This document shows positions 1 to 52,875 of a DNA stretch of 52,875 nt, piece after piece. Within the stretch, counting starts at the first letter, position 1. Every line of letters begins with the position of its first letter. The position numbers and the translations under genes were made by a program. The stretch is taken from contig CACANS010000004.1 of NCBI GenBank assembly GCA_902533945.1, positions 1 through 52,875 of the forward strand, written 5' to 3'. Source of the stretch: an uncultured Pelagibacteraceae bacterium. GTDB lineage: Bacteria > Pseudomonadota > Alphaproteobacteria > Pelagibacterales > Pelagibacteraceae. The notes below the pieces were generated by a model. That model had not been told where the DNA came from, did not search any database, and worked only from the letters and a program-made list of their open reading frames with translations.

Positions 1-433
1 ATAGTGGACCATTAAATTCTGTTACATCATCTAAAAAAATTGCAATATTCATTGCTCTAGCCGTTGGCATTAAATCATCATTGAACCATGTTCCATAATC
101 TTGATGCCACTGCCACACATCTCCTTCGAAAGCCATTTTTCCATTAATCTTGAATTGATGCATATATAGTTTTTCTTTGAGAATGTCTTCAACTGGTTGG
201 ATCATTCTTGGATGTCTCGCAAGCTTAGCGAAAGGTTTACTATACAAATGGGCAGCAAAATTAGTACGAACTAAATCACTACCTTTTTCTCTAAAATTAT
301 ATTCTGCTTTAATATTATAAAGTTTAGGAACTTCAGAAGATAAACACTTAACTTCTTCTTTAGTAAATAAATTAGGAAAAAATAAATATCCATCTTCATC
401 AAATTTTTTTAGCTGCTCTACTGTTAAATGCAT
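1..433 (-). CDS. Phytanoyl-CoA dioxygenase (PhyH)-family protein, partial (3' end outside window)
   Basis: Manual reverse-strand translation from the ATG at 433: MHLTVEQLKKFDEDGYLFFPNLFTKEEVKCLSSEVPKLYN...WQWHQDYGTWFNDDLMPTARAMNIAIFLDDVTEFNGPL; HQD metal-binding motif of PhyH/ectoine-hydroxylase-like 2OG oxygenases. Not in the supplied ORF track because it is truncated by the window edge. Confidence 0.8.
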   Translation of the reverse strand, partial: MHLTVEQLKKFDEDGYLFFPNLFTKEEVKCLSSEVPKLYNIKAEYNFREKGSDLVRTNFAAHLYSKPFAKLARHPRMIQPVEDILKEKLYMHQFKINGKMAFEGDVWQWHQDYGTWFNDDLMPTARAMNIAIFLDDVTEFNGPL

Positions 434-501
434 AGTATGATTTAAACATCAATCATTTGATTAATCAATGTATATAAAAGTATTGTTTAAGCGTTTTTCC
501 T

Positions 502-945
502 CTACCAATTTACTTTATATTTAATTGTATAATTAGATATTATTTTTTTTAATTTTTTTATATCTAAAAAACAATCTTTATATCCTTGAATAATTGTATG
601 TAAATAAGTGGAATTAGGTTTTTGTAGATAATATTTTTTTTGTATGTAGACCAAAACTTTCTTTCCTTTAAGGGTAAAATATTCTTTCTGATAATAATTA
701 TAATCAACACCTTCATATCCATCTAATTCTTTTTCATCTTTTTTAGTAATATTCCAAAGAGCTCCATCAACTTCTGATTTTTTATTTTTGACAATATTGG
801 CATGACCATAAACAGAATGATTGGTTTTATGACTAAAGCATAATTTATAACCATTTAAAGTATATTTTTTTATATATTTAGCCCCACTACATCTAGTATT
901 CATTTGATGGTGATTTAAATTACTGCCGTAAGCAAAATATAACAT
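502..945 (-). CDS. Gamma-glutamylcyclotransferase-like (AIG2/GGCT fold) protein
   Basis: N-terminal MLYFAYGSNLN motif, DGALW and LDxYEGVxxxYY motifs of the GGCT family. Confidence 0.8.
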   Translation of the reverse strand: MLYFAYGSNLNHHQMNTRCSGAKYIKKYTLNGYKLCFSHKTNHSVYGHANIVKNKKSEVDGALWNITKKDEKELDGYEGVDYNYYQKEYFTLKGKKVLVYIQKKYYLQKPNSTYLHTIIQGYKDCFLDIKKLKKIISNYTIKYKVNW

Positions 946-1697
946 TAATCTTTTTCAACAATATCTATATTTTTTTCTTTAACAAATTTGATTATTTCTA
1001 AATTGCATTTATCAATTTTATTTTGTTCAGTGCTTCTTAAAACTATCGCAACTCCTAACCTGCCTGCTCTAAAAAAAGGATAGCTTCCAATGTCTACATC
1101 TTTATTATCATATTGAACTTTTGATAGTGATTTAGATATTTCACTTTCAACAGTTCTTAGGTTTATAGTTTGACTTATTATTGGTTCTCCTCCAATTAAT
1201 TTATTTATAATTCCTGCTAACATAGATTTCAATATTGAAGGTACGCCTGGCAAACAAAAAACATTTTCAACATTAAATCCAGGTGCTCCACTAGTAGGAT
1301 TATAAATTAAATCAGCAGTTGTTGGCATCCATGCCATTTTTTGTCTACCTTCATTAAATTCTCCAGGTTTATAATATTTTTCCAAAAGAGCCATTGCTTC
1401 TTTATGTGGTCCATATTTTAAATTAAATGCTTTTGATATAGATGATGCCGTTATATCGTCGTGGGTAGGACCTATTCCTCCGGTTGTAAAAACATAGTTA
1501 TATTTTTTTCTTAATTCGTTAACTGTCTCAATAATAATTTTTTCTGAATCAGGAATTGTTCTAACTTCCTTAACTTTAATGCCTAAAGAATTAAGCCAAA
1601 TAGATATTGTACTAGTATTAGTGTCTTGAGTTCTTCCTGATAATATTTCATTACCAATTACAATTATGCCAGCAAATATTTCTTTTTTATTTGTCAT
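945..1697 (-). CDS. CinA-type / molybdopterin-binding (MoaB/Mog) domain protein, N-terminal domain only
   Basis: IVIGNEILSGRTQDTNT, FTTGGIGPTHDDIT and LPGVPSI motifs; 250 aa, no C-terminal PncC domain. Confidence 0.85.
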   Translation of the reverse strand: MTNKKEIFAGIIVIGNEILSGRTQDTNTSTISIWLNSLGIKVKEVRTIPDSEKIIIETVNELRKKYNYVFTTGGIGPTHDDITASSISKAFNLKYGPHKEAMALLEKYYKPGEFNEGRQKMAWMPTTADLIYNPTSGAPGFNVENVFCLPGVPSILKSMLAGIINKLIGGEPIISQTINLRTVESEISKSLSKVQYDNKDVDIGSYPFFRAGRLGVAIVLRSTEQNKIDKCNLEIIKFVKEKNIDIVEKD

Positions 1698-1719
1698 TTA
1701 CAAATATAAATAAATTATA

Positions 1720-2406
1720 ATGAAATTTACCAGTACTTTAATTAAAGGCAAATTAATCAAACGATATAAGAGATTTTTTACAGATATAAAAGTGAATAAT
1801 TCAACAGTTACAGCACATTGTCCGAATACAGGATCTATGATGGGTTTACTGGATGAAGGAAATGATGTTTGGATAAGCAAAAATAATGATCCAAAAAGAA
1901 AATTAAAATTTACACTTGAAATAATTAAGTCAAAAAATAAACTTATAGGTGTTAACACTCATAGAGCAAATAGAATTGTTGAACATGGTTTAAAGAATAA
2001 ACTTTTTGAAGAATTTAAGTCAGTTAAAAAAATTAAACCTGAATTTAAATTTTCAAATGATACAAGATTTGATTTTTTATGTGATAAAAACATCATTGAA
2101 GTTAAAAACGTAACATTATTAAGAAAAAAAGAATTGGCTGAATTTCCTGATGCTATTACATCAAGAGGATCTAAACATCTGTCAAAATTAATTAAATCTC
2201 TAGAAAACGGTTATAAACCTTATGTCTTATTTTTAACTCAAATTCAGGATATAAATAGCTTTAGGATAGCAAAAGACATTGATAATGATTATTATCAAAA
2301 TTATTTAATTGCTAAGAAATCTGGAGTAAAATTTTTAGCTTACAGATGCAAATTAAGTTCTAAAGAAATTAAAATTGAAAAAAAAATTAGTATTTTGAAT
2401 GACTGA
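1720..2406 (+). CDS. sfsA: SfsA family protein (sugar fermentation stimulation / nuclease-like)
   Basis: KRYKRFFTDIKVNNSTVTAHCPNTGSMMGLL and FPDAITSRGSKHLSKL motifs typical of SfsA. Confidence 0.9.
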   Translation: MKFTSTLIKGKLIKRYKRFFTDIKVNNSTVTAHCPNTGSMMGLLDEGNDVWISKNNDPKRKLKFTLEIIKSKNKLIGVNTHRANRIVEHGLKNKLFEEFKSVKKIKPEFKFSNDTRFDFLCDKNIIEVKNVTLLRKKELAEFPDAITSRGSKHLSKLIKSLENGYKPYVLFLTQIQDINSFRIAKDIDNDYYQNYLIAKKSGVKFLAYRCKLSSKEIKIEKKISILND

Positions 2407-3172
2407 TAATTATTTAGAAAAATTTGAAAAAATGCGTAAAGCTGGAAGTTTAGCTTCCAATACTTTAGATATGATTTCAACTTGTATAAAACCAGGAATT
2501 ACAACAAATGAAATAGATAAATTAGGTTATGAATTTATCAGAGATAATGGAGGTTATTCTGCTCCTTTATATTACAGAGGATTTAAAAAATCATTATGTA
2601 CATCTTTAAATCATGTTGTTTGTCACGGTATACCTTCTGAAAGAATTTTAAATGATGGAGATATTTTAAATATAGATGTAACAGCAATTGTAGAAAATTA
2701 TTATGGTGACACGAGTAGAATGTTTTGTGTTGGAAAAGCACCAATTAAAGCAACTAATCTAATTGAAGCAACCTATCAATCCATGATGCATGCTATTAAA
2801 ATATTAAAACCTGGAATTAAACTTGGCGATATAGGTTTTGAGATACAGTCATATGTTGAAAAAAAAGGATACTCAGTTGTAAAGGATTTTTGTGGACATG
2901 GTATAAGCAATGTTTTTCATGAAGCTCCTAATATACTTCATTATGGAAAAAAAAATACTGGTATAGAATTAACTCCAGGAATGACATTTACAATTGAACC
3001 AATGATTAATGCAGGTAAGTTTGAAACAAAAGTTCTTAACGATGGATGGACTGCTGTAACTAAAGATAAATCTTTATCAGCACAATTTGAACATACATTG
3101 GGTATAACTGAAAATGGTTATGAAATTTTTACAGAATCTGTTAGAGGTTTACATAAGCCTCCATATAATTAA
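2399..3172 (+). CDS. map: Type I methionine aminopeptidase
   Basis: NHVVCHGIPS, GDILNIDVT, GHGISNVFHEAPNI, GMTFTIEPM motifs with the conserved metal ligands. Confidence 0.95.
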   Translation: MTDNYLEKFEKMRKAGSLASNTLDMISTCIKPGITTNEIDKLGYEFIRDNGGYSAPLYYRGFKKSLCTSLNHVVCHGIPSERILNDGDILNIDVTAIVENYYGDTSRMFCVGKAPIKATNLIEATYQSMMHAIKILKPGIKLGDIGFEIQSYVEKKGYSVVKDFCGHGISNVFHEAPNILHYGKKNTGIELTPGMTFTIEPMINAGKFETKVLNDGWTAVTKDKSLSAQFEHTLGITENGYEIFTESVRGLHKPPYN

Positions 3173-4464
3173 TGATAAATAGATATTCCAGAAAAGAACT
3201 AACAAATATTTGGTCAGAACAAAATAAATATAAAATTTGGCTCGATATAGAATTAGCAGCTGCACAAGCTATGGAAAAATATAAAATTATTCCAAAAGGT
3301 GTCTCATCCTTAGTTAAAAAAAAAGGAAAAATAAATGTAAAAAGAATTCATCAAATAGAAGCAAAAGTTAAACATGATGTTATTGCATTTTTAACCTCAA
3401 TTACTGAAAAATCAGGAATTAAATCAAGATACCTTCATCAAGGAATGACTTCTTCTGATGTTATAGATACAGGTTTTAACATTCAATTAGTTCAATCAGG
3501 AAATATTCTTATTAATGACATAAATAAAATACTTAGTGTGTTAAAAAAACAGGCAAGAAAATATAAATATACTGCTTGCATAGGCAGAAGTCACGGTATA
3601 CATGCTGAACCAACTACATTTGGATTAAAGTTAGCTTCTTATTATGAAGAATTTAAAAGAAATAAAAGAAGATTATTAAGTGCAATATATGAAGTATCAA
3701 CCTGCGCACTGTCAGGTCCTGTAGGAACATTTGCAAATATAAATCCTAGAGTTGAAGTTTATGTTGCAAAAAAATTAAAATTAAGACCCGAACCTATATC
3801 TTCCCAAATAATTCCAAGAGATAGGCATGCATATTATTTTTCAGTTTTAGGAATTATTGCTGGATCAATTGAAAGAGTCGCAACAGAAATTAGACATCTT
3901 CAAAGGTCAGAAGTATATGAACTTCAAGAATTTTTTTCAAAAAAACAAAAAGGATCTTCAGCAATGCCTCATAAAAAAAATCCTATTTTAAGTGAAAATC
4001 TTACTGGATTATCGAGAATGGTTCGTAGCTATGTCACTCCCGCCCTTGAGAACATAGCACTTTGGCATGAAAGAGACATTTCTCATTCTAGTGTTGAAAG
4101 AAATATTGGACCCGATGCAAACATAACGTTAGATTTTGCTTTGGTTCGTTTATCCAATATTTTAGATAAAATGATAGTTTATCCTAAAAAAATGTTAAAA
4201 AATTTAGAAAGTACCAAAGGTTTAATATTTTCACAGGAAATTATGCTTCAATTAACTAAATCAGGTGTTTCAAGAGAAAAAGCATATAGAATGGTTCAAA
4301 AGAGTACTAAAGAAAGTTTTTCAAAAGATAAAAAATTAATAGATATAATAAAAAATGATAAATATATAAGTTCTAAGCTTTCTGAAAAAAACATAAAAAA
4401 TATTTTTACCTATAAAAAACATTTAAATAATGTTGATTATATTTTTAAAAGAATATTTAGATAA
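3172..4464 (+). CDS. purB: Adenylosuccinate lyase
   Basis: RYSRKELTNIWSEQNKYKIWLDIELA, HQGMTSSDVIDT, GSSAMPHKKNPILSENL signature. Confidence 0.95.
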   Translation: MINRYSRKELTNIWSEQNKYKIWLDIELAAAQAMEKYKIIPKGVSSLVKKKGKINVKRIHQIEAKVKHDVIAFLTSITEKSGIKSRYLHQGMTSSDVIDTGFNIQLVQSGNILINDINKILSVLKKQARKYKYTACIGRSHGIHAEPTTFGLKLASYYEEFKRNKRRLLSAIYEVSTCALSGPVGTFANINPRVEVYVAKKLKLRPEPISSQIIPRDRHAYYFSVLGIIAGSIERVATEIRHLQRSEVYELQEFFSKKQKGSSAMPHKKNPILSENLTGLSRMVRSYVTPALENIALWHERDISHSSVERNIGPDANITLDFALVRLSNILDKMIVYPKKMLKNLESTKGLIFSQEIMLQLTKSGVSREKAYRMVQKSTKESFSKDKKLIDIIKNDKYISSKLSEKNIKNIFTYKKHLNNVDYIFKRIFR

Positions 4465-5240
4465 TGTTAATCTCAATATTAATTTCAAATTATAATAAGA
4501 ATAAGTATTTACAAAAATGCATAGAATCTTGTTTAAATCAATCATATTCTAATATTGAGATATTTTTTGGTGATAATGAATCTAGTGACGATTCATTATC
4601 AACAGCAAAAAAATATGGATTAACAAATATATTCACTATAAAAAGAAAATACGAGTCTTCTGCACTAAATCAAATTCATGTAATTTATGAATTATTTAAT
4701 AAATCTAAAGGCGATCTAATATTTTTACTAGATTCAGATGATTATTTTGAAAAGGATAAAATAAGTAAAATTACTGAAATTTTTATAAAAGATAATTCAA
4801 AAAATGTTATATGCGATATACCAAAAATTATTAATCTAAATGGTTCATTTAATAAATTTAACTATAAAACAAATATAGATTTTAAAAAGAGATGGCCTAC
4901 AATATTTCCTACAAGCTGTATTACATTAAGAAGAAAAAGCTTAAATGATTTTTTTAATTTTTCTTTTCATGAAGAATACCCTGACTTAGAGATTGATTTC
5001 AGATTGGCAACATACTTTTATAATATAAAAAAGGAATTATTTATCGAAAAACAAGTTTTAACAAACTACTTGCAAGTAGAAAATAGTATAAGTTCAAAAT
5101 ATAAAAAATACACTTTTAGGTGGTGGAGAAAAAGACACCAAGCTTTTAATTTCTTAAAAAAAATTCTTGATTTTCACAATATTACTCATTCCAAAAGTAT
5201 AGATTACATAGTAACAAGCATGTTAAATAAATATATTTAG
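4464..5240 (+). CDS. Glycosyltransferase family 2 (GT-A fold)
   Basis: SILISNYNKNKYLQKCIESCLNQSYSNIEIFFGDNESSDDS and DLIFLLDSDDYF (DxD) motifs. Confidence 0.88.
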   Translation: MLISILISNYNKNKYLQKCIESCLNQSYSNIEIFFGDNESSDDSLSTAKKYGLTNIFTIKRKYESSALNQIHVIYELFNKSKGDLIFLLDSDDYFEKDKISKITEIFIKDNSKNVICDIPKIINLNGSFNKFNYKTNIDFKKRWPTIFPTSCITLRRKSLNDFFNFSFHEEYPDLEIDFRLATYFYNIKKELFIEKQVLTNYLQVENSISSKYKKYTFRWWRKRHQAFNFLKKILDFHNITHSKSIDYIVTSMLNKYI

Positions 5241-5242
5241 AT

Positions 5243-6025
5243 ATGAAAAAAAGAAAAAAACTCTACGAAGGAAAAGCAAAAATTATTTATTCTACGGATG
5301 ATAAGAATTTAGTTATTCAGCATTTTAAGGACGATGCAACAGCATTTAACAATCAAAAAAAAGCTACTATAGAAGGAAAAGGAATTTTAAATAATAGAAT
5401 TTCAGAACATATTCTCTCTTCTCTTTCAGAAATAGGCATTAATAATCATCTTATTAAAAGATTGAATATGAGAGAACAGCTTGTTGAATTGGTAAATATT
5501 ATACCAATTGAATTTGTAATAAGAAATATCGCAACCGGTTCTCTAACAAAAAGATTGGGAATTGAAGAAGGAACAATCCTTGATTATCCTTTAATCGAAT
5601 ACTGCTTAAAAAATGATAAACTTGGTGATCCAATAATTTCGCGTGAACATATTTTAAATTTTAAATGGTTAGATATATTAGAGTTAGATTTAATTAACGA
5701 ACAATGTTTAAGAATTAATGATTTCCTTCAAGGGATTTTTAGAAGTGTAGGAATTAAATTAGTTGATTTTAAAGTAGAATTTGGAAAGACAAAATCAAAT
5801 GACAAAATAATTTTAGCGGATGAAATAAGTCCTGATACTTGCAGGTTGTGGGACCAACTAACAGATAAAAAATTAGATAAGGATAGATTTAGAAAAAATT
5901 TAGGAAAAGTAGTTGAGTCTTATCAAGAAGTAGCTAGAAGACTTGGAATTCTTCATGAACAATCAAATATAAGACCAATAAAATTCTCTAAACCTACAGC
6001 TGTTAAAATTAAAAAAAATAAATGA
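5243..6025 (+). CDS. purC: Phosphoribosylaminoimidazole-succinocarboxamide synthase
   Basis: LYEGKAKIIYSTDD, FKDDATAFNNQKK, PIEFVIRNIATGSL, LADEISPDTCRLWD motifs. Confidence 0.96.
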   Translation: MKKRKKLYEGKAKIIYSTDDKNLVIQHFKDDATAFNNQKKATIEGKGILNNRISEHILSSLSEIGINNHLIKRLNMREQLVELVNIIPIEFVIRNIATGSLTKRLGIEEGTILDYPLIEYCLKNDKLGDPIISREHILNFKWLDILELDLINEQCLRINDFLQGIFRSVGIKLVDFKVEFGKTKSNDKIILADEISPDTCRLWDQLTDKKLDKDRFRKNLGKVVESYQEVARRLGILHEQSNIRPIKFSKPTAVKIKKNK

Positions 6026-6255
6026 AAATAAAAGTAATTGTTACTCTTAAAAAAGGAGTGCTTGATCCTCAAGGAAAAGCAATAAAACAAACGTTAAATG
6101 GAATGACATTTTCTGATGTAAAACAAGTAAGACAAGGAAAATATTTTGATATTGATGTTAATATGGAGGATGAAAAAAAAGCAAAAGCTAAAGTTGAAGA
6201 AATGTGTAAAAAACTTTTAGCAAACCTTGTAATTGAAGATTATAAAATTCTATAA
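6022..6255 (+). CDS. purS: Phosphoribosylformylglycinamidine synthase subunit PurS
   Basis: 77 aa, VTLKKGVLDPQGKAIKQTLNGMTF; located between purC and purQ. Confidence 0.95.
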   Translation: MKIKVIVTLKKGVLDPQGKAIKQTLNGMTFSDVKQVRQGKYFDIDVNMEDEKKAKAKVEEMCKKLLANLVIEDYKIL

Positions 6256-6261
6256 AAATTA

Positions 6262-6945
6262 ATGAAATCAGCAGTAATAGTTTTTCCAGGATCTAATTGT
6301 GATAGAGATATGGATGTTGCATTAAAAAAATTTGGTTTTAAAAATCAGATGGTTTGGCACAATAATCTTGAAATACCTAAGAGTGATTTAATTGTTCTTC
6401 CTGGTGGTTTTTCATACGGAGATTATTTAAGATGCGGAAGCATTGCAGCTAAATCAAAGATAATTAATTCTGTAGTTAAATTTGCAAATTCGGGTGGTTT
6501 GGTTTTAGGGATATGTAATGGATTTCAGATACTTACTGAAACAGGTCTATTACCAGGTATTCTTCAACAAAACAAATATCAAAAATTTATATGTAAAAAT
6601 GTTTATGTAAAAATTAATGATAAAAAAAATAAATACTTCAAAAACATAAAAAAAGAAATATTAGAATTGCATATAGCTCACAATGAAGGAAATTATTTTT
6701 GTTCAGATGATGAATTGAAATATTTAAAAGATAATAATCAAATTGCAATTACTTATTGTGACAAAAATGGTAAGGAAACTGAAGATCTCAACCCCAATGG
6801 TGCATTAAGTAATATAGCTGGAATATTTAATAAGAATAAAAATATATTGGGTATGATGCCACATCCTGAAAGAATGATAGACAAATATCTTTCAAGTAAT
6901 GACGGCGAATTTTTCTTTGAAAATTTAATAGAAAATTTAAAATAA
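6262..6945 (+). CDS. purQ: Phosphoribosylformylglycinamidine synthase subunit PurQ (glutamine amidotransferase)
   Basis: [39 protein letters not shown] (nucleophile Cys), MMPHPER. Confidence 0.96.
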
Positions 6946-9137
6946 TGAAAGTTACCGAACAAATTGCAATAGATCATGGTTTAAAAAAAGAGGAATTTAA
7001 TAAAATTTGTGATCTATTAAAAAGAATACCAAATTTAACTGAACTTGGTATTTTTTCTGCTATGTGGAATGAGCACTGCTCATATAAATCATCAAGTATT
7101 CACCTAAAAAAACTTTATACAAAAGGAAAAAAAGTTATTCAAGGTCCTGGTGAAAATGCTGGTGTCATTGATATTGAAGACGACGATGCGATAGTTTTTA
7201 AAATTGAAAGTCATAATCACCCCTCTTTTATAGAACCCTACCAAGGCGCAGCAACAGGTGTTGGGGGAATAATGAGAGATGTTTTTACAATGGGTGCAAG
7301 ACCAATAGCAAATTTAAATTCTATTCATTTTGGTTCTCCACAACATCCTAAAACGAAAAATTTATTAAGAGGTGTAGTTAAAGGTATTGGCGGTTATGGA
7401 AATTGTATGGGAATACCAACTATAGGTGGCCAAACTTGCTTTGACGATTCTTATAACGGAAATATTTTAGTTAATGCAATGACAATAGGATTAGTTAATA
7501 AAAAAAAAATTTTTTATTCCAAAGCTGCGGGTATTAATAAACCAGTAATTTATGTTGGGTCAAAAACTGGTCGTGATGGAATTCATGGTGCAAGTATGGC
7601 TTCAGCTATTTTTGATGATAAAATAGAGGAAAAAAAACCGACAGTTCAAGTTGGAGATCCCTTTACAGAAAAACTATTATTAGAAGCATGTTTAGAGTTA
7701 ATGGCAGGTAAATCAATTATATCTATCCAAGATATGGGGGCAGCGGGATTAACATCTTCAAGTATTGAAATGGCATCAAAGGGTAATTTAGGTATTGAAT
7801 TAAATTTAAGTAAAGTTCCGTGCCGTGAAGATAAAATGACACCTTATGAAATTATGCTATCTGAAAGCCAAGAAAGAATGTTGATAGTTTTAGAAAATGG
7901 AAAAGAAGAAGAAGCAAAAAAGATTTTTGACAAATGGAATTTAGATTTTGCAATTATTGGAAAAACAACTGATACCAAAAAAATAGAACTTTTTTTTGAT
8001 AATAATAAAGTAGCAGAAATTCCAATAAATATATTAGCGGAGAGTGCTCCTGTTTATGATCGAAAGTGGAAAAAAACTAAACTCCCACAAAAAATAAAAT
8101 TTAAAAAAGATGATTTTAAAAAATTAAAAATTACAGAAGTTCTTAAAAAAATTCTAAGTTTGCCAAATATTTCTAGCAAAGAATGGATCTGGCAACAGTA
8201 TGATCATACAGTAATGGGGGATACCATTCAAAAACCCGGTTCAGATTCAGGAGTTGTAAGAGTTCACGGAACCAATAAAGCAATAGCTACATCTGTGGAT
8301 TCTTCTGCAACGTATTGTTATTCTCATCCACTTACAGGTGGAAAGCAAGTAGTTTGCGAAAGTTGGAGAAATTTAATTTCTTGTGGATCTGAACCAATGG
8401 CTATTACTAACTGTCTAAATTTTGGTAACCCTGAAAAAGAAAAAAATATGGGAGAATTTGTTGAATGTGTTGAAGGTATTAGTGAAGCAAGTAAATTTTT
8501 AGATTATCCAGTGGTTTCTGGAAATGTATCTTTTTACAATGAGACTAAAGACAAAGGAATCAAACCTACGCCTGCAATTGGAGGAGTTGGTTTGATTAAA
8601 GATTATAAACAAATGATCACCATGGATTTAAAAAAAAGTAAAAATTTAATTTTGGTTATTGGAAAAACTGGGGGCCATTTAGACCAAAGTATTTTTGCAA
8701 TAAACATATTAAATGAAAAAAAGGGTCCTCCGCCAGAAATTAATTTATTTAACGAAAAAAATAATGGTAAAACAGTTTTAAAATTAATAAAAGAAGGTTT
8801 GGTTAATTCTGCTCACGATGTTTCGTTAGGAGGAATAATTACTGCTATTTCAAAAATGGCAATTAAAGGAAAAAAAGGTTTTAAACTTAATAAGATTAAA
8901 GTTTTAATTAATAAATTTGATTATTATTTTGGTGAAGATCAAGGAAGATACATAATTGAAATAGAACCAAATAATCTCAAAAAAGTAGAAAAAATTTTAA
9001 AAGATAATTCGGTTCATTATGATAGCGTTGGTTTAGTGACAGAAAATGATATAATAGTAGATAAAGAGCCATTTCTGCATATTGACGATTTAGTTAAATC
9101 TAATAAAAGTTGGTTAGAAGATTTTATGGATAAATAA
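6945..9137 (+). CDS. purL: Phosphoribosylformylglycinamidine synthase subunit PurL
   Basis: [61 protein letters not shown] motifs; small (730 aa) PurL paired with PurS/PurQ. Confidence 0.96.
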
Positions 9138-9138
9138 T

Positions 9139-9366
9139 ATGACTATGGATTTAAAGGAAATAGAAAAATTAATTAAAGAAGCAATGCCAGATGCAAAAAT
9201 AGAAATACAAGACCTAGCTGGTGATGGCAATCATTATTCAGCAACAATTACATCATCTACGTTTGCAGGAAAAAGTAAAATAGAACAACATAAAATGGTT
9301 TATAACTCGTTAAAAGGAAAAATGGGAAATGAGTTACATGCATTAGCAATTAAAACAAAGGAGTAA
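9139..9366 (+). CDS. BolA family protein
   Basis: 75 aa, DLAGDGNHYSATITSSTFAGKSKIEQHKMVYNSLKGKMGNELHALAIKTKE. Confidence 0.92.
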   Translation: MTMDLKEIEKLIKEAMPDAKIEIQDLAGDGNHYSATITSSTFAGKSKIEQHKMVYNSLKGKMGNELHALAIKTKE

Positions 9367-9367
9367 T

Positions 9368-9700
9368 ATGGACCAACAAATAAATGATTTAATTAATAAT
9401 GAAATAGACAATAATGAAGTTTGTCTTTTTATGAAAGGAACTCCTGAAGCTCCTCAGTGTGGTTTTTCAATGGCTGTATCTAACATCTTAAAAATTTTAG
9501 AAGTAAATTTCAAAGGTGTAAATGTTTTAGAAAATGAAAAACTAAGACAAGGCATAAAGGAATTTAGTGACTGGCCAACAATACCTCAGCTGTATGTCAA
9601 AAAGGAATTTATTGGTGGTTGTGACATTATTAAAGAAATGTTTGAAAATGGGGAGTTGTTAAAAATATTTCAATCTAAAGAGATTAATTATAAAAAATAA
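9368..9700 (+). CDS. grxD: Monothiol glutaredoxin (Grx4/GrxD type)
   Basis: VCLFMKGTPEAPQCGFSMAVSNIL (CGFS active site), WPTIPQLYVKKEFIGGCDI. Confidence 0.94.
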   Translation: MDQQINDLINNEIDNNEVCLFMKGTPEAPQCGFSMAVSNILKILEVNFKGVNVLENEKLRQGIKEFSDWPTIPQLYVKKEFIGGCDIIKEMFENGELLKIFQSKEINYKK

Positions 9701-9739
9701 TAATTCATTAATTATTAAAAAAAAATAAAACATAATATA

Positions 9740-10333
9740 ATGAGGGCAGATAAAGAAGTTTTTTACAAAATAGCATATAGTGATATTGAAAAAATTAATT
9801 ATAAAAATGTTTTAGATCTGTGTTGTGGAACTCTAAATAGTCTAAAACATATAAATAAATCAGAAAGATATATTGGTGTTGATGCAGTAAAAGAAGTTAT
9901 TGAAATAGCAAGAAAAAGATATCCTAATTCAGAAACTTATATATCTAAAATTGAAGATTTTAATATCAATGAACAATTTGACCTTATTGTCTGCTTTGAA
10001 GCAATAGGAATAAACAGAGATCCATTAAAAGAAGGAATTAAATATACTCCAGATTATATACAAAAAATTTTTGATAAGATAATAAGTTTTCAAAAACCTG
10101 GATCGTACCTAGCAATTAATTTGGGCCCTCAAATATTGAATGATCATGAAAATTTTATAAAAAAAATTATTAATACTGAATATAAAATTTTAAATTTTTA
10201 CCATTACGGAATGTGGAATCAAAGATACCCTTACTACATAGCTAAAATAATATCTTTTTTTGTTTATAGATTTCCTTTATTAACTAAAAATAAGAAAAAT
10301 AAATATTTTTATTATTTTTTAAAAAAAAATTAG
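9740..10333 (+). CDS. Class I SAM-dependent methyltransferase, substrate unknown
   Basis: VLDLCCGTLNSLKHI (motif I variant), GVDAVKEVIEIARKRYP, FDLIVCFEAIG. Confidence 0.7.
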   Translation: MRADKEVFYKIAYSDIEKINYKNVLDLCCGTLNSLKHINKSERYIGVDAVKEVIEIARKRYPNSETYISKIEDFNINEQFDLIVCFEAIGINRDPLKEGIKYTPDYIQKIFDKIISFQKPGSYLAINLGPQILNDHENFIKKIINTEYKILNFYHYGMWNQRYPYYIAKIISFFVYRFPLLTKNKKNKYFYYFLKKN

Positions 10334-10346
10334 TAAATTAAAAAAC

Positions 10347-10964
10347 TTATCTTGAATAATATTCAATCACAAGATTAGGTTCCATTACAACAGGATAAGG
10401 AACTTCTTCAAATTTTGGCACCCTTACAAATTTAACTTTTTTGTTTTTTTCATCTACTTGAATATATTCTGGAGTTTCTCTCTCTTTGTTAGCAAGTGCA
10501 ATGTCAATCATTGCTAGTTCTTTAGATTTATCTCTTATCTCAATACTGTCTTCTTCTTTCACTTGATAGCTAGAAATATTAACTTTTTTTCCATTAACTC
10601 GAACATGGCCATGGTTTATTAATTGCCTAGAAGAAAAAATTGTGCTTGAAAGCTTAGATCTGTAAATAACTGCATCTAATCTTCTTTCTAATAAACCAAT
10701 TAAATTTTCAGCTGTATCTCCTTTTTTCATAATTGCTTTTTTGTAAAGATTTCTGAATTGTCTTTCGTTAATATTTCCATAGTAAGATTTAAGTTTTTGT
10801 TTAGCATTTAACTGAACGCCATAATCAGAAGGCTTTGATGATTTACTTTGTCCATGTTGACCAGGAGGATATGCTCTAGAATTAAAAGGACTTTTAGGTC
10901 TTCCCCATAAATTGACTTTTAATCTTCTATCGACTTTATGTTTAGAATTTAATCTTTTTGTCAT
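10347..10964 (-). CDS. rpsD: 30S ribosomal protein S4
   Basis: AENLIGLLERRLDAVIYRSKLSSTIFSSRQLINHGHVRVNGKKVNISSYQVKEED (S4 RNA-binding domain). Confidence 0.97.
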   Translation of the reverse strand: MTKRLNSKHKVDRRLKVNLWGRPKSPFNSRAYPPGQHGQSKSSKPSDYGVQLNAKQKLKSYYGNINERQFRNLYKKAIMKKGDTAENLIGLLERRLDAVIYRSKLSSTIFSSRQLINHGHVRVNGKKVNISSYQVKEEDSIEIRDKSKELAMIDIALANKERETPEYIQVDEKNKKVKFVRVPKFEEVPYPVVMEPNLVIEYYSR

Positions 10965-11000
10965 TTAATGAAACGCTTTATAAACACAAGAATAATTTTG

Positions 11001-11717
11001 TCAATCAGACTTTTTTTTAACTAAACTAACAAATACACTCGATAAAATACGAGTTTCTTTTTCTGATAAATCCATTTTATAAAATATACTCCTCAAGTTT
11101 TCCAACATTTTAGGTTTTTTTTCTTGTGGTTTAAAAAAATTTATTTCTTCAAGGTGTTGGATACATAAATTTAACATTGCTTGGATATTTTTTTTTGATG
11201 CTGGTTTAATTTTTTTTGACTTAGAATATTTTGATTTTTTTATATTCAATAATTGAAAAACAGCTTGGGCTACAATTATTAAACTATGTGATAAATTTAA
11301 TGATTTGAATTTAGTATTACTGGGTATTTGTAATACATAATTTGAAAAACTTATTTCATTATTTGATAAACCTGATGCTTCTGGACCAAATAAAAAAGCA
11401 ACTTTTTTGTTAAAGTCTATTTTATTTAATTCATTCAACTTTATATGTTTAACGTTTTTATTTCTAAATCTAGATGTTGTAGAAATTAAACAATCTATAT
11501 TTTTCATTGCATTATCCAATTTTTGATAAACTTTACTTTTTTTTATAATTTCATTAGCACCTACCGAAGTGGCAACTATTTTATCATTAGGAAAAATAGG
11601 TTTAGGATTAATAATAATTAATTTAGAAAAATTAAAATTTTTCATAGCTCTTGCGCAAGCACCTATATTTTCTGATAATTGCGGTTTGTGTAAAATAAAA
11701 GAAATATTATTGAACAT
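11001..11717 (-). CDS. SpoU/TrmH-family (TrmJ-like) RNA methyltransferase
   Basis: FILHKPQLSENIGACARAMKNF, VAFLFGPEASGLSN, LQIPSNTKFKSLNLSHSLIIVAQ (knotted SPOUT motifs). Confidence 0.88.
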   Translation of the reverse strand: MFNNISFILHKPQLSENIGACARAMKNFNFSKLIIINPKPIFPNDKIVATSVGANEIIKKSKVYQKLDNAMKNIDCLISTTSRFRNKNVKHIKLNELNKIDFNKKVAFLFGPEASGLSNNEISFSNYVLQIPSNTKFKSLNLSHSLIIVAQAVFQLLNIKKSKYSKSKKIKPASKKNIQAMLNLCIQHLEEINFFKPQEKKPKMLENLRSIFYKMDLSEKETRILSSVFVSLVKKKSD

Positions 11718-13318
11718 TAAAGGCTTGCGGGTGCTTTATCTTTGAATAGTTTATAATCTAAACTATCAACAAGTGCTTTAAACGATGCATCAATAATATT
11801 TGCAGAAACTCCTATAGTAAACCAGTTTTTACCTCTTGAGTCGGTACTCTCAATTGAGACTCTTGTTACAGCTTCTGTTCCAGTATTAAGAATTCTAACT
11901 TTATAATCTACCAGTTTTAAATCTTTTAAATATTGAGAATATTTTACAAGTTTATCTACATTATTTCTTATTGCGTTATCAAGCGCATGGACAGGACCAT
12001 TGCCCTCTCCTTCACAAATAATTAATTTCTTATCAACTTCTAATTTAGCTTTAGCGGAAGAAATAATTTCTCCTGAGCTATTCTTTTTTACGGAAACATC
12101 GTACTCTTTAATTGAGATATATCTTGGAATTTCACCCATTATTCTTCTTGCAAGTAATTCAAATGATGCGTCTGCACCATCATAACTGTATCCAATGAAT
12201 TCTCTATCTTTAACTTCTTCTAAAAGTTTTTTTATTTTTGGATCATCTTGTTTAAAATCTATTCCGATAGATTTTAATCTTGAAACGATGTTAGATTTTC
12301 CAGATTGATCTGAAACGACTATATTTCTTACATTGCCTACTTCTTCAGGGTTGATATGTTCATATGTTTTTGGATCTTTTTGAACAGCAGATACATGTAA
12401 GCCACCTTTGTGTGAAAAGGCTGCAGCTCCCACGTAAGGTAAGTGCTGGTTAGGTTTTCTATTTAATATTTCATCAAGTAACCTCGAGCACTGAGTTAAT
12501 TTACCAATATTTTCCTTTTTAATATTTATTTCATAATTTTTTGAGTAAGTAGTTTTTAAGTGTAATGTTGGAATTACAGACATTAGATTTGCATTTCCAC
12601 ATCTTTCGCCTAGACCATTAATTGTTCCTTGTATTTGCCTAACACCTGACAAAACTGCTACTAAAGAGTTTGCAACCGCATTTCCGGTATCATTATGAGC
12701 ATGAATTCCAAGGTTTTTACCTGGTATTGATTTAGTTACTTCATTTACAATTTCGGAAACTTCATTAGGTAGTGTACCACCATTTGTATCGCAAAGTACA
12801 ATCCATCTGGCTCCATTGTCGTATGCGGATTTAAGACATGAAAGAGAATATTCTTTATTATTTTTAAAACCATCAAAAAAATGTTCTGCATCAAACATAA
12901 ATTCTTTTTTTTCTTTAACAAAAAGCTTTGCGCTTTCAGAAATATTTTCTAAATTTTCTTCATTCGATATTCCTAGTGCTACATCTACGTGGAAGTCCCA
13001 AGATTTACCAACCAAACATACTGCAGGTGTATTGCTATTTATTATAGATGAAAGTCCCGGATCATTATCAGCACTTCTACCTGCTTTTTTTGTCATTCCA
13101 AAAGCTGTTAATACTGAATTATTTAATTTAATTTTTTTTTGAAAGAACTCTGTATCACTAGGATTAGCCCCGGGCCAACCCCCTTCTATATAATCTACGC
13201 CCAAATCATCTAGAGCTTTCGCTATTTTTAATTTATCATCTATTGAAAAATCAACACCTTGAGTTTGTGCTCCATCTCTCAATGTAGTATCAAATATATA
13301 TATTTTTTCTTTGCTCAT
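11717..13318 (-). CDS. cimA: Citramalate synthase (CimA-type, HMGL-like plus LeuA dimer domain)
   Basis: IFDTTLRDGAQTQGVDFS, CDTNGGTLPNE, GIHAHNDTGNAVANSL, INGLGERCGNANL; C-terminal LeuA-type regulatory domain. Confidence 0.92.
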   Translation of the reverse strand: MSKEKIYIFDTTLRDGAQTQGVDFSIDDKLKIAKALDDLGVDYIEGGWPGANPSDTEFFQKKIKLNNSVLTAFGMTKKAGRSADNDPGLSSIINSNTPAVCLVGKSWDFHVDVALGISNEENLENISESAKLFVKEKKEFMFDAEHFFDGFKNNKEYSLSCLKSAYDNGARWIVLCDTNGGTLPNEVSEIVNEVTKSIPGKNLGIHAHNDTGNAVANSLVAVLSGVRQIQGTINGLGERCGNANLMSVIPTLHLKTTYSKNYEINIKKENIGKLTQCSRLLDEILNRKPNQHLPYVGAAAFSHKGGLHVSAVQKDPKTYEHINPEEVGNVRNIVVSDQSGKSNIVSRLKSIGIDFKQDDPKIKKLLEEVKDREFIGYSYDGADASFELLARRIMGEIPRYISIKEYDVSVKKNSSGEIISSAKAKLEVDKKLIICEGEGNGPVHALDNAIRNNVDKLVKYSQYLKDLKLVDYKVRILNTGTEAVTRVSIESTDSRGKNWFTIGVSANIIDASFKALVDSLDYKLFKDKAPASL

Positions 13319-14697
13319 TTAAATTTCCAGAGGGTTTTATCATCTTTGTCTTCAATTAAAACTCCTTTGTCTAATAATTCATTTCTGATTTGATCTGCAG
13401 CTTTATAATCTTTATTTTTTCTAGCATTATTTCTTTCAGCAATTTTTTGTTTGATTTCTTCCTCGGAAATCTTTGATTTTTTTCGCTTAAATTCGTCCCA
13501 TGAACTTTTACTTTCTCTCATTAAACCAATAAAATTACATGCTGAAACAAATATTTCTTTATCCTTAATTGTACCTTTTTGAGATTTTTCAAATAACTTA
13601 TGAAGTTTAGCAATATAAGCAGGTGTATTTAAATCATCATATAAGGGTGAGAGATAATCTTCAGGAACTAAAACCTGTTTTTTAATATCTATATAACTGT
13701 CATACCACTTGTTAATCGTTTTTTCACACTCAGATAAAAGTTTATCATTCCAATCTAAAGGCTGTTTATAGTGAGAACTGATCAACGCTAATCTTAATAC
13801 TTGTCCACTTACTTTGTTTTTAAAATCTTCAATTTTTAAAATGTTTCCTTGAGATTTTGCCATTTTTTCATTTGAAATTGTAATAAAGCCATTGTGTACC
13901 CAATAATTTGCGAATACATCTGAATCATTGGCACATCTTGATTGAGCAATTTCATTTTCATGATGAGGAAAAATTAAATCTATTCCACCACCGTGTATAT
14001 CAAATTTTGTACCAAGATATTTTTTTGACATAACAGAACATTCCAAATGCCAACCAGGTCTACCTTTTCCCCAAGGTGAATCCCAAAATGGTTCATTTTC
14101 CTTAGATGGTTTCCATAAAACGAAATCTTCTGGGTTTTTCTTATTTTCTGATATTTCTACTCTTGAACCTGCAATCAATTCTTCTAACTTTTTGTTTGAA
14201 AGTTTTCCATAATCTTTAAATTTTTTAACTTCGAAATAAACATGTTTATTTATTTCATAAGCAAATTTTTTTTTTATTAAATCTTCAGTCATTTTAATCA
14301 TAAGTGAAATGTTTTCTGTAGCTTTTGGCTCTTCGTTTGGTTTTTCGCATTTTAAATAGTTACAATCATTATGATAACTCGCTGTTATTTTTTTTGTTAA
14401 ATCTTCAATAGATATTTTTTTTTCAATGGATGATTGAATAATTTTATCATCAACATCAGTTATATTTCTTACGTATAAAACTGATTTATGTCCGTACTTG
14501 CACTTTAAAACTTTATATAAAATATCAAAAACTACTAGTGGTCTAGCATTTCCAATATGAGGATGGTCATAAACAGTGGGTCCACAAACATACATGCCCA
14601 CGCTACTTTCATTGATTGGTGTAAATTTTTCTTTTTTATTACCAAGACTGTTTGTTAAATATATATCTTTATTCATATTTATTTTGGTATTTTGCAA
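13315..14697 (-). CDS. cysS: Cysteinyl-tRNA synthetase
   Basis: MYVCGPTVYDHPHIGNARPLVVFD, WHLECSVMS, DIHGGGIDLIFPHHENEIAQS, KMAKSQGN. A second in-frame Met (position 8) may be the true start, reducing overlap with nadE. Confidence 0.96.
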   Translation of the reverse strand: MQNTKINMNKDIYLTNSLGNKKEKFTPINESSVGMYVCGPTVYDHPHIGNARPLVVFDILYKVLKCKYGHKSVLYVRNITDVDDKIIQSSIEKKISIEDLTKKITASYHNDCNYLKCEKPNEEPKATENISLMIKMTEDLIKKKFAYEINKHVYFEVKKFKDYGKLSNKKLEELIAGSRVEISENKKNPEDFVLWKPSKENEPFWDSPWGKGRPGWHLECSVMSKKYLGTKFDIHGGGIDLIFPHHENEIAQSRCANDSDVFANYWVHNGFITISNEKMAKSQGNILKIEDFKNKVSGQVLRLALISSHYKQPLDWNDKLLSECEKTINKWYDSYIDIKKQVLVPEDYLSPLYDDLNTPAYIAKLHKLFEKSQKGTIKDKEIFVSACNFIGLMRESKSSWDEFKRKKSKISEEEIKQKIAERNNARKNKDYKAADQIRNELLDKGVLIEDKDDKTLWKFK

Positions 14698-15416
14698 ACT
14701 GGAATTGCTTCCATTTTATGTAAATTACCTTCTCTTATTTTTAAATATTTTTTTCTATTTTTTGAATTTTCATTTATCATTGCCTCCTCTAATTCTTTAT
14801 AAGTTAAGCCGAGTTGCCCTTCATCAGTTCTTCCATCGTCCCATAATCCGTCTGTAGGTTGAGCTTCTATTATTTCTTTTATTACACCAAGTTCTTTACC
14901 TATTTCCCATATTTCAGTTTTCGTACAGTCTGCTAGTGGTGAGATATCAACTCCTCCATCTCCATATTTTGTGTAAAAACCTACACCGAAGTCTTCAATT
15001 TTGTTTCCAGTTCCAACTACAATTCCATTATTAGCTGAAGCGACTTGATAAAGTGTTGTCATTCTTATTCTAGCTCTTGAATTTGCCATACCATGATCAT
15101 TATCAAACTTTGATAATTTTGATTTAAATGAATTAAATACTTCATCCAGTTCAATTGTGTATGCTTGAACATTTTTAAATTTCTTTTTTAACCAATCTCT
15201 GTGTTGAATACTTAAATCGTGTTGGTTGGTTATTTGTTTTATTGGCATAGTTAAAACTATAGTTTTTAAACCTGTCATAGCTGATAAAGTGCTTGATACA
15301 GATGAGTCTATACCTCCAGATATTCCAATTACTAATGATTCTGCTTTTTTTGGCATTGAATTCACATAATTCAATATCCAATCTTTTATAAATATAATTT
15401 TTTTACTTACTTCCAT
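14679..15416 (-). CDS. nadE: Ammonia-dependent NAD+ synthetase
   Basis: LVIGISGGIDSSVSSTLS PP-loop, NSRARIRMTTLYQVA, GTGNKIEDFGVGFYTKYGDGGVDISPLAD; no glutaminase domain. Confidence 0.95.
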   Translation of the reverse strand: MEVSKKIIFIKDWILNYVNSMPKKAESLVIGISGGIDSSVSSTLSAMTGLKTIVLTMPIKQITNQHDLSIQHRDWLKKKFKNVQAYTIELDEVFNSFKSKLSKFDNDHGMANSRARIRMTTLYQVASANNGIVVGTGNKIEDFGVGFYTKYGDGGVDISPLADCTKTEIWEIGKELGVIKEIIEAQPTDGLWDDGRTDEGQLGLTYKELEEAMINENSKNRKKYLKIREGNLHKMEAIPVCKIPK

Positions 15417-15454
15417 AATTCAAATATACGTTAAAGGATTTCTTTTATAAACGT

Positions 15455-16840
15455 TTAAGAAGCCGCTCTAATTCCGCTTCTTACATAAATAGAATTCTTT
15501 TTAATCTCATCAGAAATTAGAAATGCAAGCTCTAGTGCTTGATCAGCATTTAATCTTGGATCACAATGAGTATGATATCTACTTGAAAGATCCTGATCTG
15601 AAATATTTTTTGCACCACCGGTACATTCTGTCACATTCTGACCAGTCATTTCTATATGTAGTCCACCCGCGTAAGACCCTTCGCTTTGATGAACAGCAAA
15701 AACATTTTTTACTTCTTTTACCACATTATTAAAAGGTCTTGTTTTAAATCCAGTCGTAGACTTAATTGTATTTCCATGCATTGGGTCACATGACCAAATA
15801 ACATTAAGACCTTCTTTTTTAATTCCTCTTATTAATTTAGGTAAAAATTTTTCTACTTTATCATGACCAAACCTTGAAATTAATGTAATTTTTCCTTTTT
15901 CATTCTTAGGATTAATCACATTGCAAATTTTAGCTATCTCATCTGGTTTAGATGTTGGACCACATTTAATACCTATTGGATTTTCAATACCTCTACAAAA
16001 CTCAACATGGCCTCCATCAAGTTGCCTTGTTCTATCTCCTATCCAAACAAAATGTGCTGAGGTATCATGATATTCTCCAGTTGTAGAATCTACTCTAGTC
16101 ATATTTTCTTCAAAAGGTAACAGTAATGCTTCATGGGAAGTCCAAAAATTTACCGTTTTCAACCTTCTATTAAAATCCGAATTTATCCCACAAGCATCCA
16201 TAAATGCTAATGCGTCAGCTATTTTGTCCTCTAGTTCTTTAAATTTCTTAGCTTGAGGACTTTTTTTTATATATCCTAAATTCCAAAGATGAACTTTTTT
16301 TAAATCCGCAAAACCACCGTGGCAAAACGCTCTTATTAAATTTAATGTAGAAGCTGATTGCGAGTAAGCTTTAAATAATCTTTTTGGGTCAGGCATTCTT
16401 GACTTTTCAGTAAACTCAATACCGTTTATATTGTCACCTAAATAACTTGGTAATTCTTTATCACCCTTTTTTTCTGTTGGTGCACTTCTTGGTTTAGAAA
16501 ATTGTCCAGCAATCCGACCAAGTTTAACTACTGGTAAAGATGCAGAATAAGTTAAAACCAAAGACATTTGTAAAATGAGTTTAAAATAATCTCTTATATT
16601 GTCCGGATTAAATTCAGCAAAACTTTCAGCACAATCTCCTCCTTGCAACAAGAAAGCTTTACCATCAACAACATTTGAAAGTTGTTCCTTTAAGTGTCTT
16701 GTTTCTCCAGCAAAAACCAAAGGTGGAAAGTTTTTTATTTTGTTAAGAACCATATTTAGTTCTTTTTCATCATCATACTTTGGTATGTGCTTTACAGGAT
16801 AATTTCTCCAACTATTAATTTTCCATTTTTTCATATTCAA
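15455..16840 (-). CDS. Class II 3-deoxy-7-phosphoheptulonate (DAHP) synthase
   Basis: WRNYPVKHIPKYDDEKEL, LLQGGDCAESFAEF, RIAGQFSKPRS, WSCDPMHGNTI, GGLHIEMTGQNVTECTGG motifs of plant-type DAHP synthase. Confidence 0.95.
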   Translation of the reverse strand: MNMKKWKINSWRNYPVKHIPKYDDEKELNMVLNKIKNFPPLVFAGETRHLKEQLSNVVDGKAFLLQGGDCAESFAEFNPDNIRDYFKLILQMSLVLTYSASLPVVKLGRIAGQFSKPRSAPTEKKGDKELPSYLGDNINGIEFTEKSRMPDPKRLFKAYSQSASTLNLIRAFCHGGFADLKKVHLWNLGYIKKSPQAKKFKELEDKIADALAFMDACGINSDFNRRLKTVNFWTSHEALLLPFEENMTRVDSTTGEYHDTSAHFVWIGDRTRQLDGGHVEFCRGIENPIGIKCGPTSKPDEIAKICNVINPKNEKGKITLISRFGHDKVEKFLPKLIRGIKKEGLNVIWSCDPMHGNTIKSTTGFKTRPFNNVVKEVKNVFAVHQSEGSYAGGLHIEMTGQNVTECTGGAKNISDQDLSSRYHTHCDPRLNADQALELAFLISDEIKKNSIYVRSGIRAAS

Positions 16841-16869
16841 CCTAAAGGTGTTCTATCAAAGATTATCGA

Positions 16870-18690
16870 TTATTCAACTGTTACAGATTTTGCTAAATTT
16901 CTTGGTTTATCTATATCATATCCTTTTTTTAATGCTGAATAGTAAGCTAATTTTTGCAACGGGATTGTAATTAAAAAAGGTAATAAATCATCTGTGGCAT
17001 TTTCAACTTCAACTTTCTCCCAAATATTTTCAGAATGAATTTCATCTTTATTTTTATTTGTAATTAACAAAACCTTAGCGCCTCTAGCAATTACTTCTTG
17101 CATATTTGAAATTGTTTTTTTGTAATATTCATCTCTAGGCGCTAATACTACGACTGGCATACCTTCTTCAATTAAAGCTAGTGGACCATGTTTCATTTCA
17201 CCTGCTGGGTAACCTTCAGCATGAACATATGCTAACTCTTTTAATTTTAATGCTCCTTCTAAAGCAATTGGAAAAGAATATCCACGTCCTAAAAACATTG
17301 ATCCTTTAATATTTACGAACGAACTACATAAGGACTCTATTTTACTTTCGGTTTCCAGAGTCTGATTAACCAATTTTGATAAAGAAAATAAAGATTTTAT
17401 TTTTTTATGATATTCATTTTTATTTATATCATTTCTCATTATTGCAAGTTTTAAACATAAAATATACAAAACAAGCATTTGTCCTAAAAAAGCTTTGGTT
17501 GAAGCAACACCAATTTCTGGTCCACAATGTATAGGTAAAACAAATTTTGACTCTCTTGCAATCGAACTTTCAACAACGTTCACAACACTACATGTTTTCA
17601 TTTTTTTTTTATTGCATAGATCTAATGCAGCAAAAGTATCTGCTGTTTCACCTGATTGTGATACAAATACATATAATGTTTCATTGTTAAATCTGTTTTT
17701 TCTATATCTAAATTCAGAAGCTATATCGACTGTAACATTTAGTGTAGTTATTTGTTCAAACCAATATTTTGCCATTAAACATGAGTGATATGCTGTTCCA
17801 CAACCTATTAAAACTATTGATGAAATTTCATTTTTCTTCCATGGAAAATTAAAAATATTAATAGAGTTACTTATTTTATCAAGATACTCGTTAATACAAT
17901 TTTTTATTGTTGTGGGTTGCTCATCTATTTCCTTAGCCATAAAATGTTTATAATCTCCTTTGTTATAATTTTGCTCGCTAGAAGAAAGTGTTAAAATTTT
18001 TTTATTTACTTTGTTTCCATCTGCATCAAAAAATTCAACATCATCTTTTTTAATTATACAAAACTCACCATCATTTAAATAAGAAATTTTATTTGTCATG
18101 GATTTTAATGCATAAGAGTCAGAACCAAGATAATTTTCATTTGGTCCATATCCAACTGCAAGTGGAGATCCTCTTCTTGCACCAACTATTAAATCAGGCT
18201 GATCTTTAAAAATTATACCTAATGCAAAGCTACCGTTTAGCTTACTTAAAGTTTTTAAAACTGATTTTTTTAAATCATTTGTTTTTAAATACTCAGTTAT
18301 CAAATGTACAATAACTTCTGTATCTGTCTGAGATTTAAATTTATGACCTTTTTTAATTAAAAAATTTTTTAAAATAGTAGAATTTTCAATTATTCCATTA
18401 TGAACAACAGACACTTTCTCTGATGAATGTGGGTGAGCATTTATTGTACTTGGTATCCCGTGAGTTGCCCATCTCACATGGCCTATTCCAATATTCCCTA
18501 ACAATTTATTTTTAGATAAATTTTTTTCTAAAATATCTACTCTTCCTTCACATTTCACTTCATTAATAAAACCTTTGCTTAGAGTAGCTATACCTGCTGA
18601 ATCATAGCCTCTATACTCTAGTTTTCTTAAAGAATTAATTATTGAAGGTGTAACTTGTTTATTGCTTGTAATGCCTACTATACCACACAT
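16870..18690 (-). CDS. glmS: Glutamine--fructose-6-phosphate aminotransferase (isomerizing)
   Basis: [78 protein letters not shown]-terminus. Confidence 0.97.
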   Translation of the reverse strand: MCGIVGITSNKQVTPSIINSLRKLEYRGYDSAGIATLSKGFINEVKCEGRVDILEKNLSKNKLLGNIGIGHVRWATHGIPSTINAHPHSSEKVSVVHNGIIENSTILKNFLIKKGHKFKSQTDTEVIVHLITEYLKTNDLKKSVLKTLSKLNGSFALGIIFKDQPDLIVGARRGSPLAVGYGPNENYLGSDSYALKSMTNKISYLNDGEFCIIKKDDVEFFDADGNKVNKKILTLSSSEQNYNKGDYKHFMAKEIDEQPTTIKNCINEYLDKISNSINIFNFPWKKNEISSIVLIGCGTAYHSCLMAKYWFEQITTLNVTVDIASEFRYRKNRFNNETLYVFVSQSGETADTFAALDLCNKKKMKTCSVVNVVESSIARESKFVLPIHCGPEIGVASTKAFLGQMLVLYILCLKLAIMRNDINKNEYHKKIKSLFSLSKLVNQTLETESKIESLCSSFVNIKGSMFLGRGYSFPIALEGALKLKELAYVHAEGYPAGEMKHGPLALIEEGMPVVVLAPRDEYYKKTISNMQEVIARGAKVLLITNKNKDEIHSENIWEKVEVENATDDLLPFLITIPLQKLAYYSALKKGYDIDKPRNLAKSVTVE

Positions 18691-19301
18691 TATTTTTTCC
18701 TTTTATAATTACTAACTGTAATTTGATTACTTCTTGTTAAAGCTAAAGATTTCTTTTTAACGTTTTTTGTAATAACGGAACCTGCTCCAATAATACTTTT
18801 TTCACCAATGGTAATGGGTGCTACTAAAGAAGAGTTAGAGCCTACAAAAACTTTATCCTTAATTTTTGTTTTATTTTTTTTAATCCCATCATAATTACAT
18901 GTAATTGTTCCTGCGCCAATATTCACTTTTTTTCCAATTTGAGAATCTCCAATATAAGATAAATGATTTATTTTTGATCCTTTGCCAATAGTACTTTTTT
19001 TTACTTCAACAAAGTTACCCACTCTCGAGCCTGTTTTTAAAACTGATCCTGGTCTTAATCTTGCATAAGGTCCAACAGTCACATTATTTTCTACTTTAGT
19101 ATTTTCTAAATGTGAAAATGAATAGACTCTTACATTGTTACTAATTTTTACTTTTTTACCAATTACAACATAAGGATCGATAGTAACATTTTTCCCAATT
19201 ATTGTATCTTTAGAAAAAAAAACTGTTTCTGATGCAATCATCTTAACACCTTTTTTTTTAAATTTTATCCTTAATTTATCTTGTAAATTTATTTGTTTCA
19301 T
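18690..19301 (-). CDS. GlmU-like left-handed beta-helix acetyltransferase (C-terminal domain only)
   Basis: [72 protein letters not shown] matches the GlmU acetyltransferase domain; N-terminal pyrophosphorylase domain (L[A/G]GGxGTRM) absent. Confidence 0.88.
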
Positions 19302-19373
19302 TTATTACAAATCCTTATAGTTTAGTTGTAATGGTATTTAATTCACAAAATATTTCCTAATAATACTTTTTAA

Positions 19374-20063
19374 ATGACTCAAAAACTTACAATATTGTTT
19401 GATCTTGACGGCACGTTAGTAGATACAGCTCCAGATTTGATGAATGCTCACAATCACGTAATGAAAAAATTTGGTTATGAAACTAAATCAACTGAAGATA
19501 TCAGAAATTTAGTTGGAAAAGGTACAAAATCGTTAATAGGTAGATCTGTATGGGGCCAAGCAAAAAAAGAGTTTGGAAAAGTTGATAATAATGAAATTAA
19601 AAAAGAAATGGTAAGTGAATTTATAAATTATTATGCAAAAAATATAGCTAATGAAAGTAAATTAATAAATGGAGTTTTAGATTTTTTGAAATGGTGTAAA
19701 AAAAATAATATATCAATGGGTGTATGTACTAATAAACAAGACTATCTTGCTGTAGATTTGTTAAAAAAAATTAATATCTATCAATATTTTGAATATGTTG
19801 CTGGAAGTAATACTTTCGATTACTGCAAACCTGATCCAAGACATTTGACTGATATTATTGAAATTTTACAAGGTGATTTAAAAAAAAGTTTAATGATTGG
19901 TGATAGTGAAACTGATTCAAGTACAGCAAAAGCTGCTAATATACCTTTTATACTTTTAGAGGATGGTTACACTGAAAAAAAAGTTAAAGAAATTCCTCAT
20001 GATCATTTAATAAAAGATTTTATTGGTATTGAAAAAATAATATCCTCATACATTCATGATTAA
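19374..20063 (+). CDS. gph: HAD-superfamily phosphatase, phosphoglycolate phosphatase-like
   Basis: LFDLDGTLVDTAPDL, GVCTNKQ, MIGDSETDSSTAKAANIP motifs. Confidence 0.88.
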   Translation: MTQKLTILFDLDGTLVDTAPDLMNAHNHVMKKFGYETKSTEDIRNLVGKGTKSLIGRSVWGQAKKEFGKVDNNEIKKEMVSEFINYYAKNIANESKLINGVLDFLKWCKKNNISMGVCTNKQDYLAVDLLKKINIYQYFEYVAGSNTFDYCKPDPRHLTDIIEILQGDLKKSLMIGDSETDSSTAKAANIPFILLEDGYTEKKVKEIPHDHLIKDFIGIEKIISSYIHD

Positions 20064-20655
20064 TGTAGAAATTTTAATAGCTTTAATTAGTTTTTACTTT
20101 GTAATGTATGTAACACCTGGTCCAAACAATGCGATGGTTCTTGCTTCTGGAATAAAGTTTGGTTTTATAAAGACCATACCTCACATGACTGGTATTACTA
20201 TTGGTCATGTTTTGCAGTTAGTATTGGTATGCCTAGGTTTAGGAAAAATTTTTCTAATTTTTCCTCAACTACAAAATATTTTAAAGATATTATGTGCACT
20301 TTATCTTTTATATCTTGGATATAAAATTATCGGATCTTTTAGTAAAATCAAAGAGGATGATTCAAGACCCTTAAAATTTCATGAAGCTGCATTATTTCAA
20401 TTAGTTAACCCTAAAGCATGGACAATATCTAGCATGGCTGCTTCAGGTTTTTTGCCAAAAGATGGGGATTTATTTTTTTCAATTTTACTAATTGGAATGG
20501 TTGCTCTAATTATTTGTCCTTTATCTATATCACCTTGGGCAGCTTTTGGATCGGCAATAAGAAATATAGTGAAGAATAATAAAATAAAAGCATTAATTGA
20601 GTATTTTCTAGCAATTTTACTTTTGATAACAGCAATTATTATTGTATTACATTAA
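20056..20655 (+). CDS. LysE/RhtB family amino-acid exporter
   Basis: YVTPGPNNAMVLASGIKFGFIKTIPHMTGITIGH, FQLVNPKAW; multiple predicted TM helices. Confidence 0.9.
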   Translation: MINVEILIALISFYFVMYVTPGPNNAMVLASGIKFGFIKTIPHMTGITIGHVLQLVLVCLGLGKIFLIFPQLQNILKILCALYLLYLGYKIIGSFSKIKEDDSRPLKFHEAALFQLVNPKAWTISSMAASGFLPKDGDLFFSILLIGMVALIICPLSISPWAAFGSAIRNIVKNNKIKALIEYFLAILLLITAIIIVLH

Positions 20656-20675
20656 ATATATTTTTAGGAGACAAA

Positions 20676-22178
20676 GTGATAGTGCATAATATAAAAGTTT
20701 ATCCATCTAAAGCGTATTTGCCTAAAAAAAAACAATTAGCATGGAAATTAGCAGAAATAGCAACTGACAATTCAAAAATTAATAAAAAATCATTAAACAT
20801 GGTTATAAATAGAATTATTGATAATGCTTCTGTAGCAATTGCTTCGTTAAATAGAAAGCCAGTAATTTCTTCAAGAGAAATGGCTATGAGACATCCAAAA
20901 AAAAATGGAGCAACTTTATTTGGTGTAAACTCAAAACTTAAATTTGATTGTGAGTGGGCTGCATGGTCAAATGGAACTGCAGTAAGAGAATTAGATTTTC
21001 ACGATACATTTTTAGCTGCAGATTATAGTCATCCTGGAGATAATATTCCACCACTTATAGCTGTGGCACAACAAAAAAAAGTTAGTGGCATAAACTTAAT
21101 TAAGGGAATTATTACAGCATATGAGGTTCAAGTTAATTTAGTAAAAGGTATTTGTCTGCACAAACATAAAGTTGATCATATTGCTCATCTTGGTCCGAGT
21201 GTTGCTGCAGGTCTAGGTGCAATGTTAAAACTAAATACGGAAACAATTTATCAAGCAATCCAGCAGGCATTGCATGTAACAATTTCTACAAGACAATCAA
21301 GAAAAGGAGAAATTTCAAGCTGGAAAGCTTTCGCTCCAGCTCATGCAAGTAAATTAGCAATTGAAGCTGTCGATAGAGCTATGCGAGGTGAAGGAGCACC
21401 AAGTCCTATTTATGAAGGTGAAGATAGCGTTATTGCAAGAATTTTAGATGGAAAAAAAGCACTATATAAAGTTCCTTTACCAAAAAAAAATGAAGAAAAA
21501 AAAGCAATATTAGAAACTTACACAAAAGAATATTCTGCAGAATATCAAGCCCAAGCTTTAATAGATATTGCAAAAAAACTTAATAAAAAAATTAATAATT
21601 TAAATCAAATAAAAAAAATAGATATTTATACAAGCCACCATACTCATAATGTAATAGGAACAGGTGCAAATGATCCTCAAAAAATGAATCCTAATTCTAG
21701 CAGAGAAACTTTGGATCACTCAATAATGTATATTTTTGCAGTAGCTTTGGAAGATGCAAATTGGCATCATGTAAAATCCTATACAAAATCAAGAGCAAAT
21801 AGAAAAAGTACAATAAAAATATGGCACTCAATAAAAACTCATGAAGATAAAAAATGGACTAAAAAGTACCATAACTCGAATCCTAAAAATAAATCTTTTG
21901 GAGCAAAAGTTATTGTAACATTAAAAAATGGTAAAAAAATAATTGAGCAACTTGATAAGGCTGATGCTCATCCATATGGATTAAGACCATTTACGAGAAA
22001 AAATTATATTAGCAAGTTTTTAATTTTAACAAAAAATATTATTTCAAAAAAAAAAAGTGACAAGTTTCTAAAAAATGTTCAAAATTTAAAAAATTTAAAA
22101 TCTGGTCGATTAGATAAGTTAAACATTGAAATTAATAAATCACAATTAAAAAGAAATAAAAGAAAAGGAATTTTTTAA
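20676..22178 (+). CDS. prpD: MmgE/PrpD family 2-methylcitrate dehydratase
   Basis: WSNGTAVRELDFHDTFLAADYSHPGDNIPPLIAVAQ; GTG start; co-directional with prpB and prpC. Confidence 0.9.
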   Translation: MIVHNIKVYPSKAYLPKKKQLAWKLAEIATDNSKINKKSLNMVINRIIDNASVAIASLNRKPVISSREMAMRHPKKNGATLFGVNSKLKFDCEWAAWSNGTAVRELDFHDTFLAADYSHPGDNIPPLIAVAQQKKVSGINLIKGIITAYEVQVNLVKGICLHKHKVDHIAHLGPSVAAGLGAMLKLNTETIYQAIQQALHVTISTRQSRKGEISSWKAFAPAHASKLAIEAVDRAMRGEGAPSPIYEGEDSVIARILDGKKALYKVPLPKKNEEKKAILETYTKEYSAEYQAQALIDIAKKLNKKINNLNQIKKIDIYTSHHTHNVIGTGANDPQKMNPNSSRETLDHSIMYIFAVALEDANWHHVKSYTKSRANRKSTIKIWHSIKTHEDKKWTKKYHNSNPKNKSFGAKVIVTLKNGKKIIEQLDKADAHPYGLRPFTRKNYISKFLILTKNIISKKKSDKFLKNVQNLKNLKSGRLDKLNIEINKSQLKRNKRKGIF

Positions 22179-23074
22179 TGCATTTTGTTAAAAAAAAACC
22201 TGAGGAAAAAAGAGAACTATTAAATCAAAAATTAAAATCTAATAAAATTTTAAGAGTTCCTGGTGCATATAATCCACTTACTGCAAAACTTATTGAAGAA
22301 ATTGGATATGATGCTGTTTATGTATCTGGAGGTGTTATGGCAAATGATTTAGGTTTCCCCGACATAGGTTTAACAACGCTGGAAGATGTAAGTACAAGAT
22401 CTTATTTAATTTCAAGAGTAACAAATTTACCCACCATAGTGGATATTGATACAGGATTTAAATCATGTGAGAAAACAATTCAAACATTTGAAGAATTTGG
22501 TGTTGCTGCAGTTCATTTAGAAGATCAAATTGAACGTAAAAGATGCGGTCATTTAGAAAATAAGGAATTAATTTCTACTGACAAAATGGTAGGCAAAATC
22601 AAAGAATGCGTAAAAGCAAAAAAAGATAAAAATTTCAAAATAATAGCAAGATCAGATGCTAAAGAAGTTGAGGGCATTGATAAAATGATTGATCGATGTA
22701 AAGCATACATTGATGCAGGAGCTGAGATTATTTTTCCTGAAGCTCTAGCTAATGAAAAAGATTTTGAATTTGTTAGAAAAAATCTAGACTGCTACTTACT
22801 AGCAAATATGACGGAATTTGGTAAAACAAAATTATTAAATTATAAAGAATTAGAAAATTTAGGTTATAATATTGTTATATATCCAGTTACAACACAAAGA
22901 TTAGCAATGAAAAATGTGGAAGATGGCTTGCGTGCTATTTTTGACGATGGACATCAAAATAATATTATTGATAAAATGCAAAGTAGAAAAAGATTATATG
23001 ATCTAGTTGATTACGAAAAATATAACTCACTAGATGAAAAAATTTATAACTTTAGTACTGAAGGTCATGAATAA
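22178..23074 (+). CDS. prpB: 2-methylisocitrate lyase
   Basis: VPGAYNPLTAKLIEEIGYDAVYVSGG, VDIDTGF, VAAVHLEDQIERKRCGHLENKELI (KKCGH-type signature). Confidence 0.92.
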   Translation: MHFVKKKPEEKRELLNQKLKSNKILRVPGAYNPLTAKLIEEIGYDAVYVSGGVMANDLGFPDIGLTTLEDVSTRSYLISRVTNLPTIVDIDTGFKSCEKTIQTFEEFGVAAVHLEDQIERKRCGHLENKELISTDKMVGKIKECVKAKKDKNFKIIARSDAKEVEGIDKMIDRCKAYIDAGAEIIFPEALANEKDFEFVRKNLDCYLLANMTEFGKTKLLNYKELENLGYNIVIYPVTTQRLAMKNVEDGLRAIFDDGHQNNIIDKMQSRKRLYDLVDYEKYNSLDEKIYNFSTEGHE

Positions 23075-24198
23075 TGAGCGATGAAATCAAAAAAGGTCTA
23101 TTAGGAATTGTAGTTGATGAAACTCAAGTATCTAAAGTAATGCCAGAAATTAATTCTCTAACTTATAGAGGTTATGCTGTTCAAGATTTATGTGAATTTT
23201 GTAGATTTGAAGAAGCTGCCTATCTAATACTTAATGGAGATCTTCCAAATAGTATACAGTTAAAAAAATTTGAAAAAGAAGAAAAATCAAATAGAGATTT
23301 AAGTAAAAATCTTAATGAAATAATCAAACATATGCCAAAAAAATCTCATCCAATGGATGTAGCTAGAACTGCTGTTAGTATAATGGGATTAGAAGATAAA
23401 GACACAACAAATAATTCTCCTGAAGCAAATATGAGAAAAGCAATGAGAATTTTTGCAAAAACCCCTACTGCACTGGCTGCTTTTTATAGAATAAGAAAAG
23501 GTAAAAAAATTATTAAACCTAAAAAAAATCTTTCTTTTGCTGAAAACTTTTTTTATATGTGTTTTGGAAAAGTTCCAAATAAAGAAATAGTAAAAGCTTT
23601 TGATGTTTCTTTAATTTTATATGCTGAACATAGCTTTAATGTTTCAACTTTTACTGCAAGAACTATAACAAGTAGTTTATCAGATATTCATGGAGCAATT
23701 ACAGGAGCTATTGCAAGTTTAAAAGGACCTCTGCACGGAGGAGCGAATGAGGAAGTAATGCATATGATGAATAAAATTAAAAAACCTGAAAACGCACTTA
23801 AATGGATTAATAATACTTTAAGTAAAAAAGAAGTTGTTATGGGATTTGGCCATAGAGTTTATAAATCAGGTGATTCAAGAGTTCCTACTATGGAAAAATA
23901 TTTCAAAAATGTATCAAAAATAAAATCTGATAAAAAATTTATTAAAATTTACAATATTGTTAAAAAAGTAATGATAGATAAAAAAAATATTCATCCTAAC
24001 GTTGATTATCCAACAGGTCCTACTTATCATTTAATGGGTTTTGATACTGATTTTTTTACTCCGATATTTGTTACATCAAGAATTACCGGTTGGTCAGCTC
24101 ATGTTATGGAACAACATAAAGCCAACAAATTAATTAGACCTCTATCTAAGTATAGTGGTCACAAACATCGTAAAGTAATGTTGCTAAATCAAAGATAA
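23074..24198 (+). CDS. prpC: 2-methylcitrate synthase / citrate synthase
   Basis: TYRGYAVQDLCEF, LYAEHSFNVSTFTARTITSS, GPLHGGANEEVM, GFGHRVYKSGDSR; position in prp operon. Confidence 0.9.
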   Translation: MSDEIKKGLLGIVVDETQVSKVMPEINSLTYRGYAVQDLCEFCRFEEAAYLILNGDLPNSIQLKKFEKEEKSNRDLSKNLNEIIKHMPKKSHPMDVARTAVSIMGLEDKDTTNNSPEANMRKAMRIFAKTPTALAAFYRIRKGKKIIKPKKNLSFAENFFYMCFGKVPNKEIVKAFDVSLILYAEHSFNVSTFTARTITSSLSDIHGAITGAIASLKGPLHGGANEEVMHMMNKIKKPENALKWINNTLSKKEVVMGFGHRVYKSGDSRVPTMEKYFKNVSKIKSDKKFIKIYNIVKKVMIDKKNIHPNVDYPTGPTYHLMGFDTDFFTPIFVTSRITGWSAHVMEQHKANKLIRPLSKYSGHKHRKVMLLNQR

Positions 24199-24199
24199 A

Positions 24200-25234
24200 T
24201 TGAAAAACCTATCAATATTTAAAGTTATATATATTAATTTTTTTTTACTTTTATTTTTATTACTTATAATTGAATTAACATTTGGTTATTGGTTTAAAAA
24301 TAAATTTAATCTTAAGTTGGCTGCTGAAAGAAATATAGAAAGAATTTATAAATTTAATTTTGAACTACATAAAGGAACATCTTTATATAAAAGAGATAAT
24401 CTTGCATTTAGAATAGGAAAAAAAGAAGTAAAACCGAAAAATATTGATATAGTTTTTTCAGGTGGTTCAACGACTAATCAAAAATTTTTAAATTATAAAG
24501 ACACTATAGTTGGAATTCTAAATACTAAAAAAGTTTCAAAAAACATAGTAAATGCAGGTATTGATGGAATGTCTATTATTGGACATTTAAATAGTTTTGA
24601 AAATTGGTTTGATAAAATTAAAAATTTAAAACCAGAGTACTTCATATTTTATATAGGAATTAATGATCAAAATATTATTAAAAAAAATTCTAAACCTAGA
24701 GCAATTGATTTTTTAGAAGAAAATAGCCAAAAGGAAAATATCGCTGAATATTTACAATCTAGCTCTTTTTTTTACACTAAATATAGAGTTTTAAAAACAA
24801 ATTTATTTTTAAAATTTAATTACAGTAAGTTTGCTAACATTGTGAATGAAAATACAAAAGTATATGGTGAAAGAAACAATGATAATTTTATTGAGTATGA
24901 AAAATTTAAATACAACGAAATTGAAACTCCTTTAATTAATCAAAATTATCTTAAATATTTAGAAGAACTGACAAATAAAGTATTAAAAAGAGGATCAAAA
25001 GTTATTTATATTACTCAAATTTCCGGAACTGGAATAAATAAAGATTTGTATATAATTTCAGAGACAATTATAAATCATTGTAATGAAAAAAATTTACATT
25101 GTTTAAACTTAGCTAAAAATGCAAATTTACAATATGAAGATTTTTATGATTGGACACATTTAAATAAAAAAGGTTCAGTTAAAGCAGCTAATTTTATTTA
25201 TGAGAATCTTTTAAATATTGTTTTTAAAAATTAA
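24200..25234 (+). CDS. Membrane-anchored SGNH/GDSL-hydrolase-like protein
   Basis: N-terminal TM segment (FKVIYINFFLLLFLLLIIELTFGYWF), VFSGGSTTNQ block I, YIGINDQN block III, DWTHLNKKGSVKAANFI (DxxH) block V; TTG start directly after the prpC stop. Confidence 0.72.
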   Translation: MKNLSIFKVIYINFFLLLFLLLIIELTFGYWFKNKFNLKLAAERNIERIYKFNFELHKGTSLYKRDNLAFRIGKKEVKPKNIDIVFSGGSTTNQKFLNYKDTIVGILNTKKVSKNIVNAGIDGMSIIGHLNSFENWFDKIKNLKPEYFIFYIGINDQNIIKKNSKPRAIDFLEENSQKENIAEYLQSSSFFYTKYRVLKTNLFLKFNYSKFANIVNENTKVYGERNNDNFIEYEKFKYNEIETPLINQNYLKYLEELTNKVLKRGSKVIYITQISGTGINKDLYIISETIINHCNEKNLHCLNLAKNANLQYEDFYDWTHLNKKGSVKAANFIYENLLNIVFKN

Positions 25235-26247
25235 GAAAATGCTTCTGTCCAATTTCCTTGAGTCGATGCTTTAGAATACTCTGTCGCTCTACCCTCAAAA
25301 AAATTCATATGCTCTACAGCATTAAGCATTGTATCTAACCAAGTTAGTGGATTTTTATCAACTTTATAAATTGGCTCTAAACCTAACTGAACCAATCTTC
25401 TATTTCCAATAAATCTTATATAATCCTTAACTTCTTTGGCGGTTAAACCTTCCATAGGTCCCATTTCAAAAGCTAAATCTATAAATGCATCTTCGTGATT
25501 AATTATTGTTCTACATGATTCATATAGTTCCTTTTTAAGTTGTGGAGTCCATATTTGTGGGTTTTCTTTTATAAATTCTTTAAAGAGTCTAATCATTGAA
25601 TTACAGTGCAAAGTTTCATCTCTAACTGACCAGGTAACAATTTGCCCCATACCTTTCATTTTATTGTGTCTTGGAAAATTTAACAAAATTGCAAAACTTG
25701 CAAATAACTGAAGACCTTCTGTAAATGCACTGAATACTGCAACTGTTTTTGCAATATCTTCTTTTGAATTTACATTAAATCCTTGCATATAATCGTATTT
25801 ATCTTTCATCTCTTTATATTTCATAAAAGCAGAATACTCAGATTCTGGCATACCAATAGTATCTAATAAGTGTGAGTAAGCAGCTATATGAACTGTTTCC
25901 ATTGCTGCAAATGCAGTCATCATCATAAGTACTTCTGTTGGTTTAAAGACCGTTGTATAATGTCTTAGATAACAATTGTTAACTTCGACATCTGCTTGAG
26001 TAAAGAATCTAAAAATTTGAGTTAATAAATTTTTTTCAGATTGTGATAAATTTTTTTGCCAATCTCTTACATCATCCCCTAGTGGAACTTCTTCTGGCAA
26101 CCAATGAATTCTTTGCTGAGTAAGCCATGCGTCGTAGCACCATGGGTATCTAAAAGGTTTATAAACCGGGTTTTCAACTAAAAGTCCCATTTTCTTTGGT
26201 TGAATTATTTCTGAATTAATTTTTTTAACTACTGACATGATAAACAC
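25231..26247 (-). CDS. nrdB: Class I ribonucleotide reductase beta (radical) subunit
   Basis: FTQADVEVNNCYLRHY, AAMETVHIAAYSHLL (ExxH...Y radical site), SVRDETLHCNSMIRL. Confidence 0.95.
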   Translation of the reverse strand: MFIMSVVKKINSEIIQPKKMGLLVENPVYKPFRYPWCYDAWLTQQRIHWLPEEVPLGDDVRDWQKNLSQSEKNLLTQIFRFFTQADVEVNNCYLRHYTTVFKPTEVLMMMTAFAAMETVHIAAYSHLLDTIGMPESEYSAFMKYKEMKDKYDYMQGFNVNSKEDIAKTVAVFSAFTEGLQLFASFAILLNFPRHNKMKGMGQIVTWSVRDETLHCNSMIRLFKEFIKENPQIWTPQLKKELYESCRTIINHEDAFIDLAFEMGPMEGLTAKEVKDYIRFIGNRRLVQLGLEPIYKVDKNPLTWLDTMLNAVEHMNFFEGRATEYSKASTQGNWTEAFS

Positions 26248-28166
26248 TCCTCGTATTCTGGTTGATCGTCTTGTTGTTTTTTTGATTTATATACATTTGC
26301 TGTAATATCAGTAGAATTTACATCATTAACATTTTCAGCTCTCTGTATTGATTTTGATCTGCAATAGTAAAGGCTTTTCAATCCTTTTTTCCATGCTTGG
26401 AAATGGATTTGATGAAGATCTCTTTTGTGTACATCTGCGGGTAAAAATATGTTTATAGATTGAGCCTGTGAAATATGTGGAGTTCTGTCTGCACCTAAAT
26501 CCACAACCCATCTTTGATCCAATTCAAATGCTGTTTTGAAAACATCTTTTTCTTCTTTTGTTAAAAAATCTAAATGTGAAACAGAACCTTGGTTTGTTGT
26601 TATGCTGGACCAAGTCTCATCATTATCCTTTTCATATTTAGATAAAATATTTTTTAAGTATTTATTTTTGACATTAAATGATCCGGATAATGTTTTGTGG
26701 GTATAGCTATTTGCAGCTATGGGTTCAATTCCTGGCGAAGTTCCTCCACAAATAATAGATATGGATGCTGTTGGTGCAATAGCTGTCTTATTAGAAAATC
26801 TTTCTTTAATTCCATACTCTTCAGCATCAGGACATGCTCCTCTCTCTTCTGCTAAAAACTTTGATGCTTTATCAACATCCTGTTGTATGTGATCAAATAT
26901 TTTTTTGTTCCAGACTTTACTCATAACAGACTCAAATGGTATCATTTTTTTTTGAAAGTACGAATGTAAACCCATAACACCTAATCCAACACTTCTTTCT
27001 CTTAAAGCTGAGTATTTTGCATCACGGAATTCGTCAGGAGCTTTTTCTATAAAATCAGTTAAAACATTGTCTAAAAATCTCATTACATCTTCTATAAAAT
27101 TTTTATCATCTTTCCATTCGTCGTATTTTTCAATATTTAAAGATGACAAACAACAAACAGCTGTTCTGTCTTTTCCGTCTTTATCCACTCCAGTCGGTAA
27201 TGTTATTTCGCTGCACAAATTAGATGTCTTAACAGTTAATCCTGCAAGTTTGTGGTGTTGAGGAATTTGTCTATTCACAGTGTCTATAAAAATTATATAT
27301 GGTTCTCCGGTTTCGACTCTAGCTGTCAAAAGTCTTATCCATAAATTTCTAGCAGATACCTTTGATTGGACAGAACCATCTTTTGGACTTTTTAATCCCC
27401 ATTGTTCATCTAATTCTACAGCTCTCATAAAAGCATCAGTAACTAAAACTCCATGATGTAAATTTAATGCTTTTCTATTTGGGTCTCCGCCGGTTGGTCT
27501 TCTCATTTCAATAAACTCTTCAATTTCAGGATGGTCAATTGGAAGATAACAAGCGGCCGAACCTCTTCTTAATGAACCTTGGCTAATTGCCATTGTTAGT
27601 GAGTCCATTACTTTGATAAAAGGAATTATCCCAGACGTTTTTCCTACTCTTCCAATCTTTTCACCGATTGACCTCAAATTTCCCCAGTAGCTTCCTATTC
27701 CACCGCCTTTTGCAGCTAACCAAACATTCTCACTCCATAAATCTAAAATTCCATTTAGACTGTCGCCTGCTTCATTTAAAAAACACGATATAGGCAAACC
27801 TCTTTTTGTCCCACCATTAGAAAGAACTGGTGTTGCAGGCATAAACCACAAATTGCTTATATAATTATATAATCTTTGTGCATGAAGATTGTCATCAGCA
27901 TAATAACTAGCAACTCTTGCAAATAAATCTTGGTAAGATTCATTAAGACCTAAATATCTATCACTTAATGTTGCTTTTCCAAAAATTGTTAAATTTATAT
28001 CCCTAGATCTATCAATTTTAATTGTTATTCCTTTAGAGTTTTGAAAAAGCTCTGTTTCGTTATTAAGTGTAAATAAGTCTGGTCTTTTTTCTTGGTTTTG
28101 ATTAGTTGTATTGGGTGAATATTCAGAAACAGCTTGTTTTAATGCCTGAGACAAAATTTTGTTCAT
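26229..28166 (-). CDS. nrdA: Class I ribonucleotide reductase alpha (catalytic) subunit
   Basis: MPATPVLSNGGTKRGLPISCFLNEAGDS, GGGIGSYWGNLRS, NLCSEITLP, IAPTASISIICGGTSPGIEPI, C-terminal CLSC redox pair. Confidence 0.95.
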   Translation of the reverse strand: MNKILSQALKQAVSEYSPNTTNQNQEKRPDLFTLNNETELFQNSKGITIKIDRSRDINLTIFGKATLSDRYLGLNESYQDLFARVASYYADDNLHAQRLYNYISNLWFMPATPVLSNGGTKRGLPISCFLNEAGDSLNGILDLWSENVWLAAKGGGIGSYWGNLRSIGEKIGRVGKTSGIIPFIKVMDSLTMAISQGSLRRGSAACYLPIDHPEIEEFIEMRRPTGGDPNRKALNLHHGVLVTDAFMRAVELDEQWGLKSPKDGSVQSKVSARNLWIRLLTARVETGEPYIIFIDTVNRQIPQHHKLAGLTVKTSNLCSEITLPTGVDKDGKDRTAVCCLSSLNIEKYDEWKDDKNFIEDVMRFLDNVLTDFIEKAPDEFRDAKYSALRERSVGLGVMGLHSYFQKKMIPFESVMSKVWNKKIFDHIQQDVDKASKFLAEERGACPDAEEYGIKERFSNKTAIAPTASISIICGGTSPGIEPIAANSYTHKTLSGSFNVKNKYLKNILSKYEKDNDETWSSITTNQGSVSHLDFLTKEEKDVFKTAFELDQRWVVDLGADRTPHISQAQSINIFLPADVHKRDLHQIHFQAWKKGLKSLYYCRSKSIQRAENVNDVNSTDITANVYKSKKQQDDQPEYEECLSCQ

Positions 28167-28255
28167 TTATAATACCTTTTTACTACTTTTTTTGTAAAAC
28201 AACTAGATGTTGTATGTAGATCTCATTAATATACTATATAAATTTGAAATCAATA

Positions 28256-28270
28256 GAACATATATAGAAC
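28256..28270. promoter_or_regulatory. Candidate LexA/SOS box (GAAC-N7-GAAC; GTTC-N7-GTTC on the nrdA strand) upstream of nrdAB
   Basis: Direct read: GAAC ATATATA GAAC in the 154-bp intergenic region between nrdA and the phosphohexomutase gene; matches the described alphaproteobacterial GTTCN7GTTC SOS box. Confidence 0.45.
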
Positions 28271-28320
28271 ATACAAAAAAAATATCAATAAAAAAGTTAA
28301 AAAAATGTACATATATTTAA

Positions 28321-29766
28321 ATGCTAAAATCCATAAAAATTGATCCTTTAGGTTTTAGAGAATACGATGCGCGATGGTTGTATCCTGAAAAGATAAATTC
28401 AGAGGGGATAAAATTAGTAGGTAAAGGTTTTGGAACACAAATTAATAATAAAATAAAAAATCCAAGAGTTTCGGTTGGTCACGATTACAGATCATATAGT
28501 GAAGAAGTAAAGAAGAGTTTTGTAGATGGTTTAGTCTCAACTGGGTGTAATGTTGAAGATATAGGGTTATGTTTATCACCAACAATCTATTTATCGCAAT
28601 TTAAATTAAATACTGATGCAGTAGCAATGATTACTGCAAGCCACAATGAAAATGGCTGGACAGGAATTAAAATGGGTATTGAAAAAGGTTTAACACACTG
28701 TAAAGACGAAATGTCTGAACTGAAAGATATTGTTCTAAATAAAAAATTTATTAAAGGTGACGGTTCTTATAAAAAAATAGAAGATTTTGCTAAAATTTAT
28801 ATCGATGATTTGTCTAAAAATAAAATTAAAAAAAAAATCAAAGTAGTTGTTGCTTGTGGCAATGGAACAGCAGGAATTTTTGCACCAGATATTTTAAGAG
28901 GAATTGGGTGTGACGTTGTAGAATTAGATTGTAATTTAGATTTTAATTTTCCAAAATACAATCCAAATCCAGAGGATATGAAAATGCTTCATGAAATAGC
29001 TAAATCAGTAAAAGAAAACAATGCTGATGTTGGATTTGGTTTTGATGGAGATGGTGATCGTGTTGGAGTAATTGATAACAATGGAAACGAAATTTTTGCA
29101 GATAAAATCGGTTTACTAATTGCAAGAAATATTTCAAATAAACATCAAAATTCAAAGTTTATTGTAGATGTTAAATCTACTGGATTGTTTGAAAAAGATG
29201 CAATTTTAATAAAAAATAATTGTAAAACAATATACTGGAAAACTGGACATTCTTATATAAAAAGAAAAGTTAATGAAGATAATGCAATAGCTGGTTTTGA
29301 AAAAAGTGGACACTTTTTCTTTAATAAACCTTTGGGATATGGATTTGATGATGGAATAAATTCTGCAATACAAATTTGTCATTTATTAGATAACCAAAAT
29401 TCAAAAATTAGTGAATTAAATGAAAGTTTGCCAAAAACTTTTCAAAGTCCAACAATGGCTCCTTTTTGTAAAGATGAGGATAAATATATTTTAATTGATA
29501 ATTTAACCTCTAATATTAAAAAATTAAAAAATGATAATATTAAAATAGATGGACTAACTATAAATAAAATATTGACAGTTAATGGAATTAGATTTTCTTT
29601 AGAAGATGGTTCGTGGGGATTAATAAGAGCATCCTCAAACAAACCTTCATTAGTGGTTGTTACTGAAAGTCCTGCATCTGATGATAGAAAGAAAAAGATC
29701 TTTGAATTCATTGATGAATTACTCCAAAAAACTGGCAAAATTGGTGAATACGACCAAAAAATTTAA
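28321..29766 (+). CDS. Phosphomannomutase/phosphoglucomutase (alpha-D-phosphohexomutase)
   Basis: MITASHNENGWTGIKMG, GFGFDGDGDRVGVID, AGFEKSGHFFFN (GEMSGH-type) motifs. Confidence 0.92.
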   Translation: MLKSIKIDPLGFREYDARWLYPEKINSEGIKLVGKGFGTQINNKIKNPRVSVGHDYRSYSEEVKKSFVDGLVSTGCNVEDIGLCLSPTIYLSQFKLNTDAVAMITASHNENGWTGIKMGIEKGLTHCKDEMSELKDIVLNKKFIKGDGSYKKIEDFAKIYIDDLSKNKIKKKIKVVVACGNGTAGIFAPDILRGIGCDVVELDCNLDFNFPKYNPNPEDMKMLHEIAKSVKENNADVGFGFDGDGDRVGVIDNNGNEIFADKIGLLIARNISNKHQNSKFIVDVKSTGLFEKDAILIKNNCKTIYWKTGHSYIKRKVNEDNAIAGFEKSGHFFFNKPLGYGFDDGINSAIQICHLLDNQNSKISELNESLPKTFQSPTMAPFCKDEDKYILIDNLTSNIKKLKNDNIKIDGLTINKILTVNGIRFSLEDGSWGLIRASSNKPSLVVVTESPASDDRKKKIFEFIDELLQKTGKIGEYDQKI

Positions 29767-29773
29767 TTTAGAA

Positions 29774-30607
29774 TTAAATACTTAGATATCTATATAAAAA
29801 GATAGTTCCTACTACATATAAAAAAATCCCAAAAAAACTCTGTAATTTTGATTTATCAAGTTTATGAACTCTGTTAGCTCCTATTCTCGCCATAAACATG
29901 GTTATTGGTATAAATATTAAAAAAGCAGGAATATTTATAAATCCTACGCTTAATGGTAAATCAGCTTTTAAAAAAGAACCTGAAATTAAAAAACCTATTG
30001 CACCAAATAAAGAAATCACTGAACCAATGGCGGCTGCACTACCTATTGCTTTATTAATTGGATAGCCAAAATATTTTAAGATAGGAACATTCATAATTGC
30101 TCCTCCTATGCCCATAGTAGATGAAACAAATCCTGAAACAAAACCAAGTAAAATCCTTGGCATTAGATTAAAATTCACTTTTAACTTATCTGTTTTATCC
30201 TTAATGTTTAATAAGTAAGCTCCACACAAATAAACGATTATAGTAAAAAATAATAAAAGAGATTTGGTATGCAAAATAGCTGCAAATGTAGTTCCTGATA
30301 AAACTCCAATTATTACAAAAATTGCATAATTTTTGATAACACTAAAATCAACTGATCCATGTTTTTTATGAGTTAGTACAGAAATTATAGAAGTGGGGAT
30401 AATTATTGCAAATGAAGTGCCAACCGCTAAATGCATCAAATAATCCTGATTTATGTTTAAACTGTCAAAGATAAAAAATAGAAAAGGAACAGTAATAAGC
30501 CCACCTCCAATTCCAAACAATCCCGCAAGAAAACCAACTGGAAAAGCAGTGAGGACCATTAATAATATGAAAAAAAAATATTCGTTTGTAATAATTGAAC
30601 TAATCAA
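29774..30607 (-). CDS. TSUP (TauE/SafE) family sulfite/anion exporter-like membrane protein
   Basis: GFLAGLFGIGGGLITVPFL and GFVSSTMGIGGAIMNVPIL internal repeat motifs typical of TSUP. Confidence 0.9.
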   Translation of the reverse strand: MISSIITNEYFFFILLMVLTAFPVGFLAGLFGIGGGLITVPFLFFIFDSLNINQDYLMHLAVGTSFAIIIPTSIISVLTHKKHGSVDFSVIKNYAIFVIIGVLSGTTFAAILHTKSLLLFFTIIVYLCGAYLLNIKDKTDKLKVNFNLMPRILLGFVSGFVSSTMGIGGAIMNVPILKYFGYPINKAIGSAAAIGSVISLFGAIGFLISGSFLKADLPLSVGFINIPAFLIFIPITMFMARIGANRVHKLDKSKLQSFFGIFLYVVGTIFLYRYLSI

Positions 30608-30608
30608 T

Positions 30609-31592
30609 CTACCCTACTGATCTTGCTTGAGGTGCTAATTTGACTTTATCCATAATATGATCAATTTTTTGCACATCAGCATCTCTAACACACATATTTT
30701 TTGTCAGATAATTTTTCCAAAAACTCGAGCCAGTTTTTCCATGAAACAAACCTAAAGTATGTCTCATTATTTGATTCATTCGAGTTCCATTTTTAATTTC
30801 ATTTTTAACATACGGAACTAATTGTTCTATTACTTGTTCTCTAGATAAAACATTATTATTATTAAATAGTTCTTTTTCAATTTCAGCTAGCATATAAGGT
30901 GAATGATAAATTGATCTTCCTATCATAACTCCATCAACTTTATTTAAATGATTTTTAATTTCATGCGTTGATGAAATTCCACCATTAATAATTATTTCAA
31001 GATCTTTAAAATCTTTTTTTAATTTATACACCATTTCGTATTTTAATGGAGGAATATTTAAATTCTGTTTAGGAGTAAATTTTCCTAGCATAGCTTTTCT
31101 TGCATGAATTATAAATGTTTTAACTCCAGTTGATTTTAAATGATGTATAAATTTAAATAAACTTTCATAATCATCAACATCATCATAACCAATTCTTGTT
31201 TTTACAGTTACTGGAAGTTTTGTTTTTGTTTGCATTTCACTTAAACATTCAGCTACAAGTTTTGGTTCTTTAATTAAACAGGCTCCAAATTTATTTTTTT
31301 GTACTTTTTTACTAGGGCATCCTAAATTTAGATTAATTTCATCATATCCAAATTCTTCACCAATCTTAGCGGCCGATGCTAAAAGTTTTGGCGATGATCC
31401 CCCTAACTGTAATGCTACTGGTTTTTCTTTTAAATTAAACGAGAGTAATTTTTTTTTATCCCCTCTATCAATCGCTTCTGAAACAATCATTTCAGTATAA
31501 AGTAAGACATTTTTACTAATTAATCTTAGGAAATATCTTTCATGACGATCTGTGCAATCCATCATTGGTGCTACGGAGACTATTCTATTCAT
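30609..31592 (-). CDS. dusA: tRNA-dihydrouridine synthase A
   Basis: SVAPMMDCTDRHERYFLRLIS, LQLGGSSP, INLNLGCPSKKVQKNKFGACLI, TVKTRIGYDD, IIHARKAMLGKFTPKQN. Confidence 0.95.
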   Translation of the reverse strand: MNRIVSVAPMMDCTDRHERYFLRLISKNVLLYTEMIVSEAIDRGDKKKLLSFNLKEKPVALQLGGSSPKLLASAAKIGEEFGYDEINLNLGCPSKKVQKNKFGACLIKEPKLVAECLSEMQTKTKLPVTVKTRIGYDDVDDYESLFKFIHHLKSTGVKTFIIHARKAMLGKFTPKQNLNIPPLKYEMVYKLKKDFKDLEIIINGGISSTHEIKNHLNKVDGVMIGRSIYHSPYMLAEIEKELFNNNNVLSREQVIEQLVPYVKNEIKNGTRMNQIMRHTLGLFHGKTGSSFWKNYLTKNMCVRDADVQKIDHIMDKVKLAPQARSVG

Positions 31593-31616
31593 AACCTTAA
31601 TAGATATATTATTTTT

Positions 31617-32135
31617 TTAAGAATTTGAAGTTTCAGTTTCTTCTTTAGAAGATTGTTCTGTTTCTTCTTCTTTAATTGTATCTAAAGATACATCTTCATC
31701 TGAATTTTCTGGTATATTTTGATCTGCTATTTCTGAACTTTGTTTTAGTTCAGATAAATCTTCTTTTGTAACTTGGATTTTTTCTGGAACTTTCCTAGCT
31801 CTTTTTGATGGCAAAATAGGTGTACCACTTTTTGAAACTTCACCTTTGTATAAATTTTCGAAGTCATCACCTATAATTTCATCAACATCTTCACCATCAT
31901 CAACTTGCTCAATATGTTTTCTCAGTTTATAGACTGCACTATCAATTAGCTCGCTAACTTTTACATTGTCATTAGCTATTTCTCTTAATGAAATAACAGT
32001 ATTTTTATCATTATCTCTTTCTAACGTAGGTTCGATTCCTGAATTTAATTGTGTTGTTCTTTCCTTTGCAACTAAAACTAATTCGTAGGGACTTTCGACT
32101 TTGTCGATACAATCTTCAACTGTTACTCTTGCCAT
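31617..32135 (-). CDS. rpoZ: DNA-directed RNA polymerase omega subunit with extended acidic C-terminus
   Basis: MARVTVEDCIDKVESPYELVLVAKERTTQLNSG...NDKNTVISLREIA; ~90-residue Glu/Asp/Ser-rich tail. Confidence 0.93.
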   Translation of the reverse strand: MARVTVEDCIDKVESPYELVLVAKERTTQLNSGIEPTLERDNDKNTVISLREIANDNVKVSELIDSAVYKLRKHIEQVDDGEDVDEIIGDDFENLYKGEVSKSGTPILPSKRARKVPEKIQVTKEDLSELKQSSEIADQNIPENSDEDVSLDTIKEEETEQSSKEETETSNS

Positions 32136-32176
32136 GCGAGGTATTTACCATTCAATATGACAAAATCAAGGAAATT

Positions 32177-33385
32177 CTATAATAATGTAGGATTTAACTT
32201 ACTCCTAATAAGAAATAATAAAAGTAAGGATAAAAATATATAAGTTCCAGATACAATAGATATATTTTCAATAGAGAAGCCAAGGTCAATTAAAATACCA
32301 AATAAAGCTGTTCCAAAAGCAGTTGCAAAAACCATTAGTGCTGTTGTTAAAGCTTTTATAGAACCAATATGCTTAACACCGTATATTTCTGCCCATGTAG
32401 AAGATCCCAAAACATTTGCAAGACCATTAGAAATTCCAATTAATCCTAGAAAAAAAAATGAAGAAATGGGGTTTTTAAAATAAAATAGAACTATAGCAGA
32501 AAGTAGTAAGGGTACATTCATATAAACTAATAAATTTCTACTTGAGTATCTATCTATTAAAAAACCAGAAAGAAATAATGTTATAACTGAAGTTATTGAA
32601 TAAACCATAAAGGATTGTGCAATAACATAAGGTCCCCAACCTTTTGAAGTTAGAATAAAAGATTGATAAACAAAAACGCCAGTTGCTATCCATGGCATTG
32701 CCAACATATTTAAACAAACAATATAAAATCTAAAATCTTTCAAAACTTCTATTCTTTTCCATTGTTTAATATTTTTCTCTTTAAAATTATCTTCATCAGA
32801 TGGTTCTCTGGAGTCTAAATTAATTTTTTTTACTAAAAAAAATGATGCTAATGGTAAAAAAATTATAACAAGTATAGATATAGCAATCCAAATATTTCTC
32901 CAATCAGTTAAGCCAAGAAGAAAAATCATTAAAACTGGTAAAATAAATTCAGCAGTTGAAAGTCCAAACCATCCTGTGCTTAAAGCTTTCCCTCTAGATT
33001 TATTAAAATATCTTGAAATTGTAGTTGTTGCTGTATGAGACATCATTCCTTGACCTGAAAATCTCATTAAAAAAATTGCAATAAATAAAATATAAACTGA
33101 TGAAATTTTTGAAAAAAAGAAACAAGAAAATGATAATAAAATTATTACTAATAATGAAAACTTTAAAATGTTTATATCGTCAATCTTTTTTCCTATCCAA
33201 ATCAACAGAAAGCTACTTAGTAATGTAGCAGAAGCATAAATTGTGCCAAATTGTCCATGTGTTATAGATAAATCGTTTCTAATACTTGAGTTAAAAATTC
33301 CTAAAAAAAAACTCTGTCCAAAACTCGAAAAAAATGTAAAAATAAATCCAAATATAATTACTTTTAAACTTAAATTTTTAAACAT
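32177..33385 (-). CDS. Major facilitator superfamily transporter
   Basis: About 12 hydrophobic segments; FGTIYASATLLSSFLLIWIGKKID, MRFSGQGMMSHTATTTISRYFNKSRGKALS. Confidence 0.85.
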   Translation of the reverse strand: MFKNLSLKVIIFGFIFTFFSSFGQSFFLGIFNSSIRNDLSITHGQFGTIYASATLLSSFLLIWIGKKIDDINILKFSLLVIILLSFSCFFFSKISSVYILFIAIFLMRFSGQGMMSHTATTTISRYFNKSRGKALSTGWFGLSTAEFILPVLMIFLLGLTDWRNIWIAISILVIIFLPLASFFLVKKINLDSREPSDEDNFKEKNIKQWKRIEVLKDFRFYIVCLNMLAMPWIATGVFVYQSFILTSKGWGPYVIAQSFMVYSITSVITLFLSGFLIDRYSSRNLLVYMNVPLLLSAIVLFYFKNPISSFFFLGLIGISNGLANVLGSSTWAEIYGVKHIGSIKALTTALMVFATAFGTALFGILIDLGFSIENISIVSGTYIFLSLLLLFLIRSKLNPTLL

Positions 33386-33393
33386 ATTATTTT

Positions 33394-34263
33394 ATGAGTT
33401 GTAATGTAGCTTTCATAGGTCTTGGTGTAATGGGTTACCCAATGGCAGGTTATATATCAAAAGCAGGACACAATGTAACTGTTTTTAATAGAACCCAATC
33501 AAAAGCTGATAAATGGATAAAAGAATTCAAAGGAAATAAAGCTGATACACCAGCTAAAGCTGCTGCTGGAGCTGATTTTATATTTACATGTGTAGGTAAT
33601 GATAATGATTTAAGAGAAGTAACATTTGGTGAAAAAGGAATTTTTAAAACTATAAAAAAAGGAGCTGTATACATTGATAACACTACCGCGTCAGCAACTA
33701 TTGCTAGAGAAATTTATACTTATGCAAAAAAAAATAGTTTTGGATTTTTAGATGCACCTGTTTCAGGTGGTCAAGCTGGCGCTGAAAACGGTGCGTTAAC
33801 AGTAATGATAGGTGGAGACCAAGAAGATTTTGATAAAGCAAAAGATAAGATTGATTGTTATAGCAAAAAAATGAAGTTGCTTGGTAAATCTGGATCAGGA
33901 CAGTTAGCAAAAATGGTAAACCAAATATGTATTGGTGGTCTTGTGCAAGCTTTATCTGAAGCTATTAATTTTGGGATGAATGCAGGTCTTAAAATGGAAG
34001 ATGTAATAGAAGTTATATCAAAAGGTGCAGCTCAATCTTGGCAAATGGAAAATAGATACAAAACAATGATTGATGATAAGTTTGAATTTGGTTTTGCAGT
34101 AGATTGGATGAGAAAAGATCTTAAAATCGCAATTGAAGAAGCAAAAAAAAATAATTCACCACTTCCTATAACTGAAGTAATAGATAAATATTATGCTGAA
34201 GTACAAGATATGGGTGGAAATAGATGGGATACTTCAAGTTTAATTAGAAGATTTAGAAAGTAA
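33394..34263 (+). CDS. 3-hydroxyisobutyrate dehydrogenase / 2-hydroxy-3-oxopropionate reductase-family NAD(P)-dependent oxidoreductase
   Basis: VAFIGLGVMGYPMAGYISKAGHNVTVFNRT, FLDAPVSGGQAGAENGALTVMIGG, GSGQLAKMVNQI (catalytic Lys). Confidence 0.9.
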   Translation: MSCNVAFIGLGVMGYPMAGYISKAGHNVTVFNRTQSKADKWIKEFKGNKADTPAKAAAGADFIFTCVGNDNDLREVTFGEKGIFKTIKKGAVYIDNTTASATIAREIYTYAKKNSFGFLDAPVSGGQAGAENGALTVMIGGDQEDFDKAKDKIDCYSKKMKLLGKSGSGQLAKMVNQICIGGLVQALSEAINFGMNAGLKMEDVIEVISKGAAQSWQMENRYKTMIDDKFEFGFAVDWMRKDLKIAIEEAKKNNSPLPITEVIDKYYAEVQDMGGNRWDTSSLIRRFRK

Positions 34264-34268
34264 AAAGT

Positions 34269-34868
34269 ATGCAGCCAGCATACTATGAAAATTTAGAGGA
34301 AATTAAAAATAAGTATTGGTCAATGCTAGATGATGCGGTGACTAATAGAGGTTCACCGTTTAGAATTCCTGTTTTTATTTGTACTCATCAAAATGAAGTG
34401 GATGGTAGAATTGTTGTTTTACGAAAATCAGATAGAGGAAATAATTTATTACAATTTCACACTGATTTAAGATCTCCAAAGGTAGATATTTTAAAAAAAA
34501 ATAATAACGCTTCTCTAGTTTTCTACGATAAAGAAGAAAAGATACAATTAAGAGTAAAAGTTGAGTGTGAAGTAAATAATCAAAATTCTACAACCGAAGA
34601 GTCGTGGAAAAAAACTCAACATATAAGCAGACGTTGTTATTTAACAGATAATCCTCCAGGTACTACATCGGAAAATCCAACTTCTGGAATGATATCTAAA
34701 TTAGAAGATTTTGATTACACTATGGAACAAAGTGAAGAAGGTTATAAAAACTTTACAGTTATAAAATGTAAAATTAAATCTATTGAATGGCTTTATCTTG
34801 CAGCTAAAGGACATCGAAGAGCCAAATTTGATTTAGAAACTAATAAGAATGTTTGGTTAGTTCCTTAG
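34269..34868 (+). CDS. Pyridoxamine 5'-phosphate oxidase-family FMN-binding protein
   Basis: GRIVVLRKSDRGNNLLQFHTDLRSPKVDILKKNNNASLVFYD pattern of the PNPOx-like split barrel. Confidence 0.75.
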   Translation: MQPAYYENLEEIKNKYWSMLDDAVTNRGSPFRIPVFICTHQNEVDGRIVVLRKSDRGNNLLQFHTDLRSPKVDILKKNNNASLVFYDKEEKIQLRVKVECEVNNQNSTTEESWKKTQHISRRCYLTDNPPGTTSENPTSGMISKLEDFDYTMEQSEEGYKNFTVIKCKIKSIEWLYLAAKGHRRAKFDLETNKNVWLVP

Positions 34869-35744
34869 TTAATGTCCGCTGTCACTATAATTTTTATATC
34901 TGTTGTAGGTACACCAAGTTCTATTTTTTTTAATTTTTTTTAATTTTTTATGAGAATATCTGCTTCTCCAATCATAATTATTATCAGGAGCAATCCCTCT
35001 GCCTACCTCAGCAGCCATTGCACATTTTAAATATACTGGATTAAAAGGTTTGTCAGAAGTTGGCTCTAAAAAAACTAAATCTTTCATGTCTGGACAAGTA
35101 GGATCACCATGATCATACAAACTTTTTCCAAGGCTAAACTTATCACCTGTGCTCGGGCCTCCGATAATTGTATTGCCAACATGACTTTTTGAGCTTCCTT
35201 TGGTACATTCCCAAGCAAAACCTGCTACATGTGTTAATTCATGAAGTGTCATTAAAATTCTTTTGTGACTGCCGCGTATATATTTACTTTTTAAAAATAT
35301 ATATCCATGGTGCACAGACCCTTGGCCGCCATCTCGATGACTCACATCGACCCATGCGAAATATAATTTATTTGGATCATTAAAACCCAATTTAGTTAAA
35401 TAGGCATCAGGATAATTCATACCATAATTACCTTTGTATTTTTTATCAAATCGTACAAAAGAGATATCTAATTTTCCATCCTTTCTAAAATCATATCTAA
35501 ATTTTTGTTTACCTTTTGTCATATCAAGCATTTTTTGATTTGCTTCCAAGAGTTCAGACTCCATTTCTCCACTAATATCCCACTCATTATCTTTACTATT
35601 CTTGTTTAATAAGTATATGAAATGAACTTGGGGTTGATCTGTTACGTCAGGTTGATCTTCAAAAAATCTTCCTGGCTTTTCATCAGATGCAAATACTGAC
35701 GATGAAAAGATTAATAATATTAATGTTAATATAATTTTTTTCAT
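34869..35744 (-). CDS. Uncharacterised secreted protein with HExxH motif (putative metallopeptidase)
   Basis: Signal peptide MKKIILTLILLIFSSSVFASDE; MTLHELTHVAGFAWEC; several Cys. Confidence 0.6.
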   Translation of the reverse strand: MKKIILTLILLIFSSSVFASDEKPGRFFEDQPDVTDQPQVHFIYLLNKNSKDNEWDISGEMESELLEANQKMLDMTKGKQKFRYDFRKDGKLDISFVRFDKKYKGNYGMNYPDAYLTKLGFNDPNKLYFAWVDVSHRDGGQGSVHHGYIFLKSKYIRGSHKRILMTLHELTHVAGFAWECTKGSSKSHVGNTIIGGPSTGDKFSLGKSLYDHGDPTCPDMKDLVFLEPTSDKPFNPVYLKCAMAAEVGRGIAPDNNYDWRSRYSHKKLKKIKKNRTWCTYNRYKNYSDSGH

Positions 35745-35748
35745 TTTT

Positions 35749-36261
35749 TTAGAATATAGATTTTGAATATTTTTTCCAATTATCTTGATAATGCTTTGTA
35801 TTTACAAACACTGCTTTTTTTTCTTCTTCAGTAACTTCTCTTACAACTTTACCGGGCGATCCTATTACTAATGAGTTATCTGGTATCTCTTTGTTTTCAG
35901 TGATTAAAGCTTTTGCACCTATGATACAGTTTTTTCCAATCTTGGCGTTGTTAAGAATTACTGCACCAATTCCAATTAGACTATTGTCCCCTATCGTACA
36001 TCCATGAAGCATAACCATATGTCCAACGGTAACATTTTTTCCAATTTTTAAAGGATAACCGGGGTCTGTGTGTAAAACACTTCCATCTTGAACATTTGAT
36101 CCTTCGCCTATGTGAATATTTTCAATATCACCTCTTAAAGTTGCATTGAACCAAATACTAGAATTTTTTTCTAAAGTTACATCCCCAATAATAACTGCGT
36201 TAGGTGCGACCCAATTTTCGCCTGAATTTTTTGTTTTTTTATTTTCCAAATCGTAAAACAT
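35749..36261 (-). CDS. Gamma-carbonic-anhydrase-like hexapeptide protein
   Basis: [75 protein letters not shown]. Confidence 0.9.
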
Positions 36262-36280
36262 ACTTTATATAATACTTAAC

Positions 36281-36838
36281 ATGGCTCTTACAAAAACTCC
36301 AATATGTCATTTTGGAAAAAAAGCTGAAAAATTTGAATTAAATTCAACCGATAATAAAAAAATTTCACTTAATGACGTTAAAGGTGAAAATGGTACTTTG
36401 ATTATGTTTATTTGTAATCACTGCCCTTATGTTAAAGCTGTAATTGAAGATATTGTTGAAGATTGTAAAAAATTAGAAGCTAATAAAATAAAATCTGTAG
36501 CAATTTGTTCTAATGATGTGAAAAACTATCCAGAAGACTCTTTTGATAATATGATTAAGTTTTCAAATAATCATAATTTTGGATTTCCTTATCTTTTTGA
36601 TGAAACGCAAGAAATTGCAAAAAAATTTGGAGCTGTATGTACACCAGACTTTTTTGGTTATAATAAAAACTTAGAGTTACAATACAGAGGAAGAATTCGA
36701 GAACTAAAAGAGCTAAAACCAACTAGAGGTGGTGATAGTGATTTATACAAAGCAATGAAACAAATAGCTGAAACTGATAATGGTCCTAAAGATCAAATTC
36801 CAAGTATGGGCTGCAATATTAAGTGGATAAATAATTAA
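36281..36838 (+). CDS. Thioredoxin/peroxiredoxin-like (AhpC/TSA-fold) protein
   Basis: GTLIMFICNHCPYVKAVIEDI (CxxC), YLFDETQEIAKKFGAVCTPDFFGYN. Confidence 0.85.
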   Translation: MALTKTPICHFGKKAEKFELNSTDNKKISLNDVKGENGTLIMFICNHCPYVKAVIEDIVEDCKKLEANKIKSVAICSNDVKNYPEDSFDNMIKFSNNHNFGFPYLFDETQEIAKKFGAVCTPDFFGYNKNLELQYRGRIRELKELKPTRGGDSDLYKAMKQIAETDNGPKDQIPSMGCNIKWINN

Positions 36839-37917
36839 TGTATTTAATAGTAGCGAGATCTTTCCCTCCAGAAATAGGCGGCATGCAAAAATTAATGTGG
36901 GGATTAGCAAAGTCGATATCTAAATATGATTTAACAAAAGTTATAACAGATTTTCAAGAAAACCATGAAGAATTTGATGATAATGTTTCATTTACAATTG
37001 AAAGAGTAAAAGGATTTAAATTACTTAAGAAGTATAGAAAATCTAACTTAATTAATAGTTTTTTAAAAACAAATAAAGTTAAATGCATTATTGCTGATCA
37101 TTGGAAAAGTTTAGAATTGATTAAAACTGATAATAAAAAAATTTGCTTAATTCATTCAAAAGAAATTAATCATAAAAAAGGTTCTGGATTAAATAATAGA
37201 GTTTTAAATGTTTTAAACAATGTTGATTATGTCGTTTCAAATTCAAATTTTACAAAAAATTTAGCTACAGAAATTGGAGTAAATCCTGAAAAAATATTAG
37301 TAATTAATCCAGGAATAGAGCCAATAAAAGACATAGATAAAAAAAGCCAAACAGAAGCGGAAAAACTACTAAGAAAGAAAAAACCTAAAATAATTACAGT
37401 TGCAAGATTTGATAAGAGAAAAAATCATGAGAAAGTTATTATGGCTATTAAAAATTTAAAGCAAATATATCCAAATATTATATATATTTGCGTAGGTTAC
37501 GGAGAAGAAGAAGAAAACATTAAAAAACTTATAAGTGAACTAAATTTAAATGAAAATGTATTGCTTATAAAAAATGCCTCTCAAAATTTAACAAATGCAC
37601 TGATTTCAAAATCAAATATATTTGTTATGCCTTCTGTTATTCATAAAAAATCTGTTGAAGGATTTGGTATATCATTTATTGAAGCTGCAGAGTTAGGTGT
37701 CCCCTCTATTGGTGGTAAAGATGGTGGTGCGTCGGATGCTATTATTAACGACAAAACTGGTTTGATTGTTGATGGTAATAATCTTGATGAAATATATTCT
37801 TCAATAAATAAATTATTAGAAAGAAATAAATTTATGGAGTTTGGAAAAAATGCCAAAGAAAACTCAAAAAATTTTTATTGGGACAAAATAATAAAAAAAT
37901 ATCTTGAAATAATATAA
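36838..37917 (+). CDS. Glycosyltransferase family 4 (GT-B fold)
   Basis: SFPPEIGGMQKLMWGLAKSI, VARFDKRKNHEKVIMAI, EGFGISFIEAAELGVPSIGGKDGG. Confidence 0.9.
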   Translation: MYLIVARSFPPEIGGMQKLMWGLAKSISKYDLTKVITDFQENHEEFDDNVSFTIERVKGFKLLKKYRKSNLINSFLKTNKVKCIIADHWKSLELIKTDNKKICLIHSKEINHKKGSGLNNRVLNVLNNVDYVVSNSNFTKNLATEIGVNPEKILVINPGIEPIKDIDKKSQTEAEKLLRKKKPKIITVARFDKRKNHEKVIMAIKNLKQIYPNIIYICVGYGEEEENIKKLISELNLNENVLLIKNASQNLTNALISKSNIFVMPSVIHKKSVEGFGISFIEAAELGVPSIGGKDGGASDAIINDKTGLIVDGNNLDEIYSSINKLLERNKFMEFGKNAKENSKNFYWDKIIKKYLEII

Positions 37918-37919
37918 AT

Positions 37920-38861
37920 TTATTTAAAATAATTACTTAATCTCTCAAAAACTTTTTCTGCTGACAATTTTTTAAGATCATTAACTTGTATTGGTTTAAA
38001 ATTTTCTCTTTCAATACTAACCTTTTCCGCAGTTGTATGGGATCCGAACAAAGTTAATCCTTTTGCGTTTAAATGAGCAGCCATATGAGCTGGACCTGTG
38101 TCGTTTGCTACAACTACAGAACTATCTTTAATAAGCGAAGATAATTGTGAAATATTAATAGCTTTATTATTATCTAAAATTGATATTGCATCCAATTCTT
38201 CAGAATCTTTTATTTCATTGGAACCTGGTGCTGTAATAATTTTATATTGATCATTATATTTTTCCTTAATTAATTTAATTAAATTACTATAGTAAGGCCA
38301 TTTCTTTAAAGATAAATGCGGCGAGCAAAAAGGAAATAGAAGAATATATTTATCTAAATTATATTTATTTTTTAAATCAGTTATATCTGTGCAACTCCAT
38401 GTAAAATCTGGAAATAAAGTATTTTTTGTTATTAATCCTGAAGTTTTCAATTGATGATCAAATCTTTTAAGAACAGGTTTTTTATCAAACTCTTCTTTTG
38501 AGTGATTTGATGGCAGAGTTGTTTGTGATGATGACCATAATTCTGGATTATTGTTAGAAAATAATATTTTTTTATAAAAACTTGTTCTTGAAGAATTTTG
38601 CAAATCAAAAAATTTTTTGAAGTTAAGTTTTTTTAATTTTTTCATTAAGAAATAGAGATAAACTAGATTAAACCTAGAAAGTCTTTTATCTAATATAACA
38701 TCCTTCAAATACGGATTCTTTTTAAATAAATCTAGATAAGGTTTTGTTGTTAGTAAATAAATATCATCATTGGTGTGATTTTCATATATATCTTGAATAG
38801 CACCACATGATTGAGCTATATCTCCTAATGAACCGTGTTTAATAATTAATATGTTAGACAT
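37920..38861 (-). CDS. Glycosyltransferase family 9 (heptosyltransferase-like)
   Basis: ILIIKHGSLGDIAQSCGAIQDIYEN, VVANDTGPAHMAAHLNAKGLTLFGSH motif of ADP-heptose:LPS heptosyltransferases. Confidence 0.9.
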   Translation of the reverse strand: MSNILIIKHGSLGDIAQSCGAIQDIYENHTNDDIYLLTTKPYLDLFKKNPYLKDVILDKRLSRFNLVYLYFLMKKLKKLNFKKFFDLQNSSRTSFYKKILFSNNNPELWSSSQTTLPSNHSKEEFDKKPVLKRFDHQLKTSGLITKNTLFPDFTWSCTDITDLKNKYNLDKYILLFPFCSPHLSLKKWPYYSNLIKLIKEKYNDQYKIITAPGSNEIKDSEELDAISILDNNKAINISQLSSLIKDSSVVVANDTGPAHMAAHLNAKGLTLFGSHTTAEKVSIERENFKPIQVNDLKKLSAEKVFERLSNYFK

Positions 38862-38893
38862 ATTTTTAACAACTTATCACACTATAAAATTTT

Positions 38894-39283
38894 ATGAATA
38901 AAATTCTAGTTGAGGTATCAGTTGGTGAACTTTTAGACAAAATTTCTATTCTAGAAATTAAAAAAGAAAAAATTAAAAATCAAGAAAAACTTAAATTTAT
39001 CACTGATGAATATAATATTTTAAAAGCTGAATTGAATAAAAATATTAAACTTGATGAAAAATTAAGTGGTCTTTTTGGTTCACTAAAGGATATAAATTCT
39101 AAATTGTGGGTCATAGAAGATAAAAAAAGAATGTGTGAAAAAAATACTGATTTTGGAGAAAAATTTATTAAACTATCTAGAGATATTCATTTTTTAAATG
39201 ATAAAAGAGCTAAAATTAAATTAGATATAAATAATCATACAGGTTCAAAAATAAAAGAAATTAAAGAATATACAGCTTATTGA
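38894..39283 (+). CDS. Small conserved protein, DUF6165-like
   Basis: 129 aa, ILVEVSVGELLDKISILEIKKEKI...; similarity to DUF6165 is from memory, not searched. Confidence 0.55.
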   Translation: MNKILVEVSVGELLDKISILEIKKEKIKNQEKLKFITDEYNILKAELNKNIKLDEKLSGLFGSLKDINSKLWVIEDKKRMCEKNTDFGEKFIKLSRDIHFLNDKRAKIKLDINNHTGSKIKEIKEYTAY

Positions 39284-39951
39284 TAACCATATTTTTTCTC
39301 TAAAAATTTTATTGAATTGTGAATTATAAAAGTCATAAATAAATAAATACCGCCAGCAACAATAAATACTTCTATAGGTTTAAATGTTGTAGAAATTATA
39401 TATTTTGCAACTCCTGTCAAATCCATCAATGTTACTGTGCTTGCTAGAGAAGTTCCTTTCATCATTAATATAATTTCATTTCCATAGGCTGGGAGAGATT
39501 GTCTGATTGCTATAGGAATTTGAATTTTATAAAAAATTATTTTATTAGATATTCCCAAACTTTTTCCTGCTTCAATAAATCCTGGTTTGATTGTTTGAAA
39601 TGCCGATCTAAGTATTTCCGATGTATATGCACCAGTATTTAAAGCGAATGCTATAATTGCACACCAGTAGGGTTCTTTAAAAACAACCCATAAAAAAGTT
39701 GATCTAAAGTATTCTATTTGCCCTAGACCAAAATAGATAATAAATATTTGAACAAGTAATGGTGTGCCTCTAAATACATAAGAGTATCCGTAAGCAAATT
39801 TATTTATAATTTTATTTTTATTTAATCTTAAAATTGCAAATAATAACCCAATAAATAAACCAAAAAATAAAGATAGAGATAATAATTTTAACGTTACGAC
39901 AGTAGCACCTAATAACTTTGGAAAACTGGTTATCATTAAATTTATATCCAT
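39277..39951 (-). CDS. Polar amino-acid ABC transporter permease (HisM/OccM-type)
   Basis: LFFGLFIGLLFAILRLNKNKIINKFAYGYSYVFRGTPLLVQIFIIYFGL, EAGKSLGISNKIIFYKIQIPIAIRQSLPAYGNE (EAA loop). Confidence 0.92.
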   Translation of the reverse strand: MDINLMITSFPKLLGATVVTLKLLSLSLFFGLFIGLLFAILRLNKNKIINKFAYGYSYVFRGTPLLVQIFIIYFGLGQIEYFRSTFLWVVFKEPYWCAIIAFALNTGAYTSEILRSAFQTIKPGFIEAGKSLGISNKIIFYKIQIPIAIRQSLPAYGNEIILMMKGTSLASTVTLMDLTGVAKYIISTTFKPIEVFIVAGGIYLFMTFIIHNSIKFLEKKYGYQ

Positions 39952-40643
39952 TAAAAGCCCCTACTATATTTAATTTCCAATCTATTAATTAACTTCATGC
40001 TTAAAAATGTAAGTAATAAATATAAAACTGCTGCAAATGAATAAAAGAAAAGTGGATCTCTAGTTGACCCAGCAGCAATGTATGATTGTCTCATTATTTC
40101 AACTAAACCTGTAACTGATATTAAAGATGTATCTTTTAAAGTAATTTGCCAAACATTACTCAAATTAGGAATTGCTAATCTTAACATTTGAGGCATGATT
40201 ACTCTAAAAAAATAAACAAATCTCTTAAGTCCTAAAACTTGTGAAGCTTCAAATTGTCCTTTGTCTATAGATTGAATAGCTCCTCTAAAGACTTCTGTTG
40301 AATATGCGCCAGATATGATACCGATAGCAAATGACCCAGTTATAAATGCATTAATTTCAATATATTCGTTATATCCAAATATTGATGCCACAAACATAAC
40401 AGCGCCGCTACCTCCAAAAAAAAATAAGTAAATTACTAATAATTCTGGAACTCCTCTAATTACTGTAGTGTAAGAATTTGCAATAAGATTAAAAAATTTA
40501 TTTTTAGATAGTTTAAGAGGAGTAAATATTAATGCGAATAAAAAACCTATAAGCATAGCTGTTATCGAAACAGCAATCGTCATTAAAGTAGCAATAAATA
40601 ATTCATCGCCCCAACCAGTTTTTCCAAATGCTAGAAGTTCCAT
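39951..40643 (-). CDS. Polar amino-acid ABC transporter permease (HisQ/OccQ-type)
   Basis: SYTTVIRGVPELLVIYLFFFGG, EASQVLGLKRFVYFFRVIMPQMLRLAIPNLSN (EAA loop). Confidence 0.92.
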   Translation of the reverse strand: MELLAFGKTGWGDELFIATLMTIAVSITAMLIGFLFALIFTPLKLSKNKFFNLIANSYTTVIRGVPELLVIYLFFFGGSGAVMFVASIFGYNEYIEINAFITGSFAIGIISGAYSTEVFRGAIQSIDKGQFEASQVLGLKRFVYFFRVIMPQMLRLAIPNLSNVWQITLKDTSLISVTGLVEIMRQSYIAAGSTRDPLFFYSFAAVLYLLLTFLSMKLINRLEIKYSRGF

Positions 40644-40649
40644 AAAGAC

Positions 40650-40674
40650 TGGCGACTATATATTATAGTCGCCA
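40650..40674. other. Perfect 11-bp stem / 3-nt loop inverted repeat between SBP and permease genes
   Basis: TGGCGACTATA-TAT-TATAGTCGCCA read directly; no adjacent U-tract on the minus strand, so not a classical terminator. Confidence 0.85.
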
Positions 40675-40687
40675 AATCTAAAATTAA

Positions 40688-41515
40688 TTACATGGAAGCG
40701 TCGAAACCAAACCACTTAGTAGCAATTCGGCTAATCACTCCATCTTTTCTTGCTTGATTAATAGCTTTATTAAATGCGTTTAAAAGCTCAGTATCATCTT
40801 GTCTAATACCAACTCCTACACCATTACCAAATGCACCACCTGAAAAAGTTGGTCCAGTTAAAACAACTGGTTTACCAGATTTTTCTGCATAATCACTGAA
40901 TGCTACTGCAGCAGCTAATGCAGCATCACATCTACCAGATGCTAAATCTAGGTTAACCTCGTCTTGTGTTTTATAAGTTCTTACATTTACTTTTCCAACG
41001 TCACCTGAATCTAAAAAGTTTTGGTGAATTGTTGCTGTTTGAACACAAACCGTTTTCCCAGCTAAGGCTGCAGTAAGAGTTTTTAATGCTTTTTTTGCAG
41101 CAGCATTAGGATTAGTTAAATTTATTCCAGCAGGTGTGTCCATACCTTCAAGACTAGAACCTTTCATAACAGCTAATGAGGCAACTTCGTCAGCATAACC
41201 TTGAGAAAAACTAATTGCCTTTTGTCTTTCTGCGGTAATTGACATTCCTGCCATTATTGCATCAAACTTTCTCATTATAAGTGCTGGGATCATTCCATCC
41301 CAATCTTGTTCAACGATTACACATTGTTTACCCATATATCTACAAAGTGCCCAAGCTAGTTCAACTTCAAAACCAATAAGTTTACCTGAAGCATCTTTAG
41401 AATTCCAAGGTGGGTAAGCGCCTTCCGTTCCTATTTTTATTTTATCAGCATTAGCAGATATTGTTAAAAACAAAGTGATCAATAACCCTAAGCTAAATTT
41501 TTTAATTATATTCAT
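40688..41515 (-). CDS. ABC transporter periplasmic substrate-binding protein (Arg/Orn/octopine-type, family 3)
   Basis: Signal peptide; IKIGTEGAYPPWNSKDASGKLIGFEVELAWALCRYMGKQC, WDGMIPALIMRKFDAIMAGMSITAERQKAISFSQGY. Confidence 0.93.
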   Translation of the reverse strand: MNIIKKFSLGLLITLFLTISANADKIKIGTEGAYPPWNSKDASGKLIGFEVELAWALCRYMGKQCVIVEQDWDGMIPALIMRKFDAIMAGMSITAERQKAISFSQGYADEVASLAVMKGSSLEGMDTPAGINLTNPNAAAKKALKTLTAALAGKTVCVQTATIHQNFLDSGDVGKVNVRTYKTQDEVNLDLASGRCDAALAAAVAFSDYAEKSGKPVVLTGPTFSGGAFGNGVGVGIRQDDTELLNAFNKAINQARKDGVISRIATKWFGFDASM

Positions 41516-41518
41516 TTT

Positions 41519-41524
41519 CCCTCC
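41519..41524 (-). promoter_or_regulatory. Strong Shine-Dalgarno (GGAGGG) before the substrate-binding protein start codon
   Basis: Minus strand reads ...GGAGGGAAAATG. Confidence 0.75.
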
Positions 41525-41574
41525 AATAATATAAAAGTGAGTATTCCATAAAATTTAAGATTTAAAAAGAATAA

Positions 41575-42615
41575 TTAACTGTTTATTGACGTGGCAAAAT
41601 TCCAAGAACAGTCAAAACTTGGTATATAAACTCTATCTAATGCGGTGTTTCCAAAATTTTTATCAAACAACTTCAACCATTTGCTAACTTGTTTTGGTTT
41701 TTTATCTTGGCTCCCTACTTGAGCAGTTATAGTGCCACTTGGTTTTAATATCCTTTTAAGCGAGTTTATATTTTTAGCAGCAAGATCAATACAATATTGA
41801 TCATCATTAAGATCAACAAATATCTTATCATATTTATTATCTTCTACTTTTTTAATGCTCTCAAATGCATCGCCCCAAATACATTTTACTGAATTTTTAC
41901 TTGTTGCTTTTTTACCCACTCTAGATAAATGCTTGTCACAAACTTCAACAACTTCTGGATCTAATTCATACCAGTCGATAAAATTAAAGTTTCTACTTAT
42001 ACATTCTCTTGCTACACCACCATCGCCACCACCAATAATAGCTGCATTTTCTTTACTTTGATTTAATTTTAAACCTGAATTAACAAAAGTCGAGCTATAC
42101 AAATGTTCATCTTTTTCAGCAACTTGTAATTCACTATCAATAAATAATGATTTACCAAATTGCTCAAGATCCAATATTTCAATATGTTGACCTACTTTTG
42201 ATGTAAAGTCTTCTAAAACATTCTTCACCATGTAGTATTTTTTTAAACCTGGTGAACTATAAATATCGTCATAAAGATTGATTGTGTCTCTATTAAATTC
42301 TTTTTTTACTATTCTTTTGTGATTAATTTCTTTTTTTATAATATCTAGAGAAACATTTGGATTAACTTTCCCACAAGTAAAAAAATCAAAACTAATAATT
42401 CCTTTTTCGGGAAATGTATGAAAGCTAATATGACTTTCGGCTAATAAAGCTACTAAAGTGAAACCTTGTGGTTCAAACTTGTATTTAGATATTTCCAATA
42501 CTGTAACCTTTGCTTTTTTTGCAATTTTATAGACAAGTTTTTCAAAAAATTTTGGTTCATATTCCTTGGTGGTACCAAGGATATCTAGTGTGATATGTTC
42601 GCCTACCTTAGCCAT
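41575..42615 (-). CDS. S-adenosylmethionine decarboxylase-spermidine synthase fusion (SpeD-SpeE)
   Basis: N-terminal SpeD: ALLAESHISFHTFPEKGIISFDFFTCG (ESH pyruvoyl cleavage site); C-terminal aminopropyltransferase: AAIIGGGDGGVAREC, WYELDPEVVEVCDKHL, DKIFVDLNDD. Confidence 0.9.
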   Translation of the reverse strand: MAKVGEHITLDILGTTKEYEPKFFEKLVYKIAKKAKVTVLEISKYKFEPQGFTLVALLAESHISFHTFPEKGIISFDFFTCGKVNPNVSLDIIKKEINHKRIVKKEFNRDTINLYDDIYSSPGLKKYYMVKNVLEDFTSKVGQHIEILDLEQFGKSLFIDSELQVAEKDEHLYSSTFVNSGLKLNQSKENAAIIGGGDGGVARECISRNFNFIDWYELDPEVVEVCDKHLSRVGKKATSKNSVKCIWGDAFESIKKVEDNKYDKIFVDLNDDQYCIDLAAKNINSLKRILKPSGTITAQVGSQDKKPKQVSKWLKLFDKNFGNTALDRVYIPSFDCSWNFATSINS

Positions 42616-42643
42616 AGCTCCCCAATTTTAAATTATAAAAAAA

Positions 42644-43303
42644 TTATGCTTTTTTATAATGTTTTATTTTATCCAAAATTTTATTCATTTCTGCCCATGA
42701 AAGAATCTTGGGTTTACCAATTTTTAAAGCAATTATGTATTGATGGCAAATATTTTCTACTTCTTCAGCAAGTTCAAATGCTTGTTTTAAATTTGTACCA
42801 AATGCAACCTGTCCGTGGTTTGACATCAGGCATGCTTTTCTTTTTTCTAGCGCTTTAAGAATATTAGTTGAAAGATCATCAGTGCCAAATGTTGCATATT
42901 CTGCGCATTTAATATCATCACCTCCAGCTAAAGCTACCATATAATGAAACGCTGGTATTGGATTACCATGAGCTGAAACAGCAGTTGCATGTGGTGAATG
43001 TGCATGAACTATTGCTTTAGCTTCTATTTTTTTTAAATAAATATCTTGATGAAAGCGCCATTCAGAAGATGGATTGAGTCCGGTATTAAACAATTTAAGG
43101 TTGTCATATTTTTCTTTTAAAGCTAAAAAAACTATGTCTTCAGGAATCAAACTTTCATATCTTTTTCCTGAAGGTGTTAAAAGAAAACCATCTACTCCAT
43201 TGTTATTAGCTCTAACAGAAACATTTCCTGATCTTAAAGGAGATAAATTGGTGCTATTTAATTTTTGTGCATATTCAATCACTTGTTTCTTTAATTCAAT
43301 CAT
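42644..43303 (-). CDS. Class II aldolase/adducin-family protein (candidate 5-methylthioribulose-1-phosphate aldolase or MtnB-like dehydratase)
   Basis: SGNVSVRANNNGVDGFLLTPSGKRYESLIPEDIVFL, SSEWRFHQDIYLKK, IVHAHSPHATAVSAH, LMSNHGQVAFG; adjacent to mtnA/mtnP. Confidence 0.85.
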   Translation of the reverse strand: MIELKKQVIEYAQKLNSTNLSPLRSGNVSVRANNNGVDGFLLTPSGKRYESLIPEDIVFLALKEKYDNLKLFNTGLNPSSEWRFHQDIYLKKIEAKAIVHAHSPHATAVSAHGNPIPAFHYMVALAGGDDIKCAEYATFGTDDLSTNILKALEKRKACLMSNHGQVAFGTNLKQAFELAEEVENICHQYIIALKIGKPKILSWAEMNKILDKIKHYKKA

Positions 43304-44370
43304 TTAAATAATTTCCTTAATCCATCTGAAGAAGCTTCACAAATACCTTTTTCAGTTATTAGAGCCGTAACATATTTGGATGGAGTAACATCAAAAGCTA
43401 AATTCATTGCTTTGCTTTTTTTAGGATAAACTCGAATTTTTTTAACATTTCCACTTTCGTCTAAACCCTCTACATGAGAAAGTTCTTCTGAATTTCTTTC
43501 TTCAATAGGAATATCTTTATAATCTTTAAGATCCCAATCTATTGTTGAGCTTGGTAATGCTACATAAAAGGGTACATCATTATCTTTAGCTGATAATGCT
43601 TTAAGATAAGTTCCAATCTTATTACAAACATCTCCTGTAGCTAGAGTTCTATCAGTTCCAACAATACACATATCTACCTCTCCTCTTTGCATTAATATTC
43701 CACCTGTATTATCTGCAATTATAGTATTTGGTATTTCTTCTTCATTTAATTCATACGAAGTTAAATTAGCTCCTTGATTTCTTGGTCTTGTTTCGTCTAC
43801 CCAAACATGAACTGGTATTCCTTTTTTGTGAGCATGATAGATTGGAGAGGTCGCTGTTCCCCAATTAATTGTTGCAAGCCAACCAGCATTACAATGAGTT
43901 AAAATATTTACTGTATCCTTTTTTTTATTATAAATTTGTTCAATAATTTTAAGGCCATTTAATCCAATATTTTCACAAAATTTAATATCTTCCTCGCAAA
44001 TTTCTTTTGCTTCGTTTAATGCTATTTCTAAAATTTTATCACTATTAACACCTGATAATTTATTCATCATCCTATCAACTGCCCATTTTAAATTTATAGC
44101 TGTTGGTCTTGAATTAATTAAATTTTCTGCAGATTTTTGTAAAAAAGAATGATCATTATTTTCAATAATCCCTAAAACTAATCCATAAGCAGCTGTAGCA
44201 CCAATTAAAGGAGCCCCTCTTACTTCCATAATTTTTATAGCATTAATTGCGTCTTTTACCGTTTTAAGATCTTTAATAATAAATTGATGTGGAAGTTTTG
44301 TTTGATCAATAATTTTAACAACATTATTTTCAAACCAGATTGTACGATATTCTTTGCCTTCAATTTTCAT
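43300..44370 (-). CDS. mtnA: S-methyl-5-thioribose-1-phosphate isomerase
   Basis: IKIMEVRGAPLIGATAAYGL, ILTHCNAGWLATINWGTATSPIYHAHKKG, VDETRPRNQGANLTSYEL, VGTDRTLATGDVCNKIGTY. Confidence 0.95.
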   Translation of the reverse strand: MKIEGKEYRTIWFENNVVKIIDQTKLPHQFIIKDLKTVKDAINAIKIMEVRGAPLIGATAAYGLVLGIIENNDHSFLQKSAENLINSRPTAINLKWAVDRMMNKLSGVNSDKILEIALNEAKEICEEDIKFCENIGLNGLKIIEQIYNKKKDTVNILTHCNAGWLATINWGTATSPIYHAHKKGIPVHVWVDETRPRNQGANLTSYELNEEEIPNTIIADNTGGILMQRGEVDMCIVGTDRTLATGDVCNKIGTYLKALSAKDNDVPFYVALPSSTIDWDLKDYKDIPIEERNSEELSHVEGLDESGNVKKIRVYPKKSKAMNLAFDVTPSKYVTALITEKGICEASSDGLRKLFK

Positions 44371-45236
44371 TTGTTTAGAACTCTTCCAGCAATTGTTTTT
44401 AATTTATTTTTTGTTTTTTGAGTTCTTTTTTCTGGAGCGGTAATTATTGCAACATCCAAACAATTGTTTGTTGGATCCTTTGGATCAATGTGTTTTTCAA
44501 AATTATCTATAAGATTTTTAATCATATTTTTTGCTTTTGCTGCGTTACCTAAAAGTACTTTTATAACTTGTTGTACGTCAACATTTGCATGATCAGGATG
44601 CCAACAATCATAATCAGTTACCATTGAAACTGATGCATATCTTATTTCAGCTTCCCTTGCTAATTTAGCTTCTGGCATATTAGTCATACCAATAACATCC
44701 GCTTTCCAAGATCTATATAAATTTGACTCGGCTAATGTTGAAAATTGCGGTCCTTCCATAACAATATAAGTTCCACCTTTTTGGTAAGGAATATTCTCCT
44801 TTTTAATTGCATCTTCACATGCATTCATTAAACCATTTGATGTAGGATGAGCCATTGATACATGGGCAACAATTTCATCATCGAAAAATGTTTTACTTCT
44901 TGCAAAAGTTCTATCTATAAATTGATCTACAATAACAAATTTTCCTGGATTTAATTCTTCTTTTAAAGAACCTACTGCAGAAACTGAAACTATATCAGTA
45001 ACACCGAGTTGTTTTAGAGCATCAATATTAGCTTTAAAATTTATTTTTGATGGAGAAATAAAATGTCCCCTGCCATGTCTTGGAAGAAAAAAAACATCTT
45101 TTTCCTTAAATTTTGTCTTTAAAATTTGATCAGATGGTTTTCCCCATGGTGTATTAATATCTAAAAGTTCTCTATCTTTAAATTCTTCCACATCGTATAA
45201 ACCACTTCCACCAATAATTGCTAATTTATTTGTCAT
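44367..45236 (-). CDS. mtnP: S-methyl-5'-thioadenosine phosphorylase
   Basis: LAIIGGSGLYDVEEF, FFLPRHGRGHFISPSKINFKANI, GTYIVMEGPQFSTLAESNLYRSW, DVIGMTNMPEAKLAREAEIRYASVSMVTDYDCWH. Confidence 0.95.
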   Translation of the reverse strand: MTNKLAIIGGSGLYDVEEFKDRELLDINTPWGKPSDQILKTKFKEKDVFFLPRHGRGHFISPSKINFKANIDALKQLGVTDIVSVSAVGSLKEELNPGKFVIVDQFIDRTFARSKTFFDDEIVAHVSMAHPTSNGLMNACEDAIKKENIPYQKGGTYIVMEGPQFSTLAESNLYRSWKADVIGMTNMPEAKLAREAEIRYASVSMVTDYDCWHPDHANVDVQQVIKVLLGNAAKAKNMIKNLIDNFEKHIDPKDPTNNCLDVAIITAPEKRTQKTKNKLKTIAGRVLNK

Positions 45237-45276
45237 ATTATTTAAAATGATCTATTTATTTATAACTTAAAATTTT

Positions 45277-45804
45277 ATGGATTTAAAAGAATATATTAGG
45301 TCAATACCTGACTATCCTAAAAAGGGAATTTTATTTAGAGATATAACAACACTAATAAAAAATGAAAAAGCATTTTCAAATACAATTGATCAGATAATTG
45401 AAAAGTCAAAAAATTTTAAAATAGATAAAATAGCTGCCATAGAATCAAGAGGATTTGTATTTGCATCAGCAGTTTCTTATTTATTAAAAAAACCCTTTAT
45501 ACTACTTAGAAAAAAAAACAAACTACCAGCAGACACATACTCAGTAGATTTTCAATTAGAATATGGAAAAGCAACCATAGAAATGCATAAAGACTCTATT
45601 GAAAAAGATGATTCTGTTTTAGTTATTGATGATTTGATTGCAACAGGAGGTACAGCTGAGGCTGCGGCAAAACTAATTGGAATGGCTGGAGCTAAAGTAT
45701 CTGGATTTATATTCGTAATTAATCTTTTTGATTTAGGCGGTGCAGATAAATTAATTAAGAATGGTTACAAAATAGTAAATCTAATTGAATTTCCTGGACA
45801 CTAA
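45277..45804 (+). CDS. apt: Adenine phosphoribosyltransferase
   Basis: MDLKEYIRSIPDYPKKGILFRDITTLI, IAAIESRGFVFASAVSYLL, VLVIDDLIATGGTAEAAAKLI. Confidence 0.96.
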   Translation: MDLKEYIRSIPDYPKKGILFRDITTLIKNEKAFSNTIDQIIEKSKNFKIDKIAAIESRGFVFASAVSYLLKKPFILLRKKNKLPADTYSVDFQLEYGKATIEMHKDSIEKDDSVLVIDDLIATGGTAEAAAKLIGMAGAKVSGFIFVINLFDLGGADKLIKNGYKIVNLIEFPGH

Positions 45805-46703
45805 TCATCAATATTTACTCTATATTTTGATTTTTTTAAAAAAATAGAATTTATCAATCCTAAAAATCTATAAGTATAAATAATTCTTTGTTTCTTGTTA
45901 AAAGTAATAGAATAAAAAATAATTCTTAATACTGATCTCAAAAGTCTAGATAGAGATTTAATTAAAGAATATAAATAACCGAAATTTTTTTTGTTATAAT
46001 AAAAAAAAGACCACATATAATGCCAATTTCTTAATTTATGTGAATGAATTTCAAAATTTTCATCAACATTGAAAGAGCTTTTCCAGCCCATATGATCAAT
46101 TTTTAAATCTGGACACATATATACCTTTTCATTTCTTTTTTTTATAGACATACATAAATCAGTTTCCTCGAAAAATAAGAAAAAATTTTCATCAAAAAAA
46201 ATTTTGTTACTGAATTTTTTCATATTAAACAAAATAGTGTGACCCACTATCCAATCTACTTCATATAAATTTGATTCTTTATCAAAATGAGCACTCTTTA
46301 AATCTTTTTTACTAAAGAATCCAGCTGGTTTAAAATCTGTTTTATTATTATAAGTAGCGCCAATTAAAGTGAAATCAATATTCCCTGATAAATATTTATT
46401 TATATTTGAAAAAAAATTATCTTTGCAAACAGTATCTGGATTTAAAATTAAAGCATAATTTGTTTGTACTTTATTTAATCCAAAGTTATTGCCTCCACCA
46501 TAACCTAAATTTGATCCTGAACAAATCACTTCTATATTGGAAAATTTGCTTTGTATTTCTTTTAAATATTTAAAGCGACTAGAATTTTCAACTATTAATA
46601 TTTTAACTTTTGGATTGATTGATTTTAAACATTTTTTAAGTATCTCTAAATTAGTTTTATAAGTAAGGATTACTGCTGTTAATTGATGTAAATAACTATC
46701 CAT
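45801..46703 (-). CDS. Glycosyltransferase family 2 (rhamnosyltransferase-like)
   Basis: AVILTYKTNLEILKKCLKSI, NLGYGGGNNFGLNKVQTNYALILNPDTVCKDNFF, FFLFFEETDLCMSIKKRN. Confidence 0.88.
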   Translation of the reverse strand: MDSYLHQLTAVILTYKTNLEILKKCLKSINPKVKILIVENSSRFKYLKEIQSKFSNIEVICSGSNLGYGGGNNFGLNKVQTNYALILNPDTVCKDNFFSNINKYLSGNIDFTLIGATYNNKTDFKPAGFFSKKDLKSAHFDKESNLYEVDWIVGHTILFNMKKFSNKIFFDENFFLFFEETDLCMSIKKRNEKVYMCPDLKIDHMGWKSSFNVDENFEIHSHKLRNWHYMWSFFYYNKKNFGYLYSLIKSLSRLLRSVLRIIFYSITFNKKQRIIYTYRFLGLINSIFLKKSKYRVNIDD

Positions 46704-46757
46704 AATTTAGACTTATTTAATTATATACTTCTTTTTTTATTAATGTAAAAAAATTAA

Positions 46758-47780
46758 ATGAAAAAAATTATTGTTACTGGTGGATTAGGTTTTATTGGTA
46801 GTAATTTAATTAAAATATTATTAAAAAAAAACTATTATGTAGTAAATCTAGACAAAATCTCCTACGCATCGAATTTTTATAATACTAAAGAATTTCAAAA
46901 TAGTAAAAAATATAAATTTATTAAATGTGATATAAATGATCAAAAAAAAATTTTTTCAACTTTAAAAAAATACAAACCAAGTTGTATATTTAATTTGGCT
47001 GCAGAAACTCATGTTGATAGATCTATTGATGGCCCAGGACCATTTATTAAAAATAATATTAATGGAACTTTTTCAGTACTCGAAGCAGTTAGAAAATACT
47101 CAAAAATAAATAAGTCGTTAAAACTAATTCATATATCAACTGATGAAGTCTATGGTGACGTTTTGAAAGGTAGAAGCAAAGAAGATCATTCTTATAAACC
47201 AAGTTCTCCTTATGCTGCATCAAAGGCATCGTCCGATCATCTTGTATTATCGTACGTAAGAACTTATGGTTTAAATGCTATAATAACTAACTGTTCAAAT
47301 AACTACGGGCCAAGACAACACCCTGAAAAGCTAATCCCAAAACTTATTTATAATATTTTACATAACAGTTTTCTGCCAATATATGGAAAGGGTAAAAATT
47401 CTAGAGAGTGGATATATGTTGATGACCATTGTGAAGCTTTAATTAAAATTTTTATTAAAGGAAAAGTTGGGGAATTCTATAATATTGGATCTAATAAGAA
47501 TTTAAACAATATTGAAGTTACTAAATCTTTATTATCAATTGCTAAAAATATTTTTAAAATTAATACTAAAGCTAAAATTAAATTTGTAAAAGATAGACCT
47601 GGCCACGATTTAAGATATGCGATAAATAGTTCAAAAATTAAAAACAAGTTAAAATGGAAACCTAAAACTAATTTTAAGCAAGGATTATATAAAACATTTT
47701 TATGGTATATGAATAATCAAAAATATTATAAAGGTATTTCAAAAAAGAATATTGTAAAAAGACTGGGAGTTAAAAAATGA
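46758..47780 (+). CDS. rfbB: dTDP-glucose 4,6-dehydratase
   Basis: IIVTGGLGFIGSNLIKILLKK, NLAAETHVDRSIDGPGPFIKNNINGTF, HISTDEVYGDV, YAASKASSDHLV, NNYGPRQHPEKLIPKLI. Confidence 0.95.
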   Translation: MKKIIVTGGLGFIGSNLIKILLKKNYYVVNLDKISYASNFYNTKEFQNSKKYKFIKCDINDQKKIFSTLKKYKPSCIFNLAAETHVDRSIDGPGPFIKNNINGTFSVLEAVRKYSKINKSLKLIHISTDEVYGDVLKGRSKEDHSYKPSSPYAASKASSDHLVLSYVRTYGLNAIITNCSNNYGPRQHPEKLIPKLIYNILHNSFLPIYGKGKNSREWIYVDDHCEALIKIFIKGKVGEFYNIGSNKNLNNIEVTKSLLSIAKNIFKINTKAKIKFVKDRPGHDLRYAINSSKIKNKLKWKPKTNFKQGLYKTFLWYMNNQKYYKGISKKNIVKRLGVKK

Positions 47781-48646
47781 TTAAAAAAGGAATTGTTTTA
47801 GCTGGTGGAATGGGAACAAGAATGAGTCCATTAACAAAAGCTGTTAATAAACAATTATTACCGATATACGATAAACCGTTAATTTATTATCCACTTTCTC
47901 TTTTAATGTTAGCTAAAATTAAAGATATACTAATTATTGTTAACAAAGGTCAATTAAGCCAGTTCAAAAAAATTTTACCTAATGGAAACAACTTAGGAAT
48001 TAAAATCACATATAAAGAACAAGATAGACCAAAAGGTCTTCCTGACGCTTTTATCATTGGAGAAAAATTTATAGAAAAAGACAATGTCGCTCTAATTTTA
48101 GGTGATAATTTTTTTTACGGACAAAATTTACGTAGCATGCTTTTAAAATGCTCAAAATTAAAAAAAGGTGCAAAAATATTAATTCATCCTGTTTCTAACC
48201 CTGAATTATATGGTGTTGCTAAATTAAATAATAAAAATAGAATTATTCTTTTAAAAGAAAAACCTAAAAAATTTATCTCTAAATTTGCTGTAACTGGATT
48301 TTATTTTTTTGATAATAAAGTTATTAGTTATGCAAAAAAATTGAAACCCTCGAAAAGAAATGAATTAGAAATAATTGATTTATTAAAGAAATATAAAAAT
48401 TCTAAAAATCTTTATGCAGATTATGTTGGTAGAGGTGGTGCTTGGCTTGATACAGGTTCAATTGATGATTTTTACAAAGCCAGCTCTTTTGTATCTGCTA
48501 TAGAAAGCAGACAAGGATTAAAAATCGCCTGCCTAGAAGAAATTGCACTAAATAATAAATGGATAAATAAAAAAGAAATTTTAAATTCAATAAAATTTTA
48601 TGGAAAGTGTGAATATTCAAATTATTTAAATAAATTAATAAAATAA
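47777..48646 (+). CDS. rfbA: Glucose-1-phosphate thymidylyltransferase
   Basis: KGIVLAGGMGTRMSPLTKAVNKQLLPIYDKPLIYYPLS, LGDNFFYGQ, GGAWLDTGSIDDFYKAS. Confidence 0.96.
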   Translation: MIKKGIVLAGGMGTRMSPLTKAVNKQLLPIYDKPLIYYPLSLLMLAKIKDILIIVNKGQLSQFKKILPNGNNLGIKITYKEQDRPKGLPDAFIIGEKFIEKDNVALILGDNFFYGQNLRSMLLKCSKLKKGAKILIHPVSNPELYGVAKLNNKNRIILLKEKPKKFISKFAVTGFYFFDNKVISYAKKLKPSKRNELEIIDLLKKYKNSKNLYADYVGRGGAWLDTGSIDDFYKASSFVSAIESRQGLKIACLEEIALNNKWINKKEILNSIKFYGKCEYSNYLNKLIK

Positions 48647-49164
48647 TGAAAAAAATTAAAACTCCTTTTAAAGGATTGCTTATATATCAAAACAAAAGAT
48701 TTGATGATAAGAGAGGATTTTTAAGAGAAGTATTTCATAAATATATAATTAAAAAAAACTTAATATTCTCTGTAACTTCAAGTTCAAAAAAAAATGTTCT
48801 TAGAGGTTTACATCTTCAAACAAAAAAATCACAAGACAAATATATAACAGTTTTAAAAGGTAAAATATTGGATGTAGTTGTTGATTTAAGAAAAAAATCA
48901 AAAACATTTGGTAAACATTTTAAAATTATACTGGATGAAAACAACAGTAAATTTTTATTTATACCAAAAGGATTTGCTCATGGATTTTTAGGACTAGGTA
49001 AAGAAAATATTGTATTATATAGCTGTACAAATTATAGACATGCTAAGAGTGAAAAATCTATTCTATGGAATGATAAAGATCTAAAAATAAACTGGGGAAT
49101 AAAAAATCCTATAATTTCAAAAAAAGATAGATCTGCACAAAAATTTAAAGATATTAAATTTTAA
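48646..49164 (+). CDS. rfbC: dTDP-4-dehydrorhamnose 3,5-epimerase
   Basis: FDDKRGFLREVFH, VLRGLHLQTKKSQDKYITVLKGKILDVVVDLRKKSKTFGKH, FIPKGFAHGFLGL. Confidence 0.95.
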   Translation: MKKIKTPFKGLLIYQNKRFDDKRGFLREVFHKYIIKKNLIFSVTSSSKKNVLRGLHLQTKKSQDKYITVLKGKILDVVVDLRKKSKTFGKHFKIILDENNSKFLFIPKGFAHGFLGLGKENIVLYSCTNYRHAKSEKSILWNDKDLKINWGIKNPIISKKDRSAQKFKDIKF

Positions 49165-49171
49165 AACTTAA

Positions 49172-49888
49172 ATGAAAAATAATAAAATAATTTTTACCGG
49201 AGGAAGTGGTAGATTCGGTAGTGTTTTAAAAAAAAATAAAACTAAATATAAAGTTTTTTTTCCAACAAAAAAAAAATTAGACATAACAAATTATAAAAAA
49301 TCTTTTAACTATATAAAAAAAATTAAACCAAAATTTCTTATTCATGCTGCTGCATTATCAAGACCAATGAGTATTCATGATAAAGATATTAATAAAAGCA
49401 TTGATATAAATATAGTTGGAACATGCAATATTGTTAAAATATGCTCAAAACTAAAAATTAAATTAATTTTTTTTTCCACAAATTATGTTTATCCATCTAA
49501 ATCAGGAATTTATAATGAAAACAATAGCGTCCTTCCAAGAAATACTTACGCATGGTCAAAATTAGGTGCTGAGTCAGCAGTTCAAATGTATAAAAATTCC
49601 TTAATTCTAAGAATATGCATGACCGAAAAACCTTTTATTCACAAAAAAGCTTTTGCAAATATGAAAACTAATTTTATGTTTCAAGAAAACTTAGCAAAAA
49701 ATCTTTATAAATTGATAAATCTAAAAGGAATAATAAATGTTGGTGGTAAAATACAATCTGTATATAATTTTGCTAAAAAACATAATCCTCAAGTTAAAAA
49801 AATTTTTGCTAGTAAATCTCAACAAAAATATTTTCCATTAAATTCAACAATGAATATTTCTAAATTCAAGAAAATAATAAAAAAATAA
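49172..49888 (+). CDS. RmlD-like / NAD-dependent epimerase-family sugar-nucleotide reductase
   Basis: IIFTGGSGRFGSVLKK, LDITNYKKSFNYIKKIKPKFLIHAAALSR, STNYVYPSKSGIYNENNSVLPRNTYAWSKLGAE (YxxxK). Confidence 0.8.
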   Translation: MKNNKIIFTGGSGRFGSVLKKNKTKYKVFFPTKKKLDITNYKKSFNYIKKIKPKFLIHAAALSRPMSIHDKDINKSIDINIVGTCNIVKICSKLKIKLIFFSTNYVYPSKSGIYNENNSVLPRNTYAWSKLGAESAVQMYKNSLILRICMTEKPFIHKKAFANMKTNFMFQENLAKNLYKLINLKGIINVGGKIQSVYNFAKKHNPQVKKIFASKSQQKYFPLNSTMNISKFKKIIKK

Positions 49889-49942
49889 ATTTTCAGTATC
49901 ATTGGAGCACCAGTGGAGCAATAATTTGGAATCCGTCTAGAA

Positions 49943-50019
49943 TGGTAGCGGGAAGTGGGATCGAACCACTGACCTCGGGCTTATGAGTCCCGCGCTCTAA
50001 CCAACTGAGCTACCCCGCC
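49943..50019 (-). tRNA. tRNA-Met (anticodon CAU), CCA encoded
   Basis: Reverse strand GGCGGGGTAGCTCAGTTGGTTAGAGCGCGGGACTCATAAGCCCGAGGTCAGTGGTTCGATCCCACTTCCCGCTACCA; 77 nt, D-arm, anticodon loop CTCATAA, T-loop TTCGATC, acceptor stem pair. Elongator Met versus Ile2(CAU) assigned by resemblance only. Confidence 0.93.
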
Positions 50020-50038
50020 ATACAATTCGTATTGATAT

Positions 50039-50067
50039 ATAATACTTTTTATTTTTTAAGCAATCAA
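50039..50067 (-). promoter_or_regulatory. Sigma70-like promoter for tRNA-Met
   Basis: Minus strand TTGATT-N17-TATTAT, 20 nt upstream of the tRNA 5' end. Confidence 0.6.
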
Positions 50068-50106
50068 GAATTGTCTAATTTCCCTTATTAAAGGTAATCC
50101 AAATTA

Positions 50107-52788
50107 CTAATACTGTTTATTTTTAAATATAGCTTGAGAAATCGAAACAACAAAAGAAGTTATTCCATAAGCCATTAGTATCAAAATTATAATAAATAAA
50201 AATAAAGCAAATCTGTTAATCTCTTTTTCGGTTGGTTTTTTATTAACTTCTTCTATAATTTTTTTGTTTTCTTCCTTTAAAATTTTATTTTTGAAAATTT
50301 CTTTTTCAAATTTTATTTTTTCATTTTCTTTAAGAAGTTCAACAATTAATTGTTTACTGGCTTTATTTTCTTCTAGATTTTTTGAACTAAATAGTTTTAG
50401 TTTTTCGTTTTGGGCTTTTAGTTTAGCATTATCTTCTTGAATTTTTTTATTTAATTGTTTAAGTGCATTATTTAATTGTTTAAGTTCCTCAAGTTCTAAT
50501 AAATCTTTTTCAGAAATGGTATTTGCTATTTTTAAATCTTTCTTCAGTTTTGTATCAGGTACTGGAAGTTCTGACAATTTTTTCCCAAAAGACTTTGTTA
50601 GAGAAACAGCTGCAATTTGATTAATTAAACCGTCTTCATTGCCATACATTAAATCTAGATCAAAGTTCATATTTTTAGTCTCTTTTGTAAAAGAAAAACC
50701 AGCAAAATACCCAGTTGTTGAAGAAGATGCGGGAGATACATTTTTATTTTCTCCATCAGCTGTAATTTTTATAGAATTATTAAGATTATTGTTAAGATTA
50801 GCCCCAACATAAGGTTGGATAATAAAACCTTTGCCAAGTTCTTCGGTATATCTTACTTCAAATCCTGCACCCAGCACTTGTTCTATTGCTTCGTCGACTG
50901 ACAAATCACCTTCACTAAATTTTGCAAGATACTGAGGAAATCTTTGCAATCCTAAAGTTGACTGAACACTTAAATTTAATGAACCATCTTCACTTGTTTT
51001 TATTTCTTTTCCAAGTTTTGTATTAAACCCAGCAAATTCAGATAATAAATTTGTGCTTATTTTTGCTTTTGTATCTGTATCAAAATCAGTAACAGTTAGA
51101 TCGTTCAAACCAATCATAGGTGTAAAGGATGCTTTAAATCCATTATTTTCATAAACACTTTTTAAGCCTAGTGCAAAATTATCTCCTCCTAGGAACTCAC
51201 CATTGTCAAAGTCTCCATCTTGTCTTGTATAACCGAGGAAAATATTACTTCTTAAAGATCCCCAACTCATTGGGCTTAACTGACCCACAACACCTGACAT
51301 TTCTCCCTTATAAGTCCCATCTCTTTTCTGCGTGCTATGAAATATTTTAAACATTTTATCTTCAGGAAAATGCCAATTAATATAGTTTGCAGCATCAAAT
51401 AAACCTCTAAGCTTAGTTAAAACATTTTCGCTTCTGTATTTCGGATTGTTTTGAGCTATTTCAAGATCTTCACCAAGAATTGTTAGAGTACCGTCATCAG
51501 CTGTTCCATCACTATCTAAATCTTCTTCTGTTAAAGTATAAGTATCATTGCCTGTAAGATTGTTAGTAATTGTTAAATCACCATCATAGTTATAGACTGT
51601 AATAGTAATATCTTTTTTTATGCTGGGATCTAAGACTATAGTGGATTCTGTTTTTCCCAAGTCAATACCACCAGTAAACTCAGCTTCTTCTTTTACTTTA
51701 ATTGTAGTTCCCGAAGTTATTGTTCCACTTGCAGAAGGAATAATTATAATTGCTCTACCAAAATCGCCTGATCCAGCTGATATAGTTCCACTATTTTCAA
51801 TTGTTGCATTACTGTGAGCATTATTTGCGTCATTGTCTCCAATAGTAATGGCATGGTTGTTTGCGCCAAAAGCAGAAATTGTCCCTGAATTTATTATTTT
51901 TGTACCAGAACCATATTCTCCAACTTGAATTGTGGTGTAATCATAAGCATTTGGAGCTTGTCCATCAGTCCTTCCATGATGCGCATAATTATCTTGTTTT
52001 ATTGTTCCAGAATTAGTTATAGTCAAATTAGTTGTACCACCTAAATAAAATATTCTTCTACTGCTCTGCATTGTTCCAGAATTATTAAAATTAATTTCAT
52101 CAGTTGAGTCAAAGGCTTGAACTACTCCCCAATATGCATTTTTGCTACCAAAAGTTTCTGTACCTTGTCTTATTGTACCTGTATTTGTAAAATTAATGAT
52201 GGCTCCATTGTCTAAATCTGACATTCCAATAAGGTCCCAATTTCTTGCTGTATTTTCTATCGTTCCATGATTAACAATTGTTATAGTGTCTCCTGAGCTA
52301 CCTGCTCCATCTAAATCTAATACATCATAATCATTTACACGTTCGCCAGCTGCAATTTTTCCACCAACATTATTTGTAACTGTAATATCACCAGTAGCAC
52401 TTCTTAAATCTATTGTTCTATTATGTCCGGCCCAGACTGTTCCATTATTAGTAAGAGTAAAATTGACTGAACTTGATGCATCTATTGAGTCATCACAACC
52501 TGATCCACAAGCTCTAAGTTCAGTCGGGTAGCTCTCTTGTTGATGAGCAATTATATTTCCATTGTTAATTACGGTTACATTAGAGTGGCCTACAGCATCA
52601 ATTACTTTGTTACCATCGTAATAATATGTGTCACCAGAATCTACAGTAAAGGTTTCATCATCACTTAGTAATTGTCGCGATGTAAAAGTTTCAGCCCAAG
52701 CAAAAGTGCTATAAAAAAATAAACAAAAAACTATAACTAAAAACCTTTTCATAGTTCTAAATATGACATTGTAAAAGAAATTTAGCAA
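50107..52788 (-). CDS. Autotransporter-like protein: signal peptide, beta-helical passenger with NSGTI-type repeats, beta-barrel, then coiled coil and C-terminal TM helix
   Basis: Probable true start is the internal Met at 52752 (MKRFLVIVFCLFFYSTFAWA-ET signal peptide). Repeats (INSGTISAFG, ENSGTISAGS, TNSGTIKQD, NNSGTMQSS...); barrel-like region ~50581-51354; coiled coil ~50236-50514; TM ~50140-50211. Confidence 0.85.
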   Translation of the reverse strand: MLNFFYNVIFRTMKRFLVIVFCLFFYSTFAWAETFTSRQLLSDDETFTVDSGDTYYYDGNKVIDAVGHSNVTVINNGNIIAHQQESYPTELRACGSGCDDSIDASSSVNFTLTNNGTVWAGHNRTIDLRSATGDITVTNNVGGKIAAGERVNDYDVLDLDGAGSSGDTITIVNHGTIENTARNWDLIGMSDLDNGAIINFTNTGTIRQGTETFGSKNAYWGVVQAFDSTDEINFNNSGTMQSSRRIFYLGGTTNLTITNSGTIKQDNYAHHGRTDGQAPNAYDYTTIQVGEYGSGTKIINSGTISAFGANNHAITIGDNDANNAHSNATIENSGTISAGSGDFGRAIIIIPSASGTITSGTTIKVKEEAEFTGGIDLGKTESTIVLDPSIKKDITITVYNYDGDLTITNNLTGNDTYTLTEEDLDSDGTADDGTLTILGEDLEIAQNNPKYRSENVLTKLRGLFDAANYINWHFPEDKMFKIFHSTQKRDGTYKGEMSGVVGQLSPMSWGSLRSNIFLGYTRQDGDFDNGEFLGGDNFALGLKSVYENNGFKASFTPMIGLNDLTVTDFDTDTKAKISTNLLSEFAGFNTKLGKEIKTSEDGSLNLSVQSTLGLQRFPQYLAKFSEGDLSVDEAIEQVLGAGFEVRYTEELGKGFIIQPYVGANLNNNLNNSIKITADGENKNVSPASSSTTGYFAGFSFTKETKNMNFDLDLMYGNEDGLINQIAAVSLTKSFGKKLSELPVPDTKLKKDLKIANTISEKDLLELEELKQLNNALKQLNKKIQEDNAKLKAQNEKLKLFSSKNLEENKASKQLIVELLKENEKIKFEKEIFKNKILKEENKKIIEEVNKKPTEKEINRFALFLFIIILILMAYGITSFVVSISQAIFKNKQY

Positions 52789-52799
52789 TTATAGGAGCA

Positions 52800-52875
52800 T
52801 TAATTTTTCAAATATTTTATTAGTTTTTTAGCGATTTTTAGATGACCTTCTTTGTTTGGATGATCGTCAATAATA
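52800..52875 (-). CDS. SGNH/GDSL-hydrolase-like protein, C-terminal fragment (5' part outside window)
   Basis: Reverse-strand translation ...IIDDHPNKEGHLKIAKKLIKYLKN*; DxHPNxxGHxxIA block V of SGNH hydrolases. Confidence 0.55.
   Translation of the reverse strand, partial: IIDDHPNKEGHLKIAKKLIKYLKN

What the first reader, a model, noticed from the sequence alone, without database searches (positions are those of the whole stretch)
50107..52788. Autotransporter-like barrel that continues into a coiled coil and a C-terminal TM helix: candidate outer-to-inner membrane bridge
Classical type V autotransporters end with the last barrel strand. Here the barrel-like region (to ~50581, ...AAVSLTKSFGKK) is followed by ~157 residues: a Pro-containing linker (LPVPDTKLKKD), a ~90-residue Lys/Glu/Leu/Asn heptad-like segment (LLELEELKQLNNALKQLNKKIQEDNAKLKAQNEKLKLF...), and a strongly hydrophobic helix (FALFLFIIILILMAYGITSFVVSI) with a short basic tail. 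If the barrel inserts in the outer membrane, its C-terminus faces the periplasm; the coiled coil could span the periplasm and the TM helix anchor in the inner membrane. One polypeptide would then tether both membranes and display a beta-helix passenger. I do not know of a described autotransporter with this layout.
Basis: partly seen in the sequence, partly recalled or inferred. Interest (0 to 1): 0.78.

Follow-up and report, generated by a model that had tools for sequence, protein, structure and literature searches.

The report
Autotransporter with inner-membrane tail helix
An ocean bacterium (SAR11) makes a surface-display protein of a common type whose outer-membrane barrel, instead of ending there as usual, runs on into a long helix and a membrane-crossing helix, so one molecule may link the cell's outer and inner membranes; the layout is real and shared by relatives, but the link itself is untested.

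Summary
One gene (50107-52752, minus strand, 881 aa) encodes a signal peptide, a beta-helix-like passenger, a linker helix and a 12-strand PF03797 autotransporter barrel, followed by a ~27-aa linker, an ~88-aa helix and a ~31-aa hydrophobic helix with a basic end. AlphaFold2 gives the barrel pLDDT 87-96; its best PDB matches are BrkA, NalP, EspP and EstA. It is not a fusion artefact: 22 distinct sequences, nearly all from Pelagibacteraceae, share the layout.

The same barrel family shows three endings: class C stops at the terminal Phe, class B adds a short helix, class A adds helix plus TM. Rooted on class C, the tail was gained once and B lost the TM once. Of 59 complete PF03797 autotransporters examined as controls, 58 end on the last strand; one carries an OmpA peptidoglycan-binding tail.

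The outer-to-inner membrane bridge is the best topology by inference, not shown experimentally. Cautions: heptad periodicity is significant only in part of the helix, and class B keeps a helix without the TM, so the helix has a role beyond inner-membrane anchoring. Verdict: a new variant of type Va autotransporter.

The parts
50107..52752 (-). Whole gene, 881 aa, class A (tailed) autotransporter; ATG at 52752-52750, stop 50109-50107
   Evidence: homologs
52693..52752 (-). Signal peptide, residues 1-20 (MKRFLVIVFCLFFYSTFAWA), likely signal peptidase I site AWA|E
   Evidence: sequence reading; hydrophobic N-terminus shared by homologs; predicted helix 2-17
51463..52692 (-). Passenger, residues 21-430, short regular strands (beta-helix-like), NxGTI-type repeats
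   Evidence: AF2 model; repeat similarity to other alphaproteobacterial proteins
51388..51435 (-). Linker/plug helix before the barrel, residues 440-455
   Evidence: predicted helices 436-456
50587..51360 (-). 12-strand autotransporter beta-domain (PF03797), residues 465-722; last strand ...IAAVSLTKSF
   Evidence: PF03797 32.4 bits over cut-off 26 (G000:C4:50752-51261); 12 long strands, pLDDT mostly 87-96; Foldseek top hits EstA, EspP, BrkA, NalP
50509..50586 (-). Linker, residues 723-748, Pro-containing, low-confidence/unstructured, expected periplasmic
   Evidence: pLDDT ~40
50245..50508 (-). Long helix, residues 749-836 (88 aa, ~13 nm), Leu-zipper-like in its N-terminal part; conserved core NEKLK..EEN..SKQLIVELLKENEKIK
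   Evidence: homologous segment in class B
50122..50214 (-). Hydrophobic TM helix, residues 847-877 (core FALFLFIIILILMAYGITSFVV)
50110..50145 (-). Short basic C-terminal end (SISQAIFKNKQY), residues 870-881, overlapping the end of the predicted TM helix; net +2 to +4 in all 22 class A sequences

Best explanation
This is a classical (type Va) autotransporter that carries a C-terminal periplasmic extension ending in an inner-membrane anchor. Inferred pathway: Sec exports the chain; the final hydrophobic helix acts as a stop-transfer sequence and stays in the inner membrane with its basic tail in the cytoplasm. BAM folds the 12-strand barrel into the outer membrane, recognising an internal rather than C-terminal last strand, and the beta-helix passenger is displayed outside. 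Because the barrel's C-terminus faces the periplasm, the linker plus the ~13 nm helix runs inward to the anchor, possibly paired with copies of itself at its Leu-zipper-like part. One polypeptide then connects the surface display domain to the inner membrane. Shown here: gene integrity, domain order, barrel fold match, homologs, clean distribution of the tail on the barrel tree. Inferred: membrane placement, spanning, pairing. The most likely use is fixing a surface adhesin in the envelope against pulling force, rather than being the cell's main outer-membrane tether.
For: Barrel: PF03797 over cut-off; 12 strands at pLDDT mostly 87-96; the leading Foldseek hits are autotransporter beta-domains, NalP TM-score up to 0.81 by target length. 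Tail real and conserved: 22 distinct class A sequences, barrel-to-TM distance 116-125 residues in 18 of 22 although the sequence varies; hydrophobicity bimodal; C-terminal net charge +2 to +4 in all 22 versus -2 to +2 in the 15 residues before the TM, fitting a cytoplasmic tail by the positive-inside rule. Purifying selection: dN/dS 0.07-0.45 for linker+helix, 0.32-0.84 for TM. On the barrel tree rooted on class C the tail appears once; class C relatives end at or within six residues of the terminal F. 58 of 59 control autotransporters end on the last strand. The exception, L254, carries an OmpA peptidoglycan-binding domain after the barrel, a precedent for a barrel C-terminal extension reaching into the periplasm.
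Against: No experimental localisation, and structure prediction of a monomer cannot show membranes or oligomers. The helix's coiled-coil periodicity is significant only in its N-terminal part. Class B, the most numerous form found, keeps a shortened helix without a TM, so the helix does something that needs no inner-membrane anchor, and no TM remnant follows class B's stop codon. A single-copy PF00691 protein of Pal size in SAR11 genomes already offers a generic outer-membrane link. The TM segment evolves fastest (dN/dS up to 0.84).
Confidence: 0.55

Rival explanations
1. The tail is an oligomerisation or peptidoglycan-contact device. The helix makes a periplasmic coiled coil (dimer or trimer) that clusters barrels or passes through the wall; the TM in class A merely fixes its end.
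For: The helix is shared by class A and class B whereas the TM is not; Leu-zipper spacing and 7- and 14-residue insertions in the N-terminal part; SlpA of Deinococcus uses a coiled coil beside a barrel (PMC9388160); another alphaproteobacterial autotransporter has an OmpA peptidoglycan domain in the same place.
Against: Rooted on class C, the TM is ancestral to the tailed group and B is the derived loss, so the TM was part of the original tail; no known peptidoglycan-binding domain in the tail; periodicity weak over the whole helix.
Confidence: 0.22
2. The C-terminal helix is a transient assembly anchor. It holds the precursor at the inner membrane during barrel folding and is then cleaved, so the mature protein is an ordinary autotransporter.
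For: The TM is the fastest-evolving part, with hydrophobicity kept rather than sequence; the linker is low-confidence and probably accessible.
Against: The long conserved helix between barrel and TM is not needed for this; three other autotransporters in the same genome are found by PF03797, and the SAR11 autotransporters checked manage without such a tail. No cleavage motif was looked for.
Confidence: 0.12
3. The hydrophobic helix does not enter the inner membrane but inserts in or lies along the outer membrane (a hairpin back), or it blocks export so that the barrel is not assembled.
For: None direct; alpha-helices in the outer membrane exist but are rare (general knowledge, e.g. Wza).
Against: Purifying selection on the barrel (dN/dS 0.05-0.24) argues that it folds and works; the basic tail fits an inner-membrane stop-transfer segment.
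Confidence: 0.08
4. Fusion artefact: assembly or frameshift error joining an autotransporter to a separate coiled-coil/TM gene.
For: None found.
Against: The same fused frame occurs in 22 distinct sequences from many independent SAGs and MAGs, in several genera; the tail model finds no separate tail gene at E<1e-4.
Confidence: 0.01

Closest known systems
Type Va (classical) autotransporters with PF03797 beta-domain (BrkA, EspP, NalP, EstA, AIDA-I)
   Same: Signal peptide, beta-helical passenger, linker helix, 12-strand barrel with matching fold and Pfam family
   Different: Type Va is defined with a C-terminal translocator (PMC9289746). Here 159 further residues follow the last strand, with a long helix and a TM helix
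SlpA / OmpM outer-membrane connectors (Deinococcus, diderm Terrabacteria)
   Same: A barrel joined to a periplasmic coiled coil that links the outer membrane to a deeper envelope layer
   Different: There the coiled coil and SLH domain are N-terminal to the barrel and the target is peptidoglycan (PMC9388160). Here the helix is C-terminal to an autotransporter barrel, no SLH was found, and the end is a TM helix
Phage unimolecular spanins (T1 gp11)
   Same: One polypeptide with an outer-membrane anchor at one end and a C-terminal inner-membrane TM at the other (PMC6139136)
   Different: The u-spanin outer-membrane anchor is a lipid, its periplasmic part is predicted mainly beta, and it disrupts the outer membrane during lysis; no relationship by sequence is claimed
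Autotransporter with C-terminal OmpA domain (L254, found here)
   Same: PF03797 barrel followed by an extension that should reach an inner envelope layer
   Different: The extension is a Pro-rich linker plus PF00691 peptidoglycan-binding domain, with no TM
OmpA / Pal outer-membrane tethers
   Same: Connect the outer membrane inward through the periplasm
   Different: They bind peptidoglycan with PF00691; the window protein's tail has no such domain, and SAR11 genomes carry a separate Pal-sized PF00691 protein

Membership tests
Type Va autotransporter | N-terminal Sec signal peptide | tested here: met
   MKRFLVIVFCLFFYSTFAWA|E read directly; same kind of N-terminus in homologs. No SignalP run.
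Type Va autotransporter | Beta-helical passenger | tested here: inconclusive
   Regular short strands over residues 34-426 in the AF2 model, as a beta-helix would give; the 3D shape itself could not be inspected
Type Va autotransporter | Linker helix in front of the barrel | tested here: met
   Helices 436-439 and 444-456; 435-438 and 440-455
Type Va autotransporter | 12-strand PF03797 translocator | tested here: met
   32.4 bits over cut-off 26, although a plain hmmscan of the protein missed it; 12 long strands; Foldseek to BrkA/NalP/EspP/EstA
[quoted passage not shown]
   159 residues follow F722; 58 of 59 control autotransporters do end there
OmpM/SlpA connector | N-terminal SLH domain plus coiled coil before the barrel | tested here: not met
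   No SLH in Pfam/NCBIfam scans; helix lies after the barrel
Unimolecular spanin | N-terminal lipoprotein signal, C-terminal TM, phage lysis context | tested here: not met
   No lipobox Cys at the predicted cleavage site (read); chromosomal-type gene context; only the C-terminal TM is shared
Periplasmic coiled-coil protein | Heptad periodicity across the helix | tested here: inconclusive
   First 35 columns P=0.015, whole helix P=0.44; 7- and 14-residue insertions
[quoted passage not shown]
   Inferred from topology only

The most novel reading that the evidence does not exclude
A one-piece envelope-spanning autotransporter: a surface-displayed passenger, an outer-membrane barrel, a periplasm-spanning helix and an inner-membrane anchor on a single chain, which could pass mechanical force or a signal from the cell surface to the inner membrane in an abundant group of ocean bacteria.
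Probability: 0.4. Interest if true: 0.82.

Novelty: new variant of a known kind. Interest (0 to 1): 0.62.

Why it matters
If the topology is right, this would be a one-chain link from an outer-membrane barrel to the inner membrane, found in SAR11. It raises a concrete biogenesis question: how BAM assembles a barrel whose C-terminus is held in the inner membrane. It also offers a natural three-way comparison (no tail, helix only, helix plus TM) on the same barrel family, which makes the function of each piece directly testable. Searches of a 5.39-million-paper open library found no description of such an autotransporter, but that library lacks most subscription journals.

Tried and rejected
Fusion artefact: rejected by the homologs. 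Tail encoded by a separate gene elsewhere: the tail model on 197 genomes of the family finds every match with E<1e-4 at this barrel's gene; matches at 8e-4 to 4e-3 on other open frames (289, 286 and 616 aa) were not followed up. Vestigial TM after the class B stop codon, suggested by matches reading through stops: downstream sequence scores no better than shuffles, so rejected. Known domain in the tail: only sub-threshold hits. Sequence match to solved structures: none. Fourier periodicity with the Kyte-Doolittle scale on single sequences: not significant for most, which is why the coiled-coil claim was lowered. Barrel outside the family: a class-wide search found the barrel in one further genome, placed under another family code (G677, two nearby class A genes); the other matches cover passenger positions only.

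Full report
Observation. The window's last gene (minus strand, 50107-52752) encodes 881 residues, with a signal peptide at its start. In the AlphaFold2 models these are an unstructured linker, one long helix (749-836), a short break and a hydrophobic helix (847-877).

What the barrel is. Plain hmmscan of the window protein missed it, but the six-frame genome search gives PF03797 at 32.4 bits, above the curated cut-off of 26, at 50752-51261. The homolog L049 also passes the cut-off (28.7 bits). AlphaFold2 with 55 family sequences gives twelve long strands, pLDDT mostly 87-96. Foldseek against the PDB ranks autotransporter beta-domains first on both models: BrkA, EspP, EstA, NalP, AaaA, AIDA-I and Hbp, with NalP reaching TM-score 0.81 by target length on the barrel+tail model. 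Pore-type barrels such as OmpG and FadL follow. The fold therefore matches a classical type Va translocator.

Is the tail normal for autotransporters? No. Of 30 PF03797 loci from the same genus, order or class, 29 are complete at the C-terminus; 28 of those end on Phe and one on Trp, with no extension. Of the 30 phylum-wide loci, 29 end 20-21 residues after the Pfam match, on Phe or Trp. The single exception, L254, has a Pro-rich linker and an OmpA (PF00691) peptidoglycan-binding domain after the barrel. That is an independent precedent for a barrel C-terminal extension pointing into the periplasm. The control loci are the best-scoring matches, not a random sample. Three other PF03797 matches lie elsewhere in the window's own genome.

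Relatives. A profile of barrel plus tail finds 108 relatives in GTDB genomes; all 80 loci listed are from Pelagibacteraceae or Pelagibacter SAGs and MAGs, and 37 of 397 sampled family genomes match, one of them weakly. A class-wide search adds one genome with the barrel, G677; the other matches cover passenger positions only. Three endings occur on the same barrel. Class C stops at or within six residues of the terminal Phe (L147-L151). Class B adds a short helix (for example DPELEKLFDQLQLAKENERLAEISGRAVEENRIMKEMIIQLIKENNKLKTERNLLLKN) and no TM. Class A adds the long helix and TM (22 distinct sequences). In one search I count roughly ten class A genomes, about twice as many class B and five class C. 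The helix core is homologous between A and B.

Evolution. A maximum-likelihood tree of the barrel alone puts C and B each as one group at 100/100 support. Rooted on C, class A is the background from which B arises, so the TM-bearing tail appeared once and B lost the TM once. The root choice is mine, the branch joining B to the window's clade has 86/66 support, and B sits on a long branch (1.21), so the direction is likely but not certain. Two class A sequences (L002 and the second copy in L043) have tails far more similar (dS 0.20-0.36) than their barrels (dS 1.25), pointing to tail exchange by recombination. Tail segments are under purifying selection: dN/dS 0.07-0.45 for linker+helix and 0.32-0.84 for the TM segment, against 0.05-0.24 for the barrel. 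The TM keeps hydrophobicity rather than sequence.

Tail geometry. From the barrel end to the TM there are 116-125 residues in 18 of 22 class A sequences (range 100-136). An 88-residue helix is about 13 nm at 0.15 nm per residue, and the linkers on either side add several nm. That is in the range needed to cross a periplasm of roughly 15-20 nm (general knowledge from E. coli; no SAR11 figure was obtained). The C-terminal flank carries net +2 to +4 in all 22, against -2 to +2 in the 15 residues before the TM, which fits a cytoplasmic tail.

Coiled coil? Only partly. The first 35 columns of the helix show 3.4-3.5 periodicity in the class A average (P=0.015, uncorrected for testing three segments) with Leu at 7-residue spacing, and two natural insertions are exactly 7 and 14 residues. 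The whole helix does not reach significance (P=0.44), and single sequences mostly do not. I would call it a long helix with a leucine-zipper-like start.

Mechanism. The best-supported reading is a surface-displayed autotransporter whose barrel is held to the inner membrane by a periplasmic helix and a C-terminal anchor. Supported by computation: domain order, barrel fold match, conservation, clean distribution of the tail on the tree. Inferred: inner-membrane insertion of the TM, helix spanning, pairing of helices. Class B is the main caution: it keeps a shortened helix without any anchor and no remnant follows its stop, so the helix must have a use of its own, such as clustering or wall contact.

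Context. In several class A and B loci the gene lies among type IV pilus genes (PilY1, A24 prepilin peptidase, pilin) and a GAF-SpoIIE phosphatase, and in three loci (L028, L036, L043) it follows a PBP2-RodA gene pair and one intervening protein that ends on Phe; the Pfam names were checked in L036 and L064, the rest is by reading the translations. This resembles the hypervariable region HVR1 of strain HTCC1062, listed with three autotransporters and pilins (PMC2217521), and the coastal autotransporter adhesin found next to type IV pilus or type II secretion genes (PMC12636525). It suggests a surface/adhesion role for the passenger, by association only. In the window itself the neighbours are a dTDP-sugar type gene set and a tRNA-like gene.

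Verdict. It is a new variant of a known kind (type Va autotransporter). I place the bridge topology at about 0.55; the rest depends on experiments that these tools cannot run.

Noticed in passing
L254 (G845:C1:390736-391452), residues encoded at L254:982-1500 (-): An alphaproteobacterial PF03797 autotransporter followed by a Pro-rich linker and an OmpA (PF00691, E 5.4e-16) domain: an autotransporter with a peptidoglycan-binding tail.
   Followed up: partly
L002 and L043 (copy at 7340): Barrels diverged (dS 1.25) but tails much closer (dS 0.20-0.36), suggesting tail exchange by recombination.
   Followed up: partly
L040 (1944, 4993), L043 (4564, 7340), L174 (two genes): Pairs of tailed autotransporters side by side or close together in one genome.
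   Followed up: partly
L036, L040, L043, L049, L064, L028: Class A and B autotransporters sit near a type IV pilus island (PilY1, prepilin peptidase, pilin) and a GAF-SpoIIE phosphatase; in L028, L036 and L043 they follow PBP2-RodA genes.
   Followed up: partly
L147-L151 (G331, G493, G206, G492, G247): Class C relatives of the same barrel that end at the terminal Phe (L148 carries six more residues), a natural tailless control.
   Followed up: yes
PF00691 matches in 53 of 61 genomes of the genus and order: Exactly one OmpA-domain match is listed per positive genome, in open frames of about 160-213 aa (Pal size); no OmpA-barrel-length frame is listed.
   Followed up: no
window 46758-49888 (+): A run of dTDP-sugar type genes (dehydratase, nucleotidyltransferase, epimerase, reductase-like) next to the autotransporter, by reading the translations.
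   Followed up: no
window about 49943-50019 (-): A tRNA-like gene with anticodon CAT directly downstream of the autotransporter, by reading the sequence; not run through ARAGORN.
   Followed up: no
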